Positions 1 to 64,000 of a stretch of DNA of 64,000 bases are shown one piece after another. The notes beneath the pieces were generated by a model, which was not told the origin of the DNA, ran no database searches, and saw only the letters and a program-made list of their open reading frames with translations. Within the stretch, counting starts at the first letter, position 1. Every line of letters starts with the position of its first letter. This stretch comes from Desulfosudis oleivorans (GTDB lineage: Bacteria > Desulfobacterota > Desulfobacteria > Desulfobacterales > SURF-7): assembly GCA_020723305.1 (NCBI GenBank), contig DYJC01000010.1, positions 1-64,000 on the forward strand, written 5' to 3'. Made by a program: the position numbers and the translations under genes.

Positions 1-1113
1 AATGCCGGTAAAATTGGCCGGAAGATTCCATGACCAAGTAAGCTTGACGCCAGCCGGCAGGTTTTCATGCTGGACTGAGTCTGCTCCTTGATCCGGGATT
101 CTGAGGAGCCAGGTGTCATTAAATTTTGTTGTGCTATTGCCACCACCAAACAAAATTGCCTTATTGTTGCTGATATCAAAAAAACCTGCATATCCCCTGG
201 GGGTTAACACACCATCCGAACCGCTCATATTAAGCTTCGTCCATTGGTTCAAGTTCGAATCATACGTCCATGTCTCATTACCATAAGAGGTTGAAGAATA
301 TCGTCCTCCAAATTTTACAACTTTTTTTTCGCCTACGCTGCATAATGTTATACCACCTTCACCACTTAGTGAACCACCAATAAATGTAGGAGATTGTTTG
401 GTCCACACATTGGTGCTGATATTATAAATCCAGGTATCATTGTAATATGTTGTATTATCAAATCCACCAAACATGAGTACCTTGTTGTCTCCCAAGTAAG
501 TTAAATCTGAAGTGTATCGAATGGAAAGGTTGCCACCGGCTATTGTCGGAGTGAGTTTTGTCCAAGTATTATTGTTCAAATCAAACATCCATGTTTCATT
601 TAGATAACTACCATTATGCCCACCAAACATTAATGCACGCCCTCCCCCGATATCACATAGAGCAACACCATGCCGGGCATTCAGCGTACCCCCTACTACA
701 GAAGGAGTCAAAATTTTCCAACTATTTTCACTGAGATCATATAACCATGTTTCATTTAGGCTTGCAGTACCAGTATACCCGCCGTACATCAACACCTGAT
801 CTTCACCAATATTGCATAAACCCATTACATAACGGGCACTAAGGGTACCGCCAAAAATAGCAGGTGTCAGCATTGTCCAACGATTATCATGAATGCTATA
901 CAGCCATGTATCATTTAGAGCCGTACTTCCATTATGTCCACCAAACATAATTATTTTATCCTCACTGATTCTTGTAAAACCCCCCACAATTCGCGCTGAT
1001 AGGGTTCCTCCAACAACCTCAGGATTCAAATTACTCCACTGTGCCAGTGATACAGATGCAGAAGATAAAAACAGAGTGATGGCGCAAAGCAAATAAAACG
1101 GTTTTTTAAACAT
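1..1113 (-). CDS. Secreted kelch-repeat protein, C-terminus beyond window edge
   Basis: An open frame of 371 codons begins at the ATG complementary to 1111-1113 and runs off the left edge. It starts with a classical signal peptide (two lysines, hydrophobic core, SVSLA-Q cleavage region). Six units of about 58 residues follow, each with a GG pair, an N(D/E)TW motif and a tryptophan near the end, which is the kelch beta-propeller pattern. After the sixth unit the sequence changes (VKLTWSWNLP), suggesting a following beta-sandwich domain outside the window. An RBS-like GGAGCT lies just upstream. The protein is probably exported and binds carbohydrate or protein ligands, but kelch propellers do not predict a substrate. 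The repeats are similar at DNA level, so this is also a tandem-repeat tract. Confidence 0.85.
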   Translation of the reverse strand, partial: MFKKPFYLLCAITLFLSSASVSLAQWSNLNPEVVGGTLSARIVGGFTRISEDKIIMFGGHNGSTALNDTWLYSIHDNRWTMLTPAIFGGTLSARYVMGLCNIGEDQVLMYGGYTGTASLNETWLYDLSENSWKILTPSVVGGTLNARHGVALCDIGGGRALMFGGHNGSYLNETWMFDLNNNTWTKLTPTIAGGNLSIRYTSDLTYLGDNKVLMFGGFDNTTYYNDTWIYNISTNVWTKQSPTFIGGSLSGEGGITLCSVGEKKVVKFGGRYSSTSYGNETWTYDSNLNQWTKLNMSGSDGVLTPRGYAGFFDISNNKAILFGGGNSTTKFNDTWLLRIPDQGADSVQHENLPAGVKLTWSWNLPANFTGI

Positions 1114-2020
1114 TGGAAAGCTCCTCTTATTCTTTATTAAAAAAAGTCTGACTTTTGTGTTTGGATTATATGGGAGGTTGGATGAAAATTTTATTCATAC
1201 TGACAACCCAGTTAATAAGATTCGCCTATATCGCAATCAATCAAACGATGCAATACTAAAATATGAAAATACGAACTTTGCACCTCCTCCATACAAGTCG
1301 TGTCTCTTTTAGCAAATGATGTGCCAAGAGAAACCTGATTCTTCAAGTGCATAATATCCTCACAGAAACAATGTTTTTTGTGTTTTGATGGGTATACGTT
1401 GATATGTATTATTTTAACATTATATTGAATTTTGCTGTCTTAAATTGAGAAATTGTTTTCGTTATAGCATTCAAAATTGATTTGATTTTTCATGAACTCA
1501 TTCCATAATTAATAAATGCCGGCAAAGGTTAACTTTTAAACAAAACTTACCATTCGCTTATTGGGATTTCATATGCCAATAGCAGGATTTTGGAAAAGAT
1601 AGAACACTGGGATTCTTCCAGAAAATCAATGGGTGTGTGTTCTGGCTTTTGAAAAACAGGTGATATTTTCCCAATATAATAGTCCCGAAATGGGTATTGA
1701 TTACGCAACAAAAAAGAAAACCTGTTGGACGTCAGTAACGCCGATGATTACGTTGCTTCCGATTTAAAAAGTAAAAATCCTGTTTCCAGCGGAATGAATG
1801 ATTTTATAGCGGAGTCGTTCACTGTCTGAATGGGTTAGGGATCGTTAGCAAAAAACAGCATCAACTGCCGGCTGATATTTGATTTACATAAAGTTGACAG
1901 ACTTCGGTCGCTTGTTTACTTCTCCTATCCTGTTTTTTGCTTACGAGCCATTATCCATGAGTTTGAACGACGCAGTCTTAAAATTATTCATGGAGCGGTA
2001 TTGTGGTATCAATCATCAAT
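1114..2020. other. Intergenic region without recognisable gene
   Basis: About 900 bases of AT-rich sequence separate the kelch gene from the flavoprotein gene. The only open frame of note (1879-2100, plus) overlaps the 3' end of the flavoprotein gene and shows no family features. No terminator, RNA gene or repeat was recognised. It may contain the kelch promoter and decayed coding sequence, but nothing can be assigned. Confidence 0.5.
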
Positions 2021-3076
2021 CTATTGCAGAGTCATTTCCTTTCCCAGTTTATCGGCAAGCGTCCGGGTTGCATCGCATGCCTCCTTCACCATCCGGTTGA
2101 TTAAATCCGAAACCGAAGGCGTGTCCTCAACCATGCCGGTAACCTGACCCAGCAGAAGTACGCCCTGCTCCGAATCCCCATGAGACATGGCCATTTGAAT
2201 CGGCTTGAATGCGTTTGCCATCCGGGCCAGGGTGATGGCCTTTCGGTATCCGGCAAACAGGATTCCGGCTGTCAGTTTGAGCCAGGGAAATCCATAGGCT
2301 TTGGCCGCATCTCTGGAATTGATCAGCGCTCTGAATATGATGAACCGACTTTTCACCAGTTTTTCCGTTCCCGGCGATTTCATGGCCCGGCAGGGAAGAC
2401 CGTCGATCCGATCCGAATACACCGTATCGTGAACACTTCTTTCAATACTCTGCTTTTTCATATTTTCATGAACCGGACTCTCCAGGGTATTCATGAATCG
2501 CGTTCCCATGGCGATTCCTTCTGCTTTCAGGGCCAAAGCTGCTGCCAGTCCGCTGCCATCAGCAAAGCCACCGGCAGCAATGACCGGGATGTTTACCACG
2601 CGGGCGATGCTGGGAGTCAATACCAGAGAAGTGACTGCTCCGCCATGGGCAGCTGCCTCATGCCCGGTTACGATCAAAGCATCGGCTCCGTCTCTTTCCG
2701 CAGCTTTTGCATGCTTGTGGGTTACAACCGTTGCAACCACCTTCCCGCCATATGAATGAACCTTTTTGGCCAGCCAGTCTCCCTTGCCTAGGGAGTAGTT
2801 CACAACCGGAACCTTTTCCTGAATCAAAATTTCAGCCTTTTTCCCTGCCCCGGGAATGAGCAGCGGAAGATTGGCTCCAAAGGGCTTGCCGGTCAGTTGT
2901 TTCACCTTTTGTACTGCTTTCCGGATCTCATCAATATTCAAATTTCCAGTAGCCAGGATTCCAAGTCCGCCGGCATTGGACACGGAAGCTACCAGTTCCG
3001 GTGTGCTGACACCGGTCATTCCGGAAAGTATAATGGGATACTGAATGCCAAACAGCTCTGTAATTTTCGTTTTCAT
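2021..3076 (-). CDS. NAD(P)H-dependent flavin oxidoreductase, nitronate monooxygenase family
   Basis: This is an FMN TIM-barrel protein of the nitronate monooxygenase / 2-nitropropane dioxygenase group. The N-terminus FGIQYPIILSGMTGVSTPEL and the AGGLGILA segment form the usual FMN phosphate-binding start. GHEAAAHGG near residue 150 matches the family's GxEAGGH motif with its catalytic histidine, followed by PVIAAGGFADG. An upstream in-frame ATG exists at 3109, but the ATG at 3076 has AAAGGA at good spacing and starts at the conserved MKTKITELFGI, so that start was chosen. Many family members act instead as enoyl-ACP reductase-like or unknown oxidases, so the substrate is open. No operon partner is evident. 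Confidence 0.85.
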   Translation of the reverse strand: MKTKITELFGIQYPIILSGMTGVSTPELVASVSNAGGLGILATGNLNIDEIRKAVQKVKQLTGKPFGANLPLLIPGAGKKAEILIQEKVPVVNYSLGKGDWLAKKVHSYGGKVVATVVTHKHAKAAERDGADALIVTGHEAAAHGGAVTSLVLTPSIARVVNIPVIAAGGFADGSGLAAALALKAEGIAMGTRFMNTLESPVHENMKKQSIERSVHDTVYSDRIDGLPCRAMKSPGTEKLVKSRFIIFRALINSRDAAKAYGFPWLKLTAGILFAGYRKAITLARMANAFKPIQMAMSHGDSEQGVLLLGQVTGMVEDTPSVSDLINRMVKEACDATRTLADKLGKEMTLQ

Positions 3077-3119
3077 ATGCAACAATCCTTTTTGGTAAAC
3101 CAGAAACAAACCAACGATA

Positions 3120-3887
3120 TTATCCGGCGCCTAACTGGCCTTTTCCCGTCAGGAAAAAAGTAATCCAGTCAAACCCCAGTTTCAGCAATTCGGTTTCCGA
3201 ATTCCGGATATCCTTAATTCTCTCTTCCGATATGGCAAACCGCTCCAGAAAGCTGCTGCTGAATACAAAATTCCGGAATGCATCCATATTGTAGCTGGCC
3301 ATGAACGCCATCTTGAATGATTTAGCATTCAACCCCTGTTCGCCCCAGGGGTTTGTTCTGAAAATCAGATCCAGATCGGTCCAAGAGTCGTTCAACTCAA
3401 TGAACGGAGAAATCTCCTGATTTTCAATCCACTCCCGGACAGACCACTGCCTGCTTTCACCATGCCCCTTGCAATAGGAATGAATGGCTATAAAATGCAG
3501 GATATCCCGGTTGCCAATATGGTCCTGAGGCGAAACCCCCCGTTCCATTGGATAAGCCCGGCAGGAAAACGGTCTGTCCTCATACACCCGGCACCCGTTT
3601 CCGGATAAAAAGGGACAGGCCTTGTCATCCTGATCAGACATTTTCAGCATCACATTCGGAAAAAAGGGATTCCCCCGGATGGCTGTAACCGTGTGCTGTT
3701 CCAGAAATTCTCCGGAGCTGATCCCCAGTCTGTTTTTCATACGGACAATATCGTATGGATACAGATACATATCTGCATTCCGGCAGCAGCCTGTAAAACA
3801 GGATAAGCCGGAATGGCACTGAAACGAAAATCGTTCCGTCTCTTTTATTGGTCTATTTTCGATTGTCACACGATCTGAACTGTCCAC
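3120..3887 (-). CDS. YkgJ-family cysteine cluster protein
   Basis: The protein has the CxxxxxCCR-type N-terminal motif (FQCHSGLSCFTGCCRNADM) and the downstream CRVYEDRPFSCRAYP motif of the YkgJ zinc/iron-chelating domain, formerly described as an Fe-S oxidoreductase family. The frame extends upstream to 3989, but a GTG at 3887 is preceded by AGGAGAAAGC, and the upstream part looks non-coding, so the GTG is preferred. It lies 43 bases upstream of the flavoprotein start on the same strand and may be co-transcribed with it. The biochemical role of the family is unknown, and binding of a metal by the clustered cysteines is inferred from the motif only. Confidence 0.75.
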   Translation of the reverse strand: MDSSDRVTIENRPIKETERFSFQCHSGLSCFTGCCRNADMYLYPYDIVRMKNRLGISSGEFLEQHTVTAIRGNPFFPNVMLKMSDQDDKACPFLSGNGCRVYEDRPFSCRAYPMERGVSPQDHIGNRDILHFIAIHSYCKGHGESRQWSVREWIENQEISPFIELNDSWTDLDLIFRTNPWGEQGLNAKSFKMAFMASYNMDAFRNFVFSSSFLERFAISEERIKDIRNSETELLKLGFDWITFFLTGKGQLGAG

Positions 3888-4151
3888 GCTTTCTCCTGAA
3901 AAATCAATTCTATCGGGAAATCCTTGCCACGATCTGATTATCACCCCAAACACCCCTGATCTGATATCATCATTCCATCCGGGATTCAACCATGTCTATG
4001 GAATCCCGGCAATTCCCGGTAATTCACAACCAAAAACGAATAACCCTTCATTCCCGCCTTGACACGGATTCAAGGGTCTGCAATAAATTACGATAGTTTT
4101 CCCTGCCAATCTATATTATTAAAATCGATATGAACACCTGTGGGGGTTTGA

Positions 4152-5960
4152 TTGGATATTGAGACAATACAAACTGAATTGTATCAAAAATTCAAAACCG
4201 TGGAAGAGGCAAGCCTCCGGTATTTCAAATCCGCACATGTGTCTCAGGAAAGTGAAGAGCGATACCGCCTTCTTGCCGACAATATCACCGATGTGATCTG
4301 GACGACCGATTTTCTGTTCACACCCTATTACATCAGCCCTTCCATTTCCAAATGGCTCGACTATACGGCGGAAGAATACATGAAGCTTCCGGTTGAGAAG
4401 CAGCTGACACCCGAATCCCTGGAAAGAGCGGTGAGAAAACTTTATGAACAGGTCTTGAAACTGGAGCGGGGTGAACTGGATGAATCCATACCCATAACCA
4501 TCGAACATGAATTCTATCATCGGAACGGCTCTATTATCTGGGCCGAATCCAACATTTCCATGATCCGGGACAGCAAGGGCATTCCGGTTGGACTGCTGGG
4601 TATTTCAAGGGATATTTCCGCCCGCAAGCAGATCCAGAAGCAGTTGCAGGATGCCCATGCAGACCTTGAGAAACGGGTGAAAGAGCGAACAGCCGATCTG
4701 ATTGCCACCAATGAGCAGCTCATCGAAGAGATTGAAAACCGGAAAAATGCAGAAGAAGCCCTGCGGATTAGTGAAATCCGATATCGGGAGTTTATTGACA
4801 ACGCTCCCATCGGTATATTTACCATCGATCTCGACGGAAGATTCACCTACGCCAATCAGGCCTGCCAGAAGCTGACCGGTTATTCTTCGGAGGAATGGCT
4901 CGGAAAACCGTTTATGCCCATGGCTCATATAGAAGACATCCCGATCGTGAAAGCCAAAATACAGGCCGGCTTAAACGGAGAAAAAACAATTTCCCCCTAT
5001 GAGATCAGAATTATCGATGCATCCGGAAAAACCCTCTGGATCGAAATTGCTGCAGAATCTCTTTTTGAAAAAAATAAAAACAATATGAATGAACGGGTCG
5101 GATTCCAGGCCTTTGTCAAGGATATTACAGAACGAAAAAAGGCAGAGGAAGAATTACAAAACACCAATAAAGCATTAAACGAATCCCTGAAAAATCTCAG
5201 AAAGGCCCAGAGCCGGCTGGTACAATCGGAAAAAATGGCGGCCCTCGGAGATTTAGTGGCCGGCGTTGCCCACGAGATCAGCACGCCTCTGGGTGTCGGT
5301 CTGATGTCAGCATCCTATCTGAACGATTCCACGGAGAAATTTTATGACCAATTGAAATCCGGACAATTGAGCCGGTCTGAATTTGAGAAATACTCCAGAA
5401 AAGCAAAAGAAGCTGCTTCACTGGTACTCAATAATTTGACACAGGCCGCCGAACTGCTGAACAGCTTCAAACGGGTTGCCGTGGATCAATCCGATGATGA
5501 AAAACGTGTATTTGATCTGAATCGATATCTGAGTGAAATCCTGATCAGCCTGCAGCCCAAATATAAGAGAACCCGCCACACCATAGCCATAAACTGCCCT
5601 GAATCATTCGAGATCAACAGCTATCCGGGCGTGTTCTCCCAGATTATTACCAACCTGGTCATGAACTCCCTGATTCATGGGTTTGAGGGGATTGAAGAAG
5701 GAAGGATTATCATCCTTGTGAAAGCCGAAGATTCAAACCTGATGATTCACTACACGGACAATGGTGTCGGCATGAATCCCGGTACAGTAAATAAAATCTT
5801 CGATCCTTTCTTTACAACCAAACGAGGCAAAGGGGGGAGCGGCCTTGGGATGCATATAGTGTATAACCTTGTCACCCAGAAACTCAATGGCCATATCGAA
5901 TGCACCAGTGTGCCAAACGAGGGGGTTGCATTTAAAATCTCAATTCCAATTGAAGCATGA
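4152..5960 (+). CDS. PAS-domain sensor histidine kinase (cytoplasmic)
   Basis: The 602-residue protein begins with a TTG codon preceded by a GGGGG ribosome-binding sequence. Two PAS/PAC sensory domains (about residues 37-155 and 208-330) are separated by a charged coiled coil. A HisKA-like segment carries the phosphoacceptor in VAGVAHEISTP (H near residue 374). The ATPase domain has an N box (NLVMNSLIHG), G1 (DNGVGM), an F box (FDPFFTT) and G2 (GGSGLGM). No membrane segment is visible, so it likely senses a cytoplasmic signal, possibly redox or a small ligand through PAS. No receiver-domain partner lies beside it. Its stop codon overlaps the start of the radical SAM gene by four bases, suggesting joint translation. 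Confidence 0.9.
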   Translation: MDIETIQTELYQKFKTVEEASLRYFKSAHVSQESEERYRLLADNITDVIWTTDFLFTPYYISPSISKWLDYTAEEYMKLPVEKQLTPESLERAVRKLYEQVLKLERGELDESIPITIEHEFYHRNGSIIWAESNISMIRDSKGIPVGLLGISRDISARKQIQKQLQDAHADLEKRVKERTADLIATNEQLIEEIENRKNAEEALRISEIRYREFIDNAPIGIFTIDLDGRFTYANQACQKLTGYSSEEWLGKPFMPMAHIEDIPIVKAKIQAGLNGEKTISPYEIRIIDASGKTLWIEIAAESLFEKNKNNMNERVGFQAFVKDITERKKAEEELQNTNKALNESLKNLRKAQSRLVQSEKMAALGDLVAGVAHEISTPLGVGLMSASYLNDSTEKFYDQLKSGQLSRSEFEKYSRKAKEAASLVLNNLTQAAELLNSFKRVAVDQSDDEKRVFDLNRYLSEILISLQPKYKRTRHTIAINCPESFEINSYPGVFSQIITNLVMNSLIHGFEGIEEGRIIILVKAEDSNLMIHYTDNGVGMNPGTVNKIFDPFFTTKRGKGGSGLGMHIVYNLVTQKLNGHIECTSVPNEGVAFKISIPIEA

Positions 5961-7849
5961 TCCATATTCTCCTTCTCCAGCTTCCAATTCCCCAACTGAA
6001 TTTTGGCCGGAGAACCGGAAATATTCCTATGGCCGCGGCCTGCCTGAAACAGGCTGCCCATGGCATGAAAAATATCACCATCGATATTCTTCCGGAAAGC
6101 ATTTCCTCCTACCTGGGAGATTCCGCCCTGATCCGGCTTCTGACAGAAAAAAAACCGGATATTGTCGGCTTCTCGCTGTTTAGCTGGAATATTGAACGTT
6201 CCATCCACATTGCTCAAAAACTCAAAGATGCATACCCGTTAAAAGTAGTTTTCGGCGGTCCGGAAGTTACGCCGGACAACTCGCTGAAAGGAATAGAGGT
6301 TGCTGATTTTCTCGTTTTTGGTGAAGGAGAGGATGTTTTTCAAAAACTTCTTATCGATGAACTGCTCTGGGACTTGAAAAAAGGAACCGGAGTTTCGGAA
6401 AATTGTTTTCAATCCGCAAAAAGTCCTTATATCGCAGGGCTTCTGGAACCTGCCATAAGCCGTCTGATGTATCTGGAAACCCAGCGGGGCTGCCCTTTCC
6501 GTTGCGGATTCTGCTATTACAACAAATCCATGAAGCAGATGACCAGTGCTGCTGAAGAAGTAGTGATTGAAGCTGTAAAATGGGCTATCCATTCACAGGT
6601 TGATGAACTGTGCATTCTGGACCCTTCACTCAATTCCCGTCCGGACCTGCCGTCCCTTCTCCAAAAGATCGGTAAAATCAATACAGACCGGAATATCATC
6701 ATCTCCGGTGAAACCCGTGCAGAACAGATCGACAAAAACATAGCCGATCTCTATGCTCATGCCGGTTTTTCCATGTTTGAAATCGGCCTGCAAAGCACCA
6801 ATCCAAAAACGCTTGAACTGATGAACCGCAGAACCGATCTTTCTCGTTTTCTGAAAGGAACCGCTCTTCTCAAGGAAAGAGAGATCCTTCCCCGGATCGA
6901 TCTGATCGTGGGCCTTCCCGGCGACACATTGGATACATTCAAGCAGTCAGTCGATTTTATTGCAAAGCATGACCTGTTTGATGACATCATGGTCTTTCCC
7001 TTATCTGTACTGCCGGGTACGGAATTCCGGAAAAACAGCAACAAATTGCAGCTCACATTTGACAATACTCCTCCTTATTCGATTCTGCACACACCAACAT
7101 TTTCCCAGGAAGAGATGTTATACGCCTTTGATTATGCAGAAGAAGTTTTTAAAATTAACCTGTTTCCGGACCCCCACATGGATGTTTCGTTCCAAACCGG
7201 TTCGATAAAATCGCCGATGGATGACCACAGAGTAGTTATCCATGGACAGGAATATGTTTCAAAACTCATACTCAAACCGGAACGCACACTTGCCGAGATG
7301 GAAGATCTTTCCGGCAGGCTTACCCATCCTTACCAGATCTTTGTGACACCGGAGGTTTCGAATAAGTATTATCTGAAAAAGTGCCTTTCGATTGTTTCCG
7401 GCAATAACCCGCACACCCCGTTTGAAATTGTATTTCTGGAACCGGCTTTTCCCATCCACACAAAAGAACTTCTTTCGGTGATCCAGATCAAGCGTCCCCA
7501 TTATCTGGATAATGATCTCCGCTTTCTGTATGGTTCATCCGGCAACCGCTCTGTTGTGTTCACAGTGGTTTCGACCCTTGAAAATCTTTTCTTTTATGGA
7601 GAGATGAAACGGCAAGTTTTCTGGTGGAAGAGATCGGCCCTTCCGGATAAAGCTGATCTTGACTCCCTGTCCGGTTTCTCCGGCCTTCTGATCGATACCC
7701 GGCATTCCGAACCTGAGATTAACCAATGGCAGGATCAGTTTGCCGGTTTTGCACCCGATATCCTATTGATAAATTTCGTGAAAACTGAACACCAGAAACG
7801 ATGGATCAGTCTGACTGCTGAGGATGAATATTATATCGATCTTTTATAA
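5957..7849 (+). CDS. B12-binding-domain radical SAM protein
   Basis: This 630-residue protein has an N-terminal cobalamin-binding-like Rossmann domain (VVFGGPEVTPDN, FGEGEDVF) followed by a radical SAM core with the CxxxCxxC motif in RGCPFRCGFCYYNKS (about residues 176-187) and the later LDLIVGLPGDT-type strand (IDLIVGLPGD). The layout matches the BchE/P-methylase-like class of B12 radical SAM enzymes, which perform methylation, cyclisation or other radical chemistry. A C-terminal extension of about 230 residues is unrecognised. ATGA overlap with the upstream kinase indicates translational coupling. The substrate cannot be told from sequence. Confidence 0.85.
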   Translation: MIHILLLQLPIPQLNFGRRTGNIPMAAACLKQAAHGMKNITIDILPESISSYLGDSALIRLLTEKKPDIVGFSLFSWNIERSIHIAQKLKDAYPLKVVFGGPEVTPDNSLKGIEVADFLVFGEGEDVFQKLLIDELLWDLKKGTGVSENCFQSAKSPYIAGLLEPAISRLMYLETQRGCPFRCGFCYYNKSMKQMTSAAEEVVIEAVKWAIHSQVDELCILDPSLNSRPDLPSLLQKIGKINTDRNIIISGETRAEQIDKNIADLYAHAGFSMFEIGLQSTNPKTLELMNRRTDLSRFLKGTALLKEREILPRIDLIVGLPGDTLDTFKQSVDFIAKHDLFDDIMVFPLSVLPGTEFRKNSNKLQLTFDNTPPYSILHTPTFSQEEMLYAFDYAEEVFKINLFPDPHMDVSFQTGSIKSPMDDHRVVIHGQEYVSKLILKPERTLAEMEDLSGRLTHPYQIFVTPEVSNKYYLKKCLSIVSGNNPHTPFEIVFLEPAFPIHTKELLSVIQIKRPHYLDNDLRFLYGSSGNRSVVFTVVSTLENLFFYGEMKRQVFWWKRSALPDKADLDSLSGFSGLLIDTRHSEPEINQWQDQFAGFAPDILLINFVKTEHQKRWISLTAEDEYYIDLL

Positions 7850-7873
7850 TCCGGATTGATGTCGGATATTATT

Positions 7874-8419
7874 TCATTCACTCCAACCTTCGATTTCAGG
7901 TTTTTTGAATCCTTGTAATGCCCCCCAATTTGGATCTGACTTTCCCTGTTTTATATGATTGTGCAAACTCGAAAAAGGCCAATCAACCGGCCTGCCCACC
8001 AATCCATGCTTGACTGGATTGTAATGAATATATTCAACATGGTTTATAAAATCCTGCTCATCCTGTATCCAATGTTCCCAAAACCTTCTCTGCCATATGG
8101 CCTTCTCTTTTTTTCTTATCCTCGATGAAAATGCACGCTGTCTATATTCCTCATCACACTTTCTGCTAAAATAACTTTTAATCAGCCTCCATCTTCTTGA
8201 AAAGTCAGCGTCACCTTCTGGAAGCGTCCAGATACAATGCATATGGTCCGGAAGCAATACAAATGCCTCAATGAAAAAAGGATGCCTTTTCATGACTGTC
8301 CGAAAGGCTTCCCGTATAAGAGCAACATTTGGCTCCTCGGTTAATATCCGTGCCCGTCTGAAAGAGACTACCGTAAAAAAATATGTCCCTCCTGTTATCC
8401 TTGCCCTGCGGTATTGCAT
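7874..8419 (-). CDS. REP-associated tyrosine transposase (RAYT, IS200-like Y1 family)
   Basis: The 181-residue protein has the RAYT signature: YRRARITGGTYFFTV at the N-terminus, the HMHCIW metal-binding HxH, WQRRFWEHWI, and YIHYNPVKHGLV toward the end. Such Y1 single-strand nucleases are domesticated IS200-type transposases that act on REP palindromes. REP-like palindromes of the GTTGGGT/AACCCAAC type lie directly upstream at 8473-8504 and 8576-8607 and elsewhere in the window, which fits a RAYT-REP pair. The gene appears full length and intact. Confidence 0.9.
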   Translation of the reverse strand: MQYRRARITGGTYFFTVVSFRRARILTEEPNVALIREAFRTVMKRHPFFIEAFVLLPDHMHCIWTLPEGDADFSRRWRLIKSYFSRKCDEEYRQRAFSSRIRKKEKAIWQRRFWEHWIQDEQDFINHVEYIHYNPVKHGLVGRPVDWPFSSLHNHIKQGKSDPNWGALQGFKKPEIEGWSE

Positions 8420-8472
8420 TTTACAACCTCACCATGTGGATATCACATATCCTTTAAACATTTTGTTTTTTC

Positions 8473-8504
8473 GTAGGTTGGGTAGAGCGGAGCGAAACCC
8501 AACA
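8473..8504 (+). repeat. REP palindrome, unit 1
   Basis: A 32-base imperfect palindrome with GTTGGGT and AACCCAAC arms around a GC-rich centre. The reverse complement of the whole 32 bases recurs without mismatch at 40996-41027. It lies upstream of the RAYT gene, the usual location of REP units mobilised by such an enzyme. Confidence 0.8.
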
Positions 8505-8575
8505 ATAAAAAGCAACAGCCATCAGGTCACCGCATTTATAAAAATTTTTTCCCGATTTCTATTTCCACAGCCAGA

Positions 8576-8607
8576 TGTTGGGTTTCATTTTATTCAACCC
8601 AACCTAC
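8576..8607 (-). repeat. REP palindrome, unit 2 (inverted to unit 1)
   Basis: A 32-base unit with the same outer arms (TGTTGGGTTTC and ACCCAACCTAC) as the 8473 unit but in opposite orientation and with an AT-rich centre (ATTTTATTC). Together the two units form an inverted pair about 70 bases apart, like a BIME beside a RAYT gene. Confidence 0.75.
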
Positions 8608-8955
8608 AATTTCGATATCCCCATTTTTCCTTTTTTCAATTCCTTTATACACCAGATAAGCACTTAATATTTCTCTAATTAATAATATGATCAATACTGT
8701 TATTGTTCTCATTACTTTCCATTCATGATATTAAGCTAAAATTTTTTAAGCAGTTCCCAAGCCGATTTACTTGCTGACAAAATCGCCTTAAAATAATACG
8801 AATCTGCGAATTCGCTTTTTATCAAAACAAAATAACGATTACAATTTTTTTCGAAATCAGAAAAGAAATTATTCATGCTTTATTAAAAATTTTCGTTACG
8901 ACTGGCACGAAATTACAATTGGTTGCAGACCATATTTCTGCCCACTCAAAGCCTT

Positions 8956-8985
8956 ATGGGTTTCATTTCATTCAACCCAACCAAC
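8956..8985 (-). repeat. REP-like palindrome, diverged
   Basis: ATGGGTTTCATTTCATTC followed by AACCCAACC is a slightly worn version of the 8576 unit. It is not associated with a gene end. Confidence 0.55.
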
Positions 8986-9044
8986 ACAACTGACCGTTAC
9001 AGATGATTATTACACCGATGTTTTATGATTCGATTCAATCGATA

Positions 9045-9166
9045 GAGCCAATTACAAAAGCCGCTTGTTGTAGTTCCGGCGAAAACTACAATCCAGTATT
9101 TTCGGCTCTTTTCTGAGCACTGACTTTCGCCGGTGTGACGCTTTATAATCGTTTTGAATTTGGCTC
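9045..9166 (+). mobile_element. 122-bp MITE-like element, copy 1
   Basis: The element begins GAGCCAATTACAAAAG and ends with the inverted version (CGTTTTGAATTTGGCTC). Inside lies a second inverted pair, CCGGCGAAA and TTTCGCCGG. A copy of exactly the same length, about 85% identical by eye, lies at 59616-59737. The tetranucleotide GATA borders this copy on both sides, compatible with a short target duplication. It has no coding capacity, as expected for a non-autonomous element. Confidence 0.75.
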
Positions 9167-9235
9167 GATAAATAAACTTGAGGAAAACGGCTGGGTGATT
9201 TATAGAATATTTAATTGAAAAACAGGAGGAATCAC

Positions 9236-10024
9236 TTGGCAAAACAACCGATCAAAATCATCTCCTGGAATGTCAACGGCCTGCGGGCCGCGATGAAAAA
9301 AAATTTTCTTCAGATTGTCCAAGACCTGGATGCGGACATTCTGCTTCTGCAGGAAACCAAGCTTCAGGAAGATCAGCGAACCGATGACATGATCAACATT
9401 TCTTCCTATGAATCTTTCTGGGCTTTTTCTACAATTAAAAAAGGATACAGCGGGGTTGCGGCTTATTCCCGGATTAAACCCAGAGAGGTCAGAACCGGAA
9501 TCGGAATTTCCGGATATGATGATGAAGGCCGGATTCTGGAGCTGGATTACAACGACTTCCTTGTTTTCAATATCTATTTCCCGAACGGCCAGATGAGTGA
9601 AGAACGCCTCCAGTACAAGCTCGATTTTTATCAGGACTTTTTTGCATACACGGACAATCTCCGAAGTAGTGGAAAAAGCCTGATCATCACAGGAGATTTC
9701 AATACCGCCCACAATGAAATCGATCTCCGGCATCCAAAGGCCAATGAAAACCGTTCCGGATTCCTGAAGATTGAACGGGAGGTGCTGGATGATCTTGTAA
9801 AGCGCGGATATGTGGATACCTTCCGCCACTTCTACCCGGATACGGTGAAATACTCCTGGTGGTCCCAGCGCTTCAATGCACGGAAAACCAATGCCGGGTG
9901 GCGTATTGATTACTGTTTTGTCACGCAAGATATCATTGACAAGGGATGGATCCGGGAGCCGTTTATCTTAAATGATGTCTTTGGCTCGGATCATTGTCCG
10001 GTCGGGCTTTCGATCGAATATTGA
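9236..10024 (+). CDS. xth: Exodeoxyribonuclease III
   Basis: The protein has the exonuclease III / AP endonuclease fold signatures: KIISWNVNGLRAA at the N-terminus, LLLQETKLQ with the metal-binding Glu, GYSGVA, ITGDFNTAHNEIDL with the catalytic Asp/Asn, the WWSQR region, WRIDYC, and the terminal GSDHCPVGL with the catalytic His. It removes abasic and 3'-blocked ends in base-excision repair. The frame opens at 9215, but the TTG at 9236 follows AGGAGGA by five bases and begins at the family's usual N-terminus, giving 262 residues. It stands alone, with a MITE 70 bases upstream. Confidence 0.95.
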   Translation: MAKQPIKIISWNVNGLRAAMKKNFLQIVQDLDADILLLQETKLQEDQRTDDMINISSYESFWAFSTIKKGYSGVAAYSRIKPREVRTGIGISGYDDEGRILELDYNDFLVFNIYFPNGQMSEERLQYKLDFYQDFFAYTDNLRSSGKSLIITGDFNTAHNEIDLRHPKANENRSGFLKIEREVLDDLVKRGYVDTFRHFYPDTVKYSWWSQRFNARKTNAGWRIDYCFVTQDIIDKGWIREPFILNDVFGSDHCPVGLSIEY

Positions 10025-10035
10025 CCACACAAAGG

Positions 10036-10059
10036 GCAGGCACAGGGGCCTGCCCCTAC
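10036..10059. terminator. Palindrome between convergent genes
   Basis: GGGCAGGC and GCCTGCCC arms form a strong GC hairpin just after the exonuclease stop codon and facing the convergent gene's end. No clear T run follows, so it may be a REP-type repeat serving as a bidirectional transcription barrier. Confidence 0.45.
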
Positions 10060-10092
10060 AAATAAAAATAGAATTTGCCACCCTATACAATT

Positions 10093-11118
10093 TCATCCAT
10101 ATCGAAATATCTCCCGTAACCTTCCGGACAGTTCGTTTACTACCCCAAAAGCTTTTTCAACGGTTTTTTCACCATCCGGATTCACCAGGCAGCAGGTGGC
10201 CGGAGACAGCAGGCTTCGGGAAACCAGGAATTCCTTATCGATCCCTTTCTGATCCAGAAAATCCCACAGACTGATCAGTCTGGCCTGCAAAGAATCGATG
10301 GTTTCCGCTTCAAATGGTTCGAAATTGGTTGGAACAATTCCCCAGGAAAGGATTCCTCCCTGATCCAGGAATCGTTTAATGGATGGGGCATAGGAGGAGA
10401 ACACCTCCCCATTCTGATAGATGTCCAGGGATAAAATATCCAGATCCTGGTTCAGCAGAAAATCCCAATCCGGATTTCCGCACAGATGGATTCCCCGTGG
10501 TCTCTTGATCATGGAAAAAAAATATTCCAAATCCGTCTTCGCCCTGGTGCTGTCATAGCCGGACAATGCACTGAAAATAAACTGCAAGCCCGGTTCATCC
10601 ACAAACATGAAAGCGTTCGGATTTACCTGTTTCAATCTCTCCAGTTGGACGTTGATCCGCTTTGCCATAAAGTCAAACATCAAAGGCCGGATGTTGTCAT
10701 CAAACAGAATCGGACGCTGATCCTGATCCAGGACATTCAACCCAAAGCTGATCGGCCCTTCCAATTGGCCCCGGATGGCCGGACGATCCGACAAATCCAT
10801 TTTTAAAAAAGCATGATAAACCTGGGAATACTCCGAACTGATATCAAAAAATTCCGGCTCCTCAAAATGGGACAGGGCTTCTTCATACTCTTCCACAAAT
10901 GCTTCCATGGAAAAGCTGAGCTTCCGGTTATCCAGGTCAAGCTGTATCCCTGGAAAATGCTCCGAAGCCTGCACATACATATCTTCATAGTAGTTCAGGT
11001 TGGGAAGCTGGGGCCAGAACGGAATATCCAGAGACAGCGCCATATCCAGCGCTCTTTCCGGATAATGGTGCGGCATGACGGCCATTGCGGTCGTAAGCAG
11101 ATTTCCTGGAATCGGCAT
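10093..11118 (-). CDS. MetE/UroD-like methyltransferase-fold protein
   Basis: The 341-residue protein resembles the barrel domain of cobalamin-independent methionine synthase and uroporphyrinogen-decarboxylase-like methyltransferases. Supporting features are FMFVDEPGLQ in the middle, the HLCGNPDW segment whose His-x-Cys is the usual first part of the zinc site, and the late SWGIVPTNFE and CCLVNPDGEKTVEKAF segments (second zinc-ligand region). It is much shorter than MetE, like anaerobe proteins that transfer methyl groups to or from corrinoid proteins. AAGGAGA lies about ten bases before the ATG. A membrane-protein gene lies 64 bases upstream on the same strand. The substrate is unknown. Confidence 0.7.
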   Translation of the reverse strand: MPIPGNLLTTAMAVMPHHYPERALDMALSLDIPFWPQLPNLNYYEDMYVQASEHFPGIQLDLDNRKLSFSMEAFVEEYEEALSHFEEPEFFDISSEYSQVYHAFLKMDLSDRPAIRGQLEGPISFGLNVLDQDQRPILFDDNIRPLMFDFMAKRINVQLERLKQVNPNAFMFVDEPGLQFIFSALSGYDSTRAKTDLEYFFSMIKRPRGIHLCGNPDWDFLLNQDLDILSLDIYQNGEVFSSYAPSIKRFLDQGGILSWGIVPTNFEPFEAETIDSLQARLISLWDFLDQKGIDKEFLVSRSLLSPATCCLVNPDGEKTVEKAFGVVNELSGRLREIFRYG

Positions 11119-11182
11119 AGAATAAAATCTCCTTCCGGAATCGTTCCGGTATACTATCTGGTGAAAAGCAAATGAAAGTGGC

Positions 11183-11833
11183 TTACAGCTGTTTCAGCAG
11201 CCATTGGCCAAGATATCGAATCTGATCGTGTATCTTTGCATGAAAAGTGATGGTCATCAAGAACAATAAAAACAGATAAAGGCCATCCAGCCGTGAACGG
11301 AGCCATCCAGGCAGATGGTTTCCCAGCCACTGACCGGCAATGGTTTTGTTTTGAACATAGATAAACCCCACACCGATTCCCAGAAACAAAAGAAAAAAAA
11401 GCGGGTGCAGGGAAAAAATCAGAAAGGAAAAAACCGTTTTCATGCCATTGGGAATGGCGCCGATGGATATGCCGATCAACAGACCCAGGATGGCAATGGA
11501 TAAGTGGCTTGTGAATTCTTCCAGGGGGAGTATGATCTTTCTTGCAAAAATGGAATCCCCTTCTCCTGTCCTTCCCAGAATCAGCCGGTGAAAAGATGCC
11601 AGGATATATAAACACACAAGGCAATACGCAATAATTGCCGGTGCAATAAACTCTCCAAAAAGCTGAAACGACCGGAGCCAGAAGTTCAGGGAGACATCCG
11701 CATATTTCAGGTATGATTTCAAACCGCTTACGTTGAACAGGGTTCCCTGAAACTGAAATAGGAGTTTCGAAACAAGGCCGATAAGAATAAACGGCCAGAT
11801 CTGTTTTTGAATTCTTTGCAAATAGATTTTCAT
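11183..11833 (-). CDS. Unrecognised integral membrane protein
   Basis: The 216-residue protein has about five hydrophobic segments (around residues 13-27, 53-80, 105-125, 130-162 and 185-200), with basic loops between them. No motif tied it to a family. It precedes the MetE/UroD-like gene in the same direction and might share its transcript. A partial REP-like stretch lies just upstream (11847-11873). The start codon has only a weak ribosome-binding sequence, so the exact N-terminus is uncertain. Confidence 0.65.
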   Translation of the reverse strand: MKIYLQRIQKQIWPFILIGLVSKLLFQFQGTLFNVSGLKSYLKYADVSLNFWLRSFQLFGEFIAPAIIAYCLVCLYILASFHRLILGRTGEGDSIFARKIILPLEEFTSHLSIAILGLLIGISIGAIPNGMKTVFSFLIFSLHPLFFLLFLGIGVGFIYVQNKTIAGQWLGNHLPGWLRSRLDGLYLFLLFLMTITFHAKIHDQIRYLGQWLLKQL

Positions 11834-11932
11834 GATTTCAACAATCCGTGTTTTTCATTCAACCCAAAATTCGACGTTTCCAGATCCCCATTATCACGTA
11901 TGGATTCTTTTGTATAGATACTCAAGGCTCTT

Positions 11933-13096
11933 CTAAATCATCAGCTCCAGATCTTCCAGCGGATAGGCCGTGCACGGATGAATATATCCATATCTGCGAT
12001 CCGATTTCCGAATCTGCACGCCGGCTGGATGAAACACCTTTCCGGAAACAAGTTTGGTTCTGCACAAACTGCAAACACCTGATCTGCATGAAGTCTCAAG
12101 GGTGATCCCATTTCTTTCCAATGAATTCATCAGGGTTTCCCCGGCTTTTGCTTCAAATGTTCTGCCCTGGGAAAGCCGGATCTGAAACCAATCCTCTTTT
12201 TGAATGGTTTCCGGCCATCCAGGATGAGCCGTAATATCTTCCGGCGGGCCAAAAATCTCGACCCGGATTCTTCGTTTCGGAATCCCCAGCATTTCCAGTT
12301 GAGAAAGAACAAACCCATACATGGCTTCGGGTCCGCAGAGGTAGAACATTTTATCCGCCGGATTCGTTCCTGCCAGTACCGTCTGAATCAGCTCAGCGGT
12401 AATGAATCCTTTGTATCCGGAGAAGGAGGAAGAAGGTTCGGTGATCACATGGGTCACAGTCAGGTTCGCATGGCTTGACTCCCGCTCCGACAACTCCTTC
12501 TGGAAAATGATGTCGTCATCCTGCTGCGATCCGTAAATCAGATGAATCTGTTGGTCAAGCTTTTTGTCCGTGGCTTCACGAACCATGCTCATGAACGGGG
12601 TGATTCCGCTTCCTCCGGCTATGAAAACCAGATCCTTGCCGTGAAAAAGCGGGTTGTGATGGAAATACCCGGCCGGCGATGTGCTTTGAAAAACATCGCC
12701 CGGCTGGATTTCATCCAGTAGGTAATTTGAAAAAAAGCCGTTTTTTATCCTGCGCACCGTGATATCGTAATAGGCGGTCTGGCAAGGCGAAGAGGATATG
12801 CTGTAAGGACGGCTGGTCAAGATACCATTCACATCCAGAAACAGATTGATATACTGGCCTGCCTGAAAAGGCGGCAGATAGTGATCCTGCGACACCAGTC
12901 TGAAGGTTTTGGCGGAACCGGTTTCCGGATGGATTTCCGATACTGCAAGATTCAGCTTCCTTGGATGAAGGCGATGGATGATCTGGCTCACCTGGCCTTT
13001 TTCAACAGATCTGTCCAGGGCATGCTTCCGGAGAATTTCGATCTCCTTCTCGATTTCCGAAAATCCGCTGATCTGCTTTTTCACTTTGTTCTTCAT
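11933..13096 (-). CDS. FNR-type oxidoreductase with C-terminal [2Fe-2S] ferredoxin domain
   Basis: After an N-terminal helical segment of about 50 residues, the protein has an FAD-binding barrel (SRPYSISSSP), an NAD(P)-binding domain (FIAGGSGITPFMS and FYLCGPEAMYG) and a C-terminal plant-type ferredoxin (CRSGVCSLC, then a terminal-region Cys in HPCTAYP). This order matches PaaE/Hcr/vanillate-demethylase-reductase-like proteins, which pass electrons between NAD(P)H and an iron-sulfur partner. It starts 9 bases after the stop codon of the upstream phytoene-desaturase-like gene, so the two probably form an operon and may act together. Confidence 0.88.
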   Translation of the reverse strand: MKNKVKKQISGFSEIEKEIEILRKHALDRSVEKGQVSQIIHRLHPRKLNLAVSEIHPETGSAKTFRLVSQDHYLPPFQAGQYINLFLDVNGILTSRPYSISSSPCQTAYYDITVRRIKNGFFSNYLLDEIQPGDVFQSTSPAGYFHHNPLFHGKDLVFIAGGSGITPFMSMVREATDKKLDQQIHLIYGSQQDDDIIFQKELSERESSHANLTVTHVITEPSSSFSGYKGFITAELIQTVLAGTNPADKMFYLCGPEAMYGFVLSQLEMLGIPKRRIRVEIFGPPEDITAHPGWPETIQKEDWFQIRLSQGRTFEAKAGETLMNSLERNGITLETSCRSGVCSLCRTKLVSGKVFHPAGVQIRKSDRRYGYIHPCTAYPLEDLELMI

Positions 13097-13105
13097 GATT
13101 TCCCC

Positions 13106-14596
13106 TTATTTCTGCAATGCCCGGATCACTTTCCTGGCTGCGGATTGACCTGACATCAGGGTGGGCTGAAATCCTCCCATTCCGGTAAAGGCGCCTGCAT
13201 GATATAGTCCCTCAATCGGAGAAGCGCTGTCCAGAAACAGTTCCGAATCCTTGGCGGATTGTTCAAACCCATATATGGCACCGCCCGGATGTCCCAGATA
13301 GCGCATATGCGTCAGCGGTGTGGCCACATCCATCTCTTCAATATGATTTTTACAATCCGGAAAGACCTTGTACAACGTATTCAGCATATCCTGGGCATAC
13401 CGGTATTTGGTTTCATAATACCGGGTGGTTGGAATGGAAAGCCACGGTTCGGAATAAGCCAGCGCCACAATCGCTCCCTGACAGGCCCCCTTGGGAGAAA
13501 AATCCGGATCATCCACATCATAGCAGGTAAACAGCATGGCCTTGGGGGAATCCAGGGTTTTAAAGGTAGCAAAGGCCAGATCATTATCCGTTGTTTCCGT
13601 AATGAAGTTGGTGGTTTCCCGGATTCCCAGATCTTCCGGTTCCGCATCCATTCCCAGAAAAACCGTAACCGCTGATGTTCCGATTGTCCGGGCACCCAGC
13701 TCTCTCCATCTTTCTTCCGGCACATGTTCTCTGTCAATCAGATCCACATAGGTTGAATAAGATCCTGCATTGGAAACGATCCGCTGTGTCGAAATCTCAT
13801 CTCCCTGATCGGTAACCACCCCTTTTGTCCTGTTGTTCTCAACAAGGATCTTTCGCACCCCGCAATTGAATCGAACCTCTCCGCCGGCTTCCATATAGGC
13901 GTTAAGAAGCGAGCTGGACAAGGCCTGGGACCCGCCTTTGATATGATAGGGTTTGAACTCTGTATAGGCCCAGAAAATAATCGCAAAATCACCAAAAGGA
14001 AGCCGGGAAGGAGGCATTCCCATATAAGACCAGTAGATGCTGACTGCGGACTGAAGGAGAGGATTTTTCAAAAATGTATTCAAAACCGTCTGGGTATCTT
14101 TTAAAGCATACTGAAAATAGATGGGATACTTTTCCGGGGAGGCCTCCGGGTCCCGCATGATGGCCACGTGTACCCATTGATTGCAGAACGCCCAGACCAG
14201 ATCAAACAAACCGTCAATGCCGGATGTTTCCTGAGGAAATTTCGCTTTCAGGGCCTGTATGGCTTGCCCGCGGTCTGCCTTAAGGGTTATATCCATCTGA
14301 CCGGGTATGACGGCCCGGTACAGATTCTCCATCTGAACAAATTCCAGATCCTTGATCACGTTGAGATCGTTCAGCATAGAACGGAGCGGCCCGGGAAAAC
14401 TCTCCGTACCCATTCCACTCAACTGGTGCAGGGCCACCTCAAACTCAAACCGTCCTCTCACAAAACTGGTCGCGCACCCGCCCGGTATGTTGTGACGCTC
14501 CAGCATCAGGGTCTTCACACCCGCCCTGGCCAGGGTCAAGCCTGCGGTAAGGCCGCCATTCCCGGCGCCGATCACCACGGCATCGTAATCAACCAT
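13106..14596 (-). CDS. FAD-dependent phytoene desaturase-like oxidoreductase
   Basis: The N-terminus has the dinucleotide-binding motif (AVVIGAGNGGLTAGLTLARAG) and the E-RH-PGG segment (LERHNIPGG) typical of the CrtI / NAD(P)-FAD amine-oxidase-like family. The C-terminus has GLYHAGAFTGMGGFQPT, matching the family's second FAD contact. The frame extends to 14626, but the ATG at 14596 follows GGAGGAGAGGA and begins directly at the Rossmann strand. At 496 residues it is the usual size. There are no carotenoid genes nearby, and its partner is the adjacent FNR-ferredoxin reductase, so the substrate may be a lipid or a retinol-saturase-like compound. That is inference. Confidence 0.85.
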   Translation of the reverse strand: MVDYDAVVIGAGNGGLTAGLTLARAGVKTLMLERHNIPGGCATSFVRGRFEFEVALHQLSGMGTESFPGPLRSMLNDLNVIKDLEFVQMENLYRAVIPGQMDITLKADRGQAIQALKAKFPQETSGIDGLFDLVWAFCNQWVHVAIMRDPEASPEKYPIYFQYALKDTQTVLNTFLKNPLLQSAVSIYWSYMGMPPSRLPFGDFAIIFWAYTEFKPYHIKGGSQALSSSLLNAYMEAGGEVRFNCGVRKILVENNRTKGVVTDQGDEISTQRIVSNAGSYSTYVDLIDREHVPEERWRELGARTIGTSAVTVFLGMDAEPEDLGIRETTNFITETTDNDLAFATFKTLDSPKAMLFTCYDVDDPDFSPKGACQGAIVALAYSEPWLSIPTTRYYETKYRYAQDMLNTLYKVFPDCKNHIEEMDVATPLTHMRYLGHPGGAIYGFEQSAKDSELFLDSASPIEGLYHAGAFTGMGGFQPTLMSGQSAARKVIRALQK

Positions 14597-14741
14597 TCCT
14601 CTCCTCCCTAATTGACTCTGGATCAAAATCGAAAACCATCAACAAATGAATCCTGGTCATAATGCTTATGCTGCATTTTCATATCAGATAATGCAGAAGC
14701 ATGAAAGGGGAATCCGAGTCTGAATTGACAGTTCTACCTTG

Positions 14742-15872
14742 TTAGATGCCATCCCATCCCGCGATTCTGGCCCAGAGCCACCAGGCTGCATATGCCCTGA
14801 GGTTTCCCAGAAGGTCATAGTCGGCTGCATGGGCCGGATTGCATTCATACCACTCTCCCGGATGACTGTTCATCCATTCCAGCAGATGGGTCGGAGAGTT
14901 TCCCTGCGCCTCTGGATAATATATATCTGTTTCATAGTTGTGGGTATCCTGGGACCAGTAATCCAGACAGAAATATTGATTGGCCCTGCAGAAATCAACG
15001 ATTCGTTTGTGGTTCTGATATGGGGACTTGATATAAGGCGGTTCCGGCATATCCCCCTTGCTGCCGCTTGCATATCCAGTCATGAACACAAAGGTCACCT
15101 GATTGTCCGAAGTCCGGCCCTTGGAACCGCCTGCCTTGTACATCTCGATCAATTCCGAAAAGTTGTCCAGGTAGATCTCCACATCATGACCATCGATGGC
15201 GCACCAGGACCACATCACCACATTGACATCCTGATAATCCGGATGATCCAGGTATTCAACAGTTCGAAGAAAATAGCTAGTATGGCCATTGCTGTCCGTT
15301 GAATCGTGGCTCAGATCGCTTGCGGAATACACATTGACCGACCCGGTCGGCCGATAATGAATGTCCAGCTTTCCGCTGACCGGATTCCCGGTAAAGGTTA
15401 CGGCGAACAGCGTATCGTCTCCCAGCTTGTAATCCTGAAGGTGATCCATACCATCGGTTGTCTGGGAAGAATGGGATGTTCCGCAGTACATGATGTGAAG
15501 ATTGTTTTTGGCCCGGTTGATCGCATCCACTGGGATGCTGCGCAAAACCGATTCTTTGGCAACTGTATGATCTGCAATGTAATTGACCTCGGAAGATCCC
15601 TGGGGAGGAGCTTCCTCCTCTTCCGCAGTTTCGGTTGATTCATCCGCCGCTCCTGCGCTGGATGTTTCCTCGCTCTCTGATTCCGAAGAGGCTTCCGGAT
15701 CTTCTGAAACAGCTTCTTCGTCAGCACTTTCCGTTTCTTCTATGGTGTTCTGGGGTTCTGCGGATGGAGGCCGGCTGTCATCACCACAACCGGGAAACAG
15801 GATGAGCAATAACATCAACCCCATCAGAATCATCTGTTTGCGGCAGAAGGCGGATTGTTTTCCGGTATTCAT
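14742..15872 (-). CDS. Acidic secreted lipoprotein with possible SGNH-like domain
   Basis: The signal peptide ends in a lipobox (LFPGC). It is followed by about 65 residues very rich in Glu, Ser and Ala, a low-complexity linker that likely spaces the domain from the membrane. The globular part includes IMYCGTSHS, VVMWSWCAIDG and a C-terminal CNPAHAADYD. The position of Ser-containing GTSHS near the start and Asp/His near the end suggests a hydrolase of the SGNH type, but this is not certain. It has several cysteines, consistent with export. AAGGAG precedes the ATG. It stands alone. Confidence 0.7.
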   Translation of the reverse strand: MNTGKQSAFCRKQMILMGLMLLLILFPGCGDDSRPPSAEPQNTIEETESADEEAVSEDPEASSESESEETSSAGAADESTETAEEEEAPPQGSSEVNYIADHTVAKESVLRSIPVDAINRAKNNLHIMYCGTSHSSQTTDGMDHLQDYKLGDDTLFAVTFTGNPVSGKLDIHYRPTGSVNVYSASDLSHDSTDSNGHTSYFLRTVEYLDHPDYQDVNVVMWSWCAIDGHDVEIYLDNFSELIEMYKAGGSKGRTSDNQVTFVFMTGYASGSKGDMPEPPYIKSPYQNHKRIVDFCRANQYFCLDYWSQDTHNYETDIYYPEAQGNSPTHLLEWMNSHPGEWYECNPAHAADYDLLGNLRAYAAWWLWARIAGWDGI

Positions 15873-16204
15873 TTGAACTCCTTAATTTGGATTGGCACTG
15901 AAAGCCTTTACAATACAGTGATTCATCCCTTCTTTTTCAAGATGCATACCAACCTGCAGAAAAGCCTGATATCCAGTTAGATTCTCCAACAATCTCCCTC
16001 TGGATCAGGCCTTGCGTTCAGATAAAACCGGATAAATGTTTATGGCACCTGCTTGAAATAATAACCATTTTCAGTCTGTCCCTGTCGAAGCCGTCCGAAT
16101 TTTAAATCTAAATTTACATAAACCGCCTGACCGTAGTTCTTCTCCATATCATGGATTCAGGGATCGTTTTTTATAACAAACAGCGATATTTCATCTGTCA
16201 TGGT

Positions 16205-16330
16205 TATATTTCATCAATCCCGTCCAAACCGGATTCATCGTTCCCGTAACCGGCGCTGCCAGACAGCCAGTTCTTTTTTCCCTTCCCTTCGTTTTCATTC
16301 CGTTCCATTCAACCAAACCTGCATGGCTCT
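16205..16330 (-). pseudogene. Vestigial RAYT transposase fragment
   Basis: Read on the minus strand with frame changes and stops, this stretch gives KELAVWQRRLRER followed by IR and an Asp, which parallels KAIWQRRFWEHWI of the intact RAYT at 7874-8419. No intact frame remains. Confidence 0.35.
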
Positions 16331-16515
16331 CCTTAAAACACTCTTTTTGCGCTGGAAAACGTCGTTTTTTTAGACTGAAGAGCTGCCCCATTTTTTAAAC
16401 AAGCCCGCACCAATTGGGAGTTCGGCTTGGTCCGACTGGAAAGGTGAAAGGTTAAGGATCCTTACATATTTTTCTTCTATCGCGGATTTTGGGTATGTGC
16501 GCGGAATTCCGCATA

Positions 16516-16549
16516 AGAAAGCCGAAGTTTGAAATACTTCGGCTTTCTA
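16516..16549. terminator. Hairpin downstream of small membrane protein gene
   Basis: AGAAAGCCGAAGT and ACTTCGGCTTTCT form a perfect 13-base stem around a short loop. It follows the stop codon of the small membrane protein on the minus strand. There is no long T run on either strand, so its strength as an intrinsic terminator is uncertain. Confidence 0.5.
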
Positions 16550-16563
16550 CGAAAAAATCCTAT

Positions 16564-16704
16564 TTAAGCAAGCAACATGTTCAAAAGCAGATCCACCAAA
16601 AAGTGAATTATAGCCACCATCGTTTCTCTGTCGATAGCCCAACCACGATCGATGGCTGTCATAAAAAAACCTACAACTACCCAATAAATGTAAACCCAGT
16701 CCAT
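16564..16704 (-). CDS. Small membrane protein, 46 residues
   Basis: The frame opens further upstream, but the ATG at 16704 is preceded by AAGGAGG at ideal spacing and starts MDWVYIYWVVVGFFM. The peptide has one strong hydrophobic segment at the N-terminus and a second, weaker one at the C-terminus (IIHFLVDLLLNMLL), joined by a short charged loop. No family was recognised. Its size and two hydrophobic helices recall small holin-like or toxin-like peptides, which is only a comparison. It is divergent from the next gene. Confidence 0.6.
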   Translation of the reverse strand: MDWVYIYWVVVGFFMTAIDRGWAIDRETMVAIIHFLVDLLLNMLLA

Positions 16705-16969
16705 TTTTGCCTCCTTAAAAAATTTTGAGTTAATGTTAAAGGCAGTATACTCCTCCAAAAAGGGATTAATAGAGAAACAAATTCCGGTTGTTATTCCGGA
16801 TTTTTGGATTGAGATATAGTGGAAAAAAATGTCACTTCTTTCGGTCATAAATATCTTTTAATGCAATGAGTGTATTGATATAATCCACACTATCAATTTT
16901 TGCCGTGGAGTGTCCTCGGCAACAAAATCCAACCTGCAACATTTCAACACGAAAGGAGAAACTAACTTA

Positions 16970-17518
16970 ATGGCTCGGTTACAATCCAAACAGCAATTGG
17001 GGCTGGTTTTCTCGCTTCGAGAGTTCCAGGATAAAGCCTGGAAGATCGCGATAGAAAATCATTACTCCGAAAATCATTATGCTGAACCAAAATTCCGGGA
17101 TTTGATGTGTTTTATATCGGTTACAAGTTCTACAGGGATTCCTTTCAGCACCAAACTTTATTATCAAGAAGCCCGAGGGCTCCAAATCAACGAGAAGCTG
17201 GCAAGGATTTTTCTTAATAAGCAACTTGTTAATGACGGCTTCATTAAAAAAATAAAGTTCGGCAAGGGAGGGGATGGACGAGGTTGGATTCTTGCTGCTA
17301 CGCCAAAACTAATCGAAATAATAAAAGTTTACGCGGGAAATTTTGAGGCGGCATTTATCTGTCATGTGCTTCCCATGTTTAAAGGCGTTTCGATGCAAAC
17401 AATTAAATGCGATGAACTTCCCATACCTCTTAAAACACATAAGAGCTTGGAGCTCTTCAAGGCAATTGAGAACTCGCTGGGAAACGATCCGCAGGGGCTA
17501 TTTAGAGAAAATGAATAA
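16970..17518 (+). CDS. Hypothetical protein, 182 residues
   Basis: The ATG at 16970 follows GAAAGGAGAAAC, whereas the upstream extension to 16910 has no such signal. The protein is mixed alpha/beta with a basic, glycine-rich segment (KKIKFGKGGDGRGW) in the middle that could be a winged-helix wing. Combined with the helix preceding it (INEKLARIFLNKQLVNDGFI), a DNA-binding winged-helix protein is plausible. No certain family match was recognised. A hairpin with CTGATGGTG arms (17537-17570) lies just after its stop. Confidence 0.6.
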   Translation: MARLQSKQQLGLVFSLREFQDKAWKIAIENHYSENHYAEPKFRDLMCFISVTSSTGIPFSTKLYYQEARGLQINEKLARIFLNKQLVNDGFIKKIKFGKGGDGRGWILAATPKLIEIIKVYAGNFEAAFICHVLPMFKGVSMQTIKCDELPIPLKTHKSLELFKAIENSLGNDPQGLFRENE

Positions 17519-17536
17519 CCAAAATGGGGCACGCGC

Positions 17537-17570
17537 TGATGGTGGCCAACCAGCGATAGGTCACCATCAG
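17537..17570 (+). terminator. Hairpin after the 182-residue gene
   Basis: CTGATGGTG and CACCATCAG make a perfect nine-base stem about 20 bases after the stop codon. The bases after it are only moderately T-rich, so this may be a terminator or a pause site ahead of the downstream microORFs. Confidence 0.4.
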
Positions 17571-17607
17571 GCTTCATTTAATTAAGCTGAAAGGAGGTGT
17601 AGGACAA

Positions 17608-17643
17608 TTGAGCAAATTAAAACGTATATGTTCTCGGCATTAG
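17608..17643 (+). CDS. Possible 11-codon leader-like microORF
   Basis: A TTG codon sits eight bases after a near-perfect AAAGGAGGTG ribosome-binding sequence and opens a frame for only 11 residues (MSKLKRICSRH). Such a strong signal before so short a frame is unusual and could mark a regulatory leader or a truncated gene. There is no direct evidence of function. Confidence 0.25.
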   Translation: MSKLKRICSRH

Positions 17644-17729
17644 GATAAACTCTAAGGAGTCTGTATATCACAAAAAATTTCTTTTTTAAGGAAAATTTAT
17701 GTTTAAAAACTCCAAAAGGGGGATGATGA

Positions 17730-17876
17730 ATGATGAAAAACCGTGTTAATTGTGGTTGTGTTAATTATGGTTATGTCCTTGCCGATGTGCCAGATGTAAT
17801 AGATATTCTGCTGGAAGAATTAAAGAAGATAAAAAAACCTTCTATGGCACATCGTCTTTTTATTGGAATTATTTAA
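17730..17876 (+). CDS. Possible small protein, 48 residues
   Basis: The ATG at 17730 follows an AAAAGGGGG sequence and encodes a 48-residue peptide with two early cysteines (NCGCVNYGY) and an amphipathic helical centre (VIDILLEELKKI). A still shorter frame (17699-17749, with AAGGA upstream) overlaps its start. No family was recognised. A hairpin pair follows downstream at 17969-18050, which would fit the end of a small transcript. Confidence 0.35.
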   Translation: MMKNRVNCGCVNYGYVLADVPDVIDILLEELKKIKKPSMAHRLFIGII

Positions 17877-17971
17877 TTATTGATTTTAAATCAAAGTTTT
17901 AGAAATTTATGATTTTTTCTCATTACCTACTTTGTAGGTTTGGAAGGATGTAATAAAGAATATTTTAAAAA

Positions 17972-17992
17972 AGGGTCCAGTAATTTAAGTTA
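17972..17992 (+). repeat. Short hairpin before the terminator
   Basis: CCAGTAA and TTACTGG arms form a seven-base stem. It immediately precedes the stronger terminator hairpin at 18003-18050. Confidence 0.4.
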
Positions 17993-18002
17993 CTGGCTCC
18001 TT

Positions 18003-18050
18003 AAAAGCCGGTTCCCATTATCAAATGGAAAACCGGCTTTTATTTTTTTT
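18003..18050 (+). terminator. Rho-independent terminator
   Basis: AAAAGCCGGTT pairs with AACCGGCTTTT, and the stem is followed at once by a run of eight T residues. This is the clearest intrinsic terminator in the window and ends transcription of the small genes to its left. Confidence 0.8.
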
Positions 18051-18198
18051 AAAAACTGAATAAATCTATTCTGAAAATTATCTCACAAATTTATAAAGTG
18101 CGACCATTTAACGCAGATGATTTTATGAATAACATAAATAAAGGATAATAATGAGTGATCAAAAAGATATTTTGAGTTCCGTGAATTCCAGGAACATC

Positions 18199-18453
18199 CT
18201 ATCTATCTTCCACCCTGCTTTTCGGCCCCGGCTTCCGGGGCTTGAATCTGCAGGCTAAAAGGAATTCCATTTTATCGATAAAAGAATCCTTCCCCAAAGG
18301 GTGGCTGGTTCGCTCATGTATACGGAACAACTCCATTTCAGCTTCCCGTAAGTCATCAGCCAGAAACTTTTTCCATTCCACAGAATTAATATGAAACCCA
18401 AGGAATTCACTTGTTTTTTCCTCATTAAAAACTGAAAAAAGGTTCAAAAACAA
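18199..18453 (-). pseudogene. 3' fragment of a RAYT transposase
   Basis: The last 58 residues (from WKKFLADDLREAE to GPKSRVEDR) closely match the C-terminal tail that follows the stop codon in the RAYT pseudogene at 19206-19883 (FLAVDSQEAEMELFRRHERT and onward). Only the tail is present, so this is a remnant of a second copy. At DNA level it forms a direct repeat of about 185 bases with 19205-19390, flanking the PIN toxin-antitoxin genes. Confidence 0.65.
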
Positions 18454-18599
18454 GGCTTTGAGCCATTATCACTTTTATGGTTTCATTAATTTTGGATTTC
18501 AATGATTGACTTAATATTTTAGATACAATATACTATTGATATAATTATTAAAAATTTTTATTTCTCAAACATATATTAAAAAAATTACGAGATAGAAAA

Positions 18600-18794
18600 A
18601 TGGTTGATACAATTGATGTTCGGGACTTATCTGAAGAAGACGTTAAAAAGGTTAAGGCCTACATTGCGTCTTTGCGGGTAATGACGCCCAAAAAAAAGAA
18701 GCATTTAAAATTTGATTGGGCTGGCGGCTTGGCTCATTTAAAAGACAAACATACCTCAGTTGAGTTGCAACATGAGAGCTTGAACTGGCGTTAA
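18600..18794 (+). CDS. Antitoxin of a PIN-domain toxin-antitoxin pair
   Basis: A 64-residue protein whose stop codon is immediately followed by the ATG of a PIN-domain toxin. The N-terminal DVRDLSEEDVKKVKAYIASL is a predicted helix followed by a basic patch (TPKKKKHLKFDW) and a short tail, resembling VapB-type antitoxins whose C-terminal tail blocks the PIN active site. Assignment rests mainly on size, position and coupling. Such antitoxins normally repress their own promoter. Confidence 0.7.
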   Translation: MVDTIDVRDLSEEDVKKVKAYIASLRVMTPKKKKHLKFDWAGGLAHLKDKHTSVELQHESLNWR

Positions 18795-19178
18795 ATGTAT
18801 CTGGTAGACACGAACATATTTATAGAGGTTCTTTTAAAGCAAGAGAAACAGGAACTCTGTAAAAAATTTCTTTCCGCCAATATAGGTAAAATTAATATTT
18901 CTGATTTTACCTTACATTCTATTGGTGTAATTCTGTTTCGGTACGACCAGGCAGATTTGTTTAAACGATTCGTAGCCGATATTATTGCAAACGCCTCTAC
19001 TCCAGTCCTTTCATTGCCTCAAACCATGCTTTTAAATGTAGCTCAGGCGAAAAAAGATTTTAATTTTGATTTTGACGACGCCTATCAATACACAGTAGCT
19101 AAACATCATGGTTTGAAAATAATAACCATGGACAAAGATTTCCAAGCGGTTGCTTCGTCCGATGTCATGTTTTTATAA
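18795..19178 (+). CDS. PIN-domain ribonuclease toxin (VapC-like)
   Basis: The 127-residue protein starts with YLVDTNIFIE, giving the first catalytic Asp, and ends with the FDFDDAYQYTVAKHHGLKIITMDKDF segment that supplies the remaining acidic residues of a PIN active site. VapC-type toxins cleave RNA, often tRNA. The gene begins directly after the antitoxin stop codon, ensuring coupled translation. The pair lies between two remnants of the same transposase, suggesting mobile history. Confidence 0.85.
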   Translation: MYLVDTNIFIEVLLKQEKQELCKKFLSANIGKINISDFTLHSIGVILFRYDQADLFKRFVADIIANASTPVLSLPQTMLLNVAQAKKDFNFDFDDAYQYTVAKHHGLKIITMDKDFQAVASSDVMFL

Positions 19179-19205
19179 ATTTTTTAAACTTCCTCGAATT
19201 GGGGG

Positions 19206-19883
19206 ATCTCCTACTTGTCTTCCACCCTGCCTTTCGGCCCCGGCTTTCGAGGCTTGAATCTGCATCCTAAAAGGAGTTCCATTTTATCGATAAAAGGATC
19301 CTCCCCCAAAGGGCGACCGGTTCGTTCATGTCTCCGGAACAGCTCCATTTCAGCTTCCTGTGAGTCAACAGCCAGAAACTATTTCCAGTTGCTGCCGATG
19401 ATTCTCCGTAATGAATCTGCTTTCACCAGAACATCATCCCGGCCTTTCGTATGAGTTCCGGCACTGCTCCAGGGCCATTTTTCCGGTTTCTTTACCAGAC
19501 CCGCCCAAACCGGATTCAACTCCACATACCTGGTGCATGCATGCAGATGTCGCTCTTCCATGACAAATGATGAAAACCGGCCCTGCCACAAATGGCCTCG
19601 CCAGCCTTCCCGGAAATTTACCCTCCGGGTATACCGCCTGTGCGCTTCACCAATGGCAGAATTCAATCCATCCTTTGTCTCAGGAACCGCGATCTGATGG
19701 ATATGGTTCGGCATGAGGCAATACGGCCCATATTTCCACATGATACTTTGCACACCACTCTGACATCAATTCCAGATAGGAGATGTAGTCTTCATCATTG
19801 AAAAATGTCTGTTGCCGCTTGTTTCCTCGTTGAGCCACATGATGCGGGAAACCTGGAGCAACCGCTCGTGCAATTCGTGCCAT
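19206..19883 (-). pseudogene. Disrupted RAYT transposase
   Basis: The 5' part (from 19883) encodes ARIARAVAPGFPHHVAQRGN, the typical start of this transposase group, then shifts frame near 19700 to CLMPNHIHQIAVP with the HxH site, VELNPVWAGL, and an in-frame TAG at about 19379. Past the stop the reading continues as FLAVDSQEAEMELFRRHERT to GPKGRVEDK. One frameshift and one stop make the copy inactive. It lies against the end of the cassette array at 19940. Confidence 0.8.
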
Positions 19884-19937
19884 GCTTTTCCCAAATCAAA
19901 TAATTTGTCTTTTGACAATACTTATCATGGATGTCCC

Positions 19938-19990
19938 CGGAATTCCCAATAAATCAGCCACCGACGAAAGAGGTCGGCTGAATTTTCTTA
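19938..19990 (-). repeat. Putative attC remnant at end of cassette 3
   Basis: On the minus strand GCTAATAAGAAAATTCAGCC is followed by a hairpin whose arms include TCAGCC and GGCTGA. This arrangement resembles an attC site in which the gene's last codons run into the recombination site. The right-hand core is degenerate. Confidence 0.4.
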
Positions 19991-21126
19991 TTAGCATCTT
20001 CCGTGTAGCCATAACTCATATCAATTGCAAACGCTATATCTGAAGACAGAAGCTTTGACAAATCCCCTTGTGCCAACCTCTCGAACAGCACTTTCCATAC
20101 CTTGGAATGAGGCTCTCCAAGATAGAAGGTATAGGCCATTCGTGCATATAGTTGTTCTACAGGTATATCACTCAAGATTTGTCGATAGGTGTCGCTCAAA
20201 TCACCACCCAAACTAAGCCAAGACAAGAATACCAGTCGACATTCATTGTCTAACTCAGGTTTGAACTTTTTTAGGATTTCTACAATATCGATATAGAGTG
20301 TTGGTGCTGCTTCTTCTGAAGTTAATTTTCCAAAGGACCAGTGTTTTTTGTTCCATCGGGCTTCTATGAATTCAAGTGTTGAGGAAATGAGGTCTTTGGC
20401 ACGGGACCGCTCTTCTGACGAAAACGGTGAGTTGGCAGCTAAGCACTTATCCAGCAATTTCGTTGCATAAGCACTCGCCCAAAGATCTGAACTATTGAAA
20501 TCGTCCGCTACCTGTCGCCAGCCTCCGTCATTTTTTTGCCATGCGTTTTTGGGGTCTAACATTGCATCGACAACAGAACGAGTTATTTCATTCCATGGTT
20601 CGGCTACCGATAATATTAGTGCTCCTGCCATTGAGTGTCTGTATGAAACAATTACAGGTTCCCTGACAGGAGACATATTTGGGGATGCAGACTGTGCAAC
20701 ATAGATCCTCTTATTTTGGTAAAGATTGTAAATGCTTGCTTGAGCTAATGACACAGAACGTTTTGCACACCCGTGTCGTAGAAGCATTAGTATCGGCCAG
20801 AAAGTGAGGTACATTCTCGGTTTAAGACTCATATTTTCTTTTGTTCCTTGAGTCTGCCATTTTTTCGATTCGGCGTGAGATGCAGACTTTCCAAATTGTC
20901 CCTTATGGAATCCAACAAGAGACTGATCAGAAATTAATAAACGAAGAAGACGTTTTCGAAAATCCTTGATTGTTGTTGGACTTCCGGACTTTCGACGCAA
21001 AGCAGAGTATCCGATGCTAACAAATACCAGATCAATAAAAGCTCCAACCCAAGTATATCTATACATAGCAGCAAAAACAGCAACTATAAATGCTGCAATA
21101 ATTGATGCAATAATATTTTCAATCAT
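19954..21126 (-). CDS. Membrane-anchored hypothetical protein on a gene cassette
   Basis: A 390-residue protein with one or two N-terminal membrane segments (about residues 3-43), a basic stretch, and a soluble helical part. The segment DGGWRQVADDFNSSDLWASAYATKLL resembles the GGW-type repeats of alpha/alpha-toroid proteins, so a helical toroid fold is possible but unproven. Its last residues (NKKIQPTSFVGG) appear to be encoded by an attC-like palindrome. It follows an attC site downstream of the HerA gene and is read in the same direction, so it is probably the third cassette of the array. A role in defence is only suggested by its neighbours. Confidence 0.6.
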   Translation of the reverse strand: MIENIIASIIAAFIVAVFAAMYRYTWVGAFIDLVFVSIGYSALRRKSGSPTTIKDFRKRLLRLLISDQSLVGFHKGQFGKSASHAESKKWQTQGTKENMSLKPRMYLTFWPILMLLRHGCAKRSVSLAQASIYNLYQNKRIYVAQSASPNMSPVREPVIVSYRHSMAGALILSVAEPWNEITRSVVDAMLDPKNAWQKNDGGWRQVADDFNSSDLWASAYATKLLDKCLAANSPFSSEERSRAKDLISSTLEFIEARWNKKHWSFGKLTSEEAAPTLYIDIVEILKKFKPELDNECRLVFLSWLSLGGDLSDTYRQILSDIPVEQLYARMAYTFYLGEPHSKVWKVLFERLAQGDLSKLLSSDIAFAIDMSYGYTEDANKKIQPTSFVGG

Positions 21127-21140
21127 AGGATTTTCCTATG

Positions 21141-21229
21141 TGCTAACGCTTTAGGTAACCTGCACCGGGCCTATGCAGATGAAGAAAAAAATCGGACTGA
21201 TCCCCTGTGCCAGGTTGATCTAATTAGGC
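21141..21229 (-). repeat. attC-like site between HerA and membrane protein cassettes
   Basis: On the minus strand it begins GCCTAAT one base after the HerA stop and ends GTTAGCA. The internal arms AACCTGGCAC and GTGCAGGTT pair with one extra base bulged, the usual attC feature. Length 89 bases. Confidence 0.6.
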
Positions 21230-22945
21230 TTATTCATTTTTAACTTGCCGACTCTGCAACCGCCATCGCTTTCCAACTTGTGCCAAGCGTTGATCCGTTA
21301 TCGGATCGGACTGCCAACCATTGTCAAAATCTATGTCCTGTGACCGCGGAAGCGGTTTCCCATCTTCCACCAAATCACGTATGAGAATTCGTGATGGCAA
21401 GACAGCTGCCTGCCCAACAAAGATTGCTTCGCGTCGACGAAGCCCCGAGAGTACCTTCGTCAATCCGGAAAGTGAATCAGGTAGTATTCCTTGCACATGA
21501 CTCCGATCCGAATCATTCGTAATGCGCAAGACAATCCATGAATTGCACTGGGACAACACGGTCGCCTCAACCTCACTCGGGCGCTGGGAAACAAGCATCA
21601 GGCCGATGCCGTATTTGCGCCCCTCTTTGGCGAGTCTTCTAATCGCATCCTGCGCGGCCTCGTATTGCGCCTCGCCCCTGTTAGGCACATAACGATGTGC
21701 CTCCTCGCAGACAAGTAGCACTGGGTTGCTTTCCCGCTCCTCTCGTGTCTGCCAAAGCTTCACGGAAAATAATGTTCGCGCAATCGCAGAACTAGTCGCG
21801 CCAGCTACCTCGTTAGGAACACCCGACAAGTCCACGATTCGGATGGGATCACTGTCACCAATGAACTGTTTAACAATACTGAGCAAGGGATCGGCAGTAC
21901 CGTCCCATTCTTTCATCATGAACGCGAGCCGCGAATCATTCTTTAGCACCTCCATCTTGTTGAGTATCGAGTTCCATGAGTCTTGCTTGCTGGCTTGGGT
22001 TGGCATGTCTGTGCTGTTTTTGATGTGGTGAATGAATCGATCAATAGTATAAGGTACTGGTGAGTCGACATTTATTTTCTCGGCCTTGAGGCTTACCGTC
22101 TGTGCGGCATCACGCCGTGCTGCCAATAGGGCGGTCTTAACAATATTGGCTTGGGAAGTGGCCACGAATTCTGTTTTCCCAATAAGCAGACCGATTGTTT
22201 CTTGAAGATTCAAAAGCCAGTATGGGAGACGAAGCGAGTCCTCATCAGTGCATAACCTCACATGGTTTGGGAACGCCGTGCCGTATTCATTATGTGGATC
22301 GAGAACGACGATTTGAGGATGCCACTTCGAATGATTGGCGTCTTTGCCTCGATCAAGAATAGAATGAAGAAAGGCGGCAACCGTTCCCGACTTCCCTGCA
22401 CCGGTTGATCCTAATATGGCCGTGTGCTTGCCAAGAAGATCGTTCATTTCTGCGTAGCAAGGCGTTCCCCCAGAGCCGACATGTTCACCAAGAAGAATAG
22501 TCGGGCCGGTTCCTTCTCCATAGATAAAACCCAACTCGGTACGAGGTGTCAGGTAAACTTTTTGTTGCGGTAAAGGAAAGGTGGTGACACCGCGCTCAAA
22601 GTCCAATTTCCATTCTGTATTGTCGAACGTCCATTCGCCTTCGCCGAATAGATCAGCCTCAATAATGCGCGCGGTTCCGCCAGATTCCGGGGTAAGCCCT
22701 TTCTCACGTTCATATTCGGATTTCATGCGGAGCCGCCCCACATAGCCGAATATCAACCTTGCGCCAAAATGAATTTTGATGATCGAGCCGAATTGCCCAA
22801 TCGGATAAATAATGCCACCATAAACGCGGGTGAGTTCGGTAATCTTCGGGTCGAGTTCCGCAACAATGTGCGTGCCATCTACTTCGATGACGGCTCCAAT
22901 TTCCAAATTGGAAATCGGCTCATTGGGATTTCTGTTTGCTTTCAT
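21230..22945 (-). CDS. herA: HerA-type ATPase of a SIR2-HerA antiphage system
   Basis: The protein is a HerA/FtsK-family ATPase: an N-terminal HerA barrel-like domain, Walker A GSTGAGKSGT (about residue 180), Walker B LLVCEEAH, and RKYGIGLMLVSQRPSE near the C-terminus. An ATG at 22945 overlaps the SIR2 stop as ATGA and follows GGGAGGAGAACG, so this start (571 residues) is chosen over the frame's opening at 22990. In known SIR2-HerA (Nezha) systems, a HerA hexamer assembles with SIR2 NADase/nuclease subunits to abort phage infection. Adjacent attC-like sites suggest that the pair travels as one cassette. Confidence 0.9.
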   Translation of the reverse strand: MKANRNPNEPISNLEIGAVIEVDGTHIVAELDPKITELTRVYGGIIYPIGQFGSIIKIHFGARLIFGYVGRLRMKSEYEREKGLTPESGGTARIIEADLFGEGEWTFDNTEWKLDFERGVTTFPLPQQKVYLTPRTELGFIYGEGTGPTILLGEHVGSGGTPCYAEMNDLLGKHTAILGSTGAGKSGTVAAFLHSILDRGKDANHSKWHPQIVVLDPHNEYGTAFPNHVRLCTDEDSLRLPYWLLNLQETIGLLIGKTEFVATSQANIVKTALLAARRDAAQTVSLKAEKINVDSPVPYTIDRFIHHIKNSTDMPTQASKQDSWNSILNKMEVLKNDSRLAFMMKEWDGTADPLLSIVKQFIGDSDPIRIVDLSGVPNEVAGATSSAIARTLFSVKLWQTREERESNPVLLVCEEAHRYVPNRGEAQYEAAQDAIRRLAKEGRKYGIGLMLVSQRPSEVEATVLSQCNSWIVLRITNDSDRSHVQGILPDSLSGLTKVLSGLRRREAIFVGQAAVLPSRILIRDLVEDGKPLPRSQDIDFDNGWQSDPITDQRLAQVGKRWRLQSRQVKNE

Positions 22946-24078
22946 CGTTCTCCTCCCAACAGCCGTGCAAGAATCTCGAATTTCCACCACGATAACTCAG
23001 CATCTTGCTTAGATTCGTTTTTCCCATGAAAGAAACCTTTATTAGCATATACCCGAATTTGATCGGAAATTGCGGCATCACTCAGCCAGTCTCGCAGTTT
23101 CCCTTCAGGCTCATCAGTGCTAACAAACGCCGCAACGGTCAACCGGCCTTCGGACTGGTACAAGGCGTTCTCAATTTCCAAGTCAATATGCGAATCACCA
23201 AAACTATACCCGCAAATCGCCAGAACCATTTCTTTGCCCTCTTCCGGACACAAGCTCTGACGCATGTAATGCAACATCTGTGCGAACGGATCACGTTGGG
23301 TTTCCTGATACTTTGTCGCAGCGGGGTAGATCAGAACATGATTTCTAACGGAATCGGTCTTGATTCCGGAGCGAATCCGCCTCGGCAGAGAATCATCTTT
23401 CAGCAGACACCAATCAATTGAACCATGAATCTTGAAGACACGGGCTGCCTTCCCGTCGGTTCTGAATGTGCTTGGCTCCCACCAACCTGTTGCCGCACCG
23501 GTGAAACCATCGCAATAGACCACTCGCTCAAGTCCCAGCGCATCCTCAATCAACGTGTCGTAGTTGAGAATGAAATAGTCGACGCCTCTGCCCGTCTTGC
23601 CCGCCTGCAATGAACCGTGTATTGCTCTGATGAATTGCTGGTGCGTCGCGACGTTGACTTCCTTGTCACCGATAGCAGAAGAAACGGCTCCTTTGATCTC
23701 ATCGAGCGCGAATTGAAGTTCAGCCGCGTCTCTTTCTTGATCTCCCGCTGAAACCTTAGACTGAGTTGCTCCGCGACGGGTGCGTCTTTCGGCAATAGAG
23801 AGGAGATCAACGATTTCGCTCATGTAGTCTTCGATAGTGGCGGATTGCGCTCCGGAAAACAACTCGCGAACCTTGTCAAGAAGCTGCTTGGTTTTGTCGC
23901 CGATCTTTTTATGACCCAAAACATTCTCTGTAAGCTCTGGCATCAAGGGAAGCCCTGCGCTCTTGCTGCAACCGGCTCCCAGCAAAAGTGCAAGCCGACT
24001 CTGCGACAGCAAGTCTCGCATGTCTTGGACGACATCCTTCAGGCCGGGTGAGGAGAAAACTGATATGTTGTCACTCAT
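22942..24078 (-). CDS. SIR2-domain protein of a SIR2-HerA antiphage system
   Basis: The N-terminus has the NAD-binding LALLLGAGCSKSAGLP, then NYDTLIED, KIHGSIDW with the likely catalytic His, and ICGYSFGDSHID near the end. Together these define the SIR2-like NAD-consuming domain used in bacterial defence. The ATG at 24078 follows AGGAGGACCA, while the longer frame runs into the attC-like site, so the shorter form (378 residues) is preferred. It is coupled to the downstream HerA gene by a four-base overlap. NAD depletion on phage infection is the known role of the family; here it is inferred. Confidence 0.88.
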   Translation of the reverse strand: MSDNISVFSSPGLKDVVQDMRDLLSQSRLALLLGAGCSKSAGLPLMPELTENVLGHKKIGDKTKQLLDKVRELFSGAQSATIEDYMSEIVDLLSIAERRTRRGATQSKVSAGDQERDAAELQFALDEIKGAVSSAIGDKEVNVATHQQFIRAIHGSLQAGKTGRGVDYFILNYDTLIEDALGLERVVYCDGFTGAATGWWEPSTFRTDGKAARVFKIHGSIDWCLLKDDSLPRRIRSGIKTDSVRNHVLIYPAATKYQETQRDPFAQMLHYMRQSLCPEEGKEMVLAICGYSFGDSHIDLEIENALYQSEGRLTVAAFVSTDEPEGKLRDWLSDAAISDQIRVYANKGFFHGKNESKQDAELSWWKFEILARLLGGER

Positions 24079-24098
24079 TGGTCCTCCTTTTAATAAGC

Positions 24099-24162
24099 AA
24101 CTAACGGTCGGCATGTGAACGCGGCGGCTTTTTTGCCGTTGCACACGATGCCGTGGTTAGGC
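24099..24162 (-). repeat. attC-like site between SEC-C and SIR2-HerA cassettes
   Basis: On the minus strand it runs from GCCTAAC, just after the SEC-C gene, to GTTAGTT. Internal arms CGGCATCGTGTG and CACATGCCG pair with an unpaired base, followed by an inner AACGGC/GCCG stem. Length 64 bases and position immediately after a stop codon are typical of attC. Confidence 0.75.
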
Positions 24163-24166
24163 CCTA

Positions 24167-24985
24167 TTAGCGGTTCCAGAACCTAAAATGTGTATACGAT
24201 TCATTACTTACTTCATGCAAATTATCATTTGCGACTTTGTTCGATAAAATATTTTCTAATAATTTTGTTGCTTCTTTATCGCATAGTGAAATTAGCCTAT
24301 TAGCAAGATACTCTTTCCCTATATCTGCACTTGCATAAATTAATTCTATATTTGTGGGTAGATAATAATTAGCATAGATAGCTTTAGTTCTATTATTATA
24401 CGCTGGAATATTCCCAAGATCAGAATCAACAATAAATCCAATTTTTGAAAAATTATAATGATACGGAGTTGCTGTCATTAATTGAAAAGCTTTCGTCCAA
24501 GCTACATTTTCAATTTGGTTCTGTATATTTCTAAACTCAAAACAATGGATTGGGGCATATTCTGCGAATACCATTTCATTATGACTTGTCAACTTACATA
24601 GCACTACACAACTAACTGAGATGATTTCGCCATTGTTTGTCTTCGTATTTGTATCCATTGCAAAAATCCTATCGAACTTTTGCAATACGATATTCGGGTC
24701 AAAGATTAACTTATTAGGATTGAGAGGTGTTTTATTTAATATTTTAGGTCCCTTTTCCCTATCAAAATTGATGTCGTGATATACGTCAACGGGTGATAAA
24801 GGAAGACCATCCTTTAGCAATTCTATGGAACCTGTAGCTGATAGCCTTAAACCATTTGGGGCAACTGGTTGACCCATGTCCATCGTGATAGAAACTTTTC
24901 TCTGTTTCTTATTCATACAGCACTTTTTAAATTTGTTACCACTTCCACATGGGCAAAGATTATTTCTTTGATTGCCAGTTGGCAT
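24167..24985 (-). CDS. SEC-C motif protein on first gene cassette
   Basis: A 272-residue protein beginning with NLCPCGSGNKFKKCC, the zinc-binding SEC-C motif found at the end of SecA and as a tag in many unrelated proteins. The rest is mixed alpha/beta and unrecognised. Base composition is much more AT-rich than the adjoining SIR2-HerA genes, as expected for independently acquired cassettes. It sits between the attI-like site (25008-25120) and an attC-like site (24099-24162), making it the first cassette. Its role, perhaps defence-related given its neighbours, is unknown. Confidence 0.7.
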   Translation of the reverse strand: MPTGNQRNNLCPCGSGNKFKKCCMNKKQRKVSITMDMGQPVAPNGLRLSATGSIELLKDGLPLSPVDVYHDINFDREKGPKILNKTPLNPNKLIFDPNIVLQKFDRIFAMDTNTKTNNGEIISVSCVVLCKLTSHNEMVFAEYAPIHCFEFRNIQNQIENVAWTKAFQLMTATPYHYNFSKIGFIVDSDLGNIPAYNNRTKAIYANYYLPTNIELIYASADIGKEYLANRLISLCDKEATKLLENILSNKVANDNLHEVSNESYTHFRFWNR

Positions 24986-25007
24986 ATATATCCTTATTTC
25001 ATGGAAG

Positions 25008-25125
25008 GCCTAACCATTGATTGTCAGGTCAATTTTCCCTGGGCTTTTCACGCATATTAGCCCTGATATTAAGTCATTCAATTTTTCGTAATAAATCGCC
25101 TGAAAAAAAGAAACGTTTGGCATAT
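25008..25125 (-). repeat. attI-like recombination region, copy A
   Basis: The core GTTAGGC (complement of 25008-25014) lies directly before the first cassette. About 110 bases beyond it are shared, at roughly 75-80% identity by eye, with 63722-63840 at the head of a second cassette stretch. Shared blocks include CCTGGGCTTTTCA, GCCCTGATATTAA and AATCGCCTGAAAAA. The non-palindromic layout and position at the 5' end of the array fit attI rather than attC. No integrase gene is adjacent. Confidence 0.55.
25054..25081 (-). promoter_or_regulatory. Candidate cassette promoter inside attI-like region
   Basis: On the minus strand TTGAAT is followed after 16 bases by TAATAT, a moderate match to a sigma-70 promoter, and it points into the cassette array. 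This would play the role of Pc. The matching stretch at 63.8 kb is less well conserved. Confidence 0.3.
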
Positions 25126-25249
25126 TGTATTACCCGATGAACAGCCCCCTGCCTTGTCAGCAGTAACTGTTCTGAACAGAATCATTTCCTTCGTATTATG
25201 TCAACATAAAATGACCGGAAACTGCAGGATGAAGTCTTCGAAATCATAC

Positions 25250-25530
25250 GGTTTCATGATTTTCCTATACATAGAGAGAAAGCCGCCAAAATGAGTGCCT
25301 CCAGAGTTGGTGTTCAAGAGATCCAAGGGCGTGGCAGCCTTGGCGAAGACCATACCGTCCTGGCCACTCCGTTTTTGTTAACCATTTGGCCTTGAGTTTG
25401 TTGACAGAGATTCGATCTTTTCAAGAATATTTTTGATTGCTCTTTTGAAATGGACTCAAAATCCTTCCAAGCCGGGTTCTTTCCTCAAAGGCCAAAATAT
25501 CCTCGGCGTCCTCCTACAAGGCCTGCCTGG
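25250..25530 (-). pseudogene. Decayed RelBE-like and thioesterase fragments
   Basis: Reading the minus strand, 25372-25450 gives ILEKIESLSTNSRPNG, a stop, then QKRSGQDG, which follows the RelE toxin pattern. Upstream, EEDAEDILAFEERTR resembles the end of a partner antitoxin. The same frame then runs into LLNTNSGGTHFGGFLSM, a fragment of the DUF4442 gene found intact at 25609-26100. No intact gene remains. The region from 25130 to 25608 holds nothing else recognisable. Confidence 0.45.
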
Positions 25531-25608
25531 CTGTGGTCATGCTTTATCAATCACATGAGAAAAAAGTGACTCCAGAAAACAACCCCGCGATCTGACGGAA
25601 TATCGGAA

Positions 25609-26100
25609 TCAGACCGAACGGATGTATACCTCCTTATAAACTGTCACAACCACTTCATTATCCTGATTCAGGACATTCACCTCGTAATTCCGGATGGTTT
25701 TCCGGCTCTGTTTTACGATGTTCCGGATCTCCTCGATCTCCGAATCCGGGATATGGAACAATGCCCGGACAGTTCCGGTTCCGGGTTTATGGAATTCAAT
25801 CCGGGCGCTTTTATCCCAGACCAGGTAGTCTTCTCCCAGGTTTTCAATCAGGATGAACATGAAAAACGGATCGCACATGGAGTAGAGGGAGCCGCCGAAA
25901 TGAGTGCCCACATAGTTGGTGTTCAGGGGTACCAGGGGCATGGTGACTTCAACCGTGTTGGAATCCACAATTCTCGGGGAAATGGATGCGCCCTGATATG
26001 GGCCGAAACTTTTGAACGCCTCTTCCATACCGTAAGTCTTTCTCATGAACTGCCATAGCGGATTCAGGCTGAAGCTGGATTTCTGTTTTGATGGATTCAT
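25609..26100 (-). CDS. DUF4442 hotdog-fold thioesterase-like protein
   Basis: The sequence NTNYVGTHFGGSLYSMCDPFFM is the helix of a hotdog fold as found in DUF4442/YiiD-C-type proteins related to thioesterases. The ATG at 26100 (MNPSKQ) follows AAGAAGGA and is preferred over the longer frame to 26145, which overlaps the end of the upstream permease gene. Its 163 residues match a single hotdog domain. It probably acts on acyl-CoA or an acyl carrier, but the substrate is unknown. It is the last gene of a likely operon with the DUF401 permease and CoA transferase. Confidence 0.75.
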   Translation of the reverse strand: MNPSKQKSSFSLNPLWQFMRKTYGMEEAFKSFGPYQGASISPRIVDSNTVEVTMPLVPLNTNYVGTHFGGSLYSMCDPFFMFILIENLGEDYLVWDKSARIEFHKPGTGTVRALFHIPDSEIEEIRNIVKQSRKTIRNYEVNVLNQDNEVVVTVYKEVYIRSV

Positions 26101-26146
26101 TCCTTCTTTCCTTCCTTGATCTGAAACAGTAGTAATATGTAACAAA

Positions 26147-27442
26147 TTAAATTGCTAAAAACCGCAGCAGGTAGAAATATCCAAAACCGGCTGCCATCAG
26201 ATAGACACAGGGTTTCCACAGGTGACTGTAAACCGACTCCATGGATGATTCAAAATACTGATTGGAAAGAATCAGGCACAAGTGCACCGGAGATAGCAGT
26301 ACGCCGCTGAATCCGAAAACCATGGCCAGCATGATGTATGGATAGATATTGGCCCCTGGATCCAGGGATGCGATCAATGGAATCACGATGGGAAATGAAC
26401 TTCCTACAAACGCGATGGTGATTCCGGTAATCAGTCCTACTAGAAACGGGAGAATGGCGACAATCAGCACCAGGGGGATTTTCAGAAATGTCAGCTCCCG
26501 TGAAATCGCCTCCACGGCGCTGCCGTCCTCCAGCATACCTTTGAACACCAGGATGCTGAAAATCATGTATACCATTTTCAGGGTCTGGGGATTGAAAATA
26601 ATGTGTGTTATCTCCTGAACCGTCATCCGGTTGGATTGCCAGACCAGAAATATGGAAACAAAAAGTGAAACAATCAGTCCAGCTTCCTTTCCCAGAACCC
26701 AGCCGGGAGATATCCATGAAAAAATTCCGCCCAGCCCGATCCCGGCAACAATCACGATCATCACGGGAAGGAGTTCTCTGAAAAACGGGATCATGCTTTG
26801 TTTTTCCGGATCAGCCGATTCCGGTGTCCGGGAAGATGGATCTTCCGTAAGATAAGAATATCCGACAGACAATACAAACAAGGTTAAAGGCCCCTGGTAG
26901 AGCATCAGGGAGATCAGGCTGGTGCTTTTTGCCAAAGCAATAACCAGAAGGATACCGGGATACAAGGGCCACCAGTACTCCCATATATGCCGGAACCAGT
27001 AGTTGATAAAACTGAGTTTTGCCGCAGAATAATCTGAATTGGAACCCAGCTCCTTTACCATGGGAGCGGAAAACACCGCGCCGCCAGGCATGGGCAGCAG
27101 ACCGATCAGAGCTGGAAAAACCACAATATTCAATCTGGAATGACGGATCAACCCCTTGAAATTTGCAAGAAGCCTCTTCATCTGCCCGGTGGTCTCCATG
27201 GAATTGCTCAGTACCAGAATCAGGGATACGATTACCGCCAAGGCCAGGGTCTGTGAAGATATTACAGACAATAACATGGATCTGCCCATGGCCCAGGGAC
27301 TCAACCCAAAAAACACCCCCATGCAGACGGCGCCCAGAAAAAAGGCGTTGCCGAGGGACAGATTTTTCCGGACACAAACAATCACAATGGAAAAAACCAT
27401 GAACAGGCGGATCAGTGCCGGTATCTGATCAAAAAAGGTCAT
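26147..27442 (-). CDS. DUF401 family integral membrane protein
   Basis: A 431-residue, very hydrophobic protein with about ten membrane segments. The sequence FPALIGLLPMPGGAVFSAPMV and the following NYWFRHIWEYWWPLYPG are hallmarks of the DUF401 family of putative permeases. The spacing to the CoA transferase upstream is 18 bases, so it may import or export a carboxylic acid handled by that enzyme. This is inferred from context only. Confidence 0.8.
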   Translation of the reverse strand: MTFFDQIPALIRLFMVFSIVIVCVRKNLSLGNAFFLGAVCMGVFFGLSPWAMGRSMLLSVISSQTLALAVIVSLILVLSNSMETTGQMKRLLANFKGLIRHSRLNIVVFPALIGLLPMPGGAVFSAPMVKELGSNSDYSAAKLSFINYWFRHIWEYWWPLYPGILLVIALAKSTSLISLMLYQGPLTLFVLSVGYSYLTEDPSSRTPESADPEKQSMIPFFRELLPVMIVIVAGIGLGGIFSWISPGWVLGKEAGLIVSLFVSIFLVWQSNRMTVQEITHIIFNPQTLKMVYMIFSILVFKGMLEDGSAVEAISRELTFLKIPLVLIVAILPFLVGLITGITIAFVGSSFPIVIPLIASLDPGANIYPYIMLAMVFGFSGVLLSPVHLCLILSNQYFESSMESVYSHLWKPCVYLMAAGFGYFYLLRFLAI

Positions 27443-27460
27443 ACAGATCCATCTCCGGTT

Positions 27461-28696
27461 CTATTTTACAACGCCCTGTTTTTTCAGCGCCTCGATCTCC
27501 CCGGAACCATATCCGATCTCTTTCAGGATTTCAGCGGTATGCTCGCCGATTCCCGGAGCGGAGAACCTTGTTCCCACATGATTTGCGCTGAAATGGATGG
27601 GATATCCCGGAATGTTGATCTTCCCGAGGCTGCGATGTTCATAGGGAACCACATACCCGTTGACAATCGCCTGGGGATCATGTTCCACTTCCGTTACATG
27701 CAGTACCGGACAGAACATCAGTCCAAGCGGCTGAAACACCTCCATCCATTCATCCCTGGTTTTTTTCAGAAAATCCGCATCAAACATCTCAATCAGCTCC
27801 GGACTGGTCATTGGCCTGGCTGCTTCATCCGTGTATTTCCTGTCTTTCAGAAGCATCTCCCTGCCCATGGCTTTGCAAAAAACCGACCAGTACTTTTCCT
27901 CTGGATGGTGGGTTCCGATAATCCATTTTCCATCCTTGCACTGGAAACGGTTGCGAAGCGGAGAGTGATGTGTCCGGACGCCTGTTACGCAGGGATTGAC
28001 GGAAAGCGCCGAAGACAGCATCATGTTGGGATGCTGCATCCAAAGGGCTGTGCTGTATAGCGAGACATGAATCTCCTGGCCGATCCCCTGTCTTTCCTTG
28101 ACCAGAAGAGCGGTCAGAATGGCATGGCTGGCGGCAATGGCCGTGGATTGATCCAGAACGCCCAGGTGCAGCATGGAAGGCTCGGATGATCCGGTTGCAA
28201 ACATCAACCCGGACCGCGCCTGCCCCAAAGGATCAAAGGCGCCGATATTGCTCATGGGGCCTTCCGGCCCGTATCCGGAAACATTGGCATGGATAATCTT
28301 CGGATTGACGGCTGAAAGGGTTTCATAATCGATTCCCAGCTTTTTCTTGGTTGTTTTCCGGAGGTTTGTCAGGAATACATCCGATTCCCGGATCAACTGG
28401 AGAAAAATCTCCCGTCCCTTTTCAGTTGTGATATCCAGATAAATGCCCCTTTTGTTCCGGTTGGAAACCTCGTGCATGATGCTTTCACCATTCGGCATGG
28501 CCATGTCGATTTCCGCTACTTTGGTCCAGTACCGTTCCGGATCTCCGAAACCGGATTCAATTTTTATGATGTCTGCGCCAAGATCTCCCAGAATCGCCGT
28601 ACCGCCGGGGCCGGCATGAAAAACACCGTATTCCAGTATTTTAATCCCGGAAAGAGGCATGGGCTTGTTTTTTTTCTGTTCTGTTGTGTCTGTCAT
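27461..28696 (-). CDS. Family III CoA transferase (CaiB/BaiF type)
   Basis: The 411-residue protein starts GIKILEYGVFHAGPGGTAILGDLGADIIKIE, the family's N-terminal signature. The catalytic Asp is in GAFDPLGQA near residue 150. Family III enzymes move CoA between acyl-CoA and a carboxylic acid, as in carnitine, oxalate or aromatic acid metabolism. It heads a probable operon with DUF401 permease and DUF4442 protein, suggesting uptake and CoA activation of an organic acid. The specific acid cannot be read. Confidence 0.9.
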   Translation of the reverse strand: MTDTTEQKKNKPMPLSGIKILEYGVFHAGPGGTAILGDLGADIIKIESGFGDPERYWTKVAEIDMAMPNGESIMHEVSNRNKRGIYLDITTEKGREIFLQLIRESDVFLTNLRKTTKKKLGIDYETLSAVNPKIIHANVSGYGPEGPMSNIGAFDPLGQARSGLMFATGSSEPSMLHLGVLDQSTAIAASHAILTALLVKERQGIGQEIHVSLYSTALWMQHPNMMLSSALSVNPCVTGVRTHHSPLRNRFQCKDGKWIIGTHHPEEKYWSVFCKAMGREMLLKDRKYTDEAARPMTSPELIEMFDADFLKKTRDEWMEVFQPLGLMFCPVLHVTEVEHDPQAIVNGYVVPYEHRSLGKINIPGYPIHFSANHVGTRFSAPGIGEHTAEILKEIGYGSGEIEALKKQGVVK

Positions 28697-28917
28697 TTTT
28701 GTTATCTATCCTTATTTTTAATCTATTCCCAAAAGTTCAATCATTTCCTGTTGACATCCTGAATAAGATATCTCAAGATCATTCTGATCCGGACGATATT
28801 CTCATATATTGCGCTGACTGCACAAACGATATTTCTGTTTTTTCCATGTTTTTTCCTCCACCTTCCATCTGAGTCCCGGGTTCGGAACAGAAATCAAACC
28901 AAAACCAGGAGGATTGC

Positions 28918-29103
28918 ATGAAACAATCAGCTATCCGACAGCAGCAGGATGATCGAGGCGGCAGAAGACGGTTAAAGGACAGACGGTTCCAGGTTCCGGC
29001 AGCGCCGCCCGGCGAAGAAAAAAGAACCAACTGGCGCAGGCGGAGTGGAATAGATCAGAGGATTCAAAAGCAGGAGCGTACATTTGTTGAAAAAAAAGAA
29101 TAA
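28918..29103 (+). CDS. Small, highly basic hypothetical protein
   Basis: The ATG follows CCAGGAGGATTGC, a strong ribosome-binding sequence, and opens a 61-residue frame rich in Arg and Lys with repeated R-R-x-x-D-R motifs (GRRRLKDRRF, WRRRSGIDQR). Such composition suits nucleic acid or membrane-phosphate binding. No family was recognised. The following TTG-started frame overlaps its end. Confidence 0.5.
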   Translation: MKQSAIRQQQDDRGGRRRLKDRRFQVPAAPPGEEKRTNWRRRSGIDQRIQKQERTFVEKKE

Positions 29104-29278
29104 CCGGCAGTCCCACAAGCAGATGGAACTGTTTAATACCGCTGCATCTAAACCCCCAAGCCGGAACATGGATGGCATGAAGTTTCAAACCTTCCGGATC
29201 GAAAAAATTTCCATGAGTTCCACACCCATGTCGTTTGATTTTGCTGCAGAGGTGCTGTCAAAAGCATTCACTACATAG
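29084..29278 (+). CDS. Possible small hypothetical protein
   Basis: A TTG codon at 29084, behind CAGGAG, opens a 64-residue frame overlapping the previous one by 20 bases. The C-terminal SMSFDFAAEVLSKAFTT looks like a helix. Nothing else supports function, and it may be an overlapping artefact. Confidence 0.35.
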   Translation: MLKKKNNRQSHKQMELFNTAASKPPSRNMDGMKFQTFRIEKISMSSTPMSFDFAAEVLSKAFTT

Positions 29279-29380
29279 TACCTCGAAAAAACACGGATAT
29301 TTTTTTTGCTTCCCAGGGTAATCGCATTTGGGATGCCAACTTATAAATTCCCCCTTGAGGGCCTTGGGGGGTGTCTTGGT

Positions 29381-30640
29381 TTACTTCCTACTTTTTGCGC
29401 CAACCCCGAACTGTTTCCGGTTGCGATCGATCTCCAGGGCTGTTTTCAGACCCTTGTCCCGGACCGCATAGATCTTGAGTCCGAGCCTTCCCATGCGGAA
29501 AAACCGCTTCCCGTATTTTTTCAAATCCTTAAAATCGATTTCAAAGCCCAGGCCCGGCAATGTCGGGGGATGGATTATGCCGCGGTCATGATGAAATTTC
29601 TCCACAAGCAATCCGTCCCGCTTTTCCACAATCCATGATGGCGGATTCAAAGGATACTCCAGAGGTTTTACGCCATTGAAACCGCTGGCCAGCATCATCT
29701 GAAGGTTAACGGCAAAACCAATACCGTTTGTCCAGGTATGAGGAGTATAGATAAGATTATGTTCCCGGCAGAGCCTTGCCACTTCCATGGTCTGGGAAAT
29801 ACCTCCGGTCATGATGGCATCGGGCTGAAAAATGTTATAGCATCTTCTCTCGATCATCATCTTGAGTTCCGGCAGACCATTGGTATGAATCTCCCCTCCG
29901 CTGATCGGTACCCGGCTGTACGCGCTCAGGGCGATCTGGTCTTCATAGGCATCCATGGGAAGCGGCTCTTCCAGCCAGGCTACCCCCAAATCCGCGCAGG
30001 CGTCTGCAAATTTTTTCGCGCGGGCAAGATCCCACAGCGGCGCATCGCTCACTATGGTTACACGCCAGGCCTGATTGGCATCCACGCCGATCTTCATCTT
30101 GTCGCCTATGGCCTTTGCAACTGCTTCCACCTGTTGAATGTCTTTTTCGATCTGAAAATCGTGAACCCGGAGTTTTACGCTTCGAAAGCCTTCCTCATAC
30201 CGCTGCTGAACCTCTTCCACCCGTGCTTCCGGTGATTTGACTTCGCCGGTTGACGCATACAAGGCGACCGGCTCGGCCTTTCCCCCCAGAAGTTCAAATA
30301 CAGGTTTGTTTTCCAGTTTGCCTTTGATATCCCAGAATGCGGGCTCCATCCAGTTGGCGCGGACACCCAGATAGGAAACTTCACGAAGCCGCTGCTGGAT
30401 CAAATTCATATCTGTCGCGTCCAGATCAATCAGATAGGGTGCGATCAGATATCCCAGGCCTTTTCGCTCGGATGCAATGGCCGGCCCTGCGGAAAACCCT
30501 TCCACACCGGAGTCGGTGATGATACGAACCAGATCAAAACGGTTATCAATGGATGGATACCCTGGAATCCAGCTTGGATAAAATGGCTTATCCAGCGGAA
30601 TCCGGACATGGTACATCTCAATGCATTTGATTTTGCTCAT
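29381..30640 (-). CDS. Enolase-superfamily enzyme (mandelate racemase / muconate lactonizing group)
   Basis: A 419-residue enolase-superfamily protein. The barrel carries K-x-R in SVKLRVHD, the metal ligands in GVDANQAW, WLEEPLP and SGGEIHT, and the late YTPHTWTNGIG with His. These match the arrangement of mandelate racemase / muconate lactonizing enzymes or sugar-acid dehydratases, which abstract a proton next to a carboxylate. The substrate cannot be assigned. It is read in the same direction as the membrane-protein gene 24 bases upstream. Confidence 0.88.
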   Translation of the reverse strand: MSKIKCIEMYHVRIPLDKPFYPSWIPGYPSIDNRFDLVRIITDSGVEGFSAGPAIASERKGLGYLIAPYLIDLDATDMNLIQQRLREVSYLGVRANWMEPAFWDIKGKLENKPVFELLGGKAEPVALYASTGEVKSPEARVEEVQQRYEEGFRSVKLRVHDFQIEKDIQQVEAVAKAIGDKMKIGVDANQAWRVTIVSDAPLWDLARAKKFADACADLGVAWLEEPLPMDAYEDQIALSAYSRVPISGGEIHTNGLPELKMMIERRCYNIFQPDAIMTGGISQTMEVARLCREHNLIYTPHTWTNGIGFAVNLQMMLASGFNGVKPLEYPLNPPSWIVEKRDGLLVEKFHHDRGIIHPPTLPGLGFEIDFKDLKKYGKRFFRMGRLGLKIYAVRDKGLKTALEIDRNRKQFGVGAKSRK

Positions 30641-30664
30641 ATCATCAACCTCCTGATCTCTGAT

Positions 30665-31318
30665 CTAATAGGTCCAGCCAAACACACCCAGCCCTAAGAT
30701 ATTGCCGACGATTGCGATCAGATAGATACAACTGATCGTAATGATTTTATTTTTATAGGTCTTCATACCGACCACCAATAACGCAGCCACATAAAAATGT
30801 AAATAGCCGAACAGGAAAATCAGCCACACACCGGCAAAGGTTCGATTCCAGAAAGAATATTCCCACACCAAATGACCGCCGTAATTGAGTACACATTCCA
30901 CAAAAACGCAGAAAACAGAGTAACCGATTGCCCAGAACCACCAGTTCGGAATGCCCAGGACTTTCTCCTCTCTGTCCTCGGAAATGGTGTTGTAGTAGAT
31001 GATGCCGGAGATGGCAAACATGAACATGATTTCAATGTTCCAGCCGATCATGGTTCGAAGGGCAGTGTCTCCCGGCGTGGTCCAGAAGGCGGATCGTCCG
31101 GTCAAGTGAAACACCCAGCCGTTCCAGGTCTCATTGATGAAATCCATTCCAAAGACCGTGAGTCCGGCCAGAATCGCGTTCCAGTTTCCGGTCTCTTTGG
31201 CTTTTTTCATTTCAGAGGTATAGATGTAAAAAACAATTGCCAGTAACGGGATCACATACCACTTGAGCATGGTAAGATCCCGAAGCCCGTTGAGTGCTTG
31301 AATGCTTGCTTCCGTCAT
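30665..31318 (-). CDS. Unrecognised integral membrane protein
   Basis: A 217-residue protein with about six hydrophobic segments. Several conserved-looking aromatic pairs (NETWNGWVFHLTGRSAFW, IPNWWFWAIGYS, VWEYSFWNRTFAG) lie in the loops. No family could be named. It is 24 bases upstream of the enolase-superfamily gene and could be a transporter or a membrane partner. Confidence 0.65.
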   Translation of the reverse strand: MTEASIQALNGLRDLTMLKWYVIPLLAIVFYIYTSEMKKAKETGNWNAILAGLTVFGMDFINETWNGWVFHLTGRSAFWTTPGDTALRTMIGWNIEIMFMFAISGIIYYNTISEDREEKVLGIPNWWFWAIGYSVFCVFVECVLNYGGHLVWEYSFWNRTFAGVWLIFLFGYLHFYVAALLVVGMKTYKNKIITISCIYLIAIVGNILGLGVFGWTY

Positions 31319-31404
31319 GGTTCATTCCTCCTGATCGTTGATGTTGTTATGACTGCCGCGCCTGTCGGACATAAACCTGAGATTGCAAAAGAATGAAAAT
31401 TTCC

Positions 31405-32031
31405 CTATCTTTTTTTGGCAAAATCAGGGGCGCACAAACCCCGTAATATCAGTTCCGTTCCAGCCTCAACCATCCGGGAGATAGACTGCGTTTCCGAAGC
31501 AACCGATGTCTTGATCAGGAACGTGATATAGATCGAAAACAGAAACTCGGTGGTCACATCGATGTCAACCGGATAAAACCTCCCCTGGCTCACTCCCTGC
31601 TGCAACACAACCCGGATCAACTCCATGGCACCCAGATTGATTTCCAGAAAGCGATCCTGCTCCCTCGACAGGGTAAAAATCCCTGGGTCATTCAAAACAA
31701 CTGCATGAAGATCCTTATGAGAGAACAGGTATTTAAAAGCCCTGGATACCATAGCCCTGAATTTTTCCGCGATATCCTCCACCTGTTCGATCTCACGGCC
31801 GACAGTGTCCCTCCAGCGGATCAGTTCATTTCCAACGGTTTTTTCATACAGATCTTTCTTGTTGGCCACATAAAAATAGATATTGCTCTTGGTCATCCCC
31901 ATTTTCTGCGCAACATCTTCAATGGTGGTTTTCTTATACCCATACCGGGCAAACATCTTCAGGGCAACCTGAAGGATCTCGTGCAGTTTTGCTTCTTTGT
32001 CGTTTTTTGAATTTTTGAATGATTGACTCAT
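31405..32031 (-). CDS. TetR-family transcriptional regulator
   Basis: The N-terminal helix-turn-helix (ALKMFARYGYKKTTIEDVAQKMGMTKSNIYFYVANKKDLYE) is typical TetR. The remainder is the helical ligand-binding domain. Its gene lies upstream of the membrane protein and enolase-superfamily genes on the same strand, and it may control them or the TesB gene that ends upstream of it. Confidence 0.92.
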   Translation of the reverse strand: MSQSFKNSKNDKEAKLHEILQVALKMFARYGYKKTTIEDVAQKMGMTKSNIYFYVANKKDLYEKTVGNELIRWRDTVGREIEQVEDIAEKFRAMVSRAFKYLFSHKDLHAVVLNDPGIFTLSREQDRFLEINLGAMELIRVVLQQGVSQGRFYPVDIDVTTEFLFSIYITFLIKTSVASETQSISRMVEAGTELILRGLCAPDFAKKR

Positions 32032-32033
32032 TT

Positions 32034-32069
32034 GTTCAAATAATCATAAAACAGGTGGGTTGTCAACCC
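32034..32069 (-). promoter_or_regulatory. Candidate promoter of the TetR gene
   Basis: On the minus strand TTGACA (in GGGGTTGACAACCC) is followed after 17 bases by a TTATTT sequence near the TetR start codon. The -35 lies inside a 13-base palindrome, GGGTT-GTC-AACCC, that could bind the repressor. Confidence 0.35.
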
Positions 32070-32157
32070 CTTTAGTGTCGTGGTTTCGTCATGATTCTGA
32101 AAACCGCTTTCAATTTATACTTTTAAAAAAAACAGGCAAAGGTCATTGCAACGAATA

Positions 32158-33042
32158 CTATTTCCTGGGCCGGTACCGGATCAGACCCTCCTGGGTGGTG
32201 GAAGCGACCAGCCGCCCGTCTCGGGTGAAAATATTGCCGTGCGTAAGCCCCCTTGCCTTGCTTGCACTGGGGCTTTCCATGACATACAGTAGCCACTCGT
32301 CAATCCGGAAGTCACGATGAAACCACATGGCATGATCCAGGCTTGCGACCTGCATGGCTGGCTCCCAGAATGTGTGGCCGTGGGGATACAGCGCGGTGGC
32401 AACCAGCCCGAAATCAGAGGCATATGCCAATAAATATTTATGCACGGAAATATCATCCGGCATTTTATGGATGGTTTTGAACCAGGTGTATCGAACCGGT
32501 TTTTCTTTGGTAGGCGCAAACGGATTGATCGGGTTTACCGGCCGGATCTCTATCGGTTTCACACACAATATTTTATCGCGGATTGAGACCGGAATTTTAT
32601 CTTTTACACGCATCGCTCTTTCCATTTCCGACGGAAGCCCTTCAGGGCCGGGAACGTCAGGAGGAGATGCCTGGTGTTCAAAACCTTCTTCCTGGATTTG
32701 AAAAGATGCAGACAGGGAAAAAATGGCCTGGCCTTTTTGAATGGCGACCACCCGCCTGGTTGTAAAGCTTTTACCATCCCGGATGCAGTCGACCTGATAG
32801 ACAATCGATTTGGTCGGATCACCGGGTCTCATGAAATATCCATGCAGGCTGTGCACACCCCGTTCCGGTGTAACGGTTTGGGAGGCGGCGGACAGCGCCT
32901 GTCCCAGAACCTGCCCGCCGAAAAGATTTCCAAAGCCCAGATCCTGGCTGTCACCGCGGAAAATGTTCTCTTCTATTTTTTCAAGCTTCAACAGCTCCAG
33001 CAAATGATCCAATGCATTATCATATAGAACACATTCCGTCAT
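32158..33042 (-). CDS. tesB: Acyl-CoA thioesterase II
   Basis: The 294-residue protein has the double hotdog layout of TesB. FRGDSQDLGFGNLFGGQVLGQ opens it, HSLHGYFMRPGD follows, and the active-site Asp, Ser and Gln lie in LDHAMWFH, ESPSASKARGL and STTQEGLIR. It hydrolyses medium- to long-chain acyl-CoA and may relieve CoA sequestration in fatty or aromatic acid metabolism. Confidence 0.93.
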   Translation of the reverse strand: MTECVLYDNALDHLLELLKLEKIEENIFRGDSQDLGFGNLFGGQVLGQALSAASQTVTPERGVHSLHGYFMRPGDPTKSIVYQVDCIRDGKSFTTRRVVAIQKGQAIFSLSASFQIQEEGFEHQASPPDVPGPEGLPSEMERAMRVKDKIPVSIRDKILCVKPIEIRPVNPINPFAPTKEKPVRYTWFKTIHKMPDDISVHKYLLAYASDFGLVATALYPHGHTFWEPAMQVASLDHAMWFHRDFRIDEWLLYVMESPSASKARGLTHGNIFTRDGRLVASTTQEGLIRYRPRK

Positions 33043-33223
33043 TGATCACCTCATTTTCGATAGGCTCGCGCAATGATTTTGTAATGAAATCCGAAATTCT
33101 GAATACAGCATCAGCCGATGAATTTCATAACTGATACGGGAACTTGATATAAATTATATGTATCAGCTTATCCAGGGATTGTAAAGCAGGTAAAGACATA
33201 AGGAAACCCGCTGGAAAAAAACG

Positions 33224-34630
33224 ATGATTCAAAACACGTCATACACGCTGGTCGGATATGCAATACCAATCATCTCCATGATCATTGCAAAAGCAATGGG
33301 GTTTACCAGTTATTCATTTAAAAGCTTAGTGATTTTAGGTTTGTCTGCCTATGTACTGACACTCACCATCCTGTACATTTTTCATGTAAAAGATGAAAAA
33401 GAATATACTATCCGGTTTGTCAATCAAACGACCCTTCTGCAATTCAGTGTCTGGATAGGGATTTATTTTTTCATGGTCCTGATCCTCAATGAAATCCGTT
33501 TATCTGCGCTATTCTTTGCCCTGATTGCATTTGTGTTTTTACTCTCTTCCTCGGACTTCAAAAAGTCTTTTGCTTTATCCATTCTGATATTCGGCATCTA
33601 TGTTGGCGCTTCCTATTCGACCATCACCTACATGAACCAGAAAGGCAATTTCGGTCTGGAACTATTCTATGCAATTCTGTTTTTCCTTGTAACGATTTTT
33701 ATTGCGCTTGTGTCCGATGAGTTTAAAAAAAAACAGAGAGAATTAATTCATGCAAAAAAAGCATCTGAAGATGCGCTGGAAATCCAGGAACAATTGAAAA
33801 AAAAGCTGGAAATTTTAAAAGAGAAAATATTTGCCGAAATCAAAAATAGTGCTCACTCACTCCTTGAATCGTCCCACAAGCTTTATGAGATTAACCGGCT
33901 GATTGATACCCAGGCTACCGAAACATCCTCTCAGGCAGAGGCCCTTCAAAAAGAAGCGTTAGAGGCGATCAATCTGTTTAAAGACATTGAATCCGGTGTT
34001 GAGAACATATTCATGTCGATTCTGGACATGAATGACAACTCCGGCAAAGCGGCTTCCGTTACCAACGAGGCTGTTGCCATGGCAGATGAATCCACAGCTC
34101 TCATTGAAAAACTGCGGATCAGTGTAAATGGCATCTCCAAGGTTACTGAAGTCATCACGGATATTTCCGAGCAGACCAACCTGCTGGCACTGAATGCCAC
34201 AATCGAGGCAGCAAGAGCCGGTGATGTTGGTAAGGGGTTTGCTGTTGTGGCGGATGAAATCAAAACACTGGCCCGGCAAACTGCTCAGGCAATCAAAGAG
34301 ATTGATCAAAAAATCAATATTAATCAGGCTTATTTCCAGGAAGTCTTTAAAAAAGTCGAAGCCATATCAAAGATAATTTCCAGTATGACCCGTATTCAGG
34401 ATGAAATTTCAAAAGCCATTGAGAAACAGACAACTTCCGCAGAAGAGATCGCCAGCCGCGTTAGAATGGGCGCTGGTGGCAGCGGGGAAACCCTGGAAAG
34501 TATAAAAAGACTTGTAACATCCGTGACACAAACCAAAGCAGGCGTTTCTGAAATTTTGACGGCAACCAATGATCTTTCAAAAATGGCTCAAGATCTGAAC
34601 AAAGCCTGTGAAAACAATCCCACTGTATAA
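33224..34630 (+). CDS. Methyl-accepting chemotaxis protein
   Basis: The N-terminal half has six or so hydrophobic segments, without an obvious periplasmic sensor domain, so the signal may be sensed within the membrane. A coiled coil follows, then the MCP signalling hairpin with [19 protein letters not shown] (near residue 325). Methylation sites are not resolvable by eye. The hairpin tip engages CheA/CheW. No che genes are adjacent. Confidence 0.92.
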
Positions 34631-34872
34631 GCATCCGGTTAATTATCATCCGATCCTCTTGAATATTAAAATATTTCCTGATATTGAAACCTAACAACTT
34701 TCACGTATCAAAAATTTGTGATCATCAACAGACAGAACTTGCTCGAATATCGTCATACCGGTGCCGGCCGGGCATATGCGCAAAAATCAATTGCCGCCTG
34801 ATCCAAAACCAGGAATTGGAAAAAACCGGTTGTGAAGGGATAACCGTTGACACAGAAAAAAAGGAGAGTTCT

Positions 34873-35796
34873 ATGGTGAAGTTTCGAAAGCAGACCTTAC
34901 TGATGCCTCTTTTGGCGATCATGCTCATGGGTTGTACCAGTGCAGCACGGACAGAAATGATGATCAGCAACATGAAACCGATCATGGAAAAAATGAGTAT
35001 TTCAACAAATCAAAACAAGGATGTGGAAACCGTACGCCAGGCCATGCCGGCAAGCCTGATCCAGCTTGACGGATTTATTGAAGCATCCCCGGACAACCGG
35101 GATCTTCTCCTCAGAGCAGCAGAAGCTTACAGCGGGTATGCTTTTCTTTTTGTGGAAGATGTTGATAAATGGCGGGCTGCAAAACTCCATAAAAAAGCCC
35201 GGGACTATGCTTTACGGGCCCTAAAACAAAACGAGGCAATGGGAGATCCTCTGGCAAGTTCAAATGACGAATTTGAAAAAGGATTGAAAGAACTCACCAA
35301 GGACGATGCACGGGCCCTGTTTTTTTCCACAAACAGCTGGCTCTCCTACCTGGGACTGGGATGGAAAATTGATGGGTCCATTGTGAACGACCGCCCAAAA
35401 GTCCTTGCCATGATGGATCGGATGATGGAGCTTGACGAGAACTTTAACTTTGGCGCGATTCATGTTATATTCGGATCCTATCTCTCTGTAAAGTCCAATG
35501 ACATGGGCGGGGATCTCGAGCTTGCAAAAGTTCATTTTGACAAAGCGTTTCAGATATCGGAATCAAAATTTTTACCCTGGCATCTTCTGTTTGCCAAATA
35601 TTATTGTGTTCAAACCCAGGATCGGGAGCTTTTTGTCTCTACCCTGAACAAGATTATTACGGCTCCTGAAGATCTGCTCCCGGAAAAAGCCTTTGCCAAT
35701 GAAGCCACCAAGGAAAAGGCAAAAAGGCTGATGGAAAAGGTCGATATTTTCTTTGAAAAAGACGGTGCATACCTGAAAAAGAACCTGTATTTATAA
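34873..35796 (+). CDS. Lipoprotein, TRAP-transporter TatT-like component
   Basis: The ATG at 34873 follows AAGGAGAG and starts a lipoprotein signal peptide with lipobox LMGC. The upstream extension to 34684 has no such support. The mature 290 residues are helical with TPR-like periodicity and resemble the T component (TatT) found with some TRAP transporters, which is thought to help recruit ligand at the membrane. No TRAP permease lies nearby, but a TRAP binding protein is encoded at 56374. Spacing to the next gene is 21 bases. Confidence 0.65.
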   Translation: MVKFRKQTLLMPLLAIMLMGCTSAARTEMMISNMKPIMEKMSISTNQNKDVETVRQAMPASLIQLDGFIEASPDNRDLLLRAAEAYSGYAFLFVEDVDKWRAAKLHKKARDYALRALKQNEAMGDPLASSNDEFEKGLKELTKDDARALFFSTNSWLSYLGLGWKIDGSIVNDRPKVLAMMDRMMELDENFNFGAIHVIFGSYLSVKSNDMGGDLELAKVHFDKAFQISESKFLPWHLLFAKYYCVQTQDRELFVSTLNKIITAPEDLLPEKAFANEATKEKAKRLMEKVDIFFEKDGAYLKKNLYL

Positions 35797-35817
35797 ATCA
35801 ACATAAAGGAGATTTTT

Positions 35818-37035
35818 ATGACATCATCAAAGGGAAAAGGATGTTCTCGAAGGGCTTTTTTAAAAACCGCAGGAACCGTCGGTGTCAGCGCACTTGCATC
35901 CCAGCCGCTGTTTCAACAGAATGCTGTTGCTGAATCAAGCCAGAACATGATTGTTCCGACCCGGAAGTTCGGTAAAACCGGAAAAGAGGTTTCCATTCTC
36001 TCCCTCGGCGGCATGTTTGATATTCCCTCCAATCAGATTGTCCTGAATCTGGCCATGAAGTTCGGAGTGACTTACTGGGATACAGCCAATTCATATGGCA
36101 ATGGTGTAAGTGAAACCGGGATCGGCAAATATTTTCAGAGCAACCCCCAGGATCGCAGCAAAATCTTTCTGGTATCCAAAGCCTATACCCAGGACACGGA
36201 AGAGATGACCTCGATGCTGGATACTTCCTTACAACGGATGGGCACTAACTACATTGACCTGTATTTCATGCATGCCCTGAGCAGTACAGACCCCCTGAAC
36301 GACAAGGTCCGGAAGTGGGCGGAAAATGCAAAAAAGCAGGGCAAAATCAGGCTGTTCGGGTTCAGTACCCACCAGAATATGCAGTCGTGCCTGATGAGCG
36401 CCGCAAAACTTGAATGGATTGACGGTATCATGACCACCTATAACTTCCGGCTCATGCACCAGAATGACATGAAGGAGGCTCTCCAGGCCTGCATCGAGGC
36501 TGGAATCGGTGTCACTGCCATGAAAACCCAGGGCGGCGGATCGGTTAAAACCAGCTCGGATACGGAGATACAGATGGCCGGACGATTTATCCAAAAAGGA
36601 TTCACGGATAAACAGGCCAAACTCAAAGCAGTCTGGGAAAATCCGGACATTGCCAGTATCTGTTCCCAGATGCCCAATTCAACCATTCTCATGTCCAACA
36701 TCTCCGCTGCGCTGAATAAAACCAGCCTGGCTGCAAAAGATATGGAGCTGATGAATCAGTATGCCATGGATACCTGTTCCGGATATTGTGCCGGCTGCGC
36801 CCATATCTGTGAGGCGGAAATCCAGGGAAAGGTTCCGATTGGTGATATCATGAGATATCTCATGTACCTGGAAACATATGGAGAAAAGGAGTTCTCTGAA
36901 TCGATCGTAAGCCGGATGCCAAAGGATATCCGGCAGCGGATTGCCGCAGTTGACTTTTCCTCTGCTGAAAGACGATGCCCGCAGAAGATCGAGATCGGAA
37001 ATCTGATGAGAAAAGCATCGGACATGCTGGCATAG
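35818..37035 (+). CDS. Tat-exported aldo/keto reductase family protein with cysteine-rich C-terminus
   Basis: The N-terminus carries a Tat motif (CSRRAFLK) and hydrophobic region. An aldo/keto reductase barrel follows, with FGVTYWDTANSYGNG giving the catalytic Asp and Tyr. The C-terminal region has DTCSGYCAGCAHICE, a four-cysteine cluster that resembles an Fe-S binding site. Tat export implies a cofactor inserted before secretion, yet NADPH is not expected in the periplasm, so the electron donor is probably different. AAGGAG precedes the start. Confidence 0.82.
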   Translation: MTSSKGKGCSRRAFLKTAGTVGVSALASQPLFQQNAVAESSQNMIVPTRKFGKTGKEVSILSLGGMFDIPSNQIVLNLAMKFGVTYWDTANSYGNGVSETGIGKYFQSNPQDRSKIFLVSKAYTQDTEEMTSMLDTSLQRMGTNYIDLYFMHALSSTDPLNDKVRKWAENAKKQGKIRLFGFSTHQNMQSCLMSAAKLEWIDGIMTTYNFRLMHQNDMKEALQACIEAGIGVTAMKTQGGGSVKTSSDTEIQMAGRFIQKGFTDKQAKLKAVWENPDIASICSQMPNSTILMSNISAALNKTSLAAKDMELMNQYAMDTCSGYCAGCAHICEAEIQGKVPIGDIMRYLMYLETYGEKEFSESIVSRMPKDIRQRIAAVDFSSAERRCPQKIEIGNLMRKASDMLA

Positions 37036-37051
37036 ACCGGATAAGAGCGGT

Positions 37052-38062
37052 ATGAAAAAAAAAATCCAGAAGGTGTCGAAGAAGGAAACCGCGATCAGCG
37101 CTCTGATATTGACGGTTCTGGCTGGAGTTGCCGTTGGAATTTTCCTGCGTCAGTTTCAGTTCAACCCTGCGGTCATTTCCCATCAGGATCTTGTGAACAG
37201 AGAAAATAAGATCGATGCATCTGTTCCACAGCCTGATCCAAAAGCTGCCATCTCCCTTCCTCCAGGCATGAAGCCCATGACACCTTCCGAGGTTTTCACG
37301 CCAGACACCTTGTTTGAGAAAATCAACGGAAAGGCGGAGCTGTATCTTTCTGCAGGATTCAAACAGCTTCTCTGCCAACGGATTCAATCAGACCATGACC
37401 CTGAACTCTGGATGGAAGCCTTTATCTATGAGATGGAAACCGCTTCCAATGCGTTTTCCGTTTTCAGCACGCAACGTCGTGAAGGGGGAATGCCTACCGG
37501 CCTGTCCGACTTTTCATACCAGACTGAAAACGCTTTTTTTCTCGCTCAGGGGCCGTTCTATCTGGAAGTAATCGGTTCACAGGTAAATCCGGAGATGAAG
37601 CTGTTGATAACAGCGTTCCTGAAACATTTTATCAAAAACGTGGCATCGGACAAAGACGCATTTTCCGAGATTTCCCTGTTTCCGGACACCTGTTCAGACA
37701 CAGACCGGATTTCCATGATTCCGTCCAATGCCTTTGGCTTTGACAAACTGGACAATGTCTATACCTCCCGGTGCATGGTTGATGGAAAGGAACTCATGAT
37801 CTTTCTGTCCAACCGGGGATCTTCTGAAAATGCCCGGAAGCTGGCTGACGAATATGGGACTTTTTTGAAAACCTTTGGTGGAAAAGAAATACCTTTAATC
37901 CAAAAACATGGGGATTCCAGGCTGATTGAAATATTCGGTTCATATGAACTGTTCTTTACTTCCGGCAGATATTTACTAGGAGTTCATGAGGCAGGAAGTC
38001 AGGATGCGGCTGAGTCCATGGCGACCACTCTATATAAAGGTGTTGGTGAGGCAGCCCAATGA
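37052..38062 (+). CDS. DUF6599-like exported protein
   Basis: A membrane anchor (about residues 15-32) is followed by a soluble domain with LFEKINGKAELYLSAGF near residue 88, a segment characteristic of the DUF6599 group, and FSVFSTQRREG later. Such genes occur beside DUF362 and polyferredoxin genes in anaerobes. ATGA overlap with the next gene suggests coupling. Its function is unknown. Confidence 0.6.
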   Translation: MKKKIQKVSKKETAISALILTVLAGVAVGIFLRQFQFNPAVISHQDLVNRENKIDASVPQPDPKAAISLPPGMKPMTPSEVFTPDTLFEKINGKAELYLSAGFKQLLCQRIQSDHDPELWMEAFIYEMETASNAFSVFSTQRREGGMPTGLSDFSYQTENAFFLAQGPFYLEVIGSQVNPEMKLLITAFLKHFIKNVASDKDAFSEISLFPDTCSDTDRISMIPSNAFGFDKLDNVYTSRCMVDGKELMIFLSNRGSSENARKLADEYGTFLKTFGGKEIPLIQKHGDSRLIEIFGSYELFFTSGRYLLGVHEAGSQDAAESMATTLYKGVGEAAQ

Positions 38063-39045
38063 CAGACCAGACCATTCACAGCCAGGCCACCCGAAGAGAG
38101 TTTATGATCCGATGCGCCAAAGCAGGGATCAGTGTGGCTGCTACCTGCGGCATGGGATATGGATTTTATGACGCCCTTGGCCCCAAACCATTGGATACAT
38201 TGAATGATCAAATAGATTTGCCTGATTTTTCCATCCCTTCTCAGGCAGGCAAAATTGCGATCGCAACGGGAAAAGACCGGGTTGAAACCGTGAACAAAGC
38301 CCTGCTGGCCCTTGGCGGAATTGAAACCTTTATCCAAAAAGGAGATCGTGTCCTCCTGAAAGTCAATGCGGCTTTTGCAACACCTTCTGTTCTTTCAGCG
38401 ACAACGAACCCCCTGTTGCTTGGCGAGGTCGCCCGTCTTTGTTTACGGGCTGGAGCATCTTCGGTGCGGGTGACGGATAACCCCATCAATGATCCGGCAA
38501 GCTGTTTTGCCCTGACCGGAATCGAAACTTCGGCCAAACAAGCAGGGGCCGAGGTATTCCTTCCCAAAGACAGCTTTTTCAGAAAGATGACCGTACCCGG
38601 AGGAACCCTGATCAAGGACTGGCCTTTTTTGTATGAACCGTTTGTTGGCGTCACAAAGGTGATCGGCATCTCTCCGGTCAAGGATCATCACCGGAGCGGA
38701 GCCAGCATGTCCATCAAGAACTGGTATGGTGTTTTAGGTGGCAGAAGGAATGTGTTTCACCAGGATATCCATAACATCATCAAGGAGCTGGCCATGATGA
38801 TAAAACCCACCCTGGTCATCCTGGACGGAACCGTTACCATGATGACCAACGGCCCTACCGGAGGATCTATGTCCGACCTCAAGCAGACAGACACCATGAT
38901 TGTGAGTACGGATCAGGTTGCCGCAGATTCTTTTGGTGCGACACTGCTTGGAAAAACAGCAGCGGATTTCCCATTTATCCGGAAAGCTGAAGAAGCCGGA
39001 GCTGGGCAAGCTGACTATACTTCACTAAAATTGATACACGCATGA
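38059..39045 (+). CDS. Tat-exported DUF362 protein
   Basis: The Tat motif (TRREFMIR) lies near residue 12. The remainder has the DUF362 features: FIQKGDRVLLKVNAAF, VARLCLRAGASSVRVTDNPIND, and the late DQVAADSFGATLLG. DUF362 proteins are often linked to iron-sulfur chemistry and usually carry ferredoxin domains, but here the ferredoxin part is missing and may be supplied by the adjacent polyferredoxin. The gene overlaps its neighbours on both sides by four bases. Confidence 0.82.
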   Translation: MTDQTIHSQATRREFMIRCAKAGISVAATCGMGYGFYDALGPKPLDTLNDQIDLPDFSIPSQAGKIAIATGKDRVETVNKALLALGGIETFIQKGDRVLLKVNAAFATPSVLSATTNPLLLGEVARLCLRAGASSVRVTDNPINDPASCFALTGIETSAKQAGAEVFLPKDSFFRKMTVPGGTLIKDWPFLYEPFVGVTKVIGISPVKDHHRSGASMSIKNWYGVLGGRRNVFHQDIHNIIKELAMMIKPTLVILDGTVTMMTNGPTGGSMSDLKQTDTMIVSTDQVAADSFGATLLGKTAADFPFIRKAEEAGAGQADYTSLKLIHA

Positions 39046-40985
39046 ACATTATTCTGACGAGAAGAATTTCCCAGATTTTTTTCAGCATCCTGTTTCTCTG
39101 GTTCTGCCTGGTTGCAACTTTAGGAGAACACTGGTTGCAGCTTCGGGGTTGGCCGGTAAACTGGTTCCTTCAACTCGATCCCCTGGTTGGAATCGGAACC
39201 TTCCTGACCACCCATACCCTGTTCAAGGGCCTTGCCTGGTGCATGGCAACCGTTGTCCTGACCATTCTGCTGGGCCGCTTTTTCTGCGGCTGGGTCTGCC
39301 CCTTTGGAGCGCTTCACCAGTTGATGGGGTATCTCGGGAAAAAAAATAAAAAAACACCGGAAAAAATAAAGATCAACCAATATCACAAAGCCCAATACCT
39401 GAAATACTGGATTCTCATTTTTCTGCTCACGGCGGCTGCTGCAGAATCCATTAACCTGGTTCAATCCTCTCCATGGGGTTCCCCTCTCTTTTTTTCTGCC
39501 CTGCTGGTCACAGCCCTTGTGATCCTGCTGATTTCCGCATCAATCAACCATATGACGGATTCGGTAAAAATCTTTCTGCTGTTCAGTATCAGTGTTGCGA
39601 TTTTTATGGTGATCACCCGTCTGCTCCATATGAACGGAATTTTTACCACTTCCCTTCTGACCGGTTTGCTGGATCCGATTCCCCTGATCCACCGGTCTGT
39701 CAATCTGGCAATCCTGCCTTTTATGGATAAAACCGCCCTGTTGTTTTCCACCAATGCAAGGTATTATGAACAGGCCTGGATCATCGGAGGCATCTTTATT
39801 ACCGCACTCTTTCTCAATCTTCTGATCCCCCGGTTCTACTGCCGGTTTGTCTGTCCGCTTGGGGCTTTATTCGGACTCCTGAGCCGGTATTCGATCCGGC
39901 GGATCGGTCAAAAACCTGGCAAGTGTACCCAGTGTAAGCTTTGTGAGGCAGATTGTGATGGTGCATGCGCGCCTTCCCGCCGGATCCGAACCTGTGAGTG
40001 CGTCCTTTGCATGAATTGCCTGCATTGCTGCCCGGAGGATTTGATGGAGTATTCCGTATCCCCCTCTGTTGCCGGGGAAATTCCCGCGCCGGATATGGAA
40101 CGTCGGGATCTGATTGTTTCGGCTGTTTCCGGTATGGCGATGGTACCGATCCTTCGACTGGGCGGCGCTGTCGGCCCCAACTGGAACCCTACCCTGGTAA
40201 GACCTCCGGGAGCATTGGATGAAAATTCTTTTTTAGACAGATGCATCAAATGCGGACAGTGTATGCGGATCTGTCCCACCAATATCATCCAGCCGGCTGG
40301 TTTCGAGTTTGGAATCGAAGGAGTGTGGACACCCAGGCTGAATTTCCGGATAGGAACCAGCGGCTGCCAGCAGACCTGCATTGCCTGCGGCAATATCTGC
40401 CCAACGGCTGCCATCCGGCCCATCCTTCTTTCGGAAAAACTGGGAAAAGATAATTTTTCCGCAAAAGGTCCCATTCGGATCGGAACCGCTTTTGTAGATC
40501 GAAACCGCTGCCTGCCCTGGGCCATGAACAAGCCTTGTATTGTTTGCCAGGAAAACTGCCCGGTAAGCCCCAAGGCGATATATACCCGCATCTCCTATGA
40601 GAAGGTCTGGCTAAGCAGTGAACTGCGAATTCATACCGTCACCCCCGGCACCCTTACTGTCCAAAGAGGGGTTTTGCAATCCGGCAAATACGCAACCGGC
40701 GATTATTTTATCCATGCTCCCACGGCTAACAAAAATGAATATAAAATGATTGTCCGGAACAGTGACGATTCCATTCAGATCGAAGAAAATCCGCCCTGGG
40801 AAATACAGCCGGAAACCGGCAGTGCAATCGAAATTTTTGTCCGGCTGCAAAAACCGTTTGTAAATCCGGAAACCTGTATCGGATGCGGTACATGTGAACA
40901 TGAGTGCCCGGTCAGCGGAAAAAGGGCCATCCGGATCACGGCAGAAAATGAAACCCGGAATAAGGAACATACCTTGTTGTTATAG
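39042..40985 (+). CDS. Membrane polyferredoxin (NapH/NosR-like 4Fe-4S protein)
   Basis: A 647-residue protein. The N-terminal half has about six membrane helices and two CxxxCP motifs (CGWVCPFGA and CRFVCPLGA) like NapH/NosR. At least five further cysteine clusters follow, among them CTQCKLCEADC, CIKCGQCMRICP, CIVCQENCP and CIGCGTCEHECP, so it can hold several 4Fe-4S centres. Typical role: pass electrons between the quinone pool or cytoplasm and exported partners. Here the partners are probably the Tat-exported DUF362 and aldo/keto reductase proteins of the same operon. Confidence 0.88.
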   Translation: MNIILTRRISQIFFSILFLWFCLVATLGEHWLQLRGWPVNWFLQLDPLVGIGTFLTTHTLFKGLAWCMATVVLTILLGRFFCGWVCPFGALHQLMGYLGKKNKKTPEKIKINQYHKAQYLKYWILIFLLTAAAAESINLVQSSPWGSPLFFSALLVTALVILLISASINHMTDSVKIFLLFSISVAIFMVITRLLHMNGIFTTSLLTGLLDPIPLIHRSVNLAILPFMDKTALLFSTNARYYEQAWIIGGIFITALFLNLLIPRFYCRFVCPLGALFGLLSRYSIRRIGQKPGKCTQCKLCEADCDGACAPSRRIRTCECVLCMNCLHCCPEDLMEYSVSPSVAGEIPAPDMERRDLIVSAVSGMAMVPILRLGGAVGPNWNPTLVRPPGALDENSFLDRCIKCGQCMRICPTNIIQPAGFEFGIEGVWTPRLNFRIGTSGCQQTCIACGNICPTAAIRPILLSEKLGKDNFSAKGPIRIGTAFVDRNRCLPWAMNKPCIVCQENCPVSPKAIYTRISYEKVWLSSELRIHTVTPGTLTVQRGVLQSGKYATGDYFIHAPTANKNEYKMIVRNSDDSIQIEENPPWEIQPETGSAIEIFVRLQKPFVNPETCIGCGTCEHECPVSGKRAIRITAENETRNKEHTLLL

Positions 40986-40995
40986 CACGATTGTT

Positions 40996-41027
40996 TGTTG
41001 GGTTTCGCTCCGCTCTACCCAACCTAC
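40996..41027 (-). repeat. REP palindrome, identical to unit 1
   Basis: The 32 bases are the exact reverse complement of 8473-8504. The copy sits between the convergent ends of the polyferredoxin and a small membrane-protein gene, and its palindrome could stop transcription from both sides. Confidence 0.8.
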
Positions 41028-41419
41028 TGCCACTTTGTATCCTGACGCAGAATCATGCAAGTGACGGAACATAGAATTACATAAAGCAGTATGATGGTTG
41101 TAAACGATCCCTTCGCTCCGAACAGAAATGGTTCATAGGAAAAAAATTGAAAAACAAACCAGTTGGCTGTTTCCATGGTCAGAAAAAAAAGGACGGAAGC
41201 CAGTATTGAAAACAGGATGGATTTATTGCGCAGTTTTTTCACCCAGAAGAGGAGCCACAAGAATCCAATACTATGAACCGGACCACTCCAGTAAAACACG
41301 GAAATTTTTTGAAATGCCCACAAGGTAATGGGAAAATCCGGATTCCCTAGCGTGGCTTCTGAAAGAATCACGGAAAAGACATAAAACAACAAGGCGTTTT
41401 GGATATTTTTTTCGTTCAA
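41024..41419 (-). CDS. Small integral membrane protein, unrecognised
   Basis: A 131-residue hydrophobic protein with about four membrane segments and a terminal TKWQ. Its stop codon lies inside the REP palindrome at 40996-41027. No family was recognised. Confidence 0.55.
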   Translation of the reverse strand: MNEKNIQNALLFYVFSVILSEATLGNPDFPITLWAFQKISVFYWSGPVHSIGFLWLLFWVKKLRNKSILFSILASVLFFLTMETANWFVFQFFSYEPFLFGAKGSFTTIILLYVILCSVTCMILRQDTKWQ

Positions 41420-41551
41420 GATTTTTGTATTCTCCCTTTTTTTTAAAAAGGATAAGGAATCAGTACTTGAATAAATTGGGCATTTTTACTATTCCATACA
41501 ATATCTGGCATTTTTTTCAATAAGGAATTGAACAGGAGAAAAGGAGTGGTC

Positions 41552-42313
41552 ATGCGCTTCCGGCCATGTATTGATATTCATCAGGGTGTTGTCAAACAGA
41601 TCGTCGGCTCCACCCTGACCGACAGTTCAGACCAAAGCCCCACAACCAATTTTCAGGCTGAAAAACCGGCTTCATGGTTTGCATCCCTGTATCGGCAGGA
41701 TCACCTGACCGGAGGACACGTGATTCAGCTTGGTCCCGGCAATGAAAAAGCAGCCAAGGAAGCGCTTCAGGCCTGGCCGGGCGGAATGCAGATCGGCGGC
41801 GGAATTCATCTGGACAATGCCCGGCAATGGATTGAAGCTGGAGCCTCTGCGGTTATCGTAACATCATGGGTATTTCATGATGGAACCGTTGATATGGAGC
41901 GGCTGAAAAAGCTTACAGATTCCATTGGAAAAAATCGGCTGGTACTGGACTTGAGCTGCCGGAAAAAGGAAAACTACTATGTCATTGTTACCGACCGGTG
42001 GCAGACATTTACACGGGAAGTCATTGATTTCAGTCTGCTGGACAGGCTATCCCGATACTGTGATGAGTATCTGATCCATGCGGTGGATGTGGAAGGAAAA
42101 TGCCGTGGAATTGAAATCCCCCTGGTCGAGCTGCTTGGAAAGTGGAGAGGGATTCCCATCACCTATGCAGGCGGAATTCATTCAATGGATGACATCAATC
42201 AAATTCAAGAACTTGGAAAAGGACACATCGATTTTACGGTCGGAAGCGCCCTGGATATTTTCGGCGGTACCCAATTGAGATATCAGGACCTGGCCAGGCA
42301 GTTCGGCTGCTGA
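41552..42313 (+). CDS. hisA: HisA-type isomerase, eukaryote-like form
   Basis: The ATG at 41552 follows AAGGAG, and the protein starts MRFRPCIDIHQGVVKQIVGSTL, which resembles the plant and yeast HIS6 form of phosphoribosylformimino-AICAR-ribotide isomerase rather than the standard bacterial HisA. YAGGIHSMDDI and HIDFTVGSALDIFGG near the C-terminus form the phosphate sites of the barrel. It would act in histidine synthesis. No other his gene is near. At 253 residues the length is normal. Confidence 0.8.
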   Translation: MRFRPCIDIHQGVVKQIVGSTLTDSSDQSPTTNFQAEKPASWFASLYRQDHLTGGHVIQLGPGNEKAAKEALQAWPGGMQIGGGIHLDNARQWIEAGASAVIVTSWVFHDGTVDMERLKKLTDSIGKNRLVLDLSCRKKENYYVIVTDRWQTFTREVIDFSLLDRLSRYCDEYLIHAVDVEGKCRGIEIPLVELLGKWRGIPITYAGGIHSMDDINQIQELGKGHIDFTVGSALDIFGGTQLRYQDLARQFGC

Positions 42314-42327
42314 TTATTGGAGGCAAC

Positions 42328-43104
42328 ATGATTGTAACCACTCAGAAAAAAAACCGTGTCTGCTTGATCACCATCAACCGAGAACAAGTCAAAAATGCGG
42401 TAGACGGCCCCACGGCCAAGGCGCTTGCTGATGCGTTCCGGGACTTTGAAGAAGATAAGGAGTCTGATGTAGCGATTCTGGCCGGGGCTGGAAACACCTT
42501 TTGCGCTGGAGCGGATCTGAAAGCCGTTGCCAATGCAGCAGAGGGGCGTTTCAATACCTTGGCAGCAGAAGGAGACGGCCCAATGGGTCCCAGCCGAATG
42601 GTATTATCCAAACCGGTAATTGCCGCCATCGCAGGTTATGCTGTGGCAGGCGGACTCGAACTGGCTTTATGGTGCGATTTGAGGATCATGGAAGAAACAG
42701 CTATCATGGGTGTGTTCTGCCGCCGTTTTGGAGTTCCTCTCATCGATGGAGGAACCATCCGGCTGCCAAGGCTGATAGGAATGAGCCGCGCCATGGATCT
42801 GATTCTGACCGGCCGCCCGGTCAAGGCGGATGAAGCTCTTTCCATCGGACTGGTAAACCGGGTCGTTGGTCACGGGCAAGGGATCGCAGCAGCGGAAGAA
42901 TTGGCAGCTACGATAACCGGATTCCCTCAAACCTGCATGAGAAGTGACCGCATGAGTGCATATGAGCAATGGAGCCTGTCCCTTGAAGATGCACTACAAA
43001 ACGAATTCAACCGTGGAATGAAGGTAATCAGCAGCGGAGAAACCCTTGCCGGAGCAGATCGCTTTGCAAAAGGCATCGGCAAACATGGTGATTTTAAGGT
43101 CTGA
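42328..43104 (+). CDS. Enoyl-CoA hydratase/isomerase (crotonase family)
   Basis: The protein has the crotonase folds: VAILAGAGNTFCAGADLKAV with the oxyanion-hole Gly, KPVIAAIAGYAVAGGLELALWCDLRI, and the acidic residue region GVFCRRFGVPLIDGG. It is 258 residues, the usual length. TTGGAGGC precedes the ATG. It is read in the same direction as the operon that follows at 43221, but a promoter lies between the two, so it may or may not belong with the upstream HisA gene. The substrate is unknown. Confidence 0.92.
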   Translation: MIVTTQKKNRVCLITINREQVKNAVDGPTAKALADAFRDFEEDKESDVAILAGAGNTFCAGADLKAVANAAEGRFNTLAAEGDGPMGPSRMVLSKPVIAAIAGYAVAGGLELALWCDLRIMEETAIMGVFCRRFGVPLIDGGTIRLPRLIGMSRAMDLILTGRPVKADEALSIGLVNRVVGHGQGIAAAEELAATITGFPQTCMRSDRMSAYEQWSLSLEDALQNEFNRGMKVISSGETLAGADRFAKGIGKHGDFKV

Positions 43105-43135
43105 AAACCAGATCCTTTTTTTCTGTTTTTTTTTC

Positions 43136-43173
43136 TTGACAACAAATGAAACACAATATAAATTGTCGACAAT
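43136..43173 (+). promoter_or_regulatory. Promoter with overlapping operator for the dehydratase operon
   Basis: TTGACA at 43136-43141 and TATAAA at 43157-43162 form a promoter with a 15-base spacer. A perfect 12-base palindrome, ATTGTCGACAAT (43162-43173), starts at the last base of the -10 box. TTGT-N2-ACAA palindromes are typical sites for GntR regulators of the FCD/FadR class, and such a regulator is encoded at 55178 in the same transcript. Repression relieved by an acyl-type ligand would be the simple model. Confidence 0.65.
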
Positions 43174-43220
43174 CGACAAAAGCTGGTCCTTAACATCAAA
43201 CAAATCCAGGAGGCAATACC

Positions 43221-44513
43221 ATGGATACAACAATCTTCCGTAATGCTTACGATGCTATCGTTGTCGGATCCGGCCCCGGGGGGGCAACCGTTGCAAAAGA
43301 ACTAGCAGAAAAAAATAAAAAAGTCCTCATATTGGAATGGGGTGACAACTGGCGCGTAAAAGGGACAAGCTGGCAGACCGCCATTACAGCAGGAATTCCC
43401 GGCAGAAGCCTTCTGGTAACCAATAAAGCACTTGCCATGGTCAGGGGAATCACTACCGGCGGCAGTTCTGTCTACTTCTACGCAACCGCGTTCGAACCGC
43501 CTGTTGAGATGTTAAAATCCTACGGCCTGGATATCAGCGAAGAAATCAAAGAGATTCGGAAAGAACTTCCTACCGAGCCGCTGAAAGACGAACTGATTGG
43601 CCCAGGAGCAAAACGGATCATGCAGAGCGCCAGAGAATTGGGTTATGACTGGAACAAACTTCCCAAGTTTGTTTATCAGGACAAATGCAAGACAGGCTGC
43701 TGGCGCTGCGATTACGGATGTCCTTATGGCGCCAAATGGAACGCCAGAAACTATGTTGAGCAGGCGCTTGAAAACGGTTCAACGCTGATTAACCGAGCAA
43801 AAGTGCAGAAGGTGATTGTCGAGAACAATATTGCTGTAGGCGTTGAATATAAAAAATGGGGATCTACCTTTCAGGCTTTTGCACCCAAAATCATTCTTTC
43901 AGCAGGCGGAATCGGGTCACCTGTCATCTTGCGAAAAAGCGGAATATACAGAGCAGGGTATGACTACTTCTATGATCCTTTGATTGCGGTAATGGGAACG
44001 GTTAAGGATCTGAAAGGCGGAAAGGAATTTCCCATGGCAACCGGGATTCATATGGAAGAAGAAGGATATGTCATGACGGACATGACCGTGCCCCGAACCC
44101 TCTACATGTTGTTTGCCGCCGAGGTTTTCCGTTTTCACAAACTATTTTCACATGGTAACACTCTGCAGATCATGATCAAGGCAAAGGACAGTTTGGGTGG
44201 TCGGGTAACCTATAATGAAGGTGTCCGGAAAAGCCTGTCAAAAGATGACCAGGCAAAACTGTTAAAAGGATATGAGCGGGCAAAAAAGATTCTGAAAAAT
44301 GCCGGAGCCAAAGATATTTTTAAAAGCTGGTATATAGCAGCTCATCCCGGCGGAACCGTCAAGGTTGGCGACATCTTGGATTCCAACCTGAAAACCAAAT
44401 ATGAAAACCTCTATGTCTGCGACTGTTCGGTCATACCGGAGGCATGGGGACTGCCGCCTACCTTTACGCTCATAGCCCTTGGAAAAAGACTGGCAAAACA
44501 TATTGCGGCATAA
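43221..44513 (+). CDS. GMC-type FAD oxidoreductase with four-cysteine insert
   Basis: The N-terminal AIVVGSGPGGATVAKELAE binds FAD. A cluster CKTGCWRCDYGCPYGAK near residue 155-170 places four cysteines in a pattern of the Cx3Cx2Cx3C kind, as in GMC relatives linked to anaerobic redox chains, and may hold an Fe-S centre. The C-terminal HPGGTVKVG and PEAWGLPPTFT match the active-site His and FAD region of the GMC family. AGGAGGCAATACC precedes the start. As the first gene of the operon it probably oxidises an alcohol or accepts electrons for the dehydratase chemistry. The substrate is unknown. Confidence 0.85.
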   Translation: MDTTIFRNAYDAIVVGSGPGGATVAKELAEKNKKVLILEWGDNWRVKGTSWQTAITAGIPGRSLLVTNKALAMVRGITTGGSSVYFYATAFEPPVEMLKSYGLDISEEIKEIRKELPTEPLKDELIGPGAKRIMQSARELGYDWNKLPKFVYQDKCKTGCWRCDYGCPYGAKWNARNYVEQALENGSTLINRAKVQKVIVENNIAVGVEYKKWGSTFQAFAPKIILSAGGIGSPVILRKSGIYRAGYDYFYDPLIAVMGTVKDLKGGKEFPMATGIHMEEEGYVMTDMTVPRTLYMLFAAEVFRFHKLFSHGNTLQIMIKAKDSLGGRVTYNEGVRKSLSKDDQAKLLKGYERAKKILKNAGAKDIFKSWYIAAHPGGTVKVGDILDSNLKTKYENLYVCDCSVIPEAWGLPPTFTLIALGKRLAKHIAA

Positions 44514-44574
44514 TCAAAAAAAATACGGATTATCAGACTGCCGATCCAAAACCTTACAAGGGGGATGATTTCCA

Positions 44575-46068
44575 ATGCATACCGAACAACAGCAACCACT
44601 TCCCAGACAAGGGATTCACAAAAAGAAAAATTCCGACAATAATGGATATGATCCAATCGCCCTGCTCCTCTCCGAACTGATTCAAACAAGAGAGATCCGG
44701 ACAATTATCGGCCATGCCGTGCCGGAAGTACTCAATGCGTGGGCAGATGACAATTTTGCAAAAAAGATCACAACCCGTGCCATTGGAAAAAATATCAAAA
44801 ACGGATTGTCCAGACCCGAGGATGTTCTGGGTCAGGGTGAGCTGGCCAAACTGTTTCGAAATCCTGATATCATTCAAAATATGGCCGACCAGTTCCCCAA
44901 AATGCTGGATGTGCTTTTTGATCTTGCAGATGAGATCGGAAAGGGGATGGAAAGCCTTCCTTCAACAGAAAAACAGAAAGTTCTTGGCAAATTGATTTCC
45001 GGAATATTTTCCGGAAGAACCGGCAAAGTGATTACGACCTGGGCAAGAGTGATATCCGGTACACAATCGGGTTCATCCAATTTTTTAAAAGAGAACATAG
45101 AACCCGGTGTCACAAAATGGATTGAGAATACTGATTTTGGTGAGCTCAAGGAACTCCTCAATTATGCGTCCGATATCTCGGGTGAAACCATAAAGATGAT
45201 CAATGATGCAATCTGGAAGTACCCGGCAAAAGTCGTTCTCCTGGTCTCATTTTTGCCGACCATTGCCAATATTCTGGTCAAAACAATCAATGAGTGTGTC
45301 GGCAGATTCAACAACCTTGCTCCGGACCTGGTTGCCGATGTTGTTCTTTCCTGCTTGAGGGATATTGACGCCAAAAACCTCGGGCAGACAGTTAATGAGC
45401 TTGCCGAACTGATTCGAAAACTGGATACCGGGAGCTCACTGATCGGTGATTCAGGCTCATCCGGCCTGAACCGGGATATATCGGGTTTTCTGGATGATTT
45501 TTCATCTGCCGTTCAGATTGAAAAACTTTTCCGGGCCCGCGAAGGACTTGCTTCCGGGAAAGAGACTGTTTCCGCCAAGATCTTTAAAATCTTGAAAGAC
45601 AACCCCCAAATCATACTTGAGTCTATTGGCCGTTCACAGTTTCTCTACAATCCTGCGATCAAAAACATAAGTCGTAAAGCCGCCTTGGTTTGCGATCTTC
45701 CGGAAAAAGAGACATCCGATGCCTTCTCAAAAACCCTTTCGCAATTGGATTTTGCTGAAATTGCCGAGATTGTCAATTTAACCTCTCTATTGATCAATCG
45801 AATACGAAAAAATAACCGCAAACTGCTGCCTTCCATGATTTCCCAGGTAGTAGACAGTATTGATCTGTATGAAGTTGAGGATGCGGTCAGCGGAATCATA
45901 GGCGACATCGGCCAGAGCCTTAAACCACTTGGACGAGTCGTTCTTCCCCATTTGGTTACACTTGCATGTGACTGGCTGTCGCCGGATGAAAACAAGGAAG
46001 AACCAGCAATTGAAAATGCAAGAGAAGCGATTTGCGCCTTGTTGCAACCAAAGGAGGTTCAACTATGA
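44575..46068 (+). CDS. Unrecognised helical protein of the dehydratase operon
   Basis: A 497-residue soluble protein preceded by AAGGGGGATGATTTCCA. It consists mostly of amphipathic helices with recurring patterns such as LAELIRKL, FLDDFSSAV and LLNYASDIS, suggesting an alpha-solenoid or helical bundle. No motif, cysteine cluster or nucleotide-binding loop was seen. It lies between the GMC oxidoreductase and the first dehydratase subunit, and its stop overlaps that subunit's start, so it is likely needed in similar amount. A scaffold or specificity role is inferred. Confidence 0.75.
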   Translation: MHTEQQQPLPRQGIHKKKNSDNNGYDPIALLLSELIQTREIRTIIGHAVPEVLNAWADDNFAKKITTRAIGKNIKNGLSRPEDVLGQGELAKLFRNPDIIQNMADQFPKMLDVLFDLADEIGKGMESLPSTEKQKVLGKLISGIFSGRTGKVITTWARVISGTQSGSSNFLKENIEPGVTKWIENTDFGELKELLNYASDISGETIKMINDAIWKYPAKVVLLVSFLPTIANILVKTINECVGRFNNLAPDLVADVVLSCLRDIDAKNLGQTVNELAELIRKLDTGSSLIGDSGSSGLNRDISGFLDDFSSAVQIEKLFRAREGLASGKETVSAKIFKILKDNPQIILESIGRSQFLYNPAIKNISRKAALVCDLPEKETSDAFSKTLSQLDFAEIAEIVNLTSLLINRIRKNNRKLLPSMISQVVDSIDLYEVEDAVSGIIGDIGQSLKPLGRVVLPHLVTLACDWLSPDENKEEPAIENAREAICALLQPKEVQL

Positions 46069-47252
46069 TGGAAATATTTCAAGAAGCCGCATCCGGAATT
46101 ACCAACCGGTATATTACAGACTGGGTGAACAGCGGTAAAAAGATCGTCGGGTATACCTGTTCGTTCATGCCCCCTGAAATCTTTCATGCCGCAGGCATAC
46201 TGCCTTACCGGATACGGGGAATCAACACAGAAAGCATGGAAATCGGGGATACCTATTACGGGCCATATGTCTGCACGTTTCCAAAATGTCTGCTCCAGCT
46301 CGCAGGAGAAGGAAAATTTAATTTTTTAAGCGGTGCAGTCATTTCTACCGGATGTGATGCCATGCGCAGACTGGATGAGTGCTGGCGTAAAACCGGAGAG
46401 GATTATCATGGCTCCATACCCGGTTTTTTTCACTACTTTGATGTTCCCCATAAAACCGACCCTCATGCAATGAAATGGTTTGAAAATGAAATCAGAAAAT
46501 TAATTCTCAATGTGGAAAAGTATTATAACGTGAAAATCAAGGAAGACAGCCTGAGGGAATCGATTTCCCTGTATAATCATGGAAGGACCCTACTCTGGGA
46601 GGTTGAAAAATTAAGGGCTCATGAAAATCCGGGGGTTTCGGGAACAGATGCTTTTTCAATAGCCGTTTCTGGAACAGTCATGCCGCGGGAAGCTTTTAAT
46701 GAACAGCTTGAACAACTTCTGGCTGATTTGCCGAAACAAAAATCAAGTTCGAAAAAAAGCGGCAAACAAAATAAAAATGGAAACAAACGAATTATGGTGG
46801 CCGGCAGCATCAATGACGACATCGAACTTTTCCGGCTGATTGAAAACGCAGGCTCGAACGTTGTTGCAGACAATATATGTTTTGGAATCCGGAGTGAAGC
46901 AGATCAGGTGAATATGGAGGATGATCCAATATCCGCTCTTACCAAACACTATCTTTCCAACTCTGTCTGTCCGCGAATGTTCGGTGCCTACAAACAGCGT
47001 TTTGACCTTTTACAGACAAAAATTGAAAGAGCAGGCGTTGAAGGAATCATTTTACAGAACATTCGGTTCTGCGATCTGCATGGATCTGAAAACGGGCTCT
47101 TTGAACGGGATTTTGAAAAACTGGGCATCCCTTGTCTGAGGCTGGAAAGGGAATACGGACCGCTGACCGAAACCGGAAGGATGAAAATGCGCATTGAGGC
47201 ATTTCTGGAACGGATGGAGGTAAAACAAACTGATTCAGGAGGCAAATCATGA
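46065..47252 (+). CDS. 2-hydroxyacyl-CoA dehydratase / benzoyl-CoA reductase subunit (pair 1, smaller)
   Basis: A HgdB/BcrC-family subunit. Cysteines expected to hold a 4Fe-4S centre lie in GYTCSFMPPE (near residue 30), ISTGCDAMRR (about 97) and IRFCDLHGSE (about 340). A longer frame opens at 46032, but the ATG at 46065 follows AAAGGAGGTTC and overlaps the previous stop by four bases. Family members reduce or dehydrate acyl-CoA with an ATP-activated low-potential electron. A homologous partner, at 51708, is found in the same operon. Actual reaction unknown. Confidence 0.85.
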   Translation: MMEIFQEAASGITNRYITDWVNSGKKIVGYTCSFMPPEIFHAAGILPYRIRGINTESMEIGDTYYGPYVCTFPKCLLQLAGEGKFNFLSGAVISTGCDAMRRLDECWRKTGEDYHGSIPGFFHYFDVPHKTDPHAMKWFENEIRKLILNVEKYYNVKIKEDSLRESISLYNHGRTLLWEVEKLRAHENPGVSGTDAFSIAVSGTVMPREAFNEQLEQLLADLPKQKSSSKKSGKQNKNGNKRIMVAGSINDDIELFRLIENAGSNVVADNICFGIRSEADQVNMEDDPISALTKHYLSNSVCPRMFGAYKQRFDLLQTKIERAGVEGIILQNIRFCDLHGSENGLFERDFEKLGIPCLRLEREYGPLTETGRMKMRIEAFLERMEVKQTDSGGKS

Positions 47253-48649
47253 GACCTGAAGTATATGAATACAATTTTGACTGGATGCTCTGGCGCACGC
47301 TGGAAGCTGCATCAAAAGTCGGAGATGGCTTTGACAAGGAATTCAAACAGATGTTGCCCTACATTCCCTATTTCAGCGGGATTGTAGAACCCTTTATCAA
47401 CCTGGGTGACCCGGGTAGTGCTTTCTTCAAAATGATCAGCGAATATCTGAAAAACATTGTAACCGCCCATGAGCAAGGCAAAAAAATTGTCATGACCACG
47501 TTCTGTTTTTCGCCAACCATCTTTTATGCAATGGATATTGTGCCGGTCACACTCGAGGCTCTCACGGTTCTGGCATCGGTCATGTGGAAACGCGGAGCCA
47601 CCGAGTACATGGACTTCTGCGTAGAGCTGGGTTTTACCGAAACCTCCTGCTCTTCCCAAAGGGGATGCCTTGGCGCCTATCTGGCCGGAATGGGTGAAGA
47701 AATCGATATGCTTGTGATCAATACAGCGGGGATCTGCGATACCAATGCAAATGCCTTTTCTTTTGCTAAAACCTTTCTGGACAAACCATTCTACTCCCTG
47801 AATTATCCGGCAAGCCTCAACGACCCGGAAGTGAACCAATACCATCGTGATGATTTCAAAGCATTAATCAAGTTTCTGGAGGAACAGACCGGAAAAAAAC
47901 TGGACCATGACCGGCTTGGAAAGGTGCTGGATGAGGTAGCCAAACAGGAAGCCATTGTAGGCGAAATGGAAGAATTGCAGCGGCTTGTACCCAGTCCACT
48001 GCCGGTTACCTACAATTTTCTGATATACGGCGGACGTTTTTTCTTTGCAGGAATGCCCGAATACACTGTAATTCTGGAGAAAATGGCAACCGTTGTCCGA
48101 AAAAATGCAACGCAGGGCCGATCCGGCATCTCCTCCGGTAGAGAAAAACTTCGGGCTTTCATGTTTTATATTGATCATTATGCCCTGAATCTAAATCTGT
48201 GGAACTGGTTCGACAAACGGGAGATCAACCATATCGGAAGCATTCTGAGCCGTTCTTTCAAGGATGATTCTCCCTATATAAAAGGCATGGAGGATGTTGC
48301 CTACAACATCGATTCAACCAATCTCGACACCATGATCGACAGTATCGCGATGATCAACTCCCGAATGCCCATGGTCCGATCCATCCGTGGGCCATATGAC
48401 CGTCCGAACATGTGGCTGGAGGAATCTCTGGCTCTTGCCAAGATGTATAAAGCGGACTGTTTGATCTATAATGGAACCCCCGGGTGCAGAAACACCTGGT
48501 CCAACATTAAACTGATCGCAAGGGATCTGGAAAAGGCTGGATATCCAACACATATCATGTATGGGGATGCTTTTGATGACCGGGTTGAATCCTGGGAGGC
48601 AACAGCTGCGCGACTGGATGAATTTATAAATGTAAGGGGGTTGTTATGA
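47249..48649 (+). CDS. 2-hydroxyacyl-CoA dehydratase / benzoyl-CoA reductase subunit (pair 1, larger)
   Basis: A 466-residue member of the same family, start overlapping the previous stop as ATGA. Candidate cluster ligands are TTFCFSPTIF (about residue 83), TSCSSQRGCLGAYLAG (about 132-139) and GTPGCRNTW (about 413). It forms the probable heterodimer partner of the 46065 product. The C-terminal TPGCRNTWSN is like the active-site end of reductase subunits. Reaction unknown. Confidence 0.85.
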   Translation: MRPEVYEYNFDWMLWRTLEAASKVGDGFDKEFKQMLPYIPYFSGIVEPFINLGDPGSAFFKMISEYLKNIVTAHEQGKKIVMTTFCFSPTIFYAMDIVPVTLEALTVLASVMWKRGATEYMDFCVELGFTETSCSSQRGCLGAYLAGMGEEIDMLVINTAGICDTNANAFSFAKTFLDKPFYSLNYPASLNDPEVNQYHRDDFKALIKFLEEQTGKKLDHDRLGKVLDEVAKQEAIVGEMEELQRLVPSPLPVTYNFLIYGGRFFFAGMPEYTVILEKMATVVRKNATQGRSGISSGREKLRAFMFYIDHYALNLNLWNWFDKREINHIGSILSRSFKDDSPYIKGMEDVAYNIDSTNLDTMIDSIAMINSRMPMVRSIRGPYDRPNMWLEESLALAKMYKADCLIYNGTPGCRNTWSNIKLIARDLEKAGYPTHIMYGDAFDDRVESWEATAARLDEFINVRGLL

Positions 48650-49437
48650 GTATCGTTGCAGGATGCGATGTCGGTTCTTTGACCGCCAAAGCAGTAATCA
48701 TGGAAAAAGGCAGAATCATCAGCTCAGCACTTCTCCGATCCAAAACAAACCCGCAGCTTTCCGCAGAAGCCGTCATGCAGGAAGCATTATCAAAAGCCGG
48801 TCTTTCCATGGATGATATCCGATACTGTATTGGTACGGGATATGGAAGAAAAAACATTTCCTTTGTGGACAAGGATATTTCCGAAATCGCCTGCCACGGG
48901 AGAGGCGCGCGCTGGCTCAATCCCGGCGCAAGGACCATCATTGATATCGGGGGTCAGGATTGCAAGGCAGTCCGGCTCGATAAAGACGGCAATGTGGTAA
49001 AATTTGTTGCCAATGATAAGTGTGCATCCGGAACCGGCCGTTTTCTGGAAGTAATGGCTCGTCTTCTCGACATACCCATCGAGGAGATGGGAAGCCTGAG
49101 TTCCAAATCAACCGCACCCATTACCCTTTCCTCAACCTGCACTGTCTGGGCACAGGCGGATATTGTCAAATATATCAATTCCGGACACAAAATAGAAGAT
49201 ATCGGTGCCGGGGTGAACAGCGCCATGGCCAAAAGAGCGGCCATACTGGCAAACAGTGTCGGCATTGAACAGGATGTCTGCATGACCGGAGGGGTTGCCA
49301 AAAATGAGGGCGTGGTTCAAGACCTGGAAAAGCTTTTGGGTAAAAACATCAAAAAGATGAGAAAGGCTGATCCCCAGATTGCCGGGGCCATTGGTGCAGC
49401 CATTTTTGCAATGGAAAGTTTAAACGGGAGGTCCTAA
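48646..49437 (+). CDS. BadF/BadG/HgdC-type activator ATPase 1
   Basis: A 263-residue ASKHA-fold ATPase. GCDVGSLTAK binds phosphate, DIGGQDCKAV supplies the second phosphate loop, and CMTGGVAKNEGV the adenosine site. The Cys residues in NDKCASGTGR and SSTCTVWAQ are the pair that holds a 4Fe-4S cluster between two protomers. Activators of this type use ATP to push one electron into the dehydratase or reductase cluster. Overlap with the upstream subunit gene is four bases. Confidence 0.92.
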   Translation: MSIVAGCDVGSLTAKAVIMEKGRIISSALLRSKTNPQLSAEAVMQEALSKAGLSMDDIRYCIGTGYGRKNISFVDKDISEIACHGRGARWLNPGARTIIDIGGQDCKAVRLDKDGNVVKFVANDKCASGTGRFLEVMARLLDIPIEEMGSLSSKSTAPITLSSTCTVWAQADIVKYINSGHKIEDIGAGVNSAMAKRAAILANSVGIEQDVCMTGGVAKNEGVVQDLEKLLGKNIKKMRKADPQIAGAIGAAIFAMESLNGRS

Positions 49438-49438
49438 A

Positions 49439-50221
49439 ATGATCGTAGCTGGATGTGATATTGGTTCTCTTTCGGCAAAGGCTGTGATAATGGAAGGCAA
49501 TACTGTTATCGGAAAAGGTGTGGTCAGAGCCGGGACAAATCCGGTTGATTCAGCCAAAGAAGCAATGGCCATTGCACTTGGCGATTCCGGACTCTCCATG
49601 GAAAAAATCAAAAAAATCGTTGCCACCGGTTATGGAAAGGAGATGATTCCTTTTGCAAATGCGGTTGAATCTGAAATTGTCTGCCATGCAAGGGGCGCAT
49701 TCTGGAATCTGCAAACCGCCAGAACGGTAATCGATATCGGAGGGCAGGATGCAAAAGCCATTCGCATGGATAAAAACGGAAACGTTGTCCGCTATCTTTA
49801 TAATGACAAATGCGCTTCCGGAACCGGCCGCTTTTTAGAGGTCATGGCCGATGCTCTGGATGTTAGCCTGGATGAGATGGGGAAAATCTCATCCCAATCA
49901 AAAGAAAAACTTGTCATCTCAAACCAGTGCGTTATTTTTGCCGAGACGGAAGTGGTTTCACTGGTCAATGAGGGACGGGCTGTTCCGGATATCATCAAGG
50001 CGCTTCATACTGCCATGGCAGGACGTGTGGCTTCCATGGTGCTCAGCATCGGAACAGAAGATGACATTATCATGACCGGAGGAGTTGCCAAAAATTCAGG
50101 GTTGTTTGCTGCGCTTTCAACCTCCTTGAAAAAACCGGTTCATTCCATGAAAAACCTCGACCCTCAAATCACCGGTGCCCTTGGTGCCGCGCTGATTGCT
50201 TCCCGGATGAGTGAACAATAA
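49439..50221 (+). CDS. BadF/BadG/HgdC-type activator ATPase 2
   Basis: A second 260-residue activator with GCDIGSLSAK, DIGGQDAKAI, NDKCASGTGR, SNQCVIFAETE and MTGGVAKNSG. It is roughly half identical to its neighbour, separated by one base. Two adjacent activators may form a heterodimer like the two ATPase subunits of class I benzoyl-CoA reductase, or each may serve a different dehydratase pair. Confidence 0.92.
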   Translation: MIVAGCDIGSLSAKAVIMEGNTVIGKGVVRAGTNPVDSAKEAMAIALGDSGLSMEKIKKIVATGYGKEMIPFANAVESEIVCHARGAFWNLQTARTVIDIGGQDAKAIRMDKNGNVVRYLYNDKCASGTGRFLEVMADALDVSLDEMGKISSQSKEKLVISNQCVIFAETEVVSLVNEGRAVPDIIKALHTAMAGRVASMVLSIGTEDDIIMTGGVAKNSGLFAALSTSLKKPVHSMKNLDPQITGALGAALIASRMSEQ

Positions 50222-50957
50222 TATGCAGCTCTTTCATGGTATTATTGAAGAAGTCAGAACCTTCATGCAAACACCAAGGACATCTTTTCCCATCCGGGAA
50301 TATCCGTCCTTTCCGGAAATTTCATGGCCGGCCGCAGGCCCAAGAGATATCATCCTCCAGTCCGATACCGGCGTGGAACTGGGAAATCCCAAGGATCAAT
50401 CGGTTTCCTTCCTGGTCTGGACAAATGACCTGTCTCGTGTATGTGATGAAAAAATTTCGCTTCTGGGCCAGGATATTGGTGAGGCTGATTCAAACCGCCT
50501 TCCCTTTGGAAGGGTGGTTCTGATCGGCGGCACAGGATTTGACGAAGAAAACTGCTATACCCGATTCCGAGAAATGGATCTTTCCCGGTATGATATTTCC
50601 CTGAAAGGATATATGATGCGGGCTGTGTCCCAGTATATGAGGGAGTGGAGCAGAATCAGCCGGGAAGCAGTTAAAAGCGGATTTTCCCTGCCCATTCTCG
50701 GAAAGGCGATGATTCAGAAGTTAAAATCCCTGGATTATGTGGATTGCGTTGAAATATTGTTTGTAACCTCATCCAATCCGGATGTTCTTGAATTAAAAAA
50801 AACCGGTGACCGGTTTATTCAACTGATCAATGCCATGACCAGAATAGCGGAGGATCATGATTTTGATTGCGAGAGCTGTGAGTTTCAGCCGGTCTGCGAT
50901 GAGGCGGAAGACCTGCGCAAAATGCATAAAGCCCTGAAGGAAAAAAGATCATCATGA
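50211..50957 (+). CDS. Acetyl-CoA synthase-like (CdhC/AcsB) stand-alone domain
   Basis: A 248-residue protein whose centre aligns with the middle domain of acetyl-CoA synthase (CdhC/AcsB): GYM, then WSRISREAVKSG, LGKAMIQKLKS and VEILFVTSS, in the family order. The C-terminus has CESCEFQPVC, shorter than the four-cysteine A-cluster motif of the synthase, so the Ni-Fe-S centre is probably different or absent. The neighbouring CooC-type ATPase is a nickel-site maturation protein in CO dehydrogenase, which supports the relation. Full enzyme activity is unlikely. A metal-binding or methyl/acyl-handling role is inferred. Confidence 0.65.
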   Translation: MNNNMQLFHGIIEEVRTFMQTPRTSFPIREYPSFPEISWPAAGPRDIILQSDTGVELGNPKDQSVSFLVWTNDLSRVCDEKISLLGQDIGEADSNRLPFGRVVLIGGTGFDEENCYTRFREMDLSRYDISLKGYMMRAVSQYMREWSRISREAVKSGFSLPILGKAMIQKLKSLDYVDCVEILFVTSSNPDVLELKKTGDRFIQLINAMTRIAEDHDFDCESCEFQPVCDEAEDLRKMHKALKEKRSS

Positions 50958-51715
50958 CAGAACAACCGAAAATCATTGCGGTCTGCGGCAAAGGCGGGGT
51001 AGGCAAAACCAGCATCAGCGCGCTCCTGACCATACTGCTCTCAGAAAACAAATCCAAAAAAGTTCTGGCTATTGATGCAGATCCGGCAGTCGGGTTGTCG
51101 CTTCCCCTGGGCATTTCGGTCCGAAAAACCGTGGATCATATCCGGAATGACCTGATTCGATCCATTGAAAATGGTGAAAAATCCGGAAAAGAAGCATTGC
51201 TCAAAAGACTGGATTATGAGCTGTTTGAGGCATTAGAGGAAAAGGAAAACCTCGCCTTTCTCGCCGTTGGAAGACCTGAGGGAGATGGATGCTACTGTCA
51301 GGTCAACAGCCTGCTGAGAGAGATCATTCAGAATGTCGCCGGCAGATTTGATTTTGTGGTCATAGATGGTGAAGCCGGGATTGAACAGATCAACAGAAGG
51401 GTTATGGAAATGGTCACCCATCTTTTTCTGGTAACCGATTCCTCCATCAAAGGTCAGAATGTAGCCACCATTATAGAAAAAGTCGCCCGAAACAAGATCC
51501 GGTTCCAGAAAGCCGGAATCTTTTACAATCGTATTCAGGATGAAGAGGAAGTATTGCAGCTCCTGAAACGAAATGAGCTGCCTGTGATCGGGTGGATGCC
51601 TGAAAATCAGGTGATCCGAAAATATGATAGAGAAGGAAAAAGCTTTTTCTCTTTTCAGGACAGCAGCATCATGCTGCCTCTGAAAAAAGCGGTTCAAGGA
51701 TTTATCAATGAATAG
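50954..51715 (+). CDS. CooC-type P-loop ATPase
   Basis: The N-terminal VCGKGGVGKTS is a deviant Walker A of the MinD/CooC class, and AIDADPAVGLSLPLG and FVVIDGEAGIEQINRRV are the second and third motifs. CooC inserts nickel in CO dehydrogenase. Such ATPases also mature other metallo-centres. Overlap by four bases with the ACS-like gene and by eight bases with the next dehydratase subunit places it inside the operon, so it probably matures one of their clusters. Confidence 0.85.
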   Translation: MTEQPKIIAVCGKGGVGKTSISALLTILLSENKSKKVLAIDADPAVGLSLPLGISVRKTVDHIRNDLIRSIENGEKSGKEALLKRLDYELFEALEEKENLAFLAVGRPEGDGCYCQVNSLLREIIQNVAGRFDFVVIDGEAGIEQINRRVMEMVTHLFLVTDSSIKGQNVATIIEKVARNKIRFQKAGIFYNRIQDEEEVLQLLKRNELPVIGWMPENQVIRKYDREGKSFFSFQDSSIMLPLKKAVQGFINE

Positions 51716-52844
51716 ACCCATGCCTACCCACACTCATTTTTTTGAAGACCTCCTGAATGACCCGATGAACTATCTGGTCGAGGCCTCTATGGATAAAGGG
51801 AAAATTCCAATCGGATACACTTGCAGTTATGTTCCGGAAGTGCTTTTATCCGTTGATCCGCTGATACCGATCCGGATTCGTGCTCCCGGTGTTTTGAGCA
51901 CGGAAATCGCGGATATCTATCTTTCAAGTGTGATCTGTTCCTATACCCGCAGTGTGCTTGAAATGGCCATGGATGATCAGTACGGCTTTCTGAAAGGCTG
52001 GGTTTTTGCCGCAAGCTGTGATCATATGAGACGGCTCTATGACAACATGAAGTATCTGAACCAGGCTGATTTCATTCATATCCTCGATGTCCCTCACCGC
52101 CATGGTAACGATTCTTTTTCCTGGTATGCGGATGAACTGAAAATGCTTCTGGACAACATATCTTCACATCACGAGATCCGGTTCGATCAAGCTGCCCTAT
52201 CCAGAGCTATACAGGATCATAATGACTTTTCAGCCTTGCTCACCTCCATCGGTGATATGAGGAAACCAAAAAATCCGCCTCTGTCCGGAACAGAATTCCA
52301 GGCCATCACACTGTCTTCTCTTGTGGCTCCCAGGCAATCTATTTTGCCAAAGATTCAGGAGTTCAAAGAATCCCTTTCCAGGCAGGAAGGAATTTCAGAT
52401 TACCGGGCAAGGCTTCTCATTGTCGGTGGCCAGATGGACAACCTCGGTTATATCCGTACAATTGAATCCACCGGAGGACTGGTTGTTGCCGATCATCTCT
52501 GCACCGGCTCCATTCCCCGACTGGCGCCCATCCGCATGGATGAAGACCCGGTTACGGCGATTGCAGCCCACTACCTGAATCGGATTTCCTGCCCCAGAAT
52601 GATGGAAGCCTTTGATTCCCGGGTTGATGACATTATGAAAAGTATTGAGGAGTATCGAGTTGATGGTGTGATTATCGAATTTATCAAATTCTGCGATACG
52701 TGGGGTATTGAGTCCAGCCTGCTGGCCAACACCCTGCGAAAAAAAGGAGTTCCGGTTTTATGCCTTGAACGGGAGTACCAGATGACAGGAGAGGGACAGA
52801 TTAAAACCCGCATCCAGGCATTTATCGAAAGCATGGGGAAGTAA
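51708..52844 (+). CDS. 2-hydroxyacyl-CoA dehydratase / benzoyl-CoA reductase subunit (pair 2, smaller)
   Basis: A 378-residue HgdB-family subunit, homologous to the 46065 product. GYTCSYVPEV near residue 39, FAASCDHMRR about 103 and IKFCDTWG about 328 provide candidate Cys ligands. Its partner is the 52853 product. Having a second pair in one operon, with one activator after it (54283), suggests two related reactions or an electron-relay arrangement. Confidence 0.85.
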   Translation: MNRPMPTHTHFFEDLLNDPMNYLVEASMDKGKIPIGYTCSYVPEVLLSVDPLIPIRIRAPGVLSTEIADIYLSSVICSYTRSVLEMAMDDQYGFLKGWVFAASCDHMRRLYDNMKYLNQADFIHILDVPHRHGNDSFSWYADELKMLLDNISSHHEIRFDQAALSRAIQDHNDFSALLTSIGDMRKPKNPPLSGTEFQAITLSSLVAPRQSILPKIQEFKESLSRQEGISDYRARLLIVGGQMDNLGYIRTIESTGGLVVADHLCTGSIPRLAPIRMDEDPVTAIAAHYLNRISCPRMMEAFDSRVDDIMKSIEEYRVDGVIIEFIKFCDTWGIESSLLANTLRKKGVPVLCLEREYQMTGEGQIKTRIQAFIESMGK

Positions 52845-52852
52845 TCCAAATC

Positions 52853-54271
52853 ATGAAAAACAAAATTTTATATTACCTTGTATATACCCAATACTGGCTC
52901 ATTACATGGATGAAAATCATCCCGTTTATCCTGCGGCACGGACTGTATGACACTGTCCGAGATTTACGGCAATATCCCTGGCTGTGGATCATGCTCAAGG
53001 TCAACCGTCTTCTTGGAAAATTCGGAAAAGGACGTTCGCTCCGCTACCAGCAGGCCGTGTCTATCCTGGTTTCCGGAATCGTCTCCGGTGTGACCGACAT
53101 GCTCGGAAATATTTTTTTCAAACCAGACCGGCTGATCATTCATGAAGACATGATTCCCCCGGAAATCTTCAATGCCATGGGATTGTCCACCTTCATGGCA
53201 GAGCTTAACGGTATCATGCTGCCCATGATCGAACCGCATGCCATGGAACAGTATATTGATGAATCCGAAAACCAGGGGATTCCGCCGGACATCTGCAGCC
53301 TTCCCAAAAGCACCATGGGGCTGTTTCTCAAAGGACAAACCCCTCCGGCAAAGGCCATGGTTACCTCCAACCTTCCCTGTGACGCCGGCATGAACTCCTA
53401 TGCCCTGATTGAACAGAAACTGAAACTGCCTACATTCCGGCTGGACATCCCTTATCATTTCAAGGATGAAAGAGCCCTGAACTACTTTGTGGATGAACTG
53501 AAACGGATGATCACCTGGCTGGAAAAGAAAACGCCCGGAAAAATGGATTGGGATCTGCTTCGTGAAATCTGTGAAGAACGGAACCGCATGGTGGAGCTGG
53601 AAATGGAACTCTGGGACCTTGCCCGGATCCGCCCGGCGCCCATTGCCGGAGAAGCGATCTGGTTATCCCATATGTGGTTTTTCAATCTGTTTCCCGGAAC
53701 CAGACAGGCCACAGTGATCTTCCAAAAAATCCTTGAACTCGGAAAACAGAATCTGGCTCAAGGCATATCCGCAGTAAAAAACGAAAAGTTCCGTGCTCTG
53801 TTATGGAACCCGCCACTGACCCACTTTATTGACCTGTTCAACTGGGCAGAACACGCCTATGGCGTTTCCCTGATCATGGACAGCATGACTTTCAACCGGC
53901 TGCCGTTTATTGACACAGCAACCAATGATACCATGCTGCAAGGGCTGGCACTCAATATCATGAACGGCCCCATGGCCCGTCATACACGGGGACCGGCTGA
54001 AAACTATATGGATGACATTTTTTATATTCACAAACAGTTTGATCTGGACATGCTGTGGGTTGCCGGCCATATCGGCTGTAAAAACACACAGGCATTGAAC
54101 GGCATCCTGCGGGAAAAATGCCGGGAAGCCGGGCTTCCGCTTCTGATCATTGATTATGATCTATCTGACCCGCGGATCGTTCCACGGGAAGGTATTATCA
54201 ATCAGATCGATCACTTTATGGAAAACATCATGAAAGCAAAACGACTGGACCCGAAATCCAAAGCAGCATAG
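52853..54271 (+). CDS. 2-hydroxyacyl-CoA dehydratase / benzoyl-CoA reductase subunit (pair 2, larger)
   Basis: A 472-residue subunit of the same family with TSNLPCDAGMNSY (about residue 180) and GHIGCKNTQ (about 405) as likely cluster Cys. It has fewer cysteines than its counterpart at 47249: the latter's FCFSP segment appears as HAMEQYIDE-type sequence without Cys, so the cluster environment may differ. Starts eight bases after the upstream gene. Confidence 0.82.
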   Translation: MKNKILYYLVYTQYWLITWMKIIPFILRHGLYDTVRDLRQYPWLWIMLKVNRLLGKFGKGRSLRYQQAVSILVSGIVSGVTDMLGNIFFKPDRLIIHEDMIPPEIFNAMGLSTFMAELNGIMLPMIEPHAMEQYIDESENQGIPPDICSLPKSTMGLFLKGQTPPAKAMVTSNLPCDAGMNSYALIEQKLKLPTFRLDIPYHFKDERALNYFVDELKRMITWLEKKTPGKMDWDLLREICEERNRMVELEMELWDLARIRPAPIAGEAIWLSHMWFFNLFPGTRQATVIFQKILELGKQNLAQGISAVKNEKFRALLWNPPLTHFIDLFNWAEHAYGVSLIMDSMTFNRLPFIDTATNDTMLQGLALNIMNGPMARHTRGPAENYMDDIFYIHKQFDLDMLWVAGHIGCKNTQALNGILREKCREAGLPLLIIDYDLSDPRIVPREGIINQIDHFMENIMKAKRLDPKSKAA

Positions 54272-54282
54272 GAGATAAACAG

Positions 54283-55110
54283 GTGCCCTCATCAAATGGC
54301 AGATATTATGCAGGATGTGACATTGGATCCACTACAGGAAAAGCAGTGATTCTGGATGAAACCCGTATTGTGTCGTCTGCGATCATACCGGCTGAAATTG
54401 ACCCGGAACAGACCGCCCGCAAGGTGCTTTCCAAAGCCTGCGAAAAGATAAACGGTCTTAACGGAACCGATGACTTCTCTTATCTTGTGGGAACCGGGTA
54501 CGGCCGGAATGAGGTTCCCTTTGCCAACGATAATGTATCGGAAATCAGCTGCCATGCGCTCGGGGTTCATGCCTGTGATCCTTCCATCAAAACCATAGTT
54601 GATATCGGCGGGCAGGATGTGAAAGGAATTTCCATTAATGAAGACGGTTCGATCCTGGAATTTGCCATGAACGATAAATGCGCTGCCGGAACCGGCCGGT
54701 TTCTCGAAATGATGAGCAAAATATTCCGGATGGACCTCGAGGCTTTTTCCAATCTTTCCCTGGAGGCCAAACACACTATTCCGGTTACATCCCAATGCAG
54801 TGTTTTTGCGGAAACAGAGGTGATCAGCCTGCTTTCCAAAAGAAAACCGCCCTCTGAAATTGCTGCCGGAATCCAGGCATCGGTTGCCAAAAGAAGCTTT
54901 ACGCTGCTGAAACGGGTGGGGATCAGACCCAAGCTTACGGTTACCGGCGGATGTTCTAAAAACAAGGGTCTTCTGGTCGCCCTGCAAAAAAGGCTTCGAA
55001 TGGATATCACACCCCTGGCTGAGGATCCTCAACTTATGGGCGCTCTGGGAGCTGCCATTATGGCCAGGAGAAAAGCCGGATCTATCAGCCAATTAACAAT
55101 TAACCGTTGA
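54283..55110 (+). CDS. BadF/BadG/HgdC-type activator ATPase 3
   Basis: The GTG start follows AGGAGATAAACAG. The protein has GCDIGSTTGKAV, DIGGQDVKGI, NDKCAAGTGR, TSQCSVFAETE and VTGGCSKNKG, again with both cluster cysteines. It is the third activator in the operon and, from position, probably serves the second dehydratase pair. Confidence 0.92.
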   Translation: MPSSNGRYYAGCDIGSTTGKAVILDETRIVSSAIIPAEIDPEQTARKVLSKACEKINGLNGTDDFSYLVGTGYGRNEVPFANDNVSEISCHALGVHACDPSIKTIVDIGGQDVKGISINEDGSILEFAMNDKCAAGTGRFLEMMSKIFRMDLEAFSNLSLEAKHTIPVTSQCSVFAETEVISLLSKRKPPSEIAAGIQASVAKRSFTLLKRVGIRPKLTVTGGCSKNKGLLVALQKRLRMDITPLAEDPQLMGALGAAIMARRKAGSISQLTINR

Positions 55111-55177
55111 TTATTGATTATTAGATCTTGAAATTAAATGATTGATACGCAATATTCTGTGATCCGGTTTATACCCC

Positions 55178-55930
55178 ATGAAAATGTTATATGAAGAAAA
55201 CAGATCGGCTTCCAAACCGGCAGGCAGAACAGAAAACAAATTCTCTGAATTCAATGGTAAAATCAAAATGACCTTTCAGATTTCATCCAACTTGTCCGAA
55301 CAGATCGCCGAGCATATCACCGATAAGATTATCCGGATGGAAATCCGACCCGGAGAACGTATCATGGAGACAGCTATCGCTGATGAGCTTTCTGTGAGCC
55401 GCAGTCCGATCCGGGAAGCCCTACGTATCCTGGAAAAAAACCGTCTGGTCGAGTTGATTCCACGACGCGGTGCCCGTGTTACGGAGCTGTCCGAATCTTT
55501 CATTGCCCATTTATGCGATATCCTCGCAGTTCTTCTTGGCCTGACAGCCAGACAGTGCGTGGAAAACGGAAGTGATTCAGACCTCAAAACCATTGACAAT
55601 GCAGCCAAAACAAGCGAATTATGCGTCAACAGCTGTGATGTATACGGATACTATAAATCCATCTTTGATTTTGCTGTTGCATGCCTGAAAGCAACTGGGA
55701 ATCCATTGCTGGAACAGATGGTTGCCGATCTTATGCCCAATGTCCGCAGAATCCTGTATGCATCCTTTTCCTCCAAAAAAGAGGAATTGCAGAAAAATGT
55801 TGAAATCGTTCTTACCGGAAACCGGTTTGTCCAGGAACGAAATGGAACAATGGCTGAAAAAACCGTTTGTGACTATGTGCAGAAAGCCAAAGATTTTGCA
55901 TTGAAAAACAAAATTTTCTCAACCCCATGA
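55178..55930 (+). CDS. GntR-family regulator, FCD subclass
   Basis: An N-terminal winged helix (EQIAEHITDKIIRMEIRPGERIMETAIADELSVSRSPIREALRILEKNRLVELIPRRGARV, described here by its key RSPIREAL motif) is followed by a helical FCD ligand-binding domain. The N-terminus carries about 30 extra residues, and an internal ATG at 55268 could be the real start. It is inside the dehydratase operon and is the likely ligand-responsive repressor of the palindrome at 43162-43173. Confidence 0.88.
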   Translation: MKMLYEENRSASKPAGRTENKFSEFNGKIKMTFQISSNLSEQIAEHITDKIIRMEIRPGERIMETAIADELSVSRSPIREALRILEKNRLVELIPRRGARVTELSESFIAHLCDILAVLLGLTARQCVENGSDSDLKTIDNAAKTSELCVNSCDVYGYYKSIFDFAVACLKATGNPLLEQMVADLMPNVRRILYASFSSKKEELQKNVEIVLTGNRFVQERNGTMAEKTVCDYVQKAKDFALKNKIFSTP

Positions 55931-56358
55931 AACCACATTTTTTAACCATTCAAAAGCATCTTCCGGAAAAGTCCCTTTGTCTGGTCTGTATTGCCGGATT
56001 ACTTTTTCTGTCTTGCTCCCTTCGGCCAGTCCCGGATTCAAAGGCGTTGGGAGTCAAATGGATCGGAAAAAATATCAACATATTAATTGAAAAAATGGGC
56101 ACGCCCGACCATGTAACGCTCCATCCGAATGGTGAAAAACAGTATATATACCGGTTTTCACCAAAGCCTGTTTATGATGATATTTTCCGGGGAGAATTTC
56201 TGAATGACATGTCCACCATCCGGATTCAGGAGGATCTTGCAAGGGAAGAACAATCCAAATGTTTGCTGGAAGTGTTTGTAAAAAACAATCTCATTGTCAG
56301 CATCAATGCTTCCGGAAACGGATGCCGGGATATCCGGGAAAAACTGGGAGAAGAGTAG
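55927..56358 (+). CDS. Small lipoprotein
   Basis: A 143-residue protein with a signal peptide ending in lipobox LFLSC. A short region VKWIGKNINILIEKMGTPDHV resembles SmpA/OmlA-type domains (helices followed by G-x-P). It overlaps the regulator's stop by four bases and precedes the binding-protein gene by 15 bases. Its role in the operon is unknown. Confidence 0.7.
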   Translation: MKPHFLTIQKHLPEKSLCLVCIAGLLFLSCSLRPVPDSKALGVKWIGKNINILIEKMGTPDHVTLHPNGEKQYIYRFSPKPVYDDIFRGEFLNDMSTIRIQEDLAREEQSKCLLEVFVKNNLIVSINASGNGCRDIREKLGEE

Positions 56359-56373
56359 GGAGGGGGTCACATC

Positions 56374-57417
56374 ATGCTACGTGTTGTTCCTGCCATTATG
56401 ATCATGCTTTTCGGGATCTGTTTTTGTCCCCGGGCCTTTGCCGAACCGGAAAATGCAAAAATTATTCTGAAAATTGCAACCCTCGCCCCCAAGGTTTCGG
56501 TCAATTCCATGGACCAGTTTCAAAAACTGGTGAAAGAACAGACCGGTAATGAGGTTGCTTTCAAGGTGTATTATGGCGGAATTCAGGGAGATGAAGACGA
56601 TATGCTGCGCAAAATCCGTTTTCATCAACTGGATGGTGCGGCTTTCAGCGGTCATGGGCTGGGTAAAATCGTACCCCAGGTCCGGATTACGGAACTCCCC
56701 TATCTGTTCTGGAATTATGGAGAAGTTACCCATGTTCGGAAAAAACTGGAAAACACCATGAACCGCCTGTTTGAAGAAAACGGGTTCATGGTCATGGGCT
56801 GGGGAGAAGCAGGGTTTGTTTATTCCTTTTCCAATGTTCCGATCACCTCGGTGGAAATCGCCCGGAAGCAGAAATGGTGGCTATGGGATGATGATCCGGT
56901 TGCACAGGCATTTTACAATTCTCTTGGCATCTCTCCAATCTCCCTGTCCCTTACCGATGTCCTGACCTCCTTGAATACCAGACTGATCAATACGGCCGGA
57001 ATCACTCCTTATGGCGCAGTGGCTTTGCGATGGTACACCCGCTTCAAATACATGAGTGAATACCCGGTGATGAATTCTATCGCGGCCATGGTGGTTGCCC
57101 GGAAATCCTGGGAAAAAATATCCCCTGGCGGTCGGAAGATCATTGTTCAAATCATTAAAGAACATTTTCAGGACGCGGGCCTTGCCCATCGAAAGGCCAA
57201 TGAACAAAGCATCCAGGCGCTCAAAAGTGCCGGAATATCCGTTGTCCGGGTAGACCTGAAAAGCAAAGAAGCCCGGTTTGTTCTGGATGCATCCCAAAAA
57301 ACCAGAGAAGCCCTTGTGGGAAAATTATACTCCCGGGAACTCCTGGACCAGACCCTTTCCTATCTTGAGGAATACCGGACCCAACATCCGGAGAGCGCAA
57401 TCATGAAGATTGAATAA
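56374..57417 (+). CDS. TRAP transporter substrate-binding protein (DctP family)
   Basis: The signal peptide (CFCPRAFA-E) is followed by a DctP-type domain: KIATLAPK, then KVYYGGIQGDEDDMLRKIR, LDGAAFSGHGLGKIVPQ and MVVARKSWEKISP, in the normal order. These proteins bind organic acids in the periplasm. No DctQ/DctM permease genes are in the window, so uptake partners must be elsewhere. Its presence at the operon end suggests that the pathway's substrate is an imported carboxylate. Confidence 0.88.
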   Translation: MLRVVPAIMIMLFGICFCPRAFAEPENAKIILKIATLAPKVSVNSMDQFQKLVKEQTGNEVAFKVYYGGIQGDEDDMLRKIRFHQLDGAAFSGHGLGKIVPQVRITELPYLFWNYGEVTHVRKKLENTMNRLFEENGFMVMGWGEAGFVYSFSNVPITSVEIARKQKWWLWDDDPVAQAFYNSLGISPISLSLTDVLTSLNTRLINTAGITPYGAVALRWYTRFKYMSEYPVMNSIAAMVVARKSWEKISPGGRKIIVQIIKEHFQDAGLAHRKANEQSIQALKSAGISVVRVDLKSKEARFVLDASQKTREALVGKLYSRELLDQTLSYLEEYRTQHPESAIMKIE

Positions 57418-57760
57418 TCCGTCCAGTGTTGGGGGTTCATGTTCATTCAACCCCGTCTGCAAAGATAACCCAGGCAATTGCTTTCACTCCTGCAATTCAA
57501 TCTCTATCCGCCTTATTACATTCAGGCCATACTCAAATTTAAAATTGGCATAAACTATGAAGTCCATTTCATCCTTCTGACAGATCCCCTGGCGGCAAAT
57601 TTTAAACTAACCGACGGTTATCAAAAAGCAATTCCAATTTCTATATGGAATGGCACAAGCCTTGCCAATAGAGTTTGAAATAGAAACATCGTTCAATGGG
57701 TTGAACCATGATTTACAACAGATAAAAACAATGGAAACCATCACCAACCGGAGAGAAACT
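57418..57760. other. Intergenic region with REP-like palindrome
   Basis: About 340 bases between the binding-protein gene and the small hypothetical gene. It includes the REP-like unit TGTTGGGGGTTC and ATTCAACCCC at about 57426-57452, which may end transcription. The rest shows nothing recognisable. Confidence 0.45.
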
Positions 57761-58060
57761 ATGAACAACAAAAAAATGAATGCCCCCTCTAAATCAACAT
57801 TTGCAATATCGGATCTTTTACTCAAATCAACCATCAGCATGCCGGTTTTCATGACCAGCATTTTATTTTACACAGGAAATCTAATCATCAACAAATCCCT
57901 TGCATTTTTATCCGGAGAAAACAGAAACCATTTATGCGATGAGCGGCTATCTGAAATCCACTCCAGTGAAAGAACAAAACAGGTCCCCGTAGCATTGACT
58001 GATCTGAAAATAACCACGGGGAGACGCCCGTATGGACCAAAGATTTATATCCGCAAATAG
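57761..58060 (+). CDS. Small hypothetical protein
   Basis: The ATG at 57761 follows GGAGAGAAACT. The 99-residue product has one hydrophobic stretch (STISMPVFMTSILFYTGNLII) and a basic C-terminus. A longer frame opens at 57650 without a good ribosome-binding sequence. No family recognised. Confidence 0.45.
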   Translation: MNNKKMNAPSKSTFAISDLLLKSTISMPVFMTSILFYTGNLIINKSLAFLSGENRNHLCDERLSEIHSSERTKQVPVALTDLKITTGRRPYGPKIYIRK

Positions 58061-58085
58061 GTATGGGCAGGGGGTTTTGACCAGT

Positions 58086-58122
58086 CCGGTTGGGTTGAAT
58101 GAAAAACATTCAGCCCAACCGG
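58086..58122. repeat. Long REP-like hairpin
   Basis: CCGGTTGGGTTGAATG and CATTCAGCCCAACCGG make a 16-base stem (one G-T pair) around AAAAA. The arms are of the REP family seen at 8.5 kb. It lies between convergent genes and lacks a T run, so its role in termination is uncertain. Confidence 0.6.
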
Positions 58123-58167
58123 AAAAAACATCAAAACCTTAAACCTGTCTATCAATCACGAATTTTT

Positions 58168-58569
58168 TTACTTCCGCTCTTTCAATAAATCCCGGATTTC
58201 CGCAAGCAATACTTCCTGCGCCGGGGGCGCTTGTGCCTCAACTGCTTTTTCCTCTTTTCGTTTGAGTGAATTAATTCCTTTGATCGCTATGAAAATTACA
58301 AAGGCGATAATCGTAAAATCGATAACCGTCTGAATAAACTTTCCATAACTGATTACCACGGCCGGACTATTGCCCGCAGCTTCTTTTACTGTAATAGCCA
58401 GATTGGAAAAATCAATCCCGCCGATCAGCACACCTATGGGAGGCATCACCACATCGCCCACCAGGGAAGAAACGATTTTGCCGAATGCCGCTCCGATAAT
58501 GATACCAACCGCCATATCAATGACATTTCCCTTTATGGCAAACTCCTTGAACTCTTTCAGTATGCTCAT
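58168..58569 (-). CDS. mscL: Large-conductance mechanosensitive channel MscL
   Basis: The 133-residue protein starts [22 protein letters not shown] and has TM1 ([24 protein letters not shown]) and TM2 ([16 protein letters not shown]), the full MscL pattern. The C-terminal helix [12 protein letters not shown] is present. AAGGAG precedes the ATG. MscL opens under membrane tension to release solutes upon osmotic downshift. Confidence 0.96.
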
Positions 58570-58616
58570 GATCTGTTTCTCCTTTTTAAATTATTGGGTA
58601 CCCGTTGTTTGAATAT

Positions 58617-58768
58617 TTTATACGCGGGTGTAATTAAAACTGTTGGATATATGCTGGATGCCGGATCAAGTCCGGCATGACGATGGTAGCGCTGTCCGTC
58701 ATTCCGGCGAAAGCCGGAATCCATATTGAAGTCAAAGTCCATCACTTTTAATTGCACCCTTTATACGC
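58617..58768. mobile_element. 134-bp MITE-like element with 9-bp target duplication
   Basis: The element 58626-58759 begins GGGTGTAATTAAAA and ends TTTTAATTGCACCC, a 14-base inverted terminal repeat with one mismatch. The direct repeat TTTATACGC borders it (58617-58625 and 58760-58768). Internally it carries two hairpins: TGCCGGA/TCCGGCA (58660-58676) and ATTCCGGC/GCCGGAAT (58701-58720). The inserted repeat lies upstream of mscL. Confidence 0.85.
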
Positions 58769-58803
58769 AGTGGTCTTGACAAAGACTTTTTTTACAAAAC
58801 TTT

Positions 58804-59292
58804 TCAAATGAGCCAGGAGCAGACCCTTTTATTCCTTTTCAATAAATGAGGCAGCCATCTGGGAACCTTGCTCCTGTAAGATTGCCACTCTTCACCAAAA
58901 TTTTCATGCAGCCATGGCTCTTCATATAACCGGATACTGATGTTAAATGCCGGAAAAAGAATGCCGGTATACAGCCATAATGCGACAGATTGAAACAGGA
59001 TGCCCCAGCCCAGAACCAATATGAGAACACCCGCATACATGGGATTCCGGATATATCGGTACAGGCCGACCATCACTATTTTCCGGGGAGGGTCCCACGG
59101 GGCCAGCGTGCCTTTCCCGGAAACATAAAAATCACGCACGCACCACAGCAATAACACCACTCCCAGCAGAACCACCGGCACGCCTGCCCACTGAATATCA
59201 TGGCTCCCGGTGAAACAGGCAAATGATATTGGAATCAAAAATCCAAAGACTCCCGGAAGTATCAGGAATGAAATGATTGCCCTGACCAGCAT
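58804..59292 (-). CDS. Isoprenylcysteine carboxyl methyltransferase-like membrane protein
   Basis: The 162-residue protein has about four membrane segments and a C-terminal signature: VMVGLYRYIRNPMYAG, then RLYEEPWLHENFGEEWQSYRSKVPRWLP, matching the ICMT/PEMT methyltransferase group that methylates membrane lipids or prenylated compounds using SAM. The substrate is unknown. Confidence 0.82.
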   Translation of the reverse strand: MLVRAIISFLILPGVFGFLIPISFACFTGSHDIQWAGVPVVLLGVVLLLWCVRDFYVSGKGTLAPWDPPRKIVMVGLYRYIRNPMYAGVLILVLGWGILFQSVALWLYTGILFPAFNISIRLYEEPWLHENFGEEWQSYRSKVPRWLPHLLKRNKRVCSWLI

Positions 59293-59351
59293 GGTTCAGC
59301 AATGCCTCTGCAAATATGATTCTTCACACGAGCATGAGCCCGATTCAATTA

Positions 59352-59552
59352 TTACCCGCGCTTTCTTCTCTCGGTAACGGTCTCGCCGCCGATACCCCAA
59401 TTGTCCGTATCCACTTCATCAATGACAACGACCGTGGTCTGGGGATTTTTGCCAAGCACCTTTTGAAGCAGTTCCGTAACGCCTTTGATCACTTCCGCTT
59501 TCTTTTCCGGTGTTGTGCCGTCTCTGGTTATTTTAATATTTACGTAAGGCAT
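59352..59552 (-). CDS. 4-oxalocrotonate tautomerase-family protein
   Basis: A 66-residue protein beginning MPYVNIKITRDG, with catalytic Pro directly after the initiator Met. TVVVIDEVDTDNWGIGG carries the other typical residues. Such small hexamers isomerise enol/keto acids in aromatic breakdown. GAGGAATATCC precedes the start. Confidence 0.9.
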   Translation of the reverse strand: MPYVNIKITRDGTTPEKKAEVIKGVTELLQKVLGKNPQTTVVVIDEVDTDNWGIGGETVTERRKRG

Positions 59553-59615
59553 GGATATTCCTCTTCAGTTTTTGTCACAATACTATGTCATGATTTGTCG
59601 CAATACTATTCAGCT

Positions 59616-59737
59616 GAGCCAATTTCAAGAGTCTCTTATTGTAGTTCCGGCGAAAACGAAAATCCAGTATTTTCGTCTCTTTTCTGAGCACTGACTTTCG
59701 CCGGTGTAACGCTTTAAAATAGTTTTGAAATTGGCTC
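59616..59737 (+). mobile_element. 122-bp MITE-like element, copy 2 (overlaps Fic gene end)
   Basis: Same length and order as 9045-9166: GAGCCAATTTCAAGAG at one end, TTTTGAAATTGGCTC at the other, and CCGGCGAAA/TTTCGCCGG inside. The right terminal repeat supplies the last seven codons (EPISKLF) and the stop codon of the Fic gene. No clear target duplication is visible at this copy. Confidence 0.75.
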
Positions 59738-60775
59738 GGTTATTTCATAATTGGATTGTCTGGCCGATCCTTTCAGGCGAACCAGATTAAGTTCAATTAA
59801 TTGATTTAAATCACGTTGTAATGTACGCCGAGTCACCTCTGAGCATATTTTTTCAAATTCAGTAATATGGACTGCCTTTTTCTTCATCAGCAAGTCCAAT
59901 GCTTTTGCTTGTCTTTCATTCATGCTGTGTTTCTGAACCAAAACATCCCGGCGGATAACCTGTTCCCCACGTTCTTTGACTTCAACCATTTGGGTTTGAA
60001 GACCAGTAGTGAAGTAGTCAAGCCATCCGGTCATATCCATATCATTTTTTCGAACGCTTTGAATCGATCTGTAGAAGGCTGTTCGGTCACGATCGTAATA
60101 TTCACTGATTGTAAACAGACGTTTGAAATCATATCCGGATTTGTAAAGACAGAGCGTTGACAGGAGCCTTGAAGTTCGCCCGTTACCATCCAAAAACGGA
60201 TGAATATGAACAAGCTGAAACTGTGCAATTCCACTGATCAGAACCGGGTGAATGTCCAGCAGGTCTGAATTAAGCCATTTCACCATCTGTGATATCATAA
60301 TGGGGATTTCAACAGCAGATGGCGGCGTGTAAATAACCTCTCCAGTTACAGAATTGACCACATAGTTTTGAATACGCCTGTATTCTCCTGGTGCGGCTTT
60401 TCCACCGCGCACTCCTTGCACCAGCTTACGGTGAATCTCACGGATCATTCCTTCAGTAATGGGGTCTCCGCTGTCCAGACATTCGGCAACAAATTCAAAT
60501 GCGGAGCGGTAATTCAACAGTTCCCGGGTATCTTCCGGGTCGGCTTCCGGTACTGCCTCGCCCCTCCATAAACGTTCGGCCTGATCCAGCGTCAGCTTTG
60601 TACCCTCGATATGGGTGGTATGATGTGCCTCTTTGATAAGGGCCTGGTTTCCCATATCCCGCAACCAGTCATCGGACAGCCTCGCCGCTTCCAGAAATCC
60701 CCGAGCCCGTTCAATCTGAGTAATAGCTGCTGTCATACGGTTGGTTATGGTGAATTTGGGATTAAATGCTGTCAT
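59714..60775 (-). CDS. Fic-domain protein with self-inhibitory motif and winged-helix tail
   Basis: The Fic motif [12 protein letters not shown] is intact (about residues 192-203), so AMP transfer to a target protein is possible. TTHIEG (near residue 54) fits the inhibitory S/T-xxx-E-G/N motif located N-terminal to the core, i.e. class II. The C-terminal region from about residue 285 ([23 protein letters not shown]) looks like a winged helix. The last seven residues come from the MITE at 59616-59737. A small upstream frame overlaps its start, but does not look like a separate antitoxin. Confidence 0.88.
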
Positions 60776-60956
60776 GAATTCTCTTCCATAAATTATTTAG
60801 CATAGGGTTGGAGCGAACGAATATATTGAACCCTTTGATGAGATTTACAATAGGCTTATCAATCATGTCATCAGCAAGTTTACATAAAGCCTCCTGCTTT
60901 TGCTTCTGAAAATGCGGATTTTCCAATGGCTTCTTTAATTCAGAAAAAGTTTCCAA
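60762..60956 (-). CDS. Possible small upstream protein
   Basis: A TTG-started frame of 64 residues, overlapping the Fic start by 14 bases. It is mostly helical ([17 protein letters not shown]). AAGGATAGC precedes it. It may be a fragment of a larger lost gene, or a real small protein. Confidence 0.3.
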
Positions 60957-61024
60957 TTTTGCTATCCTTATCCATTGACATGGGATTTTCTTCGGCTAAC
61001 TGAAAACTACTCCATTGATTCAGG

Positions 61025-61363
61025 CTAACCGCCAATGATTTCATTCAGCCCCTCAATTATGAGGGATAACTCTTCATCAGATGCTTTTCCCATTTTACTA
61101 CCGATTCGTTTTGCAGATAGCGTGCGAATCTGACCTATCTTCACCCATGATTGTTTTGGGAGTTTGGATTCTGAAAGTTCCAAGGTAAGCGGGAACCCGG
61201 CCCGTTGGGGCTGGCTTGTAATTGCAACGGCGATTACTGTACCGGAACGATCGTTGAATACGTTCTGGCTTAAAATGAGAACAGGGCGTAAACCGCCCTG
61301 TTCACCGCCAACAACTGGATTTAAATCCGCCCAATGGATATTTCCTCTTACTATTCCGGCCAT
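61025..61363 (-). CDS. MazF/PemK-family endoribonuclease toxin
   Basis: The 112-residue protein begins [28 protein letters not shown], the MazF signature with the GEQxGxRPVL box, and continues with [13 protein letters not shown] and [14 protein letters not shown]. It cleaves mRNA when not bound by antitoxin. The start overlaps the antitoxin gene end by 13 bases, and GGAGATGGAAAC precedes it. Confidence 0.92.
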
Positions 61364-61590
61364 GTTTCCATCTCCGCTGAAAAGCCCTCTTCTGCCAAAG
61401 ACTGTTCGAAATCAGGATCAAGTTTTGCACACTCCTGTGCCAGGCGGCTTCTTTCAAGGCGACTCAATTTCTCGGCCACTGCCGCCTGTATGGCTTTGCT
61501 TCGATTCGGAAAATAGTTTGATTTTACCAGAATATCTATTTGTTTAAGCAGCTTGTCCTCTATTGTAATTGCAATTTTTGATGCGGCCAT
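61351..61590 (-). CDS. MazE-like ribbon-helix-helix antitoxin
   Basis: The start ATG at 61590 has GGAGGT at proper spacing, although another ATG lies two codons upstream. The N-terminal [18 protein letters not shown] and [12 protein letters not shown] form a ribbon-helix-helix DNA-binding domain, followed by an acidic tail for binding the toxin. Autoregulation of the pair is usual. Confidence 0.85.
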
Positions 61591-61626
61591 ATTCATCACC
61601 TCCGGTATGATATTATTTCATACCAT

Positions 61627-61740
61627 TTAGTATTTCAAGTATATTTTGAGGTAACAATGAAGAAGACACGTAACAGGAATCCATTCACCTTTCTCAAAGC
61701 TGTCGAGAATCTCTTTTTCTTCTTTTACCAATTTAATCTT
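61627..61740 (-). pseudogene. Antitoxin-like fragment
   Basis: A short frame beginning MKIKLVKEEKEILDSFEKGEW resembles the N-terminus of CopG-type antitoxins of other toxin-antitoxin pairs, but ends after 37 residues with an unrelated tail. It may be a truncated remnant. Confidence is low. Confidence 0.35.
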
Positions 61741-61859
61741 CATATTTTTTCTCCAAGATATCGTTCTGCTGTCTTCCTGCTTGAGATTATGATCTTCAGA
61801 AATACCTATTTGTGTAGCGGAGCGGAACACCAGTCACGTGGAGAAAATGGTTATATCTT

Positions 61860-62333
61860 TTATTCGTTTTCACTTGTTTGATAAATAATTTTTTTGGGAA
61901 AATCATAAAAAACAACTTGGCTAAGATAAAATGGAGTTCCAATTATCGCTTCCCCAAAAAATGAAGTGCAATGCCCTAATAAAGCACCTCCTAAAATGCT
62001 TCCCAAAAAAGGAGCCAAATAAATTCCTTCCGGATTTTTAACAACAAAATATGGCATAAATAAAATTCCTATTGTGCCACCAATTAGACCGCCAGAAAGC
62101 ATACCAGGTATAGCACCAATAAGTCTACCACCTGCGGCTGGAAACCAAGTAAATTTTGTTATACCAGTTTTGTTGCCTTTAAATCTTTCACTTCTGTTTT
62201 CATATTCCTTATAAATATGATTTTCTTTTAAGAAATCATCTATCCCACCGAAAGGAGTATGGGCATATGCATTTTTCAATGAACTGATCAGGAAGAATAT
62301 TATCACCGAAATAATTAAGGTGGCTGTTTTCAT
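61860..62333 (-). CDS. Exported protein with glycine-zipper segments, second cassette of array 2
   Basis: A 157-residue protein with a signal peptide (SSLKNAYA-H) and two glycine-rich hydrophobic segments (GGLIGGTIGILFMP and APFLGSILGGALLGH), resembling glycine-zipper membrane insertion segments. It lies just beyond the attC-like site at 62355-62421 and is read in cassette orientation. Base composition is AT-rich, unlike the neighbouring SEFIR gene. Function unknown. Confidence 0.6.
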   Translation of the reverse strand: MKTATLIISVIIFFLISSLKNAYAHTPFGGIDDFLKENHIYKEYENRSERFKGNKTGITKFTWFPAAGGRLIGAIPGMLSGGLIGGTIGILFMPYFVVKNPEGIYLAPFLGSILGGALLGHCTSFFGEAIIGTPFYLSQVVFYDFPKKIIYQTSENE

Positions 62334-62354
62334 TCTACCGTTCCATTTTATTAG

Positions 62355-62421
62355 ATATAACGACCAAGCTCAGCCGAGGAGGCGCGGCAGCGCCGACGTA
62401 GGCTGGAGCGCATGGTTAGGC
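62355..62421 (-). repeat. attC-like site after the SEFIR cassette
   Basis: On the minus strand it runs from GCCTAAC, twelve bases after the SEFIR stop, to GTTATAT. Inner arms GCTCCAGCC and GGCTGAGC pair, with a further GGCGC/GCGCC stem. Length 67 bases. This is the most typical attC-like site of the window. Confidence 0.78.
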
Positions 62422-62432
62422 GTCGCCCGCAT

Positions 62433-63695
62433 CTATGTGACCTCGCCCTTTTCAAACCGTTGAACGATGTCCTCGTAAATCTTGTCTTCGAACTGCTGGA
62501 AATCAAACAGAAGAAATAGCGGCTCCACTATGCGCTGCACGTCTTTAACCAGGGTCTCGTGAATATTTCCAACTTTCACCACAATTTCGGCTTCTGATGT
62601 GTCTTCGCTTGTTGCCCGAGCCATACCAATCATGCGATTCGGATTCGAAGTACCCAGTGTTCTCCCCTTTAACCCGCGGTGCGTCACTCGCACACTCAGC
62701 TGAGTATCTCCGGGCACTCCTAGATTCGCGTAAAGGTTTTTAGCAAAGAGCAATGACTCAGTGACGCGGACAATTCGGGTGTTGAAAAACATACTCTCCG
62801 CCTTGCGTGAGTCCTCGAAAAGGCTTTGCAGTAGGTAGAAGTCGCCTGACCTCTTGAGCGCCCAGTAGTCATATGACTGGTGATCACGACCCGCAATCTC
62901 AGCCTTGACGCCATCCGCGTATGGTTTGGGGCGGTATTCGTCCTTCGATTCGATCAAGACGCCGATCGGCCAACCGAAGGTTCGTATCTCAGACTTGCGG
63001 ATTGCGTTAAGCAACTCGATCTGCGATTTTGAGACAGCATGATGGAGTGCGAAACGAAGTTCCATCTGACCTGGAAGTGACATTCCGGAGATGCCTTTCC
63101 GCGCGATAGTTGACTCTGTCTCGAACCATATGTCGTTGAGAACAGAGCTGCCTCCGTTGGTAACACCTGTCGGACCAGTTGATCGCGCTGGAGCCAGTGA
63201 CTTTTCTACTACGCCTGAGAATGGATTGGAGCCTAGTGGCGGCTTAGCTAGCGTGGGCATGCCGTGGATCTCACGAAATAGATCCTCGCATCGTTGCTGG
63301 TACGTCTTGTCGTCATCGAAGTCGATGTATAGCCTGGGGCCTAGAAAGGAGGGGGTTTTCGCCGCACTGCGGTTGCCCCTAACAAGCGGAATGAACTTCT
63401 TTGTGTCGATTGCTGAGATCACTTCTGCCGTTACTACCAAACGTTCATAGCCGACGCCTCCTGAACCCCCGTCTGCTTTCGCCACGTATTTGTCCGAACA
63501 CACCATAAGCACGCGATCAGCAGACACTATTCCTTTGTGCATAAAGGTTGCCAAATCTTGGCCAGGCGATAGATCCCATTGATCCAGGGTTGCGTCAATT
63601 CCGGCCCCGCGAAGATCTGTTGCCAGCTGTCGCACCCAAGCCTTATGTTCGTCAGAGTCGTGCGAGTACGAGATGAATACGCGGGGATTGCTCAA
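62433..63695 (-). CDS. SEFIR-domain protein on a gene cassette
   Basis: The N-terminus NPRVFISYSHDSDEHKAWV followed by GIDATLDQWDLSPGQDLATFM matches the SEFIR/TIR-like domain, which in bacteria occurs in proteins of antiviral signalling. The C-terminal 250 residues are unrecognised. The frame opens at 63746 within the attI-like region, but a TTG at 63695 follows GGAGGCACA, just inside the cassette, and is the likelier start (420 residues). Residues for NAD hydrolysis are not securely identifiable. It sits between the attI-like copy B and an attC-like site. Confidence 0.75.
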   Translation of the reverse strand: MSNPRVFISYSHDSDEHKAWVRQLATDLRGAGIDATLDQWDLSPGQDLATFMHKGIVSADRVLMVCSDKYVAKADGGSGGVGYERLVVTAEVISAIDTKKFIPLVRGNRSAAKTPSFLGPRLYIDFDDDKTYQQRCEDLFREIHGMPTLAKPPLGSNPFSGVVEKSLAPARSTGPTGVTNGGSSVLNDIWFETESTIARKGISGMSLPGQMELRFALHHAVSKSQIELLNAIRKSEIRTFGWPIGVLIESKDEYRPKPYADGVKAEIAGRDHQSYDYWALKRSGDFYLLQSLFEDSRKAESMFFNTRIVRVTESLLFAKNLYANLGVPGDTQLSVRVTHRGLKGRTLGTSNPNRMIGMARATSEDTSEAEIVVKVGNIHETLVKDVQRIVEPLFLLFDFQQFEDKIYEDIVQRFEKGEVT

Positions 63696-63721
63696 ATGTG
63701 CCTCCGATGTGTTTTTGTGAC

Positions 63722-63840
63722 GCCTGACCATTGATTCATAGGTCATTTTGACCTGGGCTTTTCAGGCATTTTTGCCCTGATATTAAATGAATCAGCTTTT
63801 CTCGAAAAATCGCCTGAAAAATGGTAAACATTTAATCAAA
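63722..63840 (-). repeat. attI-like recombination region, copy B
   Basis: Shares CCATTGATT, CCTGGGCTTTTCA, GCCCTGATATTAA and AATCGCCTGAAAAA with copy A at 25008-25125 in the same order and spacing. The core here is GTCAGGC (complement of 63722-63728) instead of GTTAGGC. The region after it to 64000 holds no gene; no integrase was found. Confidence 0.55.
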
Positions 63841-64000
63841 AAACCATGTCCGGCTCGAAAAAAAAAGATATTCCTTTTTTATCATTCTATTGAAAGATGG
63901 AATCTAGACTTTTCAAAAAATTACGGACTCGAGCTTTCACCGGAGTGACGGAATCAGAACTTTTTATGGTTTCATCAAACATATCCCGACAAAAAATGCA

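Follow-up and report, generated by a model that had tools for sequence, protein, structure and literature searches.

Gene content of the array

Integrons are bacterial sites that gather genes as exchangeable cassettes. The window analyzed here covers the initial 64 kb of contig C34, which is 199 kb long and belongs to a genome of 5.4 Mb in 47 contigs. Between 19.94 and 25.27 kb it contains an attI site and three cassettes with four coding sequences, all on the minus strand, which agrees with the three minus-strand gene units of the original prediction, each found where it had been placed.

Cassette 1 (24105..25013, minus strand) lies between the attI junction and the first attC site and encodes a 272 aa protein (CDS 24985..24167), in which a SEC-C motif (Pfam PF02810) is the sole feature matched. 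Cassette 2 (21147..24104, minus strand, 2,958 bp) carries a SIR2 gene (24078..22942) and a HerA gene (22945..21230), identified by PADLOC with E-values of 8.7e-74 and 1.6e-130, respectively. The two reading frames overlap by 4 nt, and SIR2 starts at the ATG at 24,078. Cassette 3 (19945..21146, minus strand) encodes a 390 aa protein (CDS 21126..19954) without a match to any known family in protein family searches, and shows 86% identity across 1,199 nt with a cassette of a sister species, G009 (L043:10796-11994). As predicted, base composition differs between the cassettes: the GC content is 35.3%, 50.1% and 41.1% for cassettes 1, 2 and 3, against 46% for the window. An Rfam search of the entire 64-kb window gave zero matches.

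Next to the array, a PIN-domain gene (18795-19178) is flanked by a 179-nt direct repeat (18197-18375 and 19209-19387, 88%), and an IS200-like transposase fragment (19379-19753) adjoins this region.

attC sites and cassette boundaries

A home-made scanner, too permissive for significance, was used solely to propose attC sites, which were then assessed with two covariance models. Model R1, built from eight attC sites of class 1 cassettes (plasmids) and one G009 site, detected none of the three sites of the array in a search of the window. A broader model, R2, was therefore trained on class 1 sites and on sites from other platforms of the genome (described below), with the three sites held out.

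The site after cassette 1, attC 1 (24099..24162, minus strand), is complete. It begins 4 bases past the stop of the 272 aa gene, scores 27.1 bits with R2 (E=1.8e-4 over both strands of 64 kb) and folds with an attC-typical extrahelical base (z -2.6). The second site, attC 2 (21141..21229, minus strand; GCCTAAT ... GCGTTAGCA), is degenerate: neither model matches it, its fold is no better than shuffles (z -0.6), and its 3' junction, G|TTAGCA, is taken from the comparison with G009:C8, the contig of the sister species that carries an intact integron. The third site, attC 3 (19938..19996, minus strand), sits inside the final codons of the 390 aa gene, lacks a GTTAG end and reaches a score of 7.8 bits (E 1.9 over 5 kb). 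The G009 copy of this cassette has a full attC, GATTAAATCGTTAGGT, ending in GTTAGGT, and the homology of the window to G009 is lost directly past the L' arm; attC 3 is therefore broken, and other DNA occupies the place of its 3' R arm. Of the three attC sites, attC 1 alone is statistically convincing by itself. The original prediction had placed a palindrome with GCCTAAC/GTTAG-like ends directly after the stop codon of every unit and had proposed a covariance-model search as a check. Both the ends and the position are as described after the 272 aa gene and HerA but not at the third site, and the search gave significance to site 1, no match to site 2 and a low score to site 3.

Comparison with the sister species defines the boundary that attC 2 leaves uncertain. 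In a BLAST comparison between platform regions, the 390 aa unit (19,952-21,150) has an 86% identical counterpart among the cassettes of the intact G009:C8 integron. The alignment starts at ...AGCG|TTAGCA, while the upstream neighbors differ, HerA here and another cassette in G009. Since the homology starts exactly at G|TTAGCA, the right end of the HerA cassette is confirmed despite the poor attC 2. The outcome that would speak against cassettes, no attC and no similar boundaries elsewhere, is thus not what we found, because attC 1 is significant and the junctions shared with G009 are cassette-exact.

An attI site and an integrase relic at the head of the array

The array is headed by an attI core (25014..25043, minus strand), with the recombination point G|TT between 25014 and 25013. 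Over the last 27 bases up to the junction, this core matches the G009:C8 attI without a difference. In array direction, the end of attI and the start of cassette 1 read CAGGGAAAATTGACCTGACAATCAATG|GTTAGGCC, and the junction of the intact G009:C8 integron reads CAGGGAAAATTGACCTGACAATCAATG|GTTATGCC. The core of about 30 bases shows ~86-93% identity in genomes across the order, and its surroundings are not conserved. A promoter scan of attI revealed nothing exceeding chance.

The segment from 25,001 to 25,273 (plus strand), upstream of the cassette 1 gene, aligns at 71-72% identity with the beginning of contig C1, where the counterpart runs into a near-complete integron integrase gene (TIGR02249, pieces 1-117 and 120-315 of 315, split by ten Ns). 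In the window, this segment holds an intI relic (25198..25273, plus strand) that extends over the start codon and ~25 codons, is interrupted by a stop at codon 4 and has lost the remainder of the gene by deletion; the relic has 71-72% identity to the intI start on C1 and on other copies of the platform. A functional intI in cis is thus lacking. The usual integron layout has intI on the plus strand, then attI, then the cassettes on the minus strand, and the order of relic, attI and cassettes at 25 kb matches it. Neither the attI site (25014..25043) nor the intI start relic (25198-25273), nor a second array at 61.8-64.0 kb, was part of the original prediction. Beside the relic, the 60 bases at 25275-25334 are an 80% copy of positions 25884-25943 within the neighboring thioesterase-like gene, possibly a trace of platform insertion or rearrangement.

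One alternative is an ordinary defense island whose genes are followed by terminators or repeat palindromes by coincidence. Such an island would agree with one significant palindrome in three, and with SIR2-HerA occurring elsewhere, in other phyla, mostly without detectable attC. However, it accounts neither for an attI and an intI relic at the correct end and in the correct orientation nor for the cassette-exact sharing with the sister integron, and we consider it extremely improbable. Another alternative is a CALIN, a cluster of at least two attC sites without an integrase; the array has one significant and two degenerate attC sites, and the attI and the intI relic are also present. Two proposed origins of CALINs are the loss of a recognizable intI and the off-target insertion of cassettes at a secondary site (PMC8618304). 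The missing intact integrase in cis would fit the second origin, without any platform, but the array starts at a recognizable attI beside an intI start, so integrase loss is favored and off-target insertion appears very improbable.

Together, our results suggest, with a probability of roughly 0.88, that the region from 19.94 to 25.27 kb is a small chromosomal integron whose intI has been deleted to ~25 codons and which keeps attI and three cassettes, including SIR2-HerA. The integron-like cassette array originally proposed is thus supported by the attI match, attC 1 and the junction shared with G009, in a form whose integrase is deleted and whose last attC is broken. Against this reading are the lack of significance of attC 2, the break in attC 3 and the ten-N gap in the C1 integrase, as well as two negative results described below: R2 detected no attC beside SIR2-HerA in other phyla, and comparison with the sister genomes gave no clean empty site. 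In the mechanism we propose, the cassettes would have been inserted by an integron integrase, which may be the enzyme once encoded in cis or the near-complete one of C1; the platform's own intI has been lost down to the first ~25 codons, with attI and the cassettes kept.

SIR2-HerA as a two-gene cassette

Both PADLOC and solved-structure matches assign the adjacent SIR2 and HerA to antiphage families. The best solved-structure matches of the two proteins are chains of the deposited SIR2-HerA complex (8w9l, 8wiv), and their matches share further entries such as 8wld and 8woc. The Asn and His of the SIR2 NADase are retained, with LNYD and KIHGS aligned to TNYD and KLHGS of 8w9l; in a V. cholerae homologue, both residues of SIR2 are needed for phage resistance (PMC11559045). 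The window pair shares with the known SIR2-HerA system (Nezha; PMC11559045, PDB 8w9l, 8wiv) both proteins, the gene order and overlap, the conserved N and H of SIR2 and the Walker A motif of HerA. In contrast to the V. cholerae copy, which is located in a genomic island, the pair here lies in an integron cassette. By analogy with the characterized relatives, SIR2 and HerA would form a complex that depletes NAD+ upon phage infection.

The R' arm of attC 1 bounds SIR2-HerA on one side and the validated 21,147 junction on the other, so the pair forms a two-gene cassette. The original prediction had suggested this arrangement on sequence grounds, and the attC 1 junction on one side and the G009-validated junction on the other bear it out. 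The pair is thus predicted to be a complete two-gene antiphage system captured as one cassette.

With a cutoff of E <= 1e-60, SIR2 has no match in the remaining genomes of the genus and only one elsewhere among the 389 class genomes searched (48% identity). It is 78-84% identical to records from Phycisphaerales, Peptococcaceae, Thermogutta and Synergistaceae. The nucleotide similarity to SIR2-HerA of other phyla starts at 24,088-24,093, a few bases into the cassette, and, in contigs that extend far enough, ceases close to the HerA stop codon. In a Thermogutta MAG (L103:729-4180), SIR2-HerA lies directly behind, and in the same orientation as, an N-terminal integrase fragment (TIGR02249 positions 7-117) and is followed by GCCCAACAATGGCATGGACGCGG, an attC-like 5' half, which suggests an independent integron context and a possible second capture as a cassette. 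A search of SIR2-HerA loci from other phyla (L101-L105, including the Thermogutta locus L103, and L107) with R2 found no attC, so the Thermogutta context falls short of proof.

SIR2-HerA could also have entered between two cassettes by another route, in which case the R'-like junctions would belong to its neighbors. The degeneracy of attC 2 favors this scenario, as does the end of the similarity to other phyla near the HerA stop, so that the pair has no conserved attC of its own. However, GCCTAAT lies just past the HerA stop, the SIR2 leader begins exactly where attC 1 ends, neither a transposase nor a repeat is found at the SIR2-HerA ends, and the Thermogutta copy sits behind an intI fragment. 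We therefore regard entry by another route as unlikely and capture as a cassette as the better account.

A second array in the window

The second array (61.8-64.0 kb) has an attI core (63728..63757, minus strand) with 81% identity to that of the first platform and 84% to that of a platform on contig C43. After attI, an intI start relic (plus strand), recognized by its homology to other platforms, extends to about position 64082 of the contig. The first cassette (62361..63727, minus strand) encodes a bSEFIR-type defense protein (ORF 63746..62433; PADLOC bSEFIR 5.1e-72; Pfam TIR_2 2.3e-24 and SEFIR 2.4e-14), whose true start may be nearer 63695. The SEFIR/TIR domain is what it has in common with the bSEFIR defense protein, as the PADLOC model matches residues 15-186 only and leaves the C-terminal part uncovered. 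The attC of this cassette (62355..62421, minus strand) is complete and scores 25.1 bits with R1 (E=0.0015 in 64 kb; model hit at 62,418-62,358). The second cassette (61811..62360, minus strand) encodes a 157 aa protein (62333..61860), and its attC is cut in half.

The 157 aa cassette has a counterpart on contig C88 of G009 (98.4% identity over 552 nt) that retains the full attC, and the homology starts at the R' cut point. Since the flanking chromosomal DNA at this locus shows ~81-83% identity between the two species, the cassette would have moved recently. Both shared cassettes, the 390 aa and the 157 aa one, are shared from the base after the cut G, that is, exactly at the R' cut. These comparisons indicate movement of cassettes from the platforms of one species to those of another.

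On the left flank of the second platform, the match to G009 stops at 61,810, precisely where the integron ends. Past the broken attC, positions 61700-61810 contain the C-terminal end of a gene present in intact form on contig C13 of G009 (by eye, a small BrnT-like toxin gene), which makes the integron end a deletion junction. No clean empty site was found for either platform: in G009, the right flank alone is conserved for the first platform, and other DNA is present at the second. A candidate pair of empty and filled attI sites (C45 and G010:C68) was ambiguous owing to a short ORF beside attI. Just outside the window, positions 65609-65721 of the contig (L011:1609-1721) carry a short repeat of ~40-110 nt, possibly a REP-type element, with dozens of copies across the genomes of the genus.

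Scattered platforms across the genome

The segment with attI and the intI start occurs in ~14 copies on 10 contigs of the genome (two on C34, three on C1, two on C44 and one each on C2, C3, C13, C30, C41, C43 and C45), these counts being minima, and recurs repeatedly in two sister genomes, G009 and G010. The platforms are ~70-80% alike, and intI is truncated, at differing points, in all copies but one (C1:24). Contigs C1 (L009:1-40) and C41 (L029:1-40) begin at the same point beside attI; the assembly therefore breaks at platforms, and the array of the near-complete integrase is not seen. Seven platforms have a model-supported attC on the cassette side, namely both in the window and those on C13, C1b, C43, C44b and C2. 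Some of these sites were used to train R2, whereas those of C44b (E=1e-4) and C2 (E=0.006) were not.

The cassettes over the platforms include SIR2-HerA, bSEFIR and, on C43, a TIR-like effector candidate, as well as, by eye, small toxin-antitoxin-like genes. The C43 candidate (C43:111501-112283; L134:7502-8284) is a 260 aa TIR-like or nucleoside deoxyribosyltransferase-like protein (PADLOC TIR effector 1.7e-8). In one orthologous pair of platforms, C1c and G009:C6, the flank, the intI relic and attI align but the cassettes do not.

One possible explanation is that the scattered platforms are decaying remnants in which cassette exchange is over. Almost all intI copies are truncated, several with stops, the platforms are only ~70-80% alike, and the array ends are eroded; pseudo-integrons are also common in general, with about a third of intI genes being pseudogenes (PMC2426708). 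However, the attI cores are retained while intI is lost, a cassette with 98.4% identity between species in flanks of ~81-83% points to recent movement, and orthologous platforms carry different cassettes. We see the chances of this explanation as evenly balanced. It is also tempting to speculate, with less confidence, that the genus has a distributed integron, in which about a dozen scattered attI platforms, mostly stripped of their integrase, might be served in trans by one IntI. Just as tentatively, each platform might hold a few expressed cassettes, including several antiphage systems, in place of a single long array.

Discussion

Integrons are present in Desulfobacterota among other phyla (PMC8618304), and more than one integrase occurs in about 20% of genomes with an integron (PMC9024848). 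Antiphage cassettes have been reported in chromosomal integrons (Darracq 2025; Getz 2025) and in mobile integrons (Kieffer 2025), all as cited in PMC12444791. With those systems, the arrays reported here have attI, attC and antiphage cassettes in common, but they differ in being many, short and scattered, with integrase relics, in an environmental lineage and with a two-gene SIR2-HerA cassette. CALINs and pseudo-integrons (IntegronFinder, PMC9024848; PMC2426708; PMC8618304) likewise have an attC array without a functional integrase in cis, and intI pseudogenes are common, whereas here attI and the intI start are recognizable and there are ~14 such sites in one genome. In a literature search that covered few subscription papers, we found no published description of SIR2-HerA as a cassette or of a dozen attI relics in one genome. 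Thus, defense cassettes in integrons are already known; more unusual are the ~14 scattered platforms with attI and intI relics and one near-complete integrase elsewhere.

To the defense cassettes of Vibrio and mobile integrons, our analysis adds an environmental lineage in which a complete two-gene SIR2-HerA cassette lies 40 kb from one with bSEFIR. It also raises the question of whether an integrase acting in trans could load and unload many genomic sites, with each cassette staying beside an attI rather than far inside a single array. The sister species, with orthologous platforms but differing cassettes, make this question testable.

Follow-up and report, generated by a model that had tools for sequence, protein, structure and literature searches.

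The DNA analyzed here (the window), a stretch of 64,000 nucleotides from the anaerobic bacterium Desulfosudis oleivorans, carries on the forward strand an operon for enzymes of the benzoyl-CoA-reductase/2-hydroxyacyl-CoA-dehydratase (BCR/HAD) family. HGDa (46065..47252), a BzdN/DCCP-like subunit, and HGDb (47249..48649), a BzdO/HadB-like catalytic subunit, are followed by BCR1 (48646..49437), a BadF/BcrA-type ATP-dependent activator, and BCR2 (49439..50221), a second activator subunit. The next two genes encode a CdhC-like protein of 244 aa (50223..50957) and a CooC-like ATPase of 253 aa (50954..51715), and after them come HGDc (51708..52844), a second double-cubane subunit, HGDd (52853..54271), a second catalytic subunit, and BCR3 (54283..55110), a third activator. 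The order HGDa-HGDb-BCR1-BCR2-CdhC-CooC-HGDc-HGDd-BCR3 is kept from Desulfobacteraceae to Spirochaetota. Both the CdhC-like and the CooC-like reading frames lie where the first-pass annotation had placed them.

HGDa and HGDc each have exactly six invariant cysteines, like the double-cubane subunits BzdN and DCCP, and in HGDa these are the six of the [8Fe-9S] double cubane (PMC11971306). HGDb and HGDd have three cysteines each, like BzdO (PMC11971306); those of HGDb (134, 163 and 413) are invariant, as are Cys 148 and 176 of HGDd, the third, Cys 409, being present in 94% of sequences. All three activators score above the TIGR00241 cut-off and retain the two cluster cysteines (126 and 165 in BCR1, 125 and 164 in BCR2, 133 and 172 in BCR3). 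With complete cysteine sets in both the HGD subunits and the activators, the loci appear, from their sequences, to encode entire ATP-dependent systems of low-potential electron transfer acting on acyl-CoA substrates. Related loci also carry acyl-CoA dehydrogenases, a flavodoxin-ferredoxin protein and 4Fe-4S proteins. The earlier description of the locus as a dehydratase operon holds insofar as it is a BCR/HAD operon; with its double-cubane and three-cysteine subunits and a heterodimeric activator, it resembles a reductase of the class I benzoyl-CoA reductase type more closely than a plain dehydratase. Pairs of six-cysteine and three-cysteine subunits, and ATP-dependent activators with two cluster cysteines, are shared with class I benzoyl-CoA reductase of the Bzd type (BzdNO/BzdPQ), 2-hydroxyacyl-CoA dehydratases and DCCP. 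Unlike these systems, the operon combines two catalytic pairs with three activators, has divergent catalytic subunits, and adds the CdhC-like protein, the CooC-like ATPase and X497.

X497 (44575..46068, forward strand) is all-helical and belongs to no known protein family; its gene is conserved immediately upstream of HGDa in over 20 related loci. It has no conserved cysteine and gave no match in Pfam, PHROGs or among PDB folds; Foldseek returned nothing below an E-value of 0.001 for its model, which is of moderate quality (pLDDT 77). Further upstream lies a GMC-type oxidoreductase (43221-44513) with a C-x3-C-x2-C-x3-C motif (CKTGCWRCDYGC). The motif is kept in most homologs neighboring CdhC-like/BCR loci and was not found in four Spirochaetota copies (L037, L197, L198 and L199); the protein may be an electron-transfer partner. 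A HisA gene (41528-42313), adjoining a gene for enoyl-CoA hydratase, scores above the cut-off of the eukaryotic-type HisA model TIGR02129 (369 bits), in a bacterium.

The CdhC-like gene had been assigned 248 residues. A GTG start giving that length does exist at 50211 but is probably wrong: the ATG at 50223, which yields 244 residues, is located one base past the stop of BCR2 and matches the MxLF start common to homologs, and is therefore preferred. The protein scores 49.3 bits (E-value = 6.4e-13) against the Pfam CdhC family PF03598, about double the curated cut-off of 24, and falls far under the full-length cut-offs of the NCBIfam models of acetyl-CoA synthase (ACS). When PDB was searched with phmmer, all matches with E < 0.1 were ACS chains (best E-value 2.6e-8), and profile-profile alignment with ACS using hhalign gave a probability of 99.4 and an E-value of 5e-21. 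Judged by these sequence comparisons, the CdhC match is far above chance.

We then compared structures. The AlphaFold model, built from 50 sequences of the window and related loci, has a pLDDT of 92.3 and a pTM of 0.89. In Foldseek its 23 top matches, that is, every match with E < 0.001, are ACS. VIA-align superimposes residues 30-210 onto residues 316-495 of Moorella thermoacetica ACS (1oao_C) with Z of 19.3 and an rmsd of 2.3 Å over 172 residues, compared with Z of at most 3.8 for unrelated chains. The proposed alignment with the middle domain of CdhC/AcsB is thus borne out by the PF03598 match, hhalign and the comparison of predicted folds, and a fold unrelated to ACS, which would have refuted the first-pass idea, was not what the model showed. 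According to the model, the CdhC-like protein is a stand-alone ACS middle-domain fold. The likeness extends over this fold and the start of the following cysteine motif, and includes core residues common to both families (G82, D84, G129, M131, W142, R144, G153 and G160). It differs from ACS in being a separate protein of 244 aa, devoid of the N-terminal domain, the C-terminal domain and the nickel ligands, and in that its genes are unlinked to CODH and the corrinoid Fe-S protein (CoFeSP).

The fold, spanning residues ~30-210, is followed by a C-x2-C-x5-C motif (C216, C219 and C225), and the protein terminates 19 residues past it. The shortened motif noticed at first reading (CESCEFQPVC, instead of the A-cluster) is real and invariant in 60 of 60 short homologs; relatives lacking the cysteine cluster, which would have spoken against the idea, did not turn up. 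In ACS the A-cluster is not in the middle domain, and the CdhC-like motif lies where the next ACS domain begins: the profile-profile alignment extends over the opening portion of the A-cluster motif and places C-x2-C-x5-C opposite C-x2-C-x8-C of ACS, the pairing of individual cysteines being approximate. In the alignment with ACS, the CdhC-like protein has no counterpart of the fourth cubane cysteine, the Cys-Gly-Cys nickel ligands or the remainder of the A-cluster domain. The three motif cysteines are among 11 invariant columns in an alignment of 50 CdhC-like sequences. A further cysteine occurs within 12 residues upstream of the motif in 22 of the 60 short sequences, most of which belong to a second group. 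Group A, which includes the window protein, has no invariant cysteine or histidine besides the three motif cysteines, so a full cluster would need a non-cysteine ligand or one from a partner.

Of the 395 genomes sampled from the phylum, 30 contain short CdhC-like homologs; among 247 Spirochaetota genomes, 20 do, as counted from the listed short open frames. In the phylogenetic tree a single branch (SH-aLRT 100) separates the short proteins from ACS. The genome of the window has both ACS and CODH. However, 14 genomes from two families, 94-100% complete, have the CdhC-like/CooC-like pair and neither full ACS nor CODH, which indicates that the pair is independent of Wood-Ljungdahl enzymes. Recruitment of the domain for another job within the operon, as the first-pass annotation had suggested, accordingly finds support in a conserved family that also occurs in genomes without ACS/CODH, and the ACS-domain fold has probably been put to new use. 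A search for plasmid-borne copies found none. Separately, a divergent CdhC-like subgroup with four cysteines has no BCR/HAD or CooC genes nearby (L080, 9811-10611; L081, 2024-2824; L077, 1947-2747); its neighbors include genes for a class III CoA-transferase, for an ACP-synthase-like/ChsH2-type protein and for TRAP solute-binding proteins.

The CooC-like gene overlaps the CdhC-like gene by four bases (ATGA at 50954), confirming the overlap already reported. Its product is closest to Carboxydothermus hydrogenoformans CooC1 (3kje, E-value = 3e-16) and, like the nickel-insertion ATPases CooC/AcsF, belongs to the MinD-type family, with a GKGGVGKT Walker A motif and a CxC metal motif (CYC; C113 and C115) kept in all linked copies. 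In contrast to CooC/AcsF, the linked copies are tied to BCR/HAD genes, are found where CODH and ACS are absent, and form one clade (SH-aLRT 98) apart from copies near ACS genes or RACo. The possibility that the ATPase serves the genome's own CODH/ACS was rejected for the 14 genomes which have neither. Three other CooC-like ATPases (L187, 9603-10397; L196, 9259-10059; L186, 9463-10323) have scores intermediate between those of the reductase-linked clade and those of ordinary CooC, and no BCR/HAD or ACS genes were recognized near them.

We quantified the linkage using 47 placements, defined as CdhC-like genes flanked on each side by more than 2 kb of sequence (the contig L036/L118 enters the count twice). 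A BCR/HAD gene lies within 3 kb in 42 of the placements and a CooC gene in 38, leaving nine without CooC; in L080 and L081 neither partner is near. HGDb orthologs occur in 25 of the 395 genomes. The CdhC-like gene is present in 24 of these 25 (Fisher p = 9e-32, shared ancestry ignored); in the remaining one (L205) the contig breaks off within BCR2, short of where the CdhC-like gene would be expected.

In the explanation we favor, which has a little less than an even chance of being right, the CdhC-like protein would serve as an Fe-S (possibly heterometal) partner subunit in an ATP-dependent acyl-CoA reductase of the BCR/HAD type and would receive its cluster or metal from the CooC-like ATPase. 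It rests on the predicted fold, the invariant cysteines, the CooC motifs, operon linkage, co-occurrence and the 14 genomes without ACS/CODH, whereas cluster binding, the metal, contact with the reductase, loading by CooC, the substrate and catalysis are inferred. The middle domain of ACS contacts CoA and CoFeSP (PMC12289521), suggesting that the ACS-like fold would dock onto a CoA-ester enzyme, with C-x2-C-x5-C holding an Fe-S or possibly heterometal cluster. The CooC-like ATPase would be a shared maturation factor using ATP to load this cluster or metal. CdhC-like genes outnumber CooC genes of the linked clade in the draft genomes G001 (3:1) and G158 (2:1), and in one operon of a draft genome (L198) a single CooC accompanies two CdhC-like genes, which fits an enzyme-specific component served by a shared maturase. 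Counting against the partner-subunit reading are the mere three invariant cysteines of group A, CooC genes that stand with BCR/HAD genes where a CdhC-like gene is lacking (L188 and L193), the nine placements without CooC within 3 kb, the two loci without either partner, and BzdNO, whose double cubane forms in E. coli with no maturase dedicated to it (PMC11971306).

The main rival, possible but on balance improbable, is that the CdhC-like protein is an assembly scaffold, a carrier cooperating with the CooC-like ATPase to build the double cubane or active-site cluster of the HGD subunits, or to insert such a cluster, or else a heterometal, into them. A transient, labile cluster would suit a three-cysteine motif. 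In addition, CooC of the linked type adjoins BCR/HAD pairs without a CdhC-like gene in L188, L189, L192 and L193, where profile searches detected no divergent CdhC-like gene either; L188 and L193 in particular suggest that the client of CooC may be the reductase itself. A gene for NifS-type cysteine desulfurase directly adjoins the pair in L119, which agrees with the favored reading as well, and NifU/NifS genes adjoin the CooC gene in L191. Together with the CooC-only loci, these neighbors fit a maturation role for the reductase. However, several CdhC-like genes may be present per genome, most beside their own BCR/HAD genes, which is unusual for a shared scaffold, and the lack of need for a dedicated maturase in the related BzdNO speaks against this role as well. 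We consider it unlikely that a large branch of BCR/HAD reductases has a new heterometal cluster (e.g. containing nickel), inserted by the dedicated CooC-type ATPase and carried or delivered by the recruited ACS domain.

Rather less probable is a CoA-handling subunit, in which the fold would bind either CoA itself or the CoA moiety of the substrate, the cysteine motif would be a structural zinc or cluster site, and CooC would act elsewhere. This would agree with the CoA interaction of the ACS middle domain, with the conservation of W142 and R144 in both families, and with the handling of CoA esters in most neighborhoods, including BCR-free loci with class III CoA-transferase. Yet the catalytic dimers of BCR/HAD enzymes themselves bind the CoA ester (PMC11971306), and the gene overlap and long shared history with CooC would be left unexplained.

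Very doubtful is an ACS-type nickel site, i.e. a reduced A-cluster formed by the pair for C1 or acyl chemistry. CooC-type ATPases do deliver nickel in CODH maturation (PMC6006190), CxC is intact, and in the alignment the CdhC-like motif falls opposite the beginning of the cubane motif of the A-cluster. Nevertheless, the lack of the nickel ligands, the fourth cubane cysteine, the whole C-terminal domain and any other conserved cysteine or histidine argues against it, as do the 14 genomes without CODH, which have no such source of CO; a Ni-Ni site of the ACS type is ruled out by the missing ligands. Finally, a decaying, functionless ACS fragment, or an annotation error, is suggested by nothing but a match to part of a longer enzyme and can be dismissed given a family conserved across phyla, with invariant residues, separated from ACS by one branch and present where ACS is absent.

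No description of the association of CdhC-like, CooC and BCR/HAD genes was found in the open-licence literature, to which the search was confined; the parts are known, while the way they are combined and the existence of an ACS-domain family independent of ACS appear, within that literature, to be new. A domain thought to be tied to one pathway would lead a second existence of its own, with a separate ATPase, among enzymes which drive extreme low-potential reductions. The finding points to an unrecognized cofactor or maturation step in BCR/HAD enzymes and, for organisms that lack CODH, suggests what CooC-like proteins may have as their client. It would also correct database names that label CdhC-like proteins as subunits of ACS or CODH and can mislead predictions of the Wood-Ljungdahl pathway.
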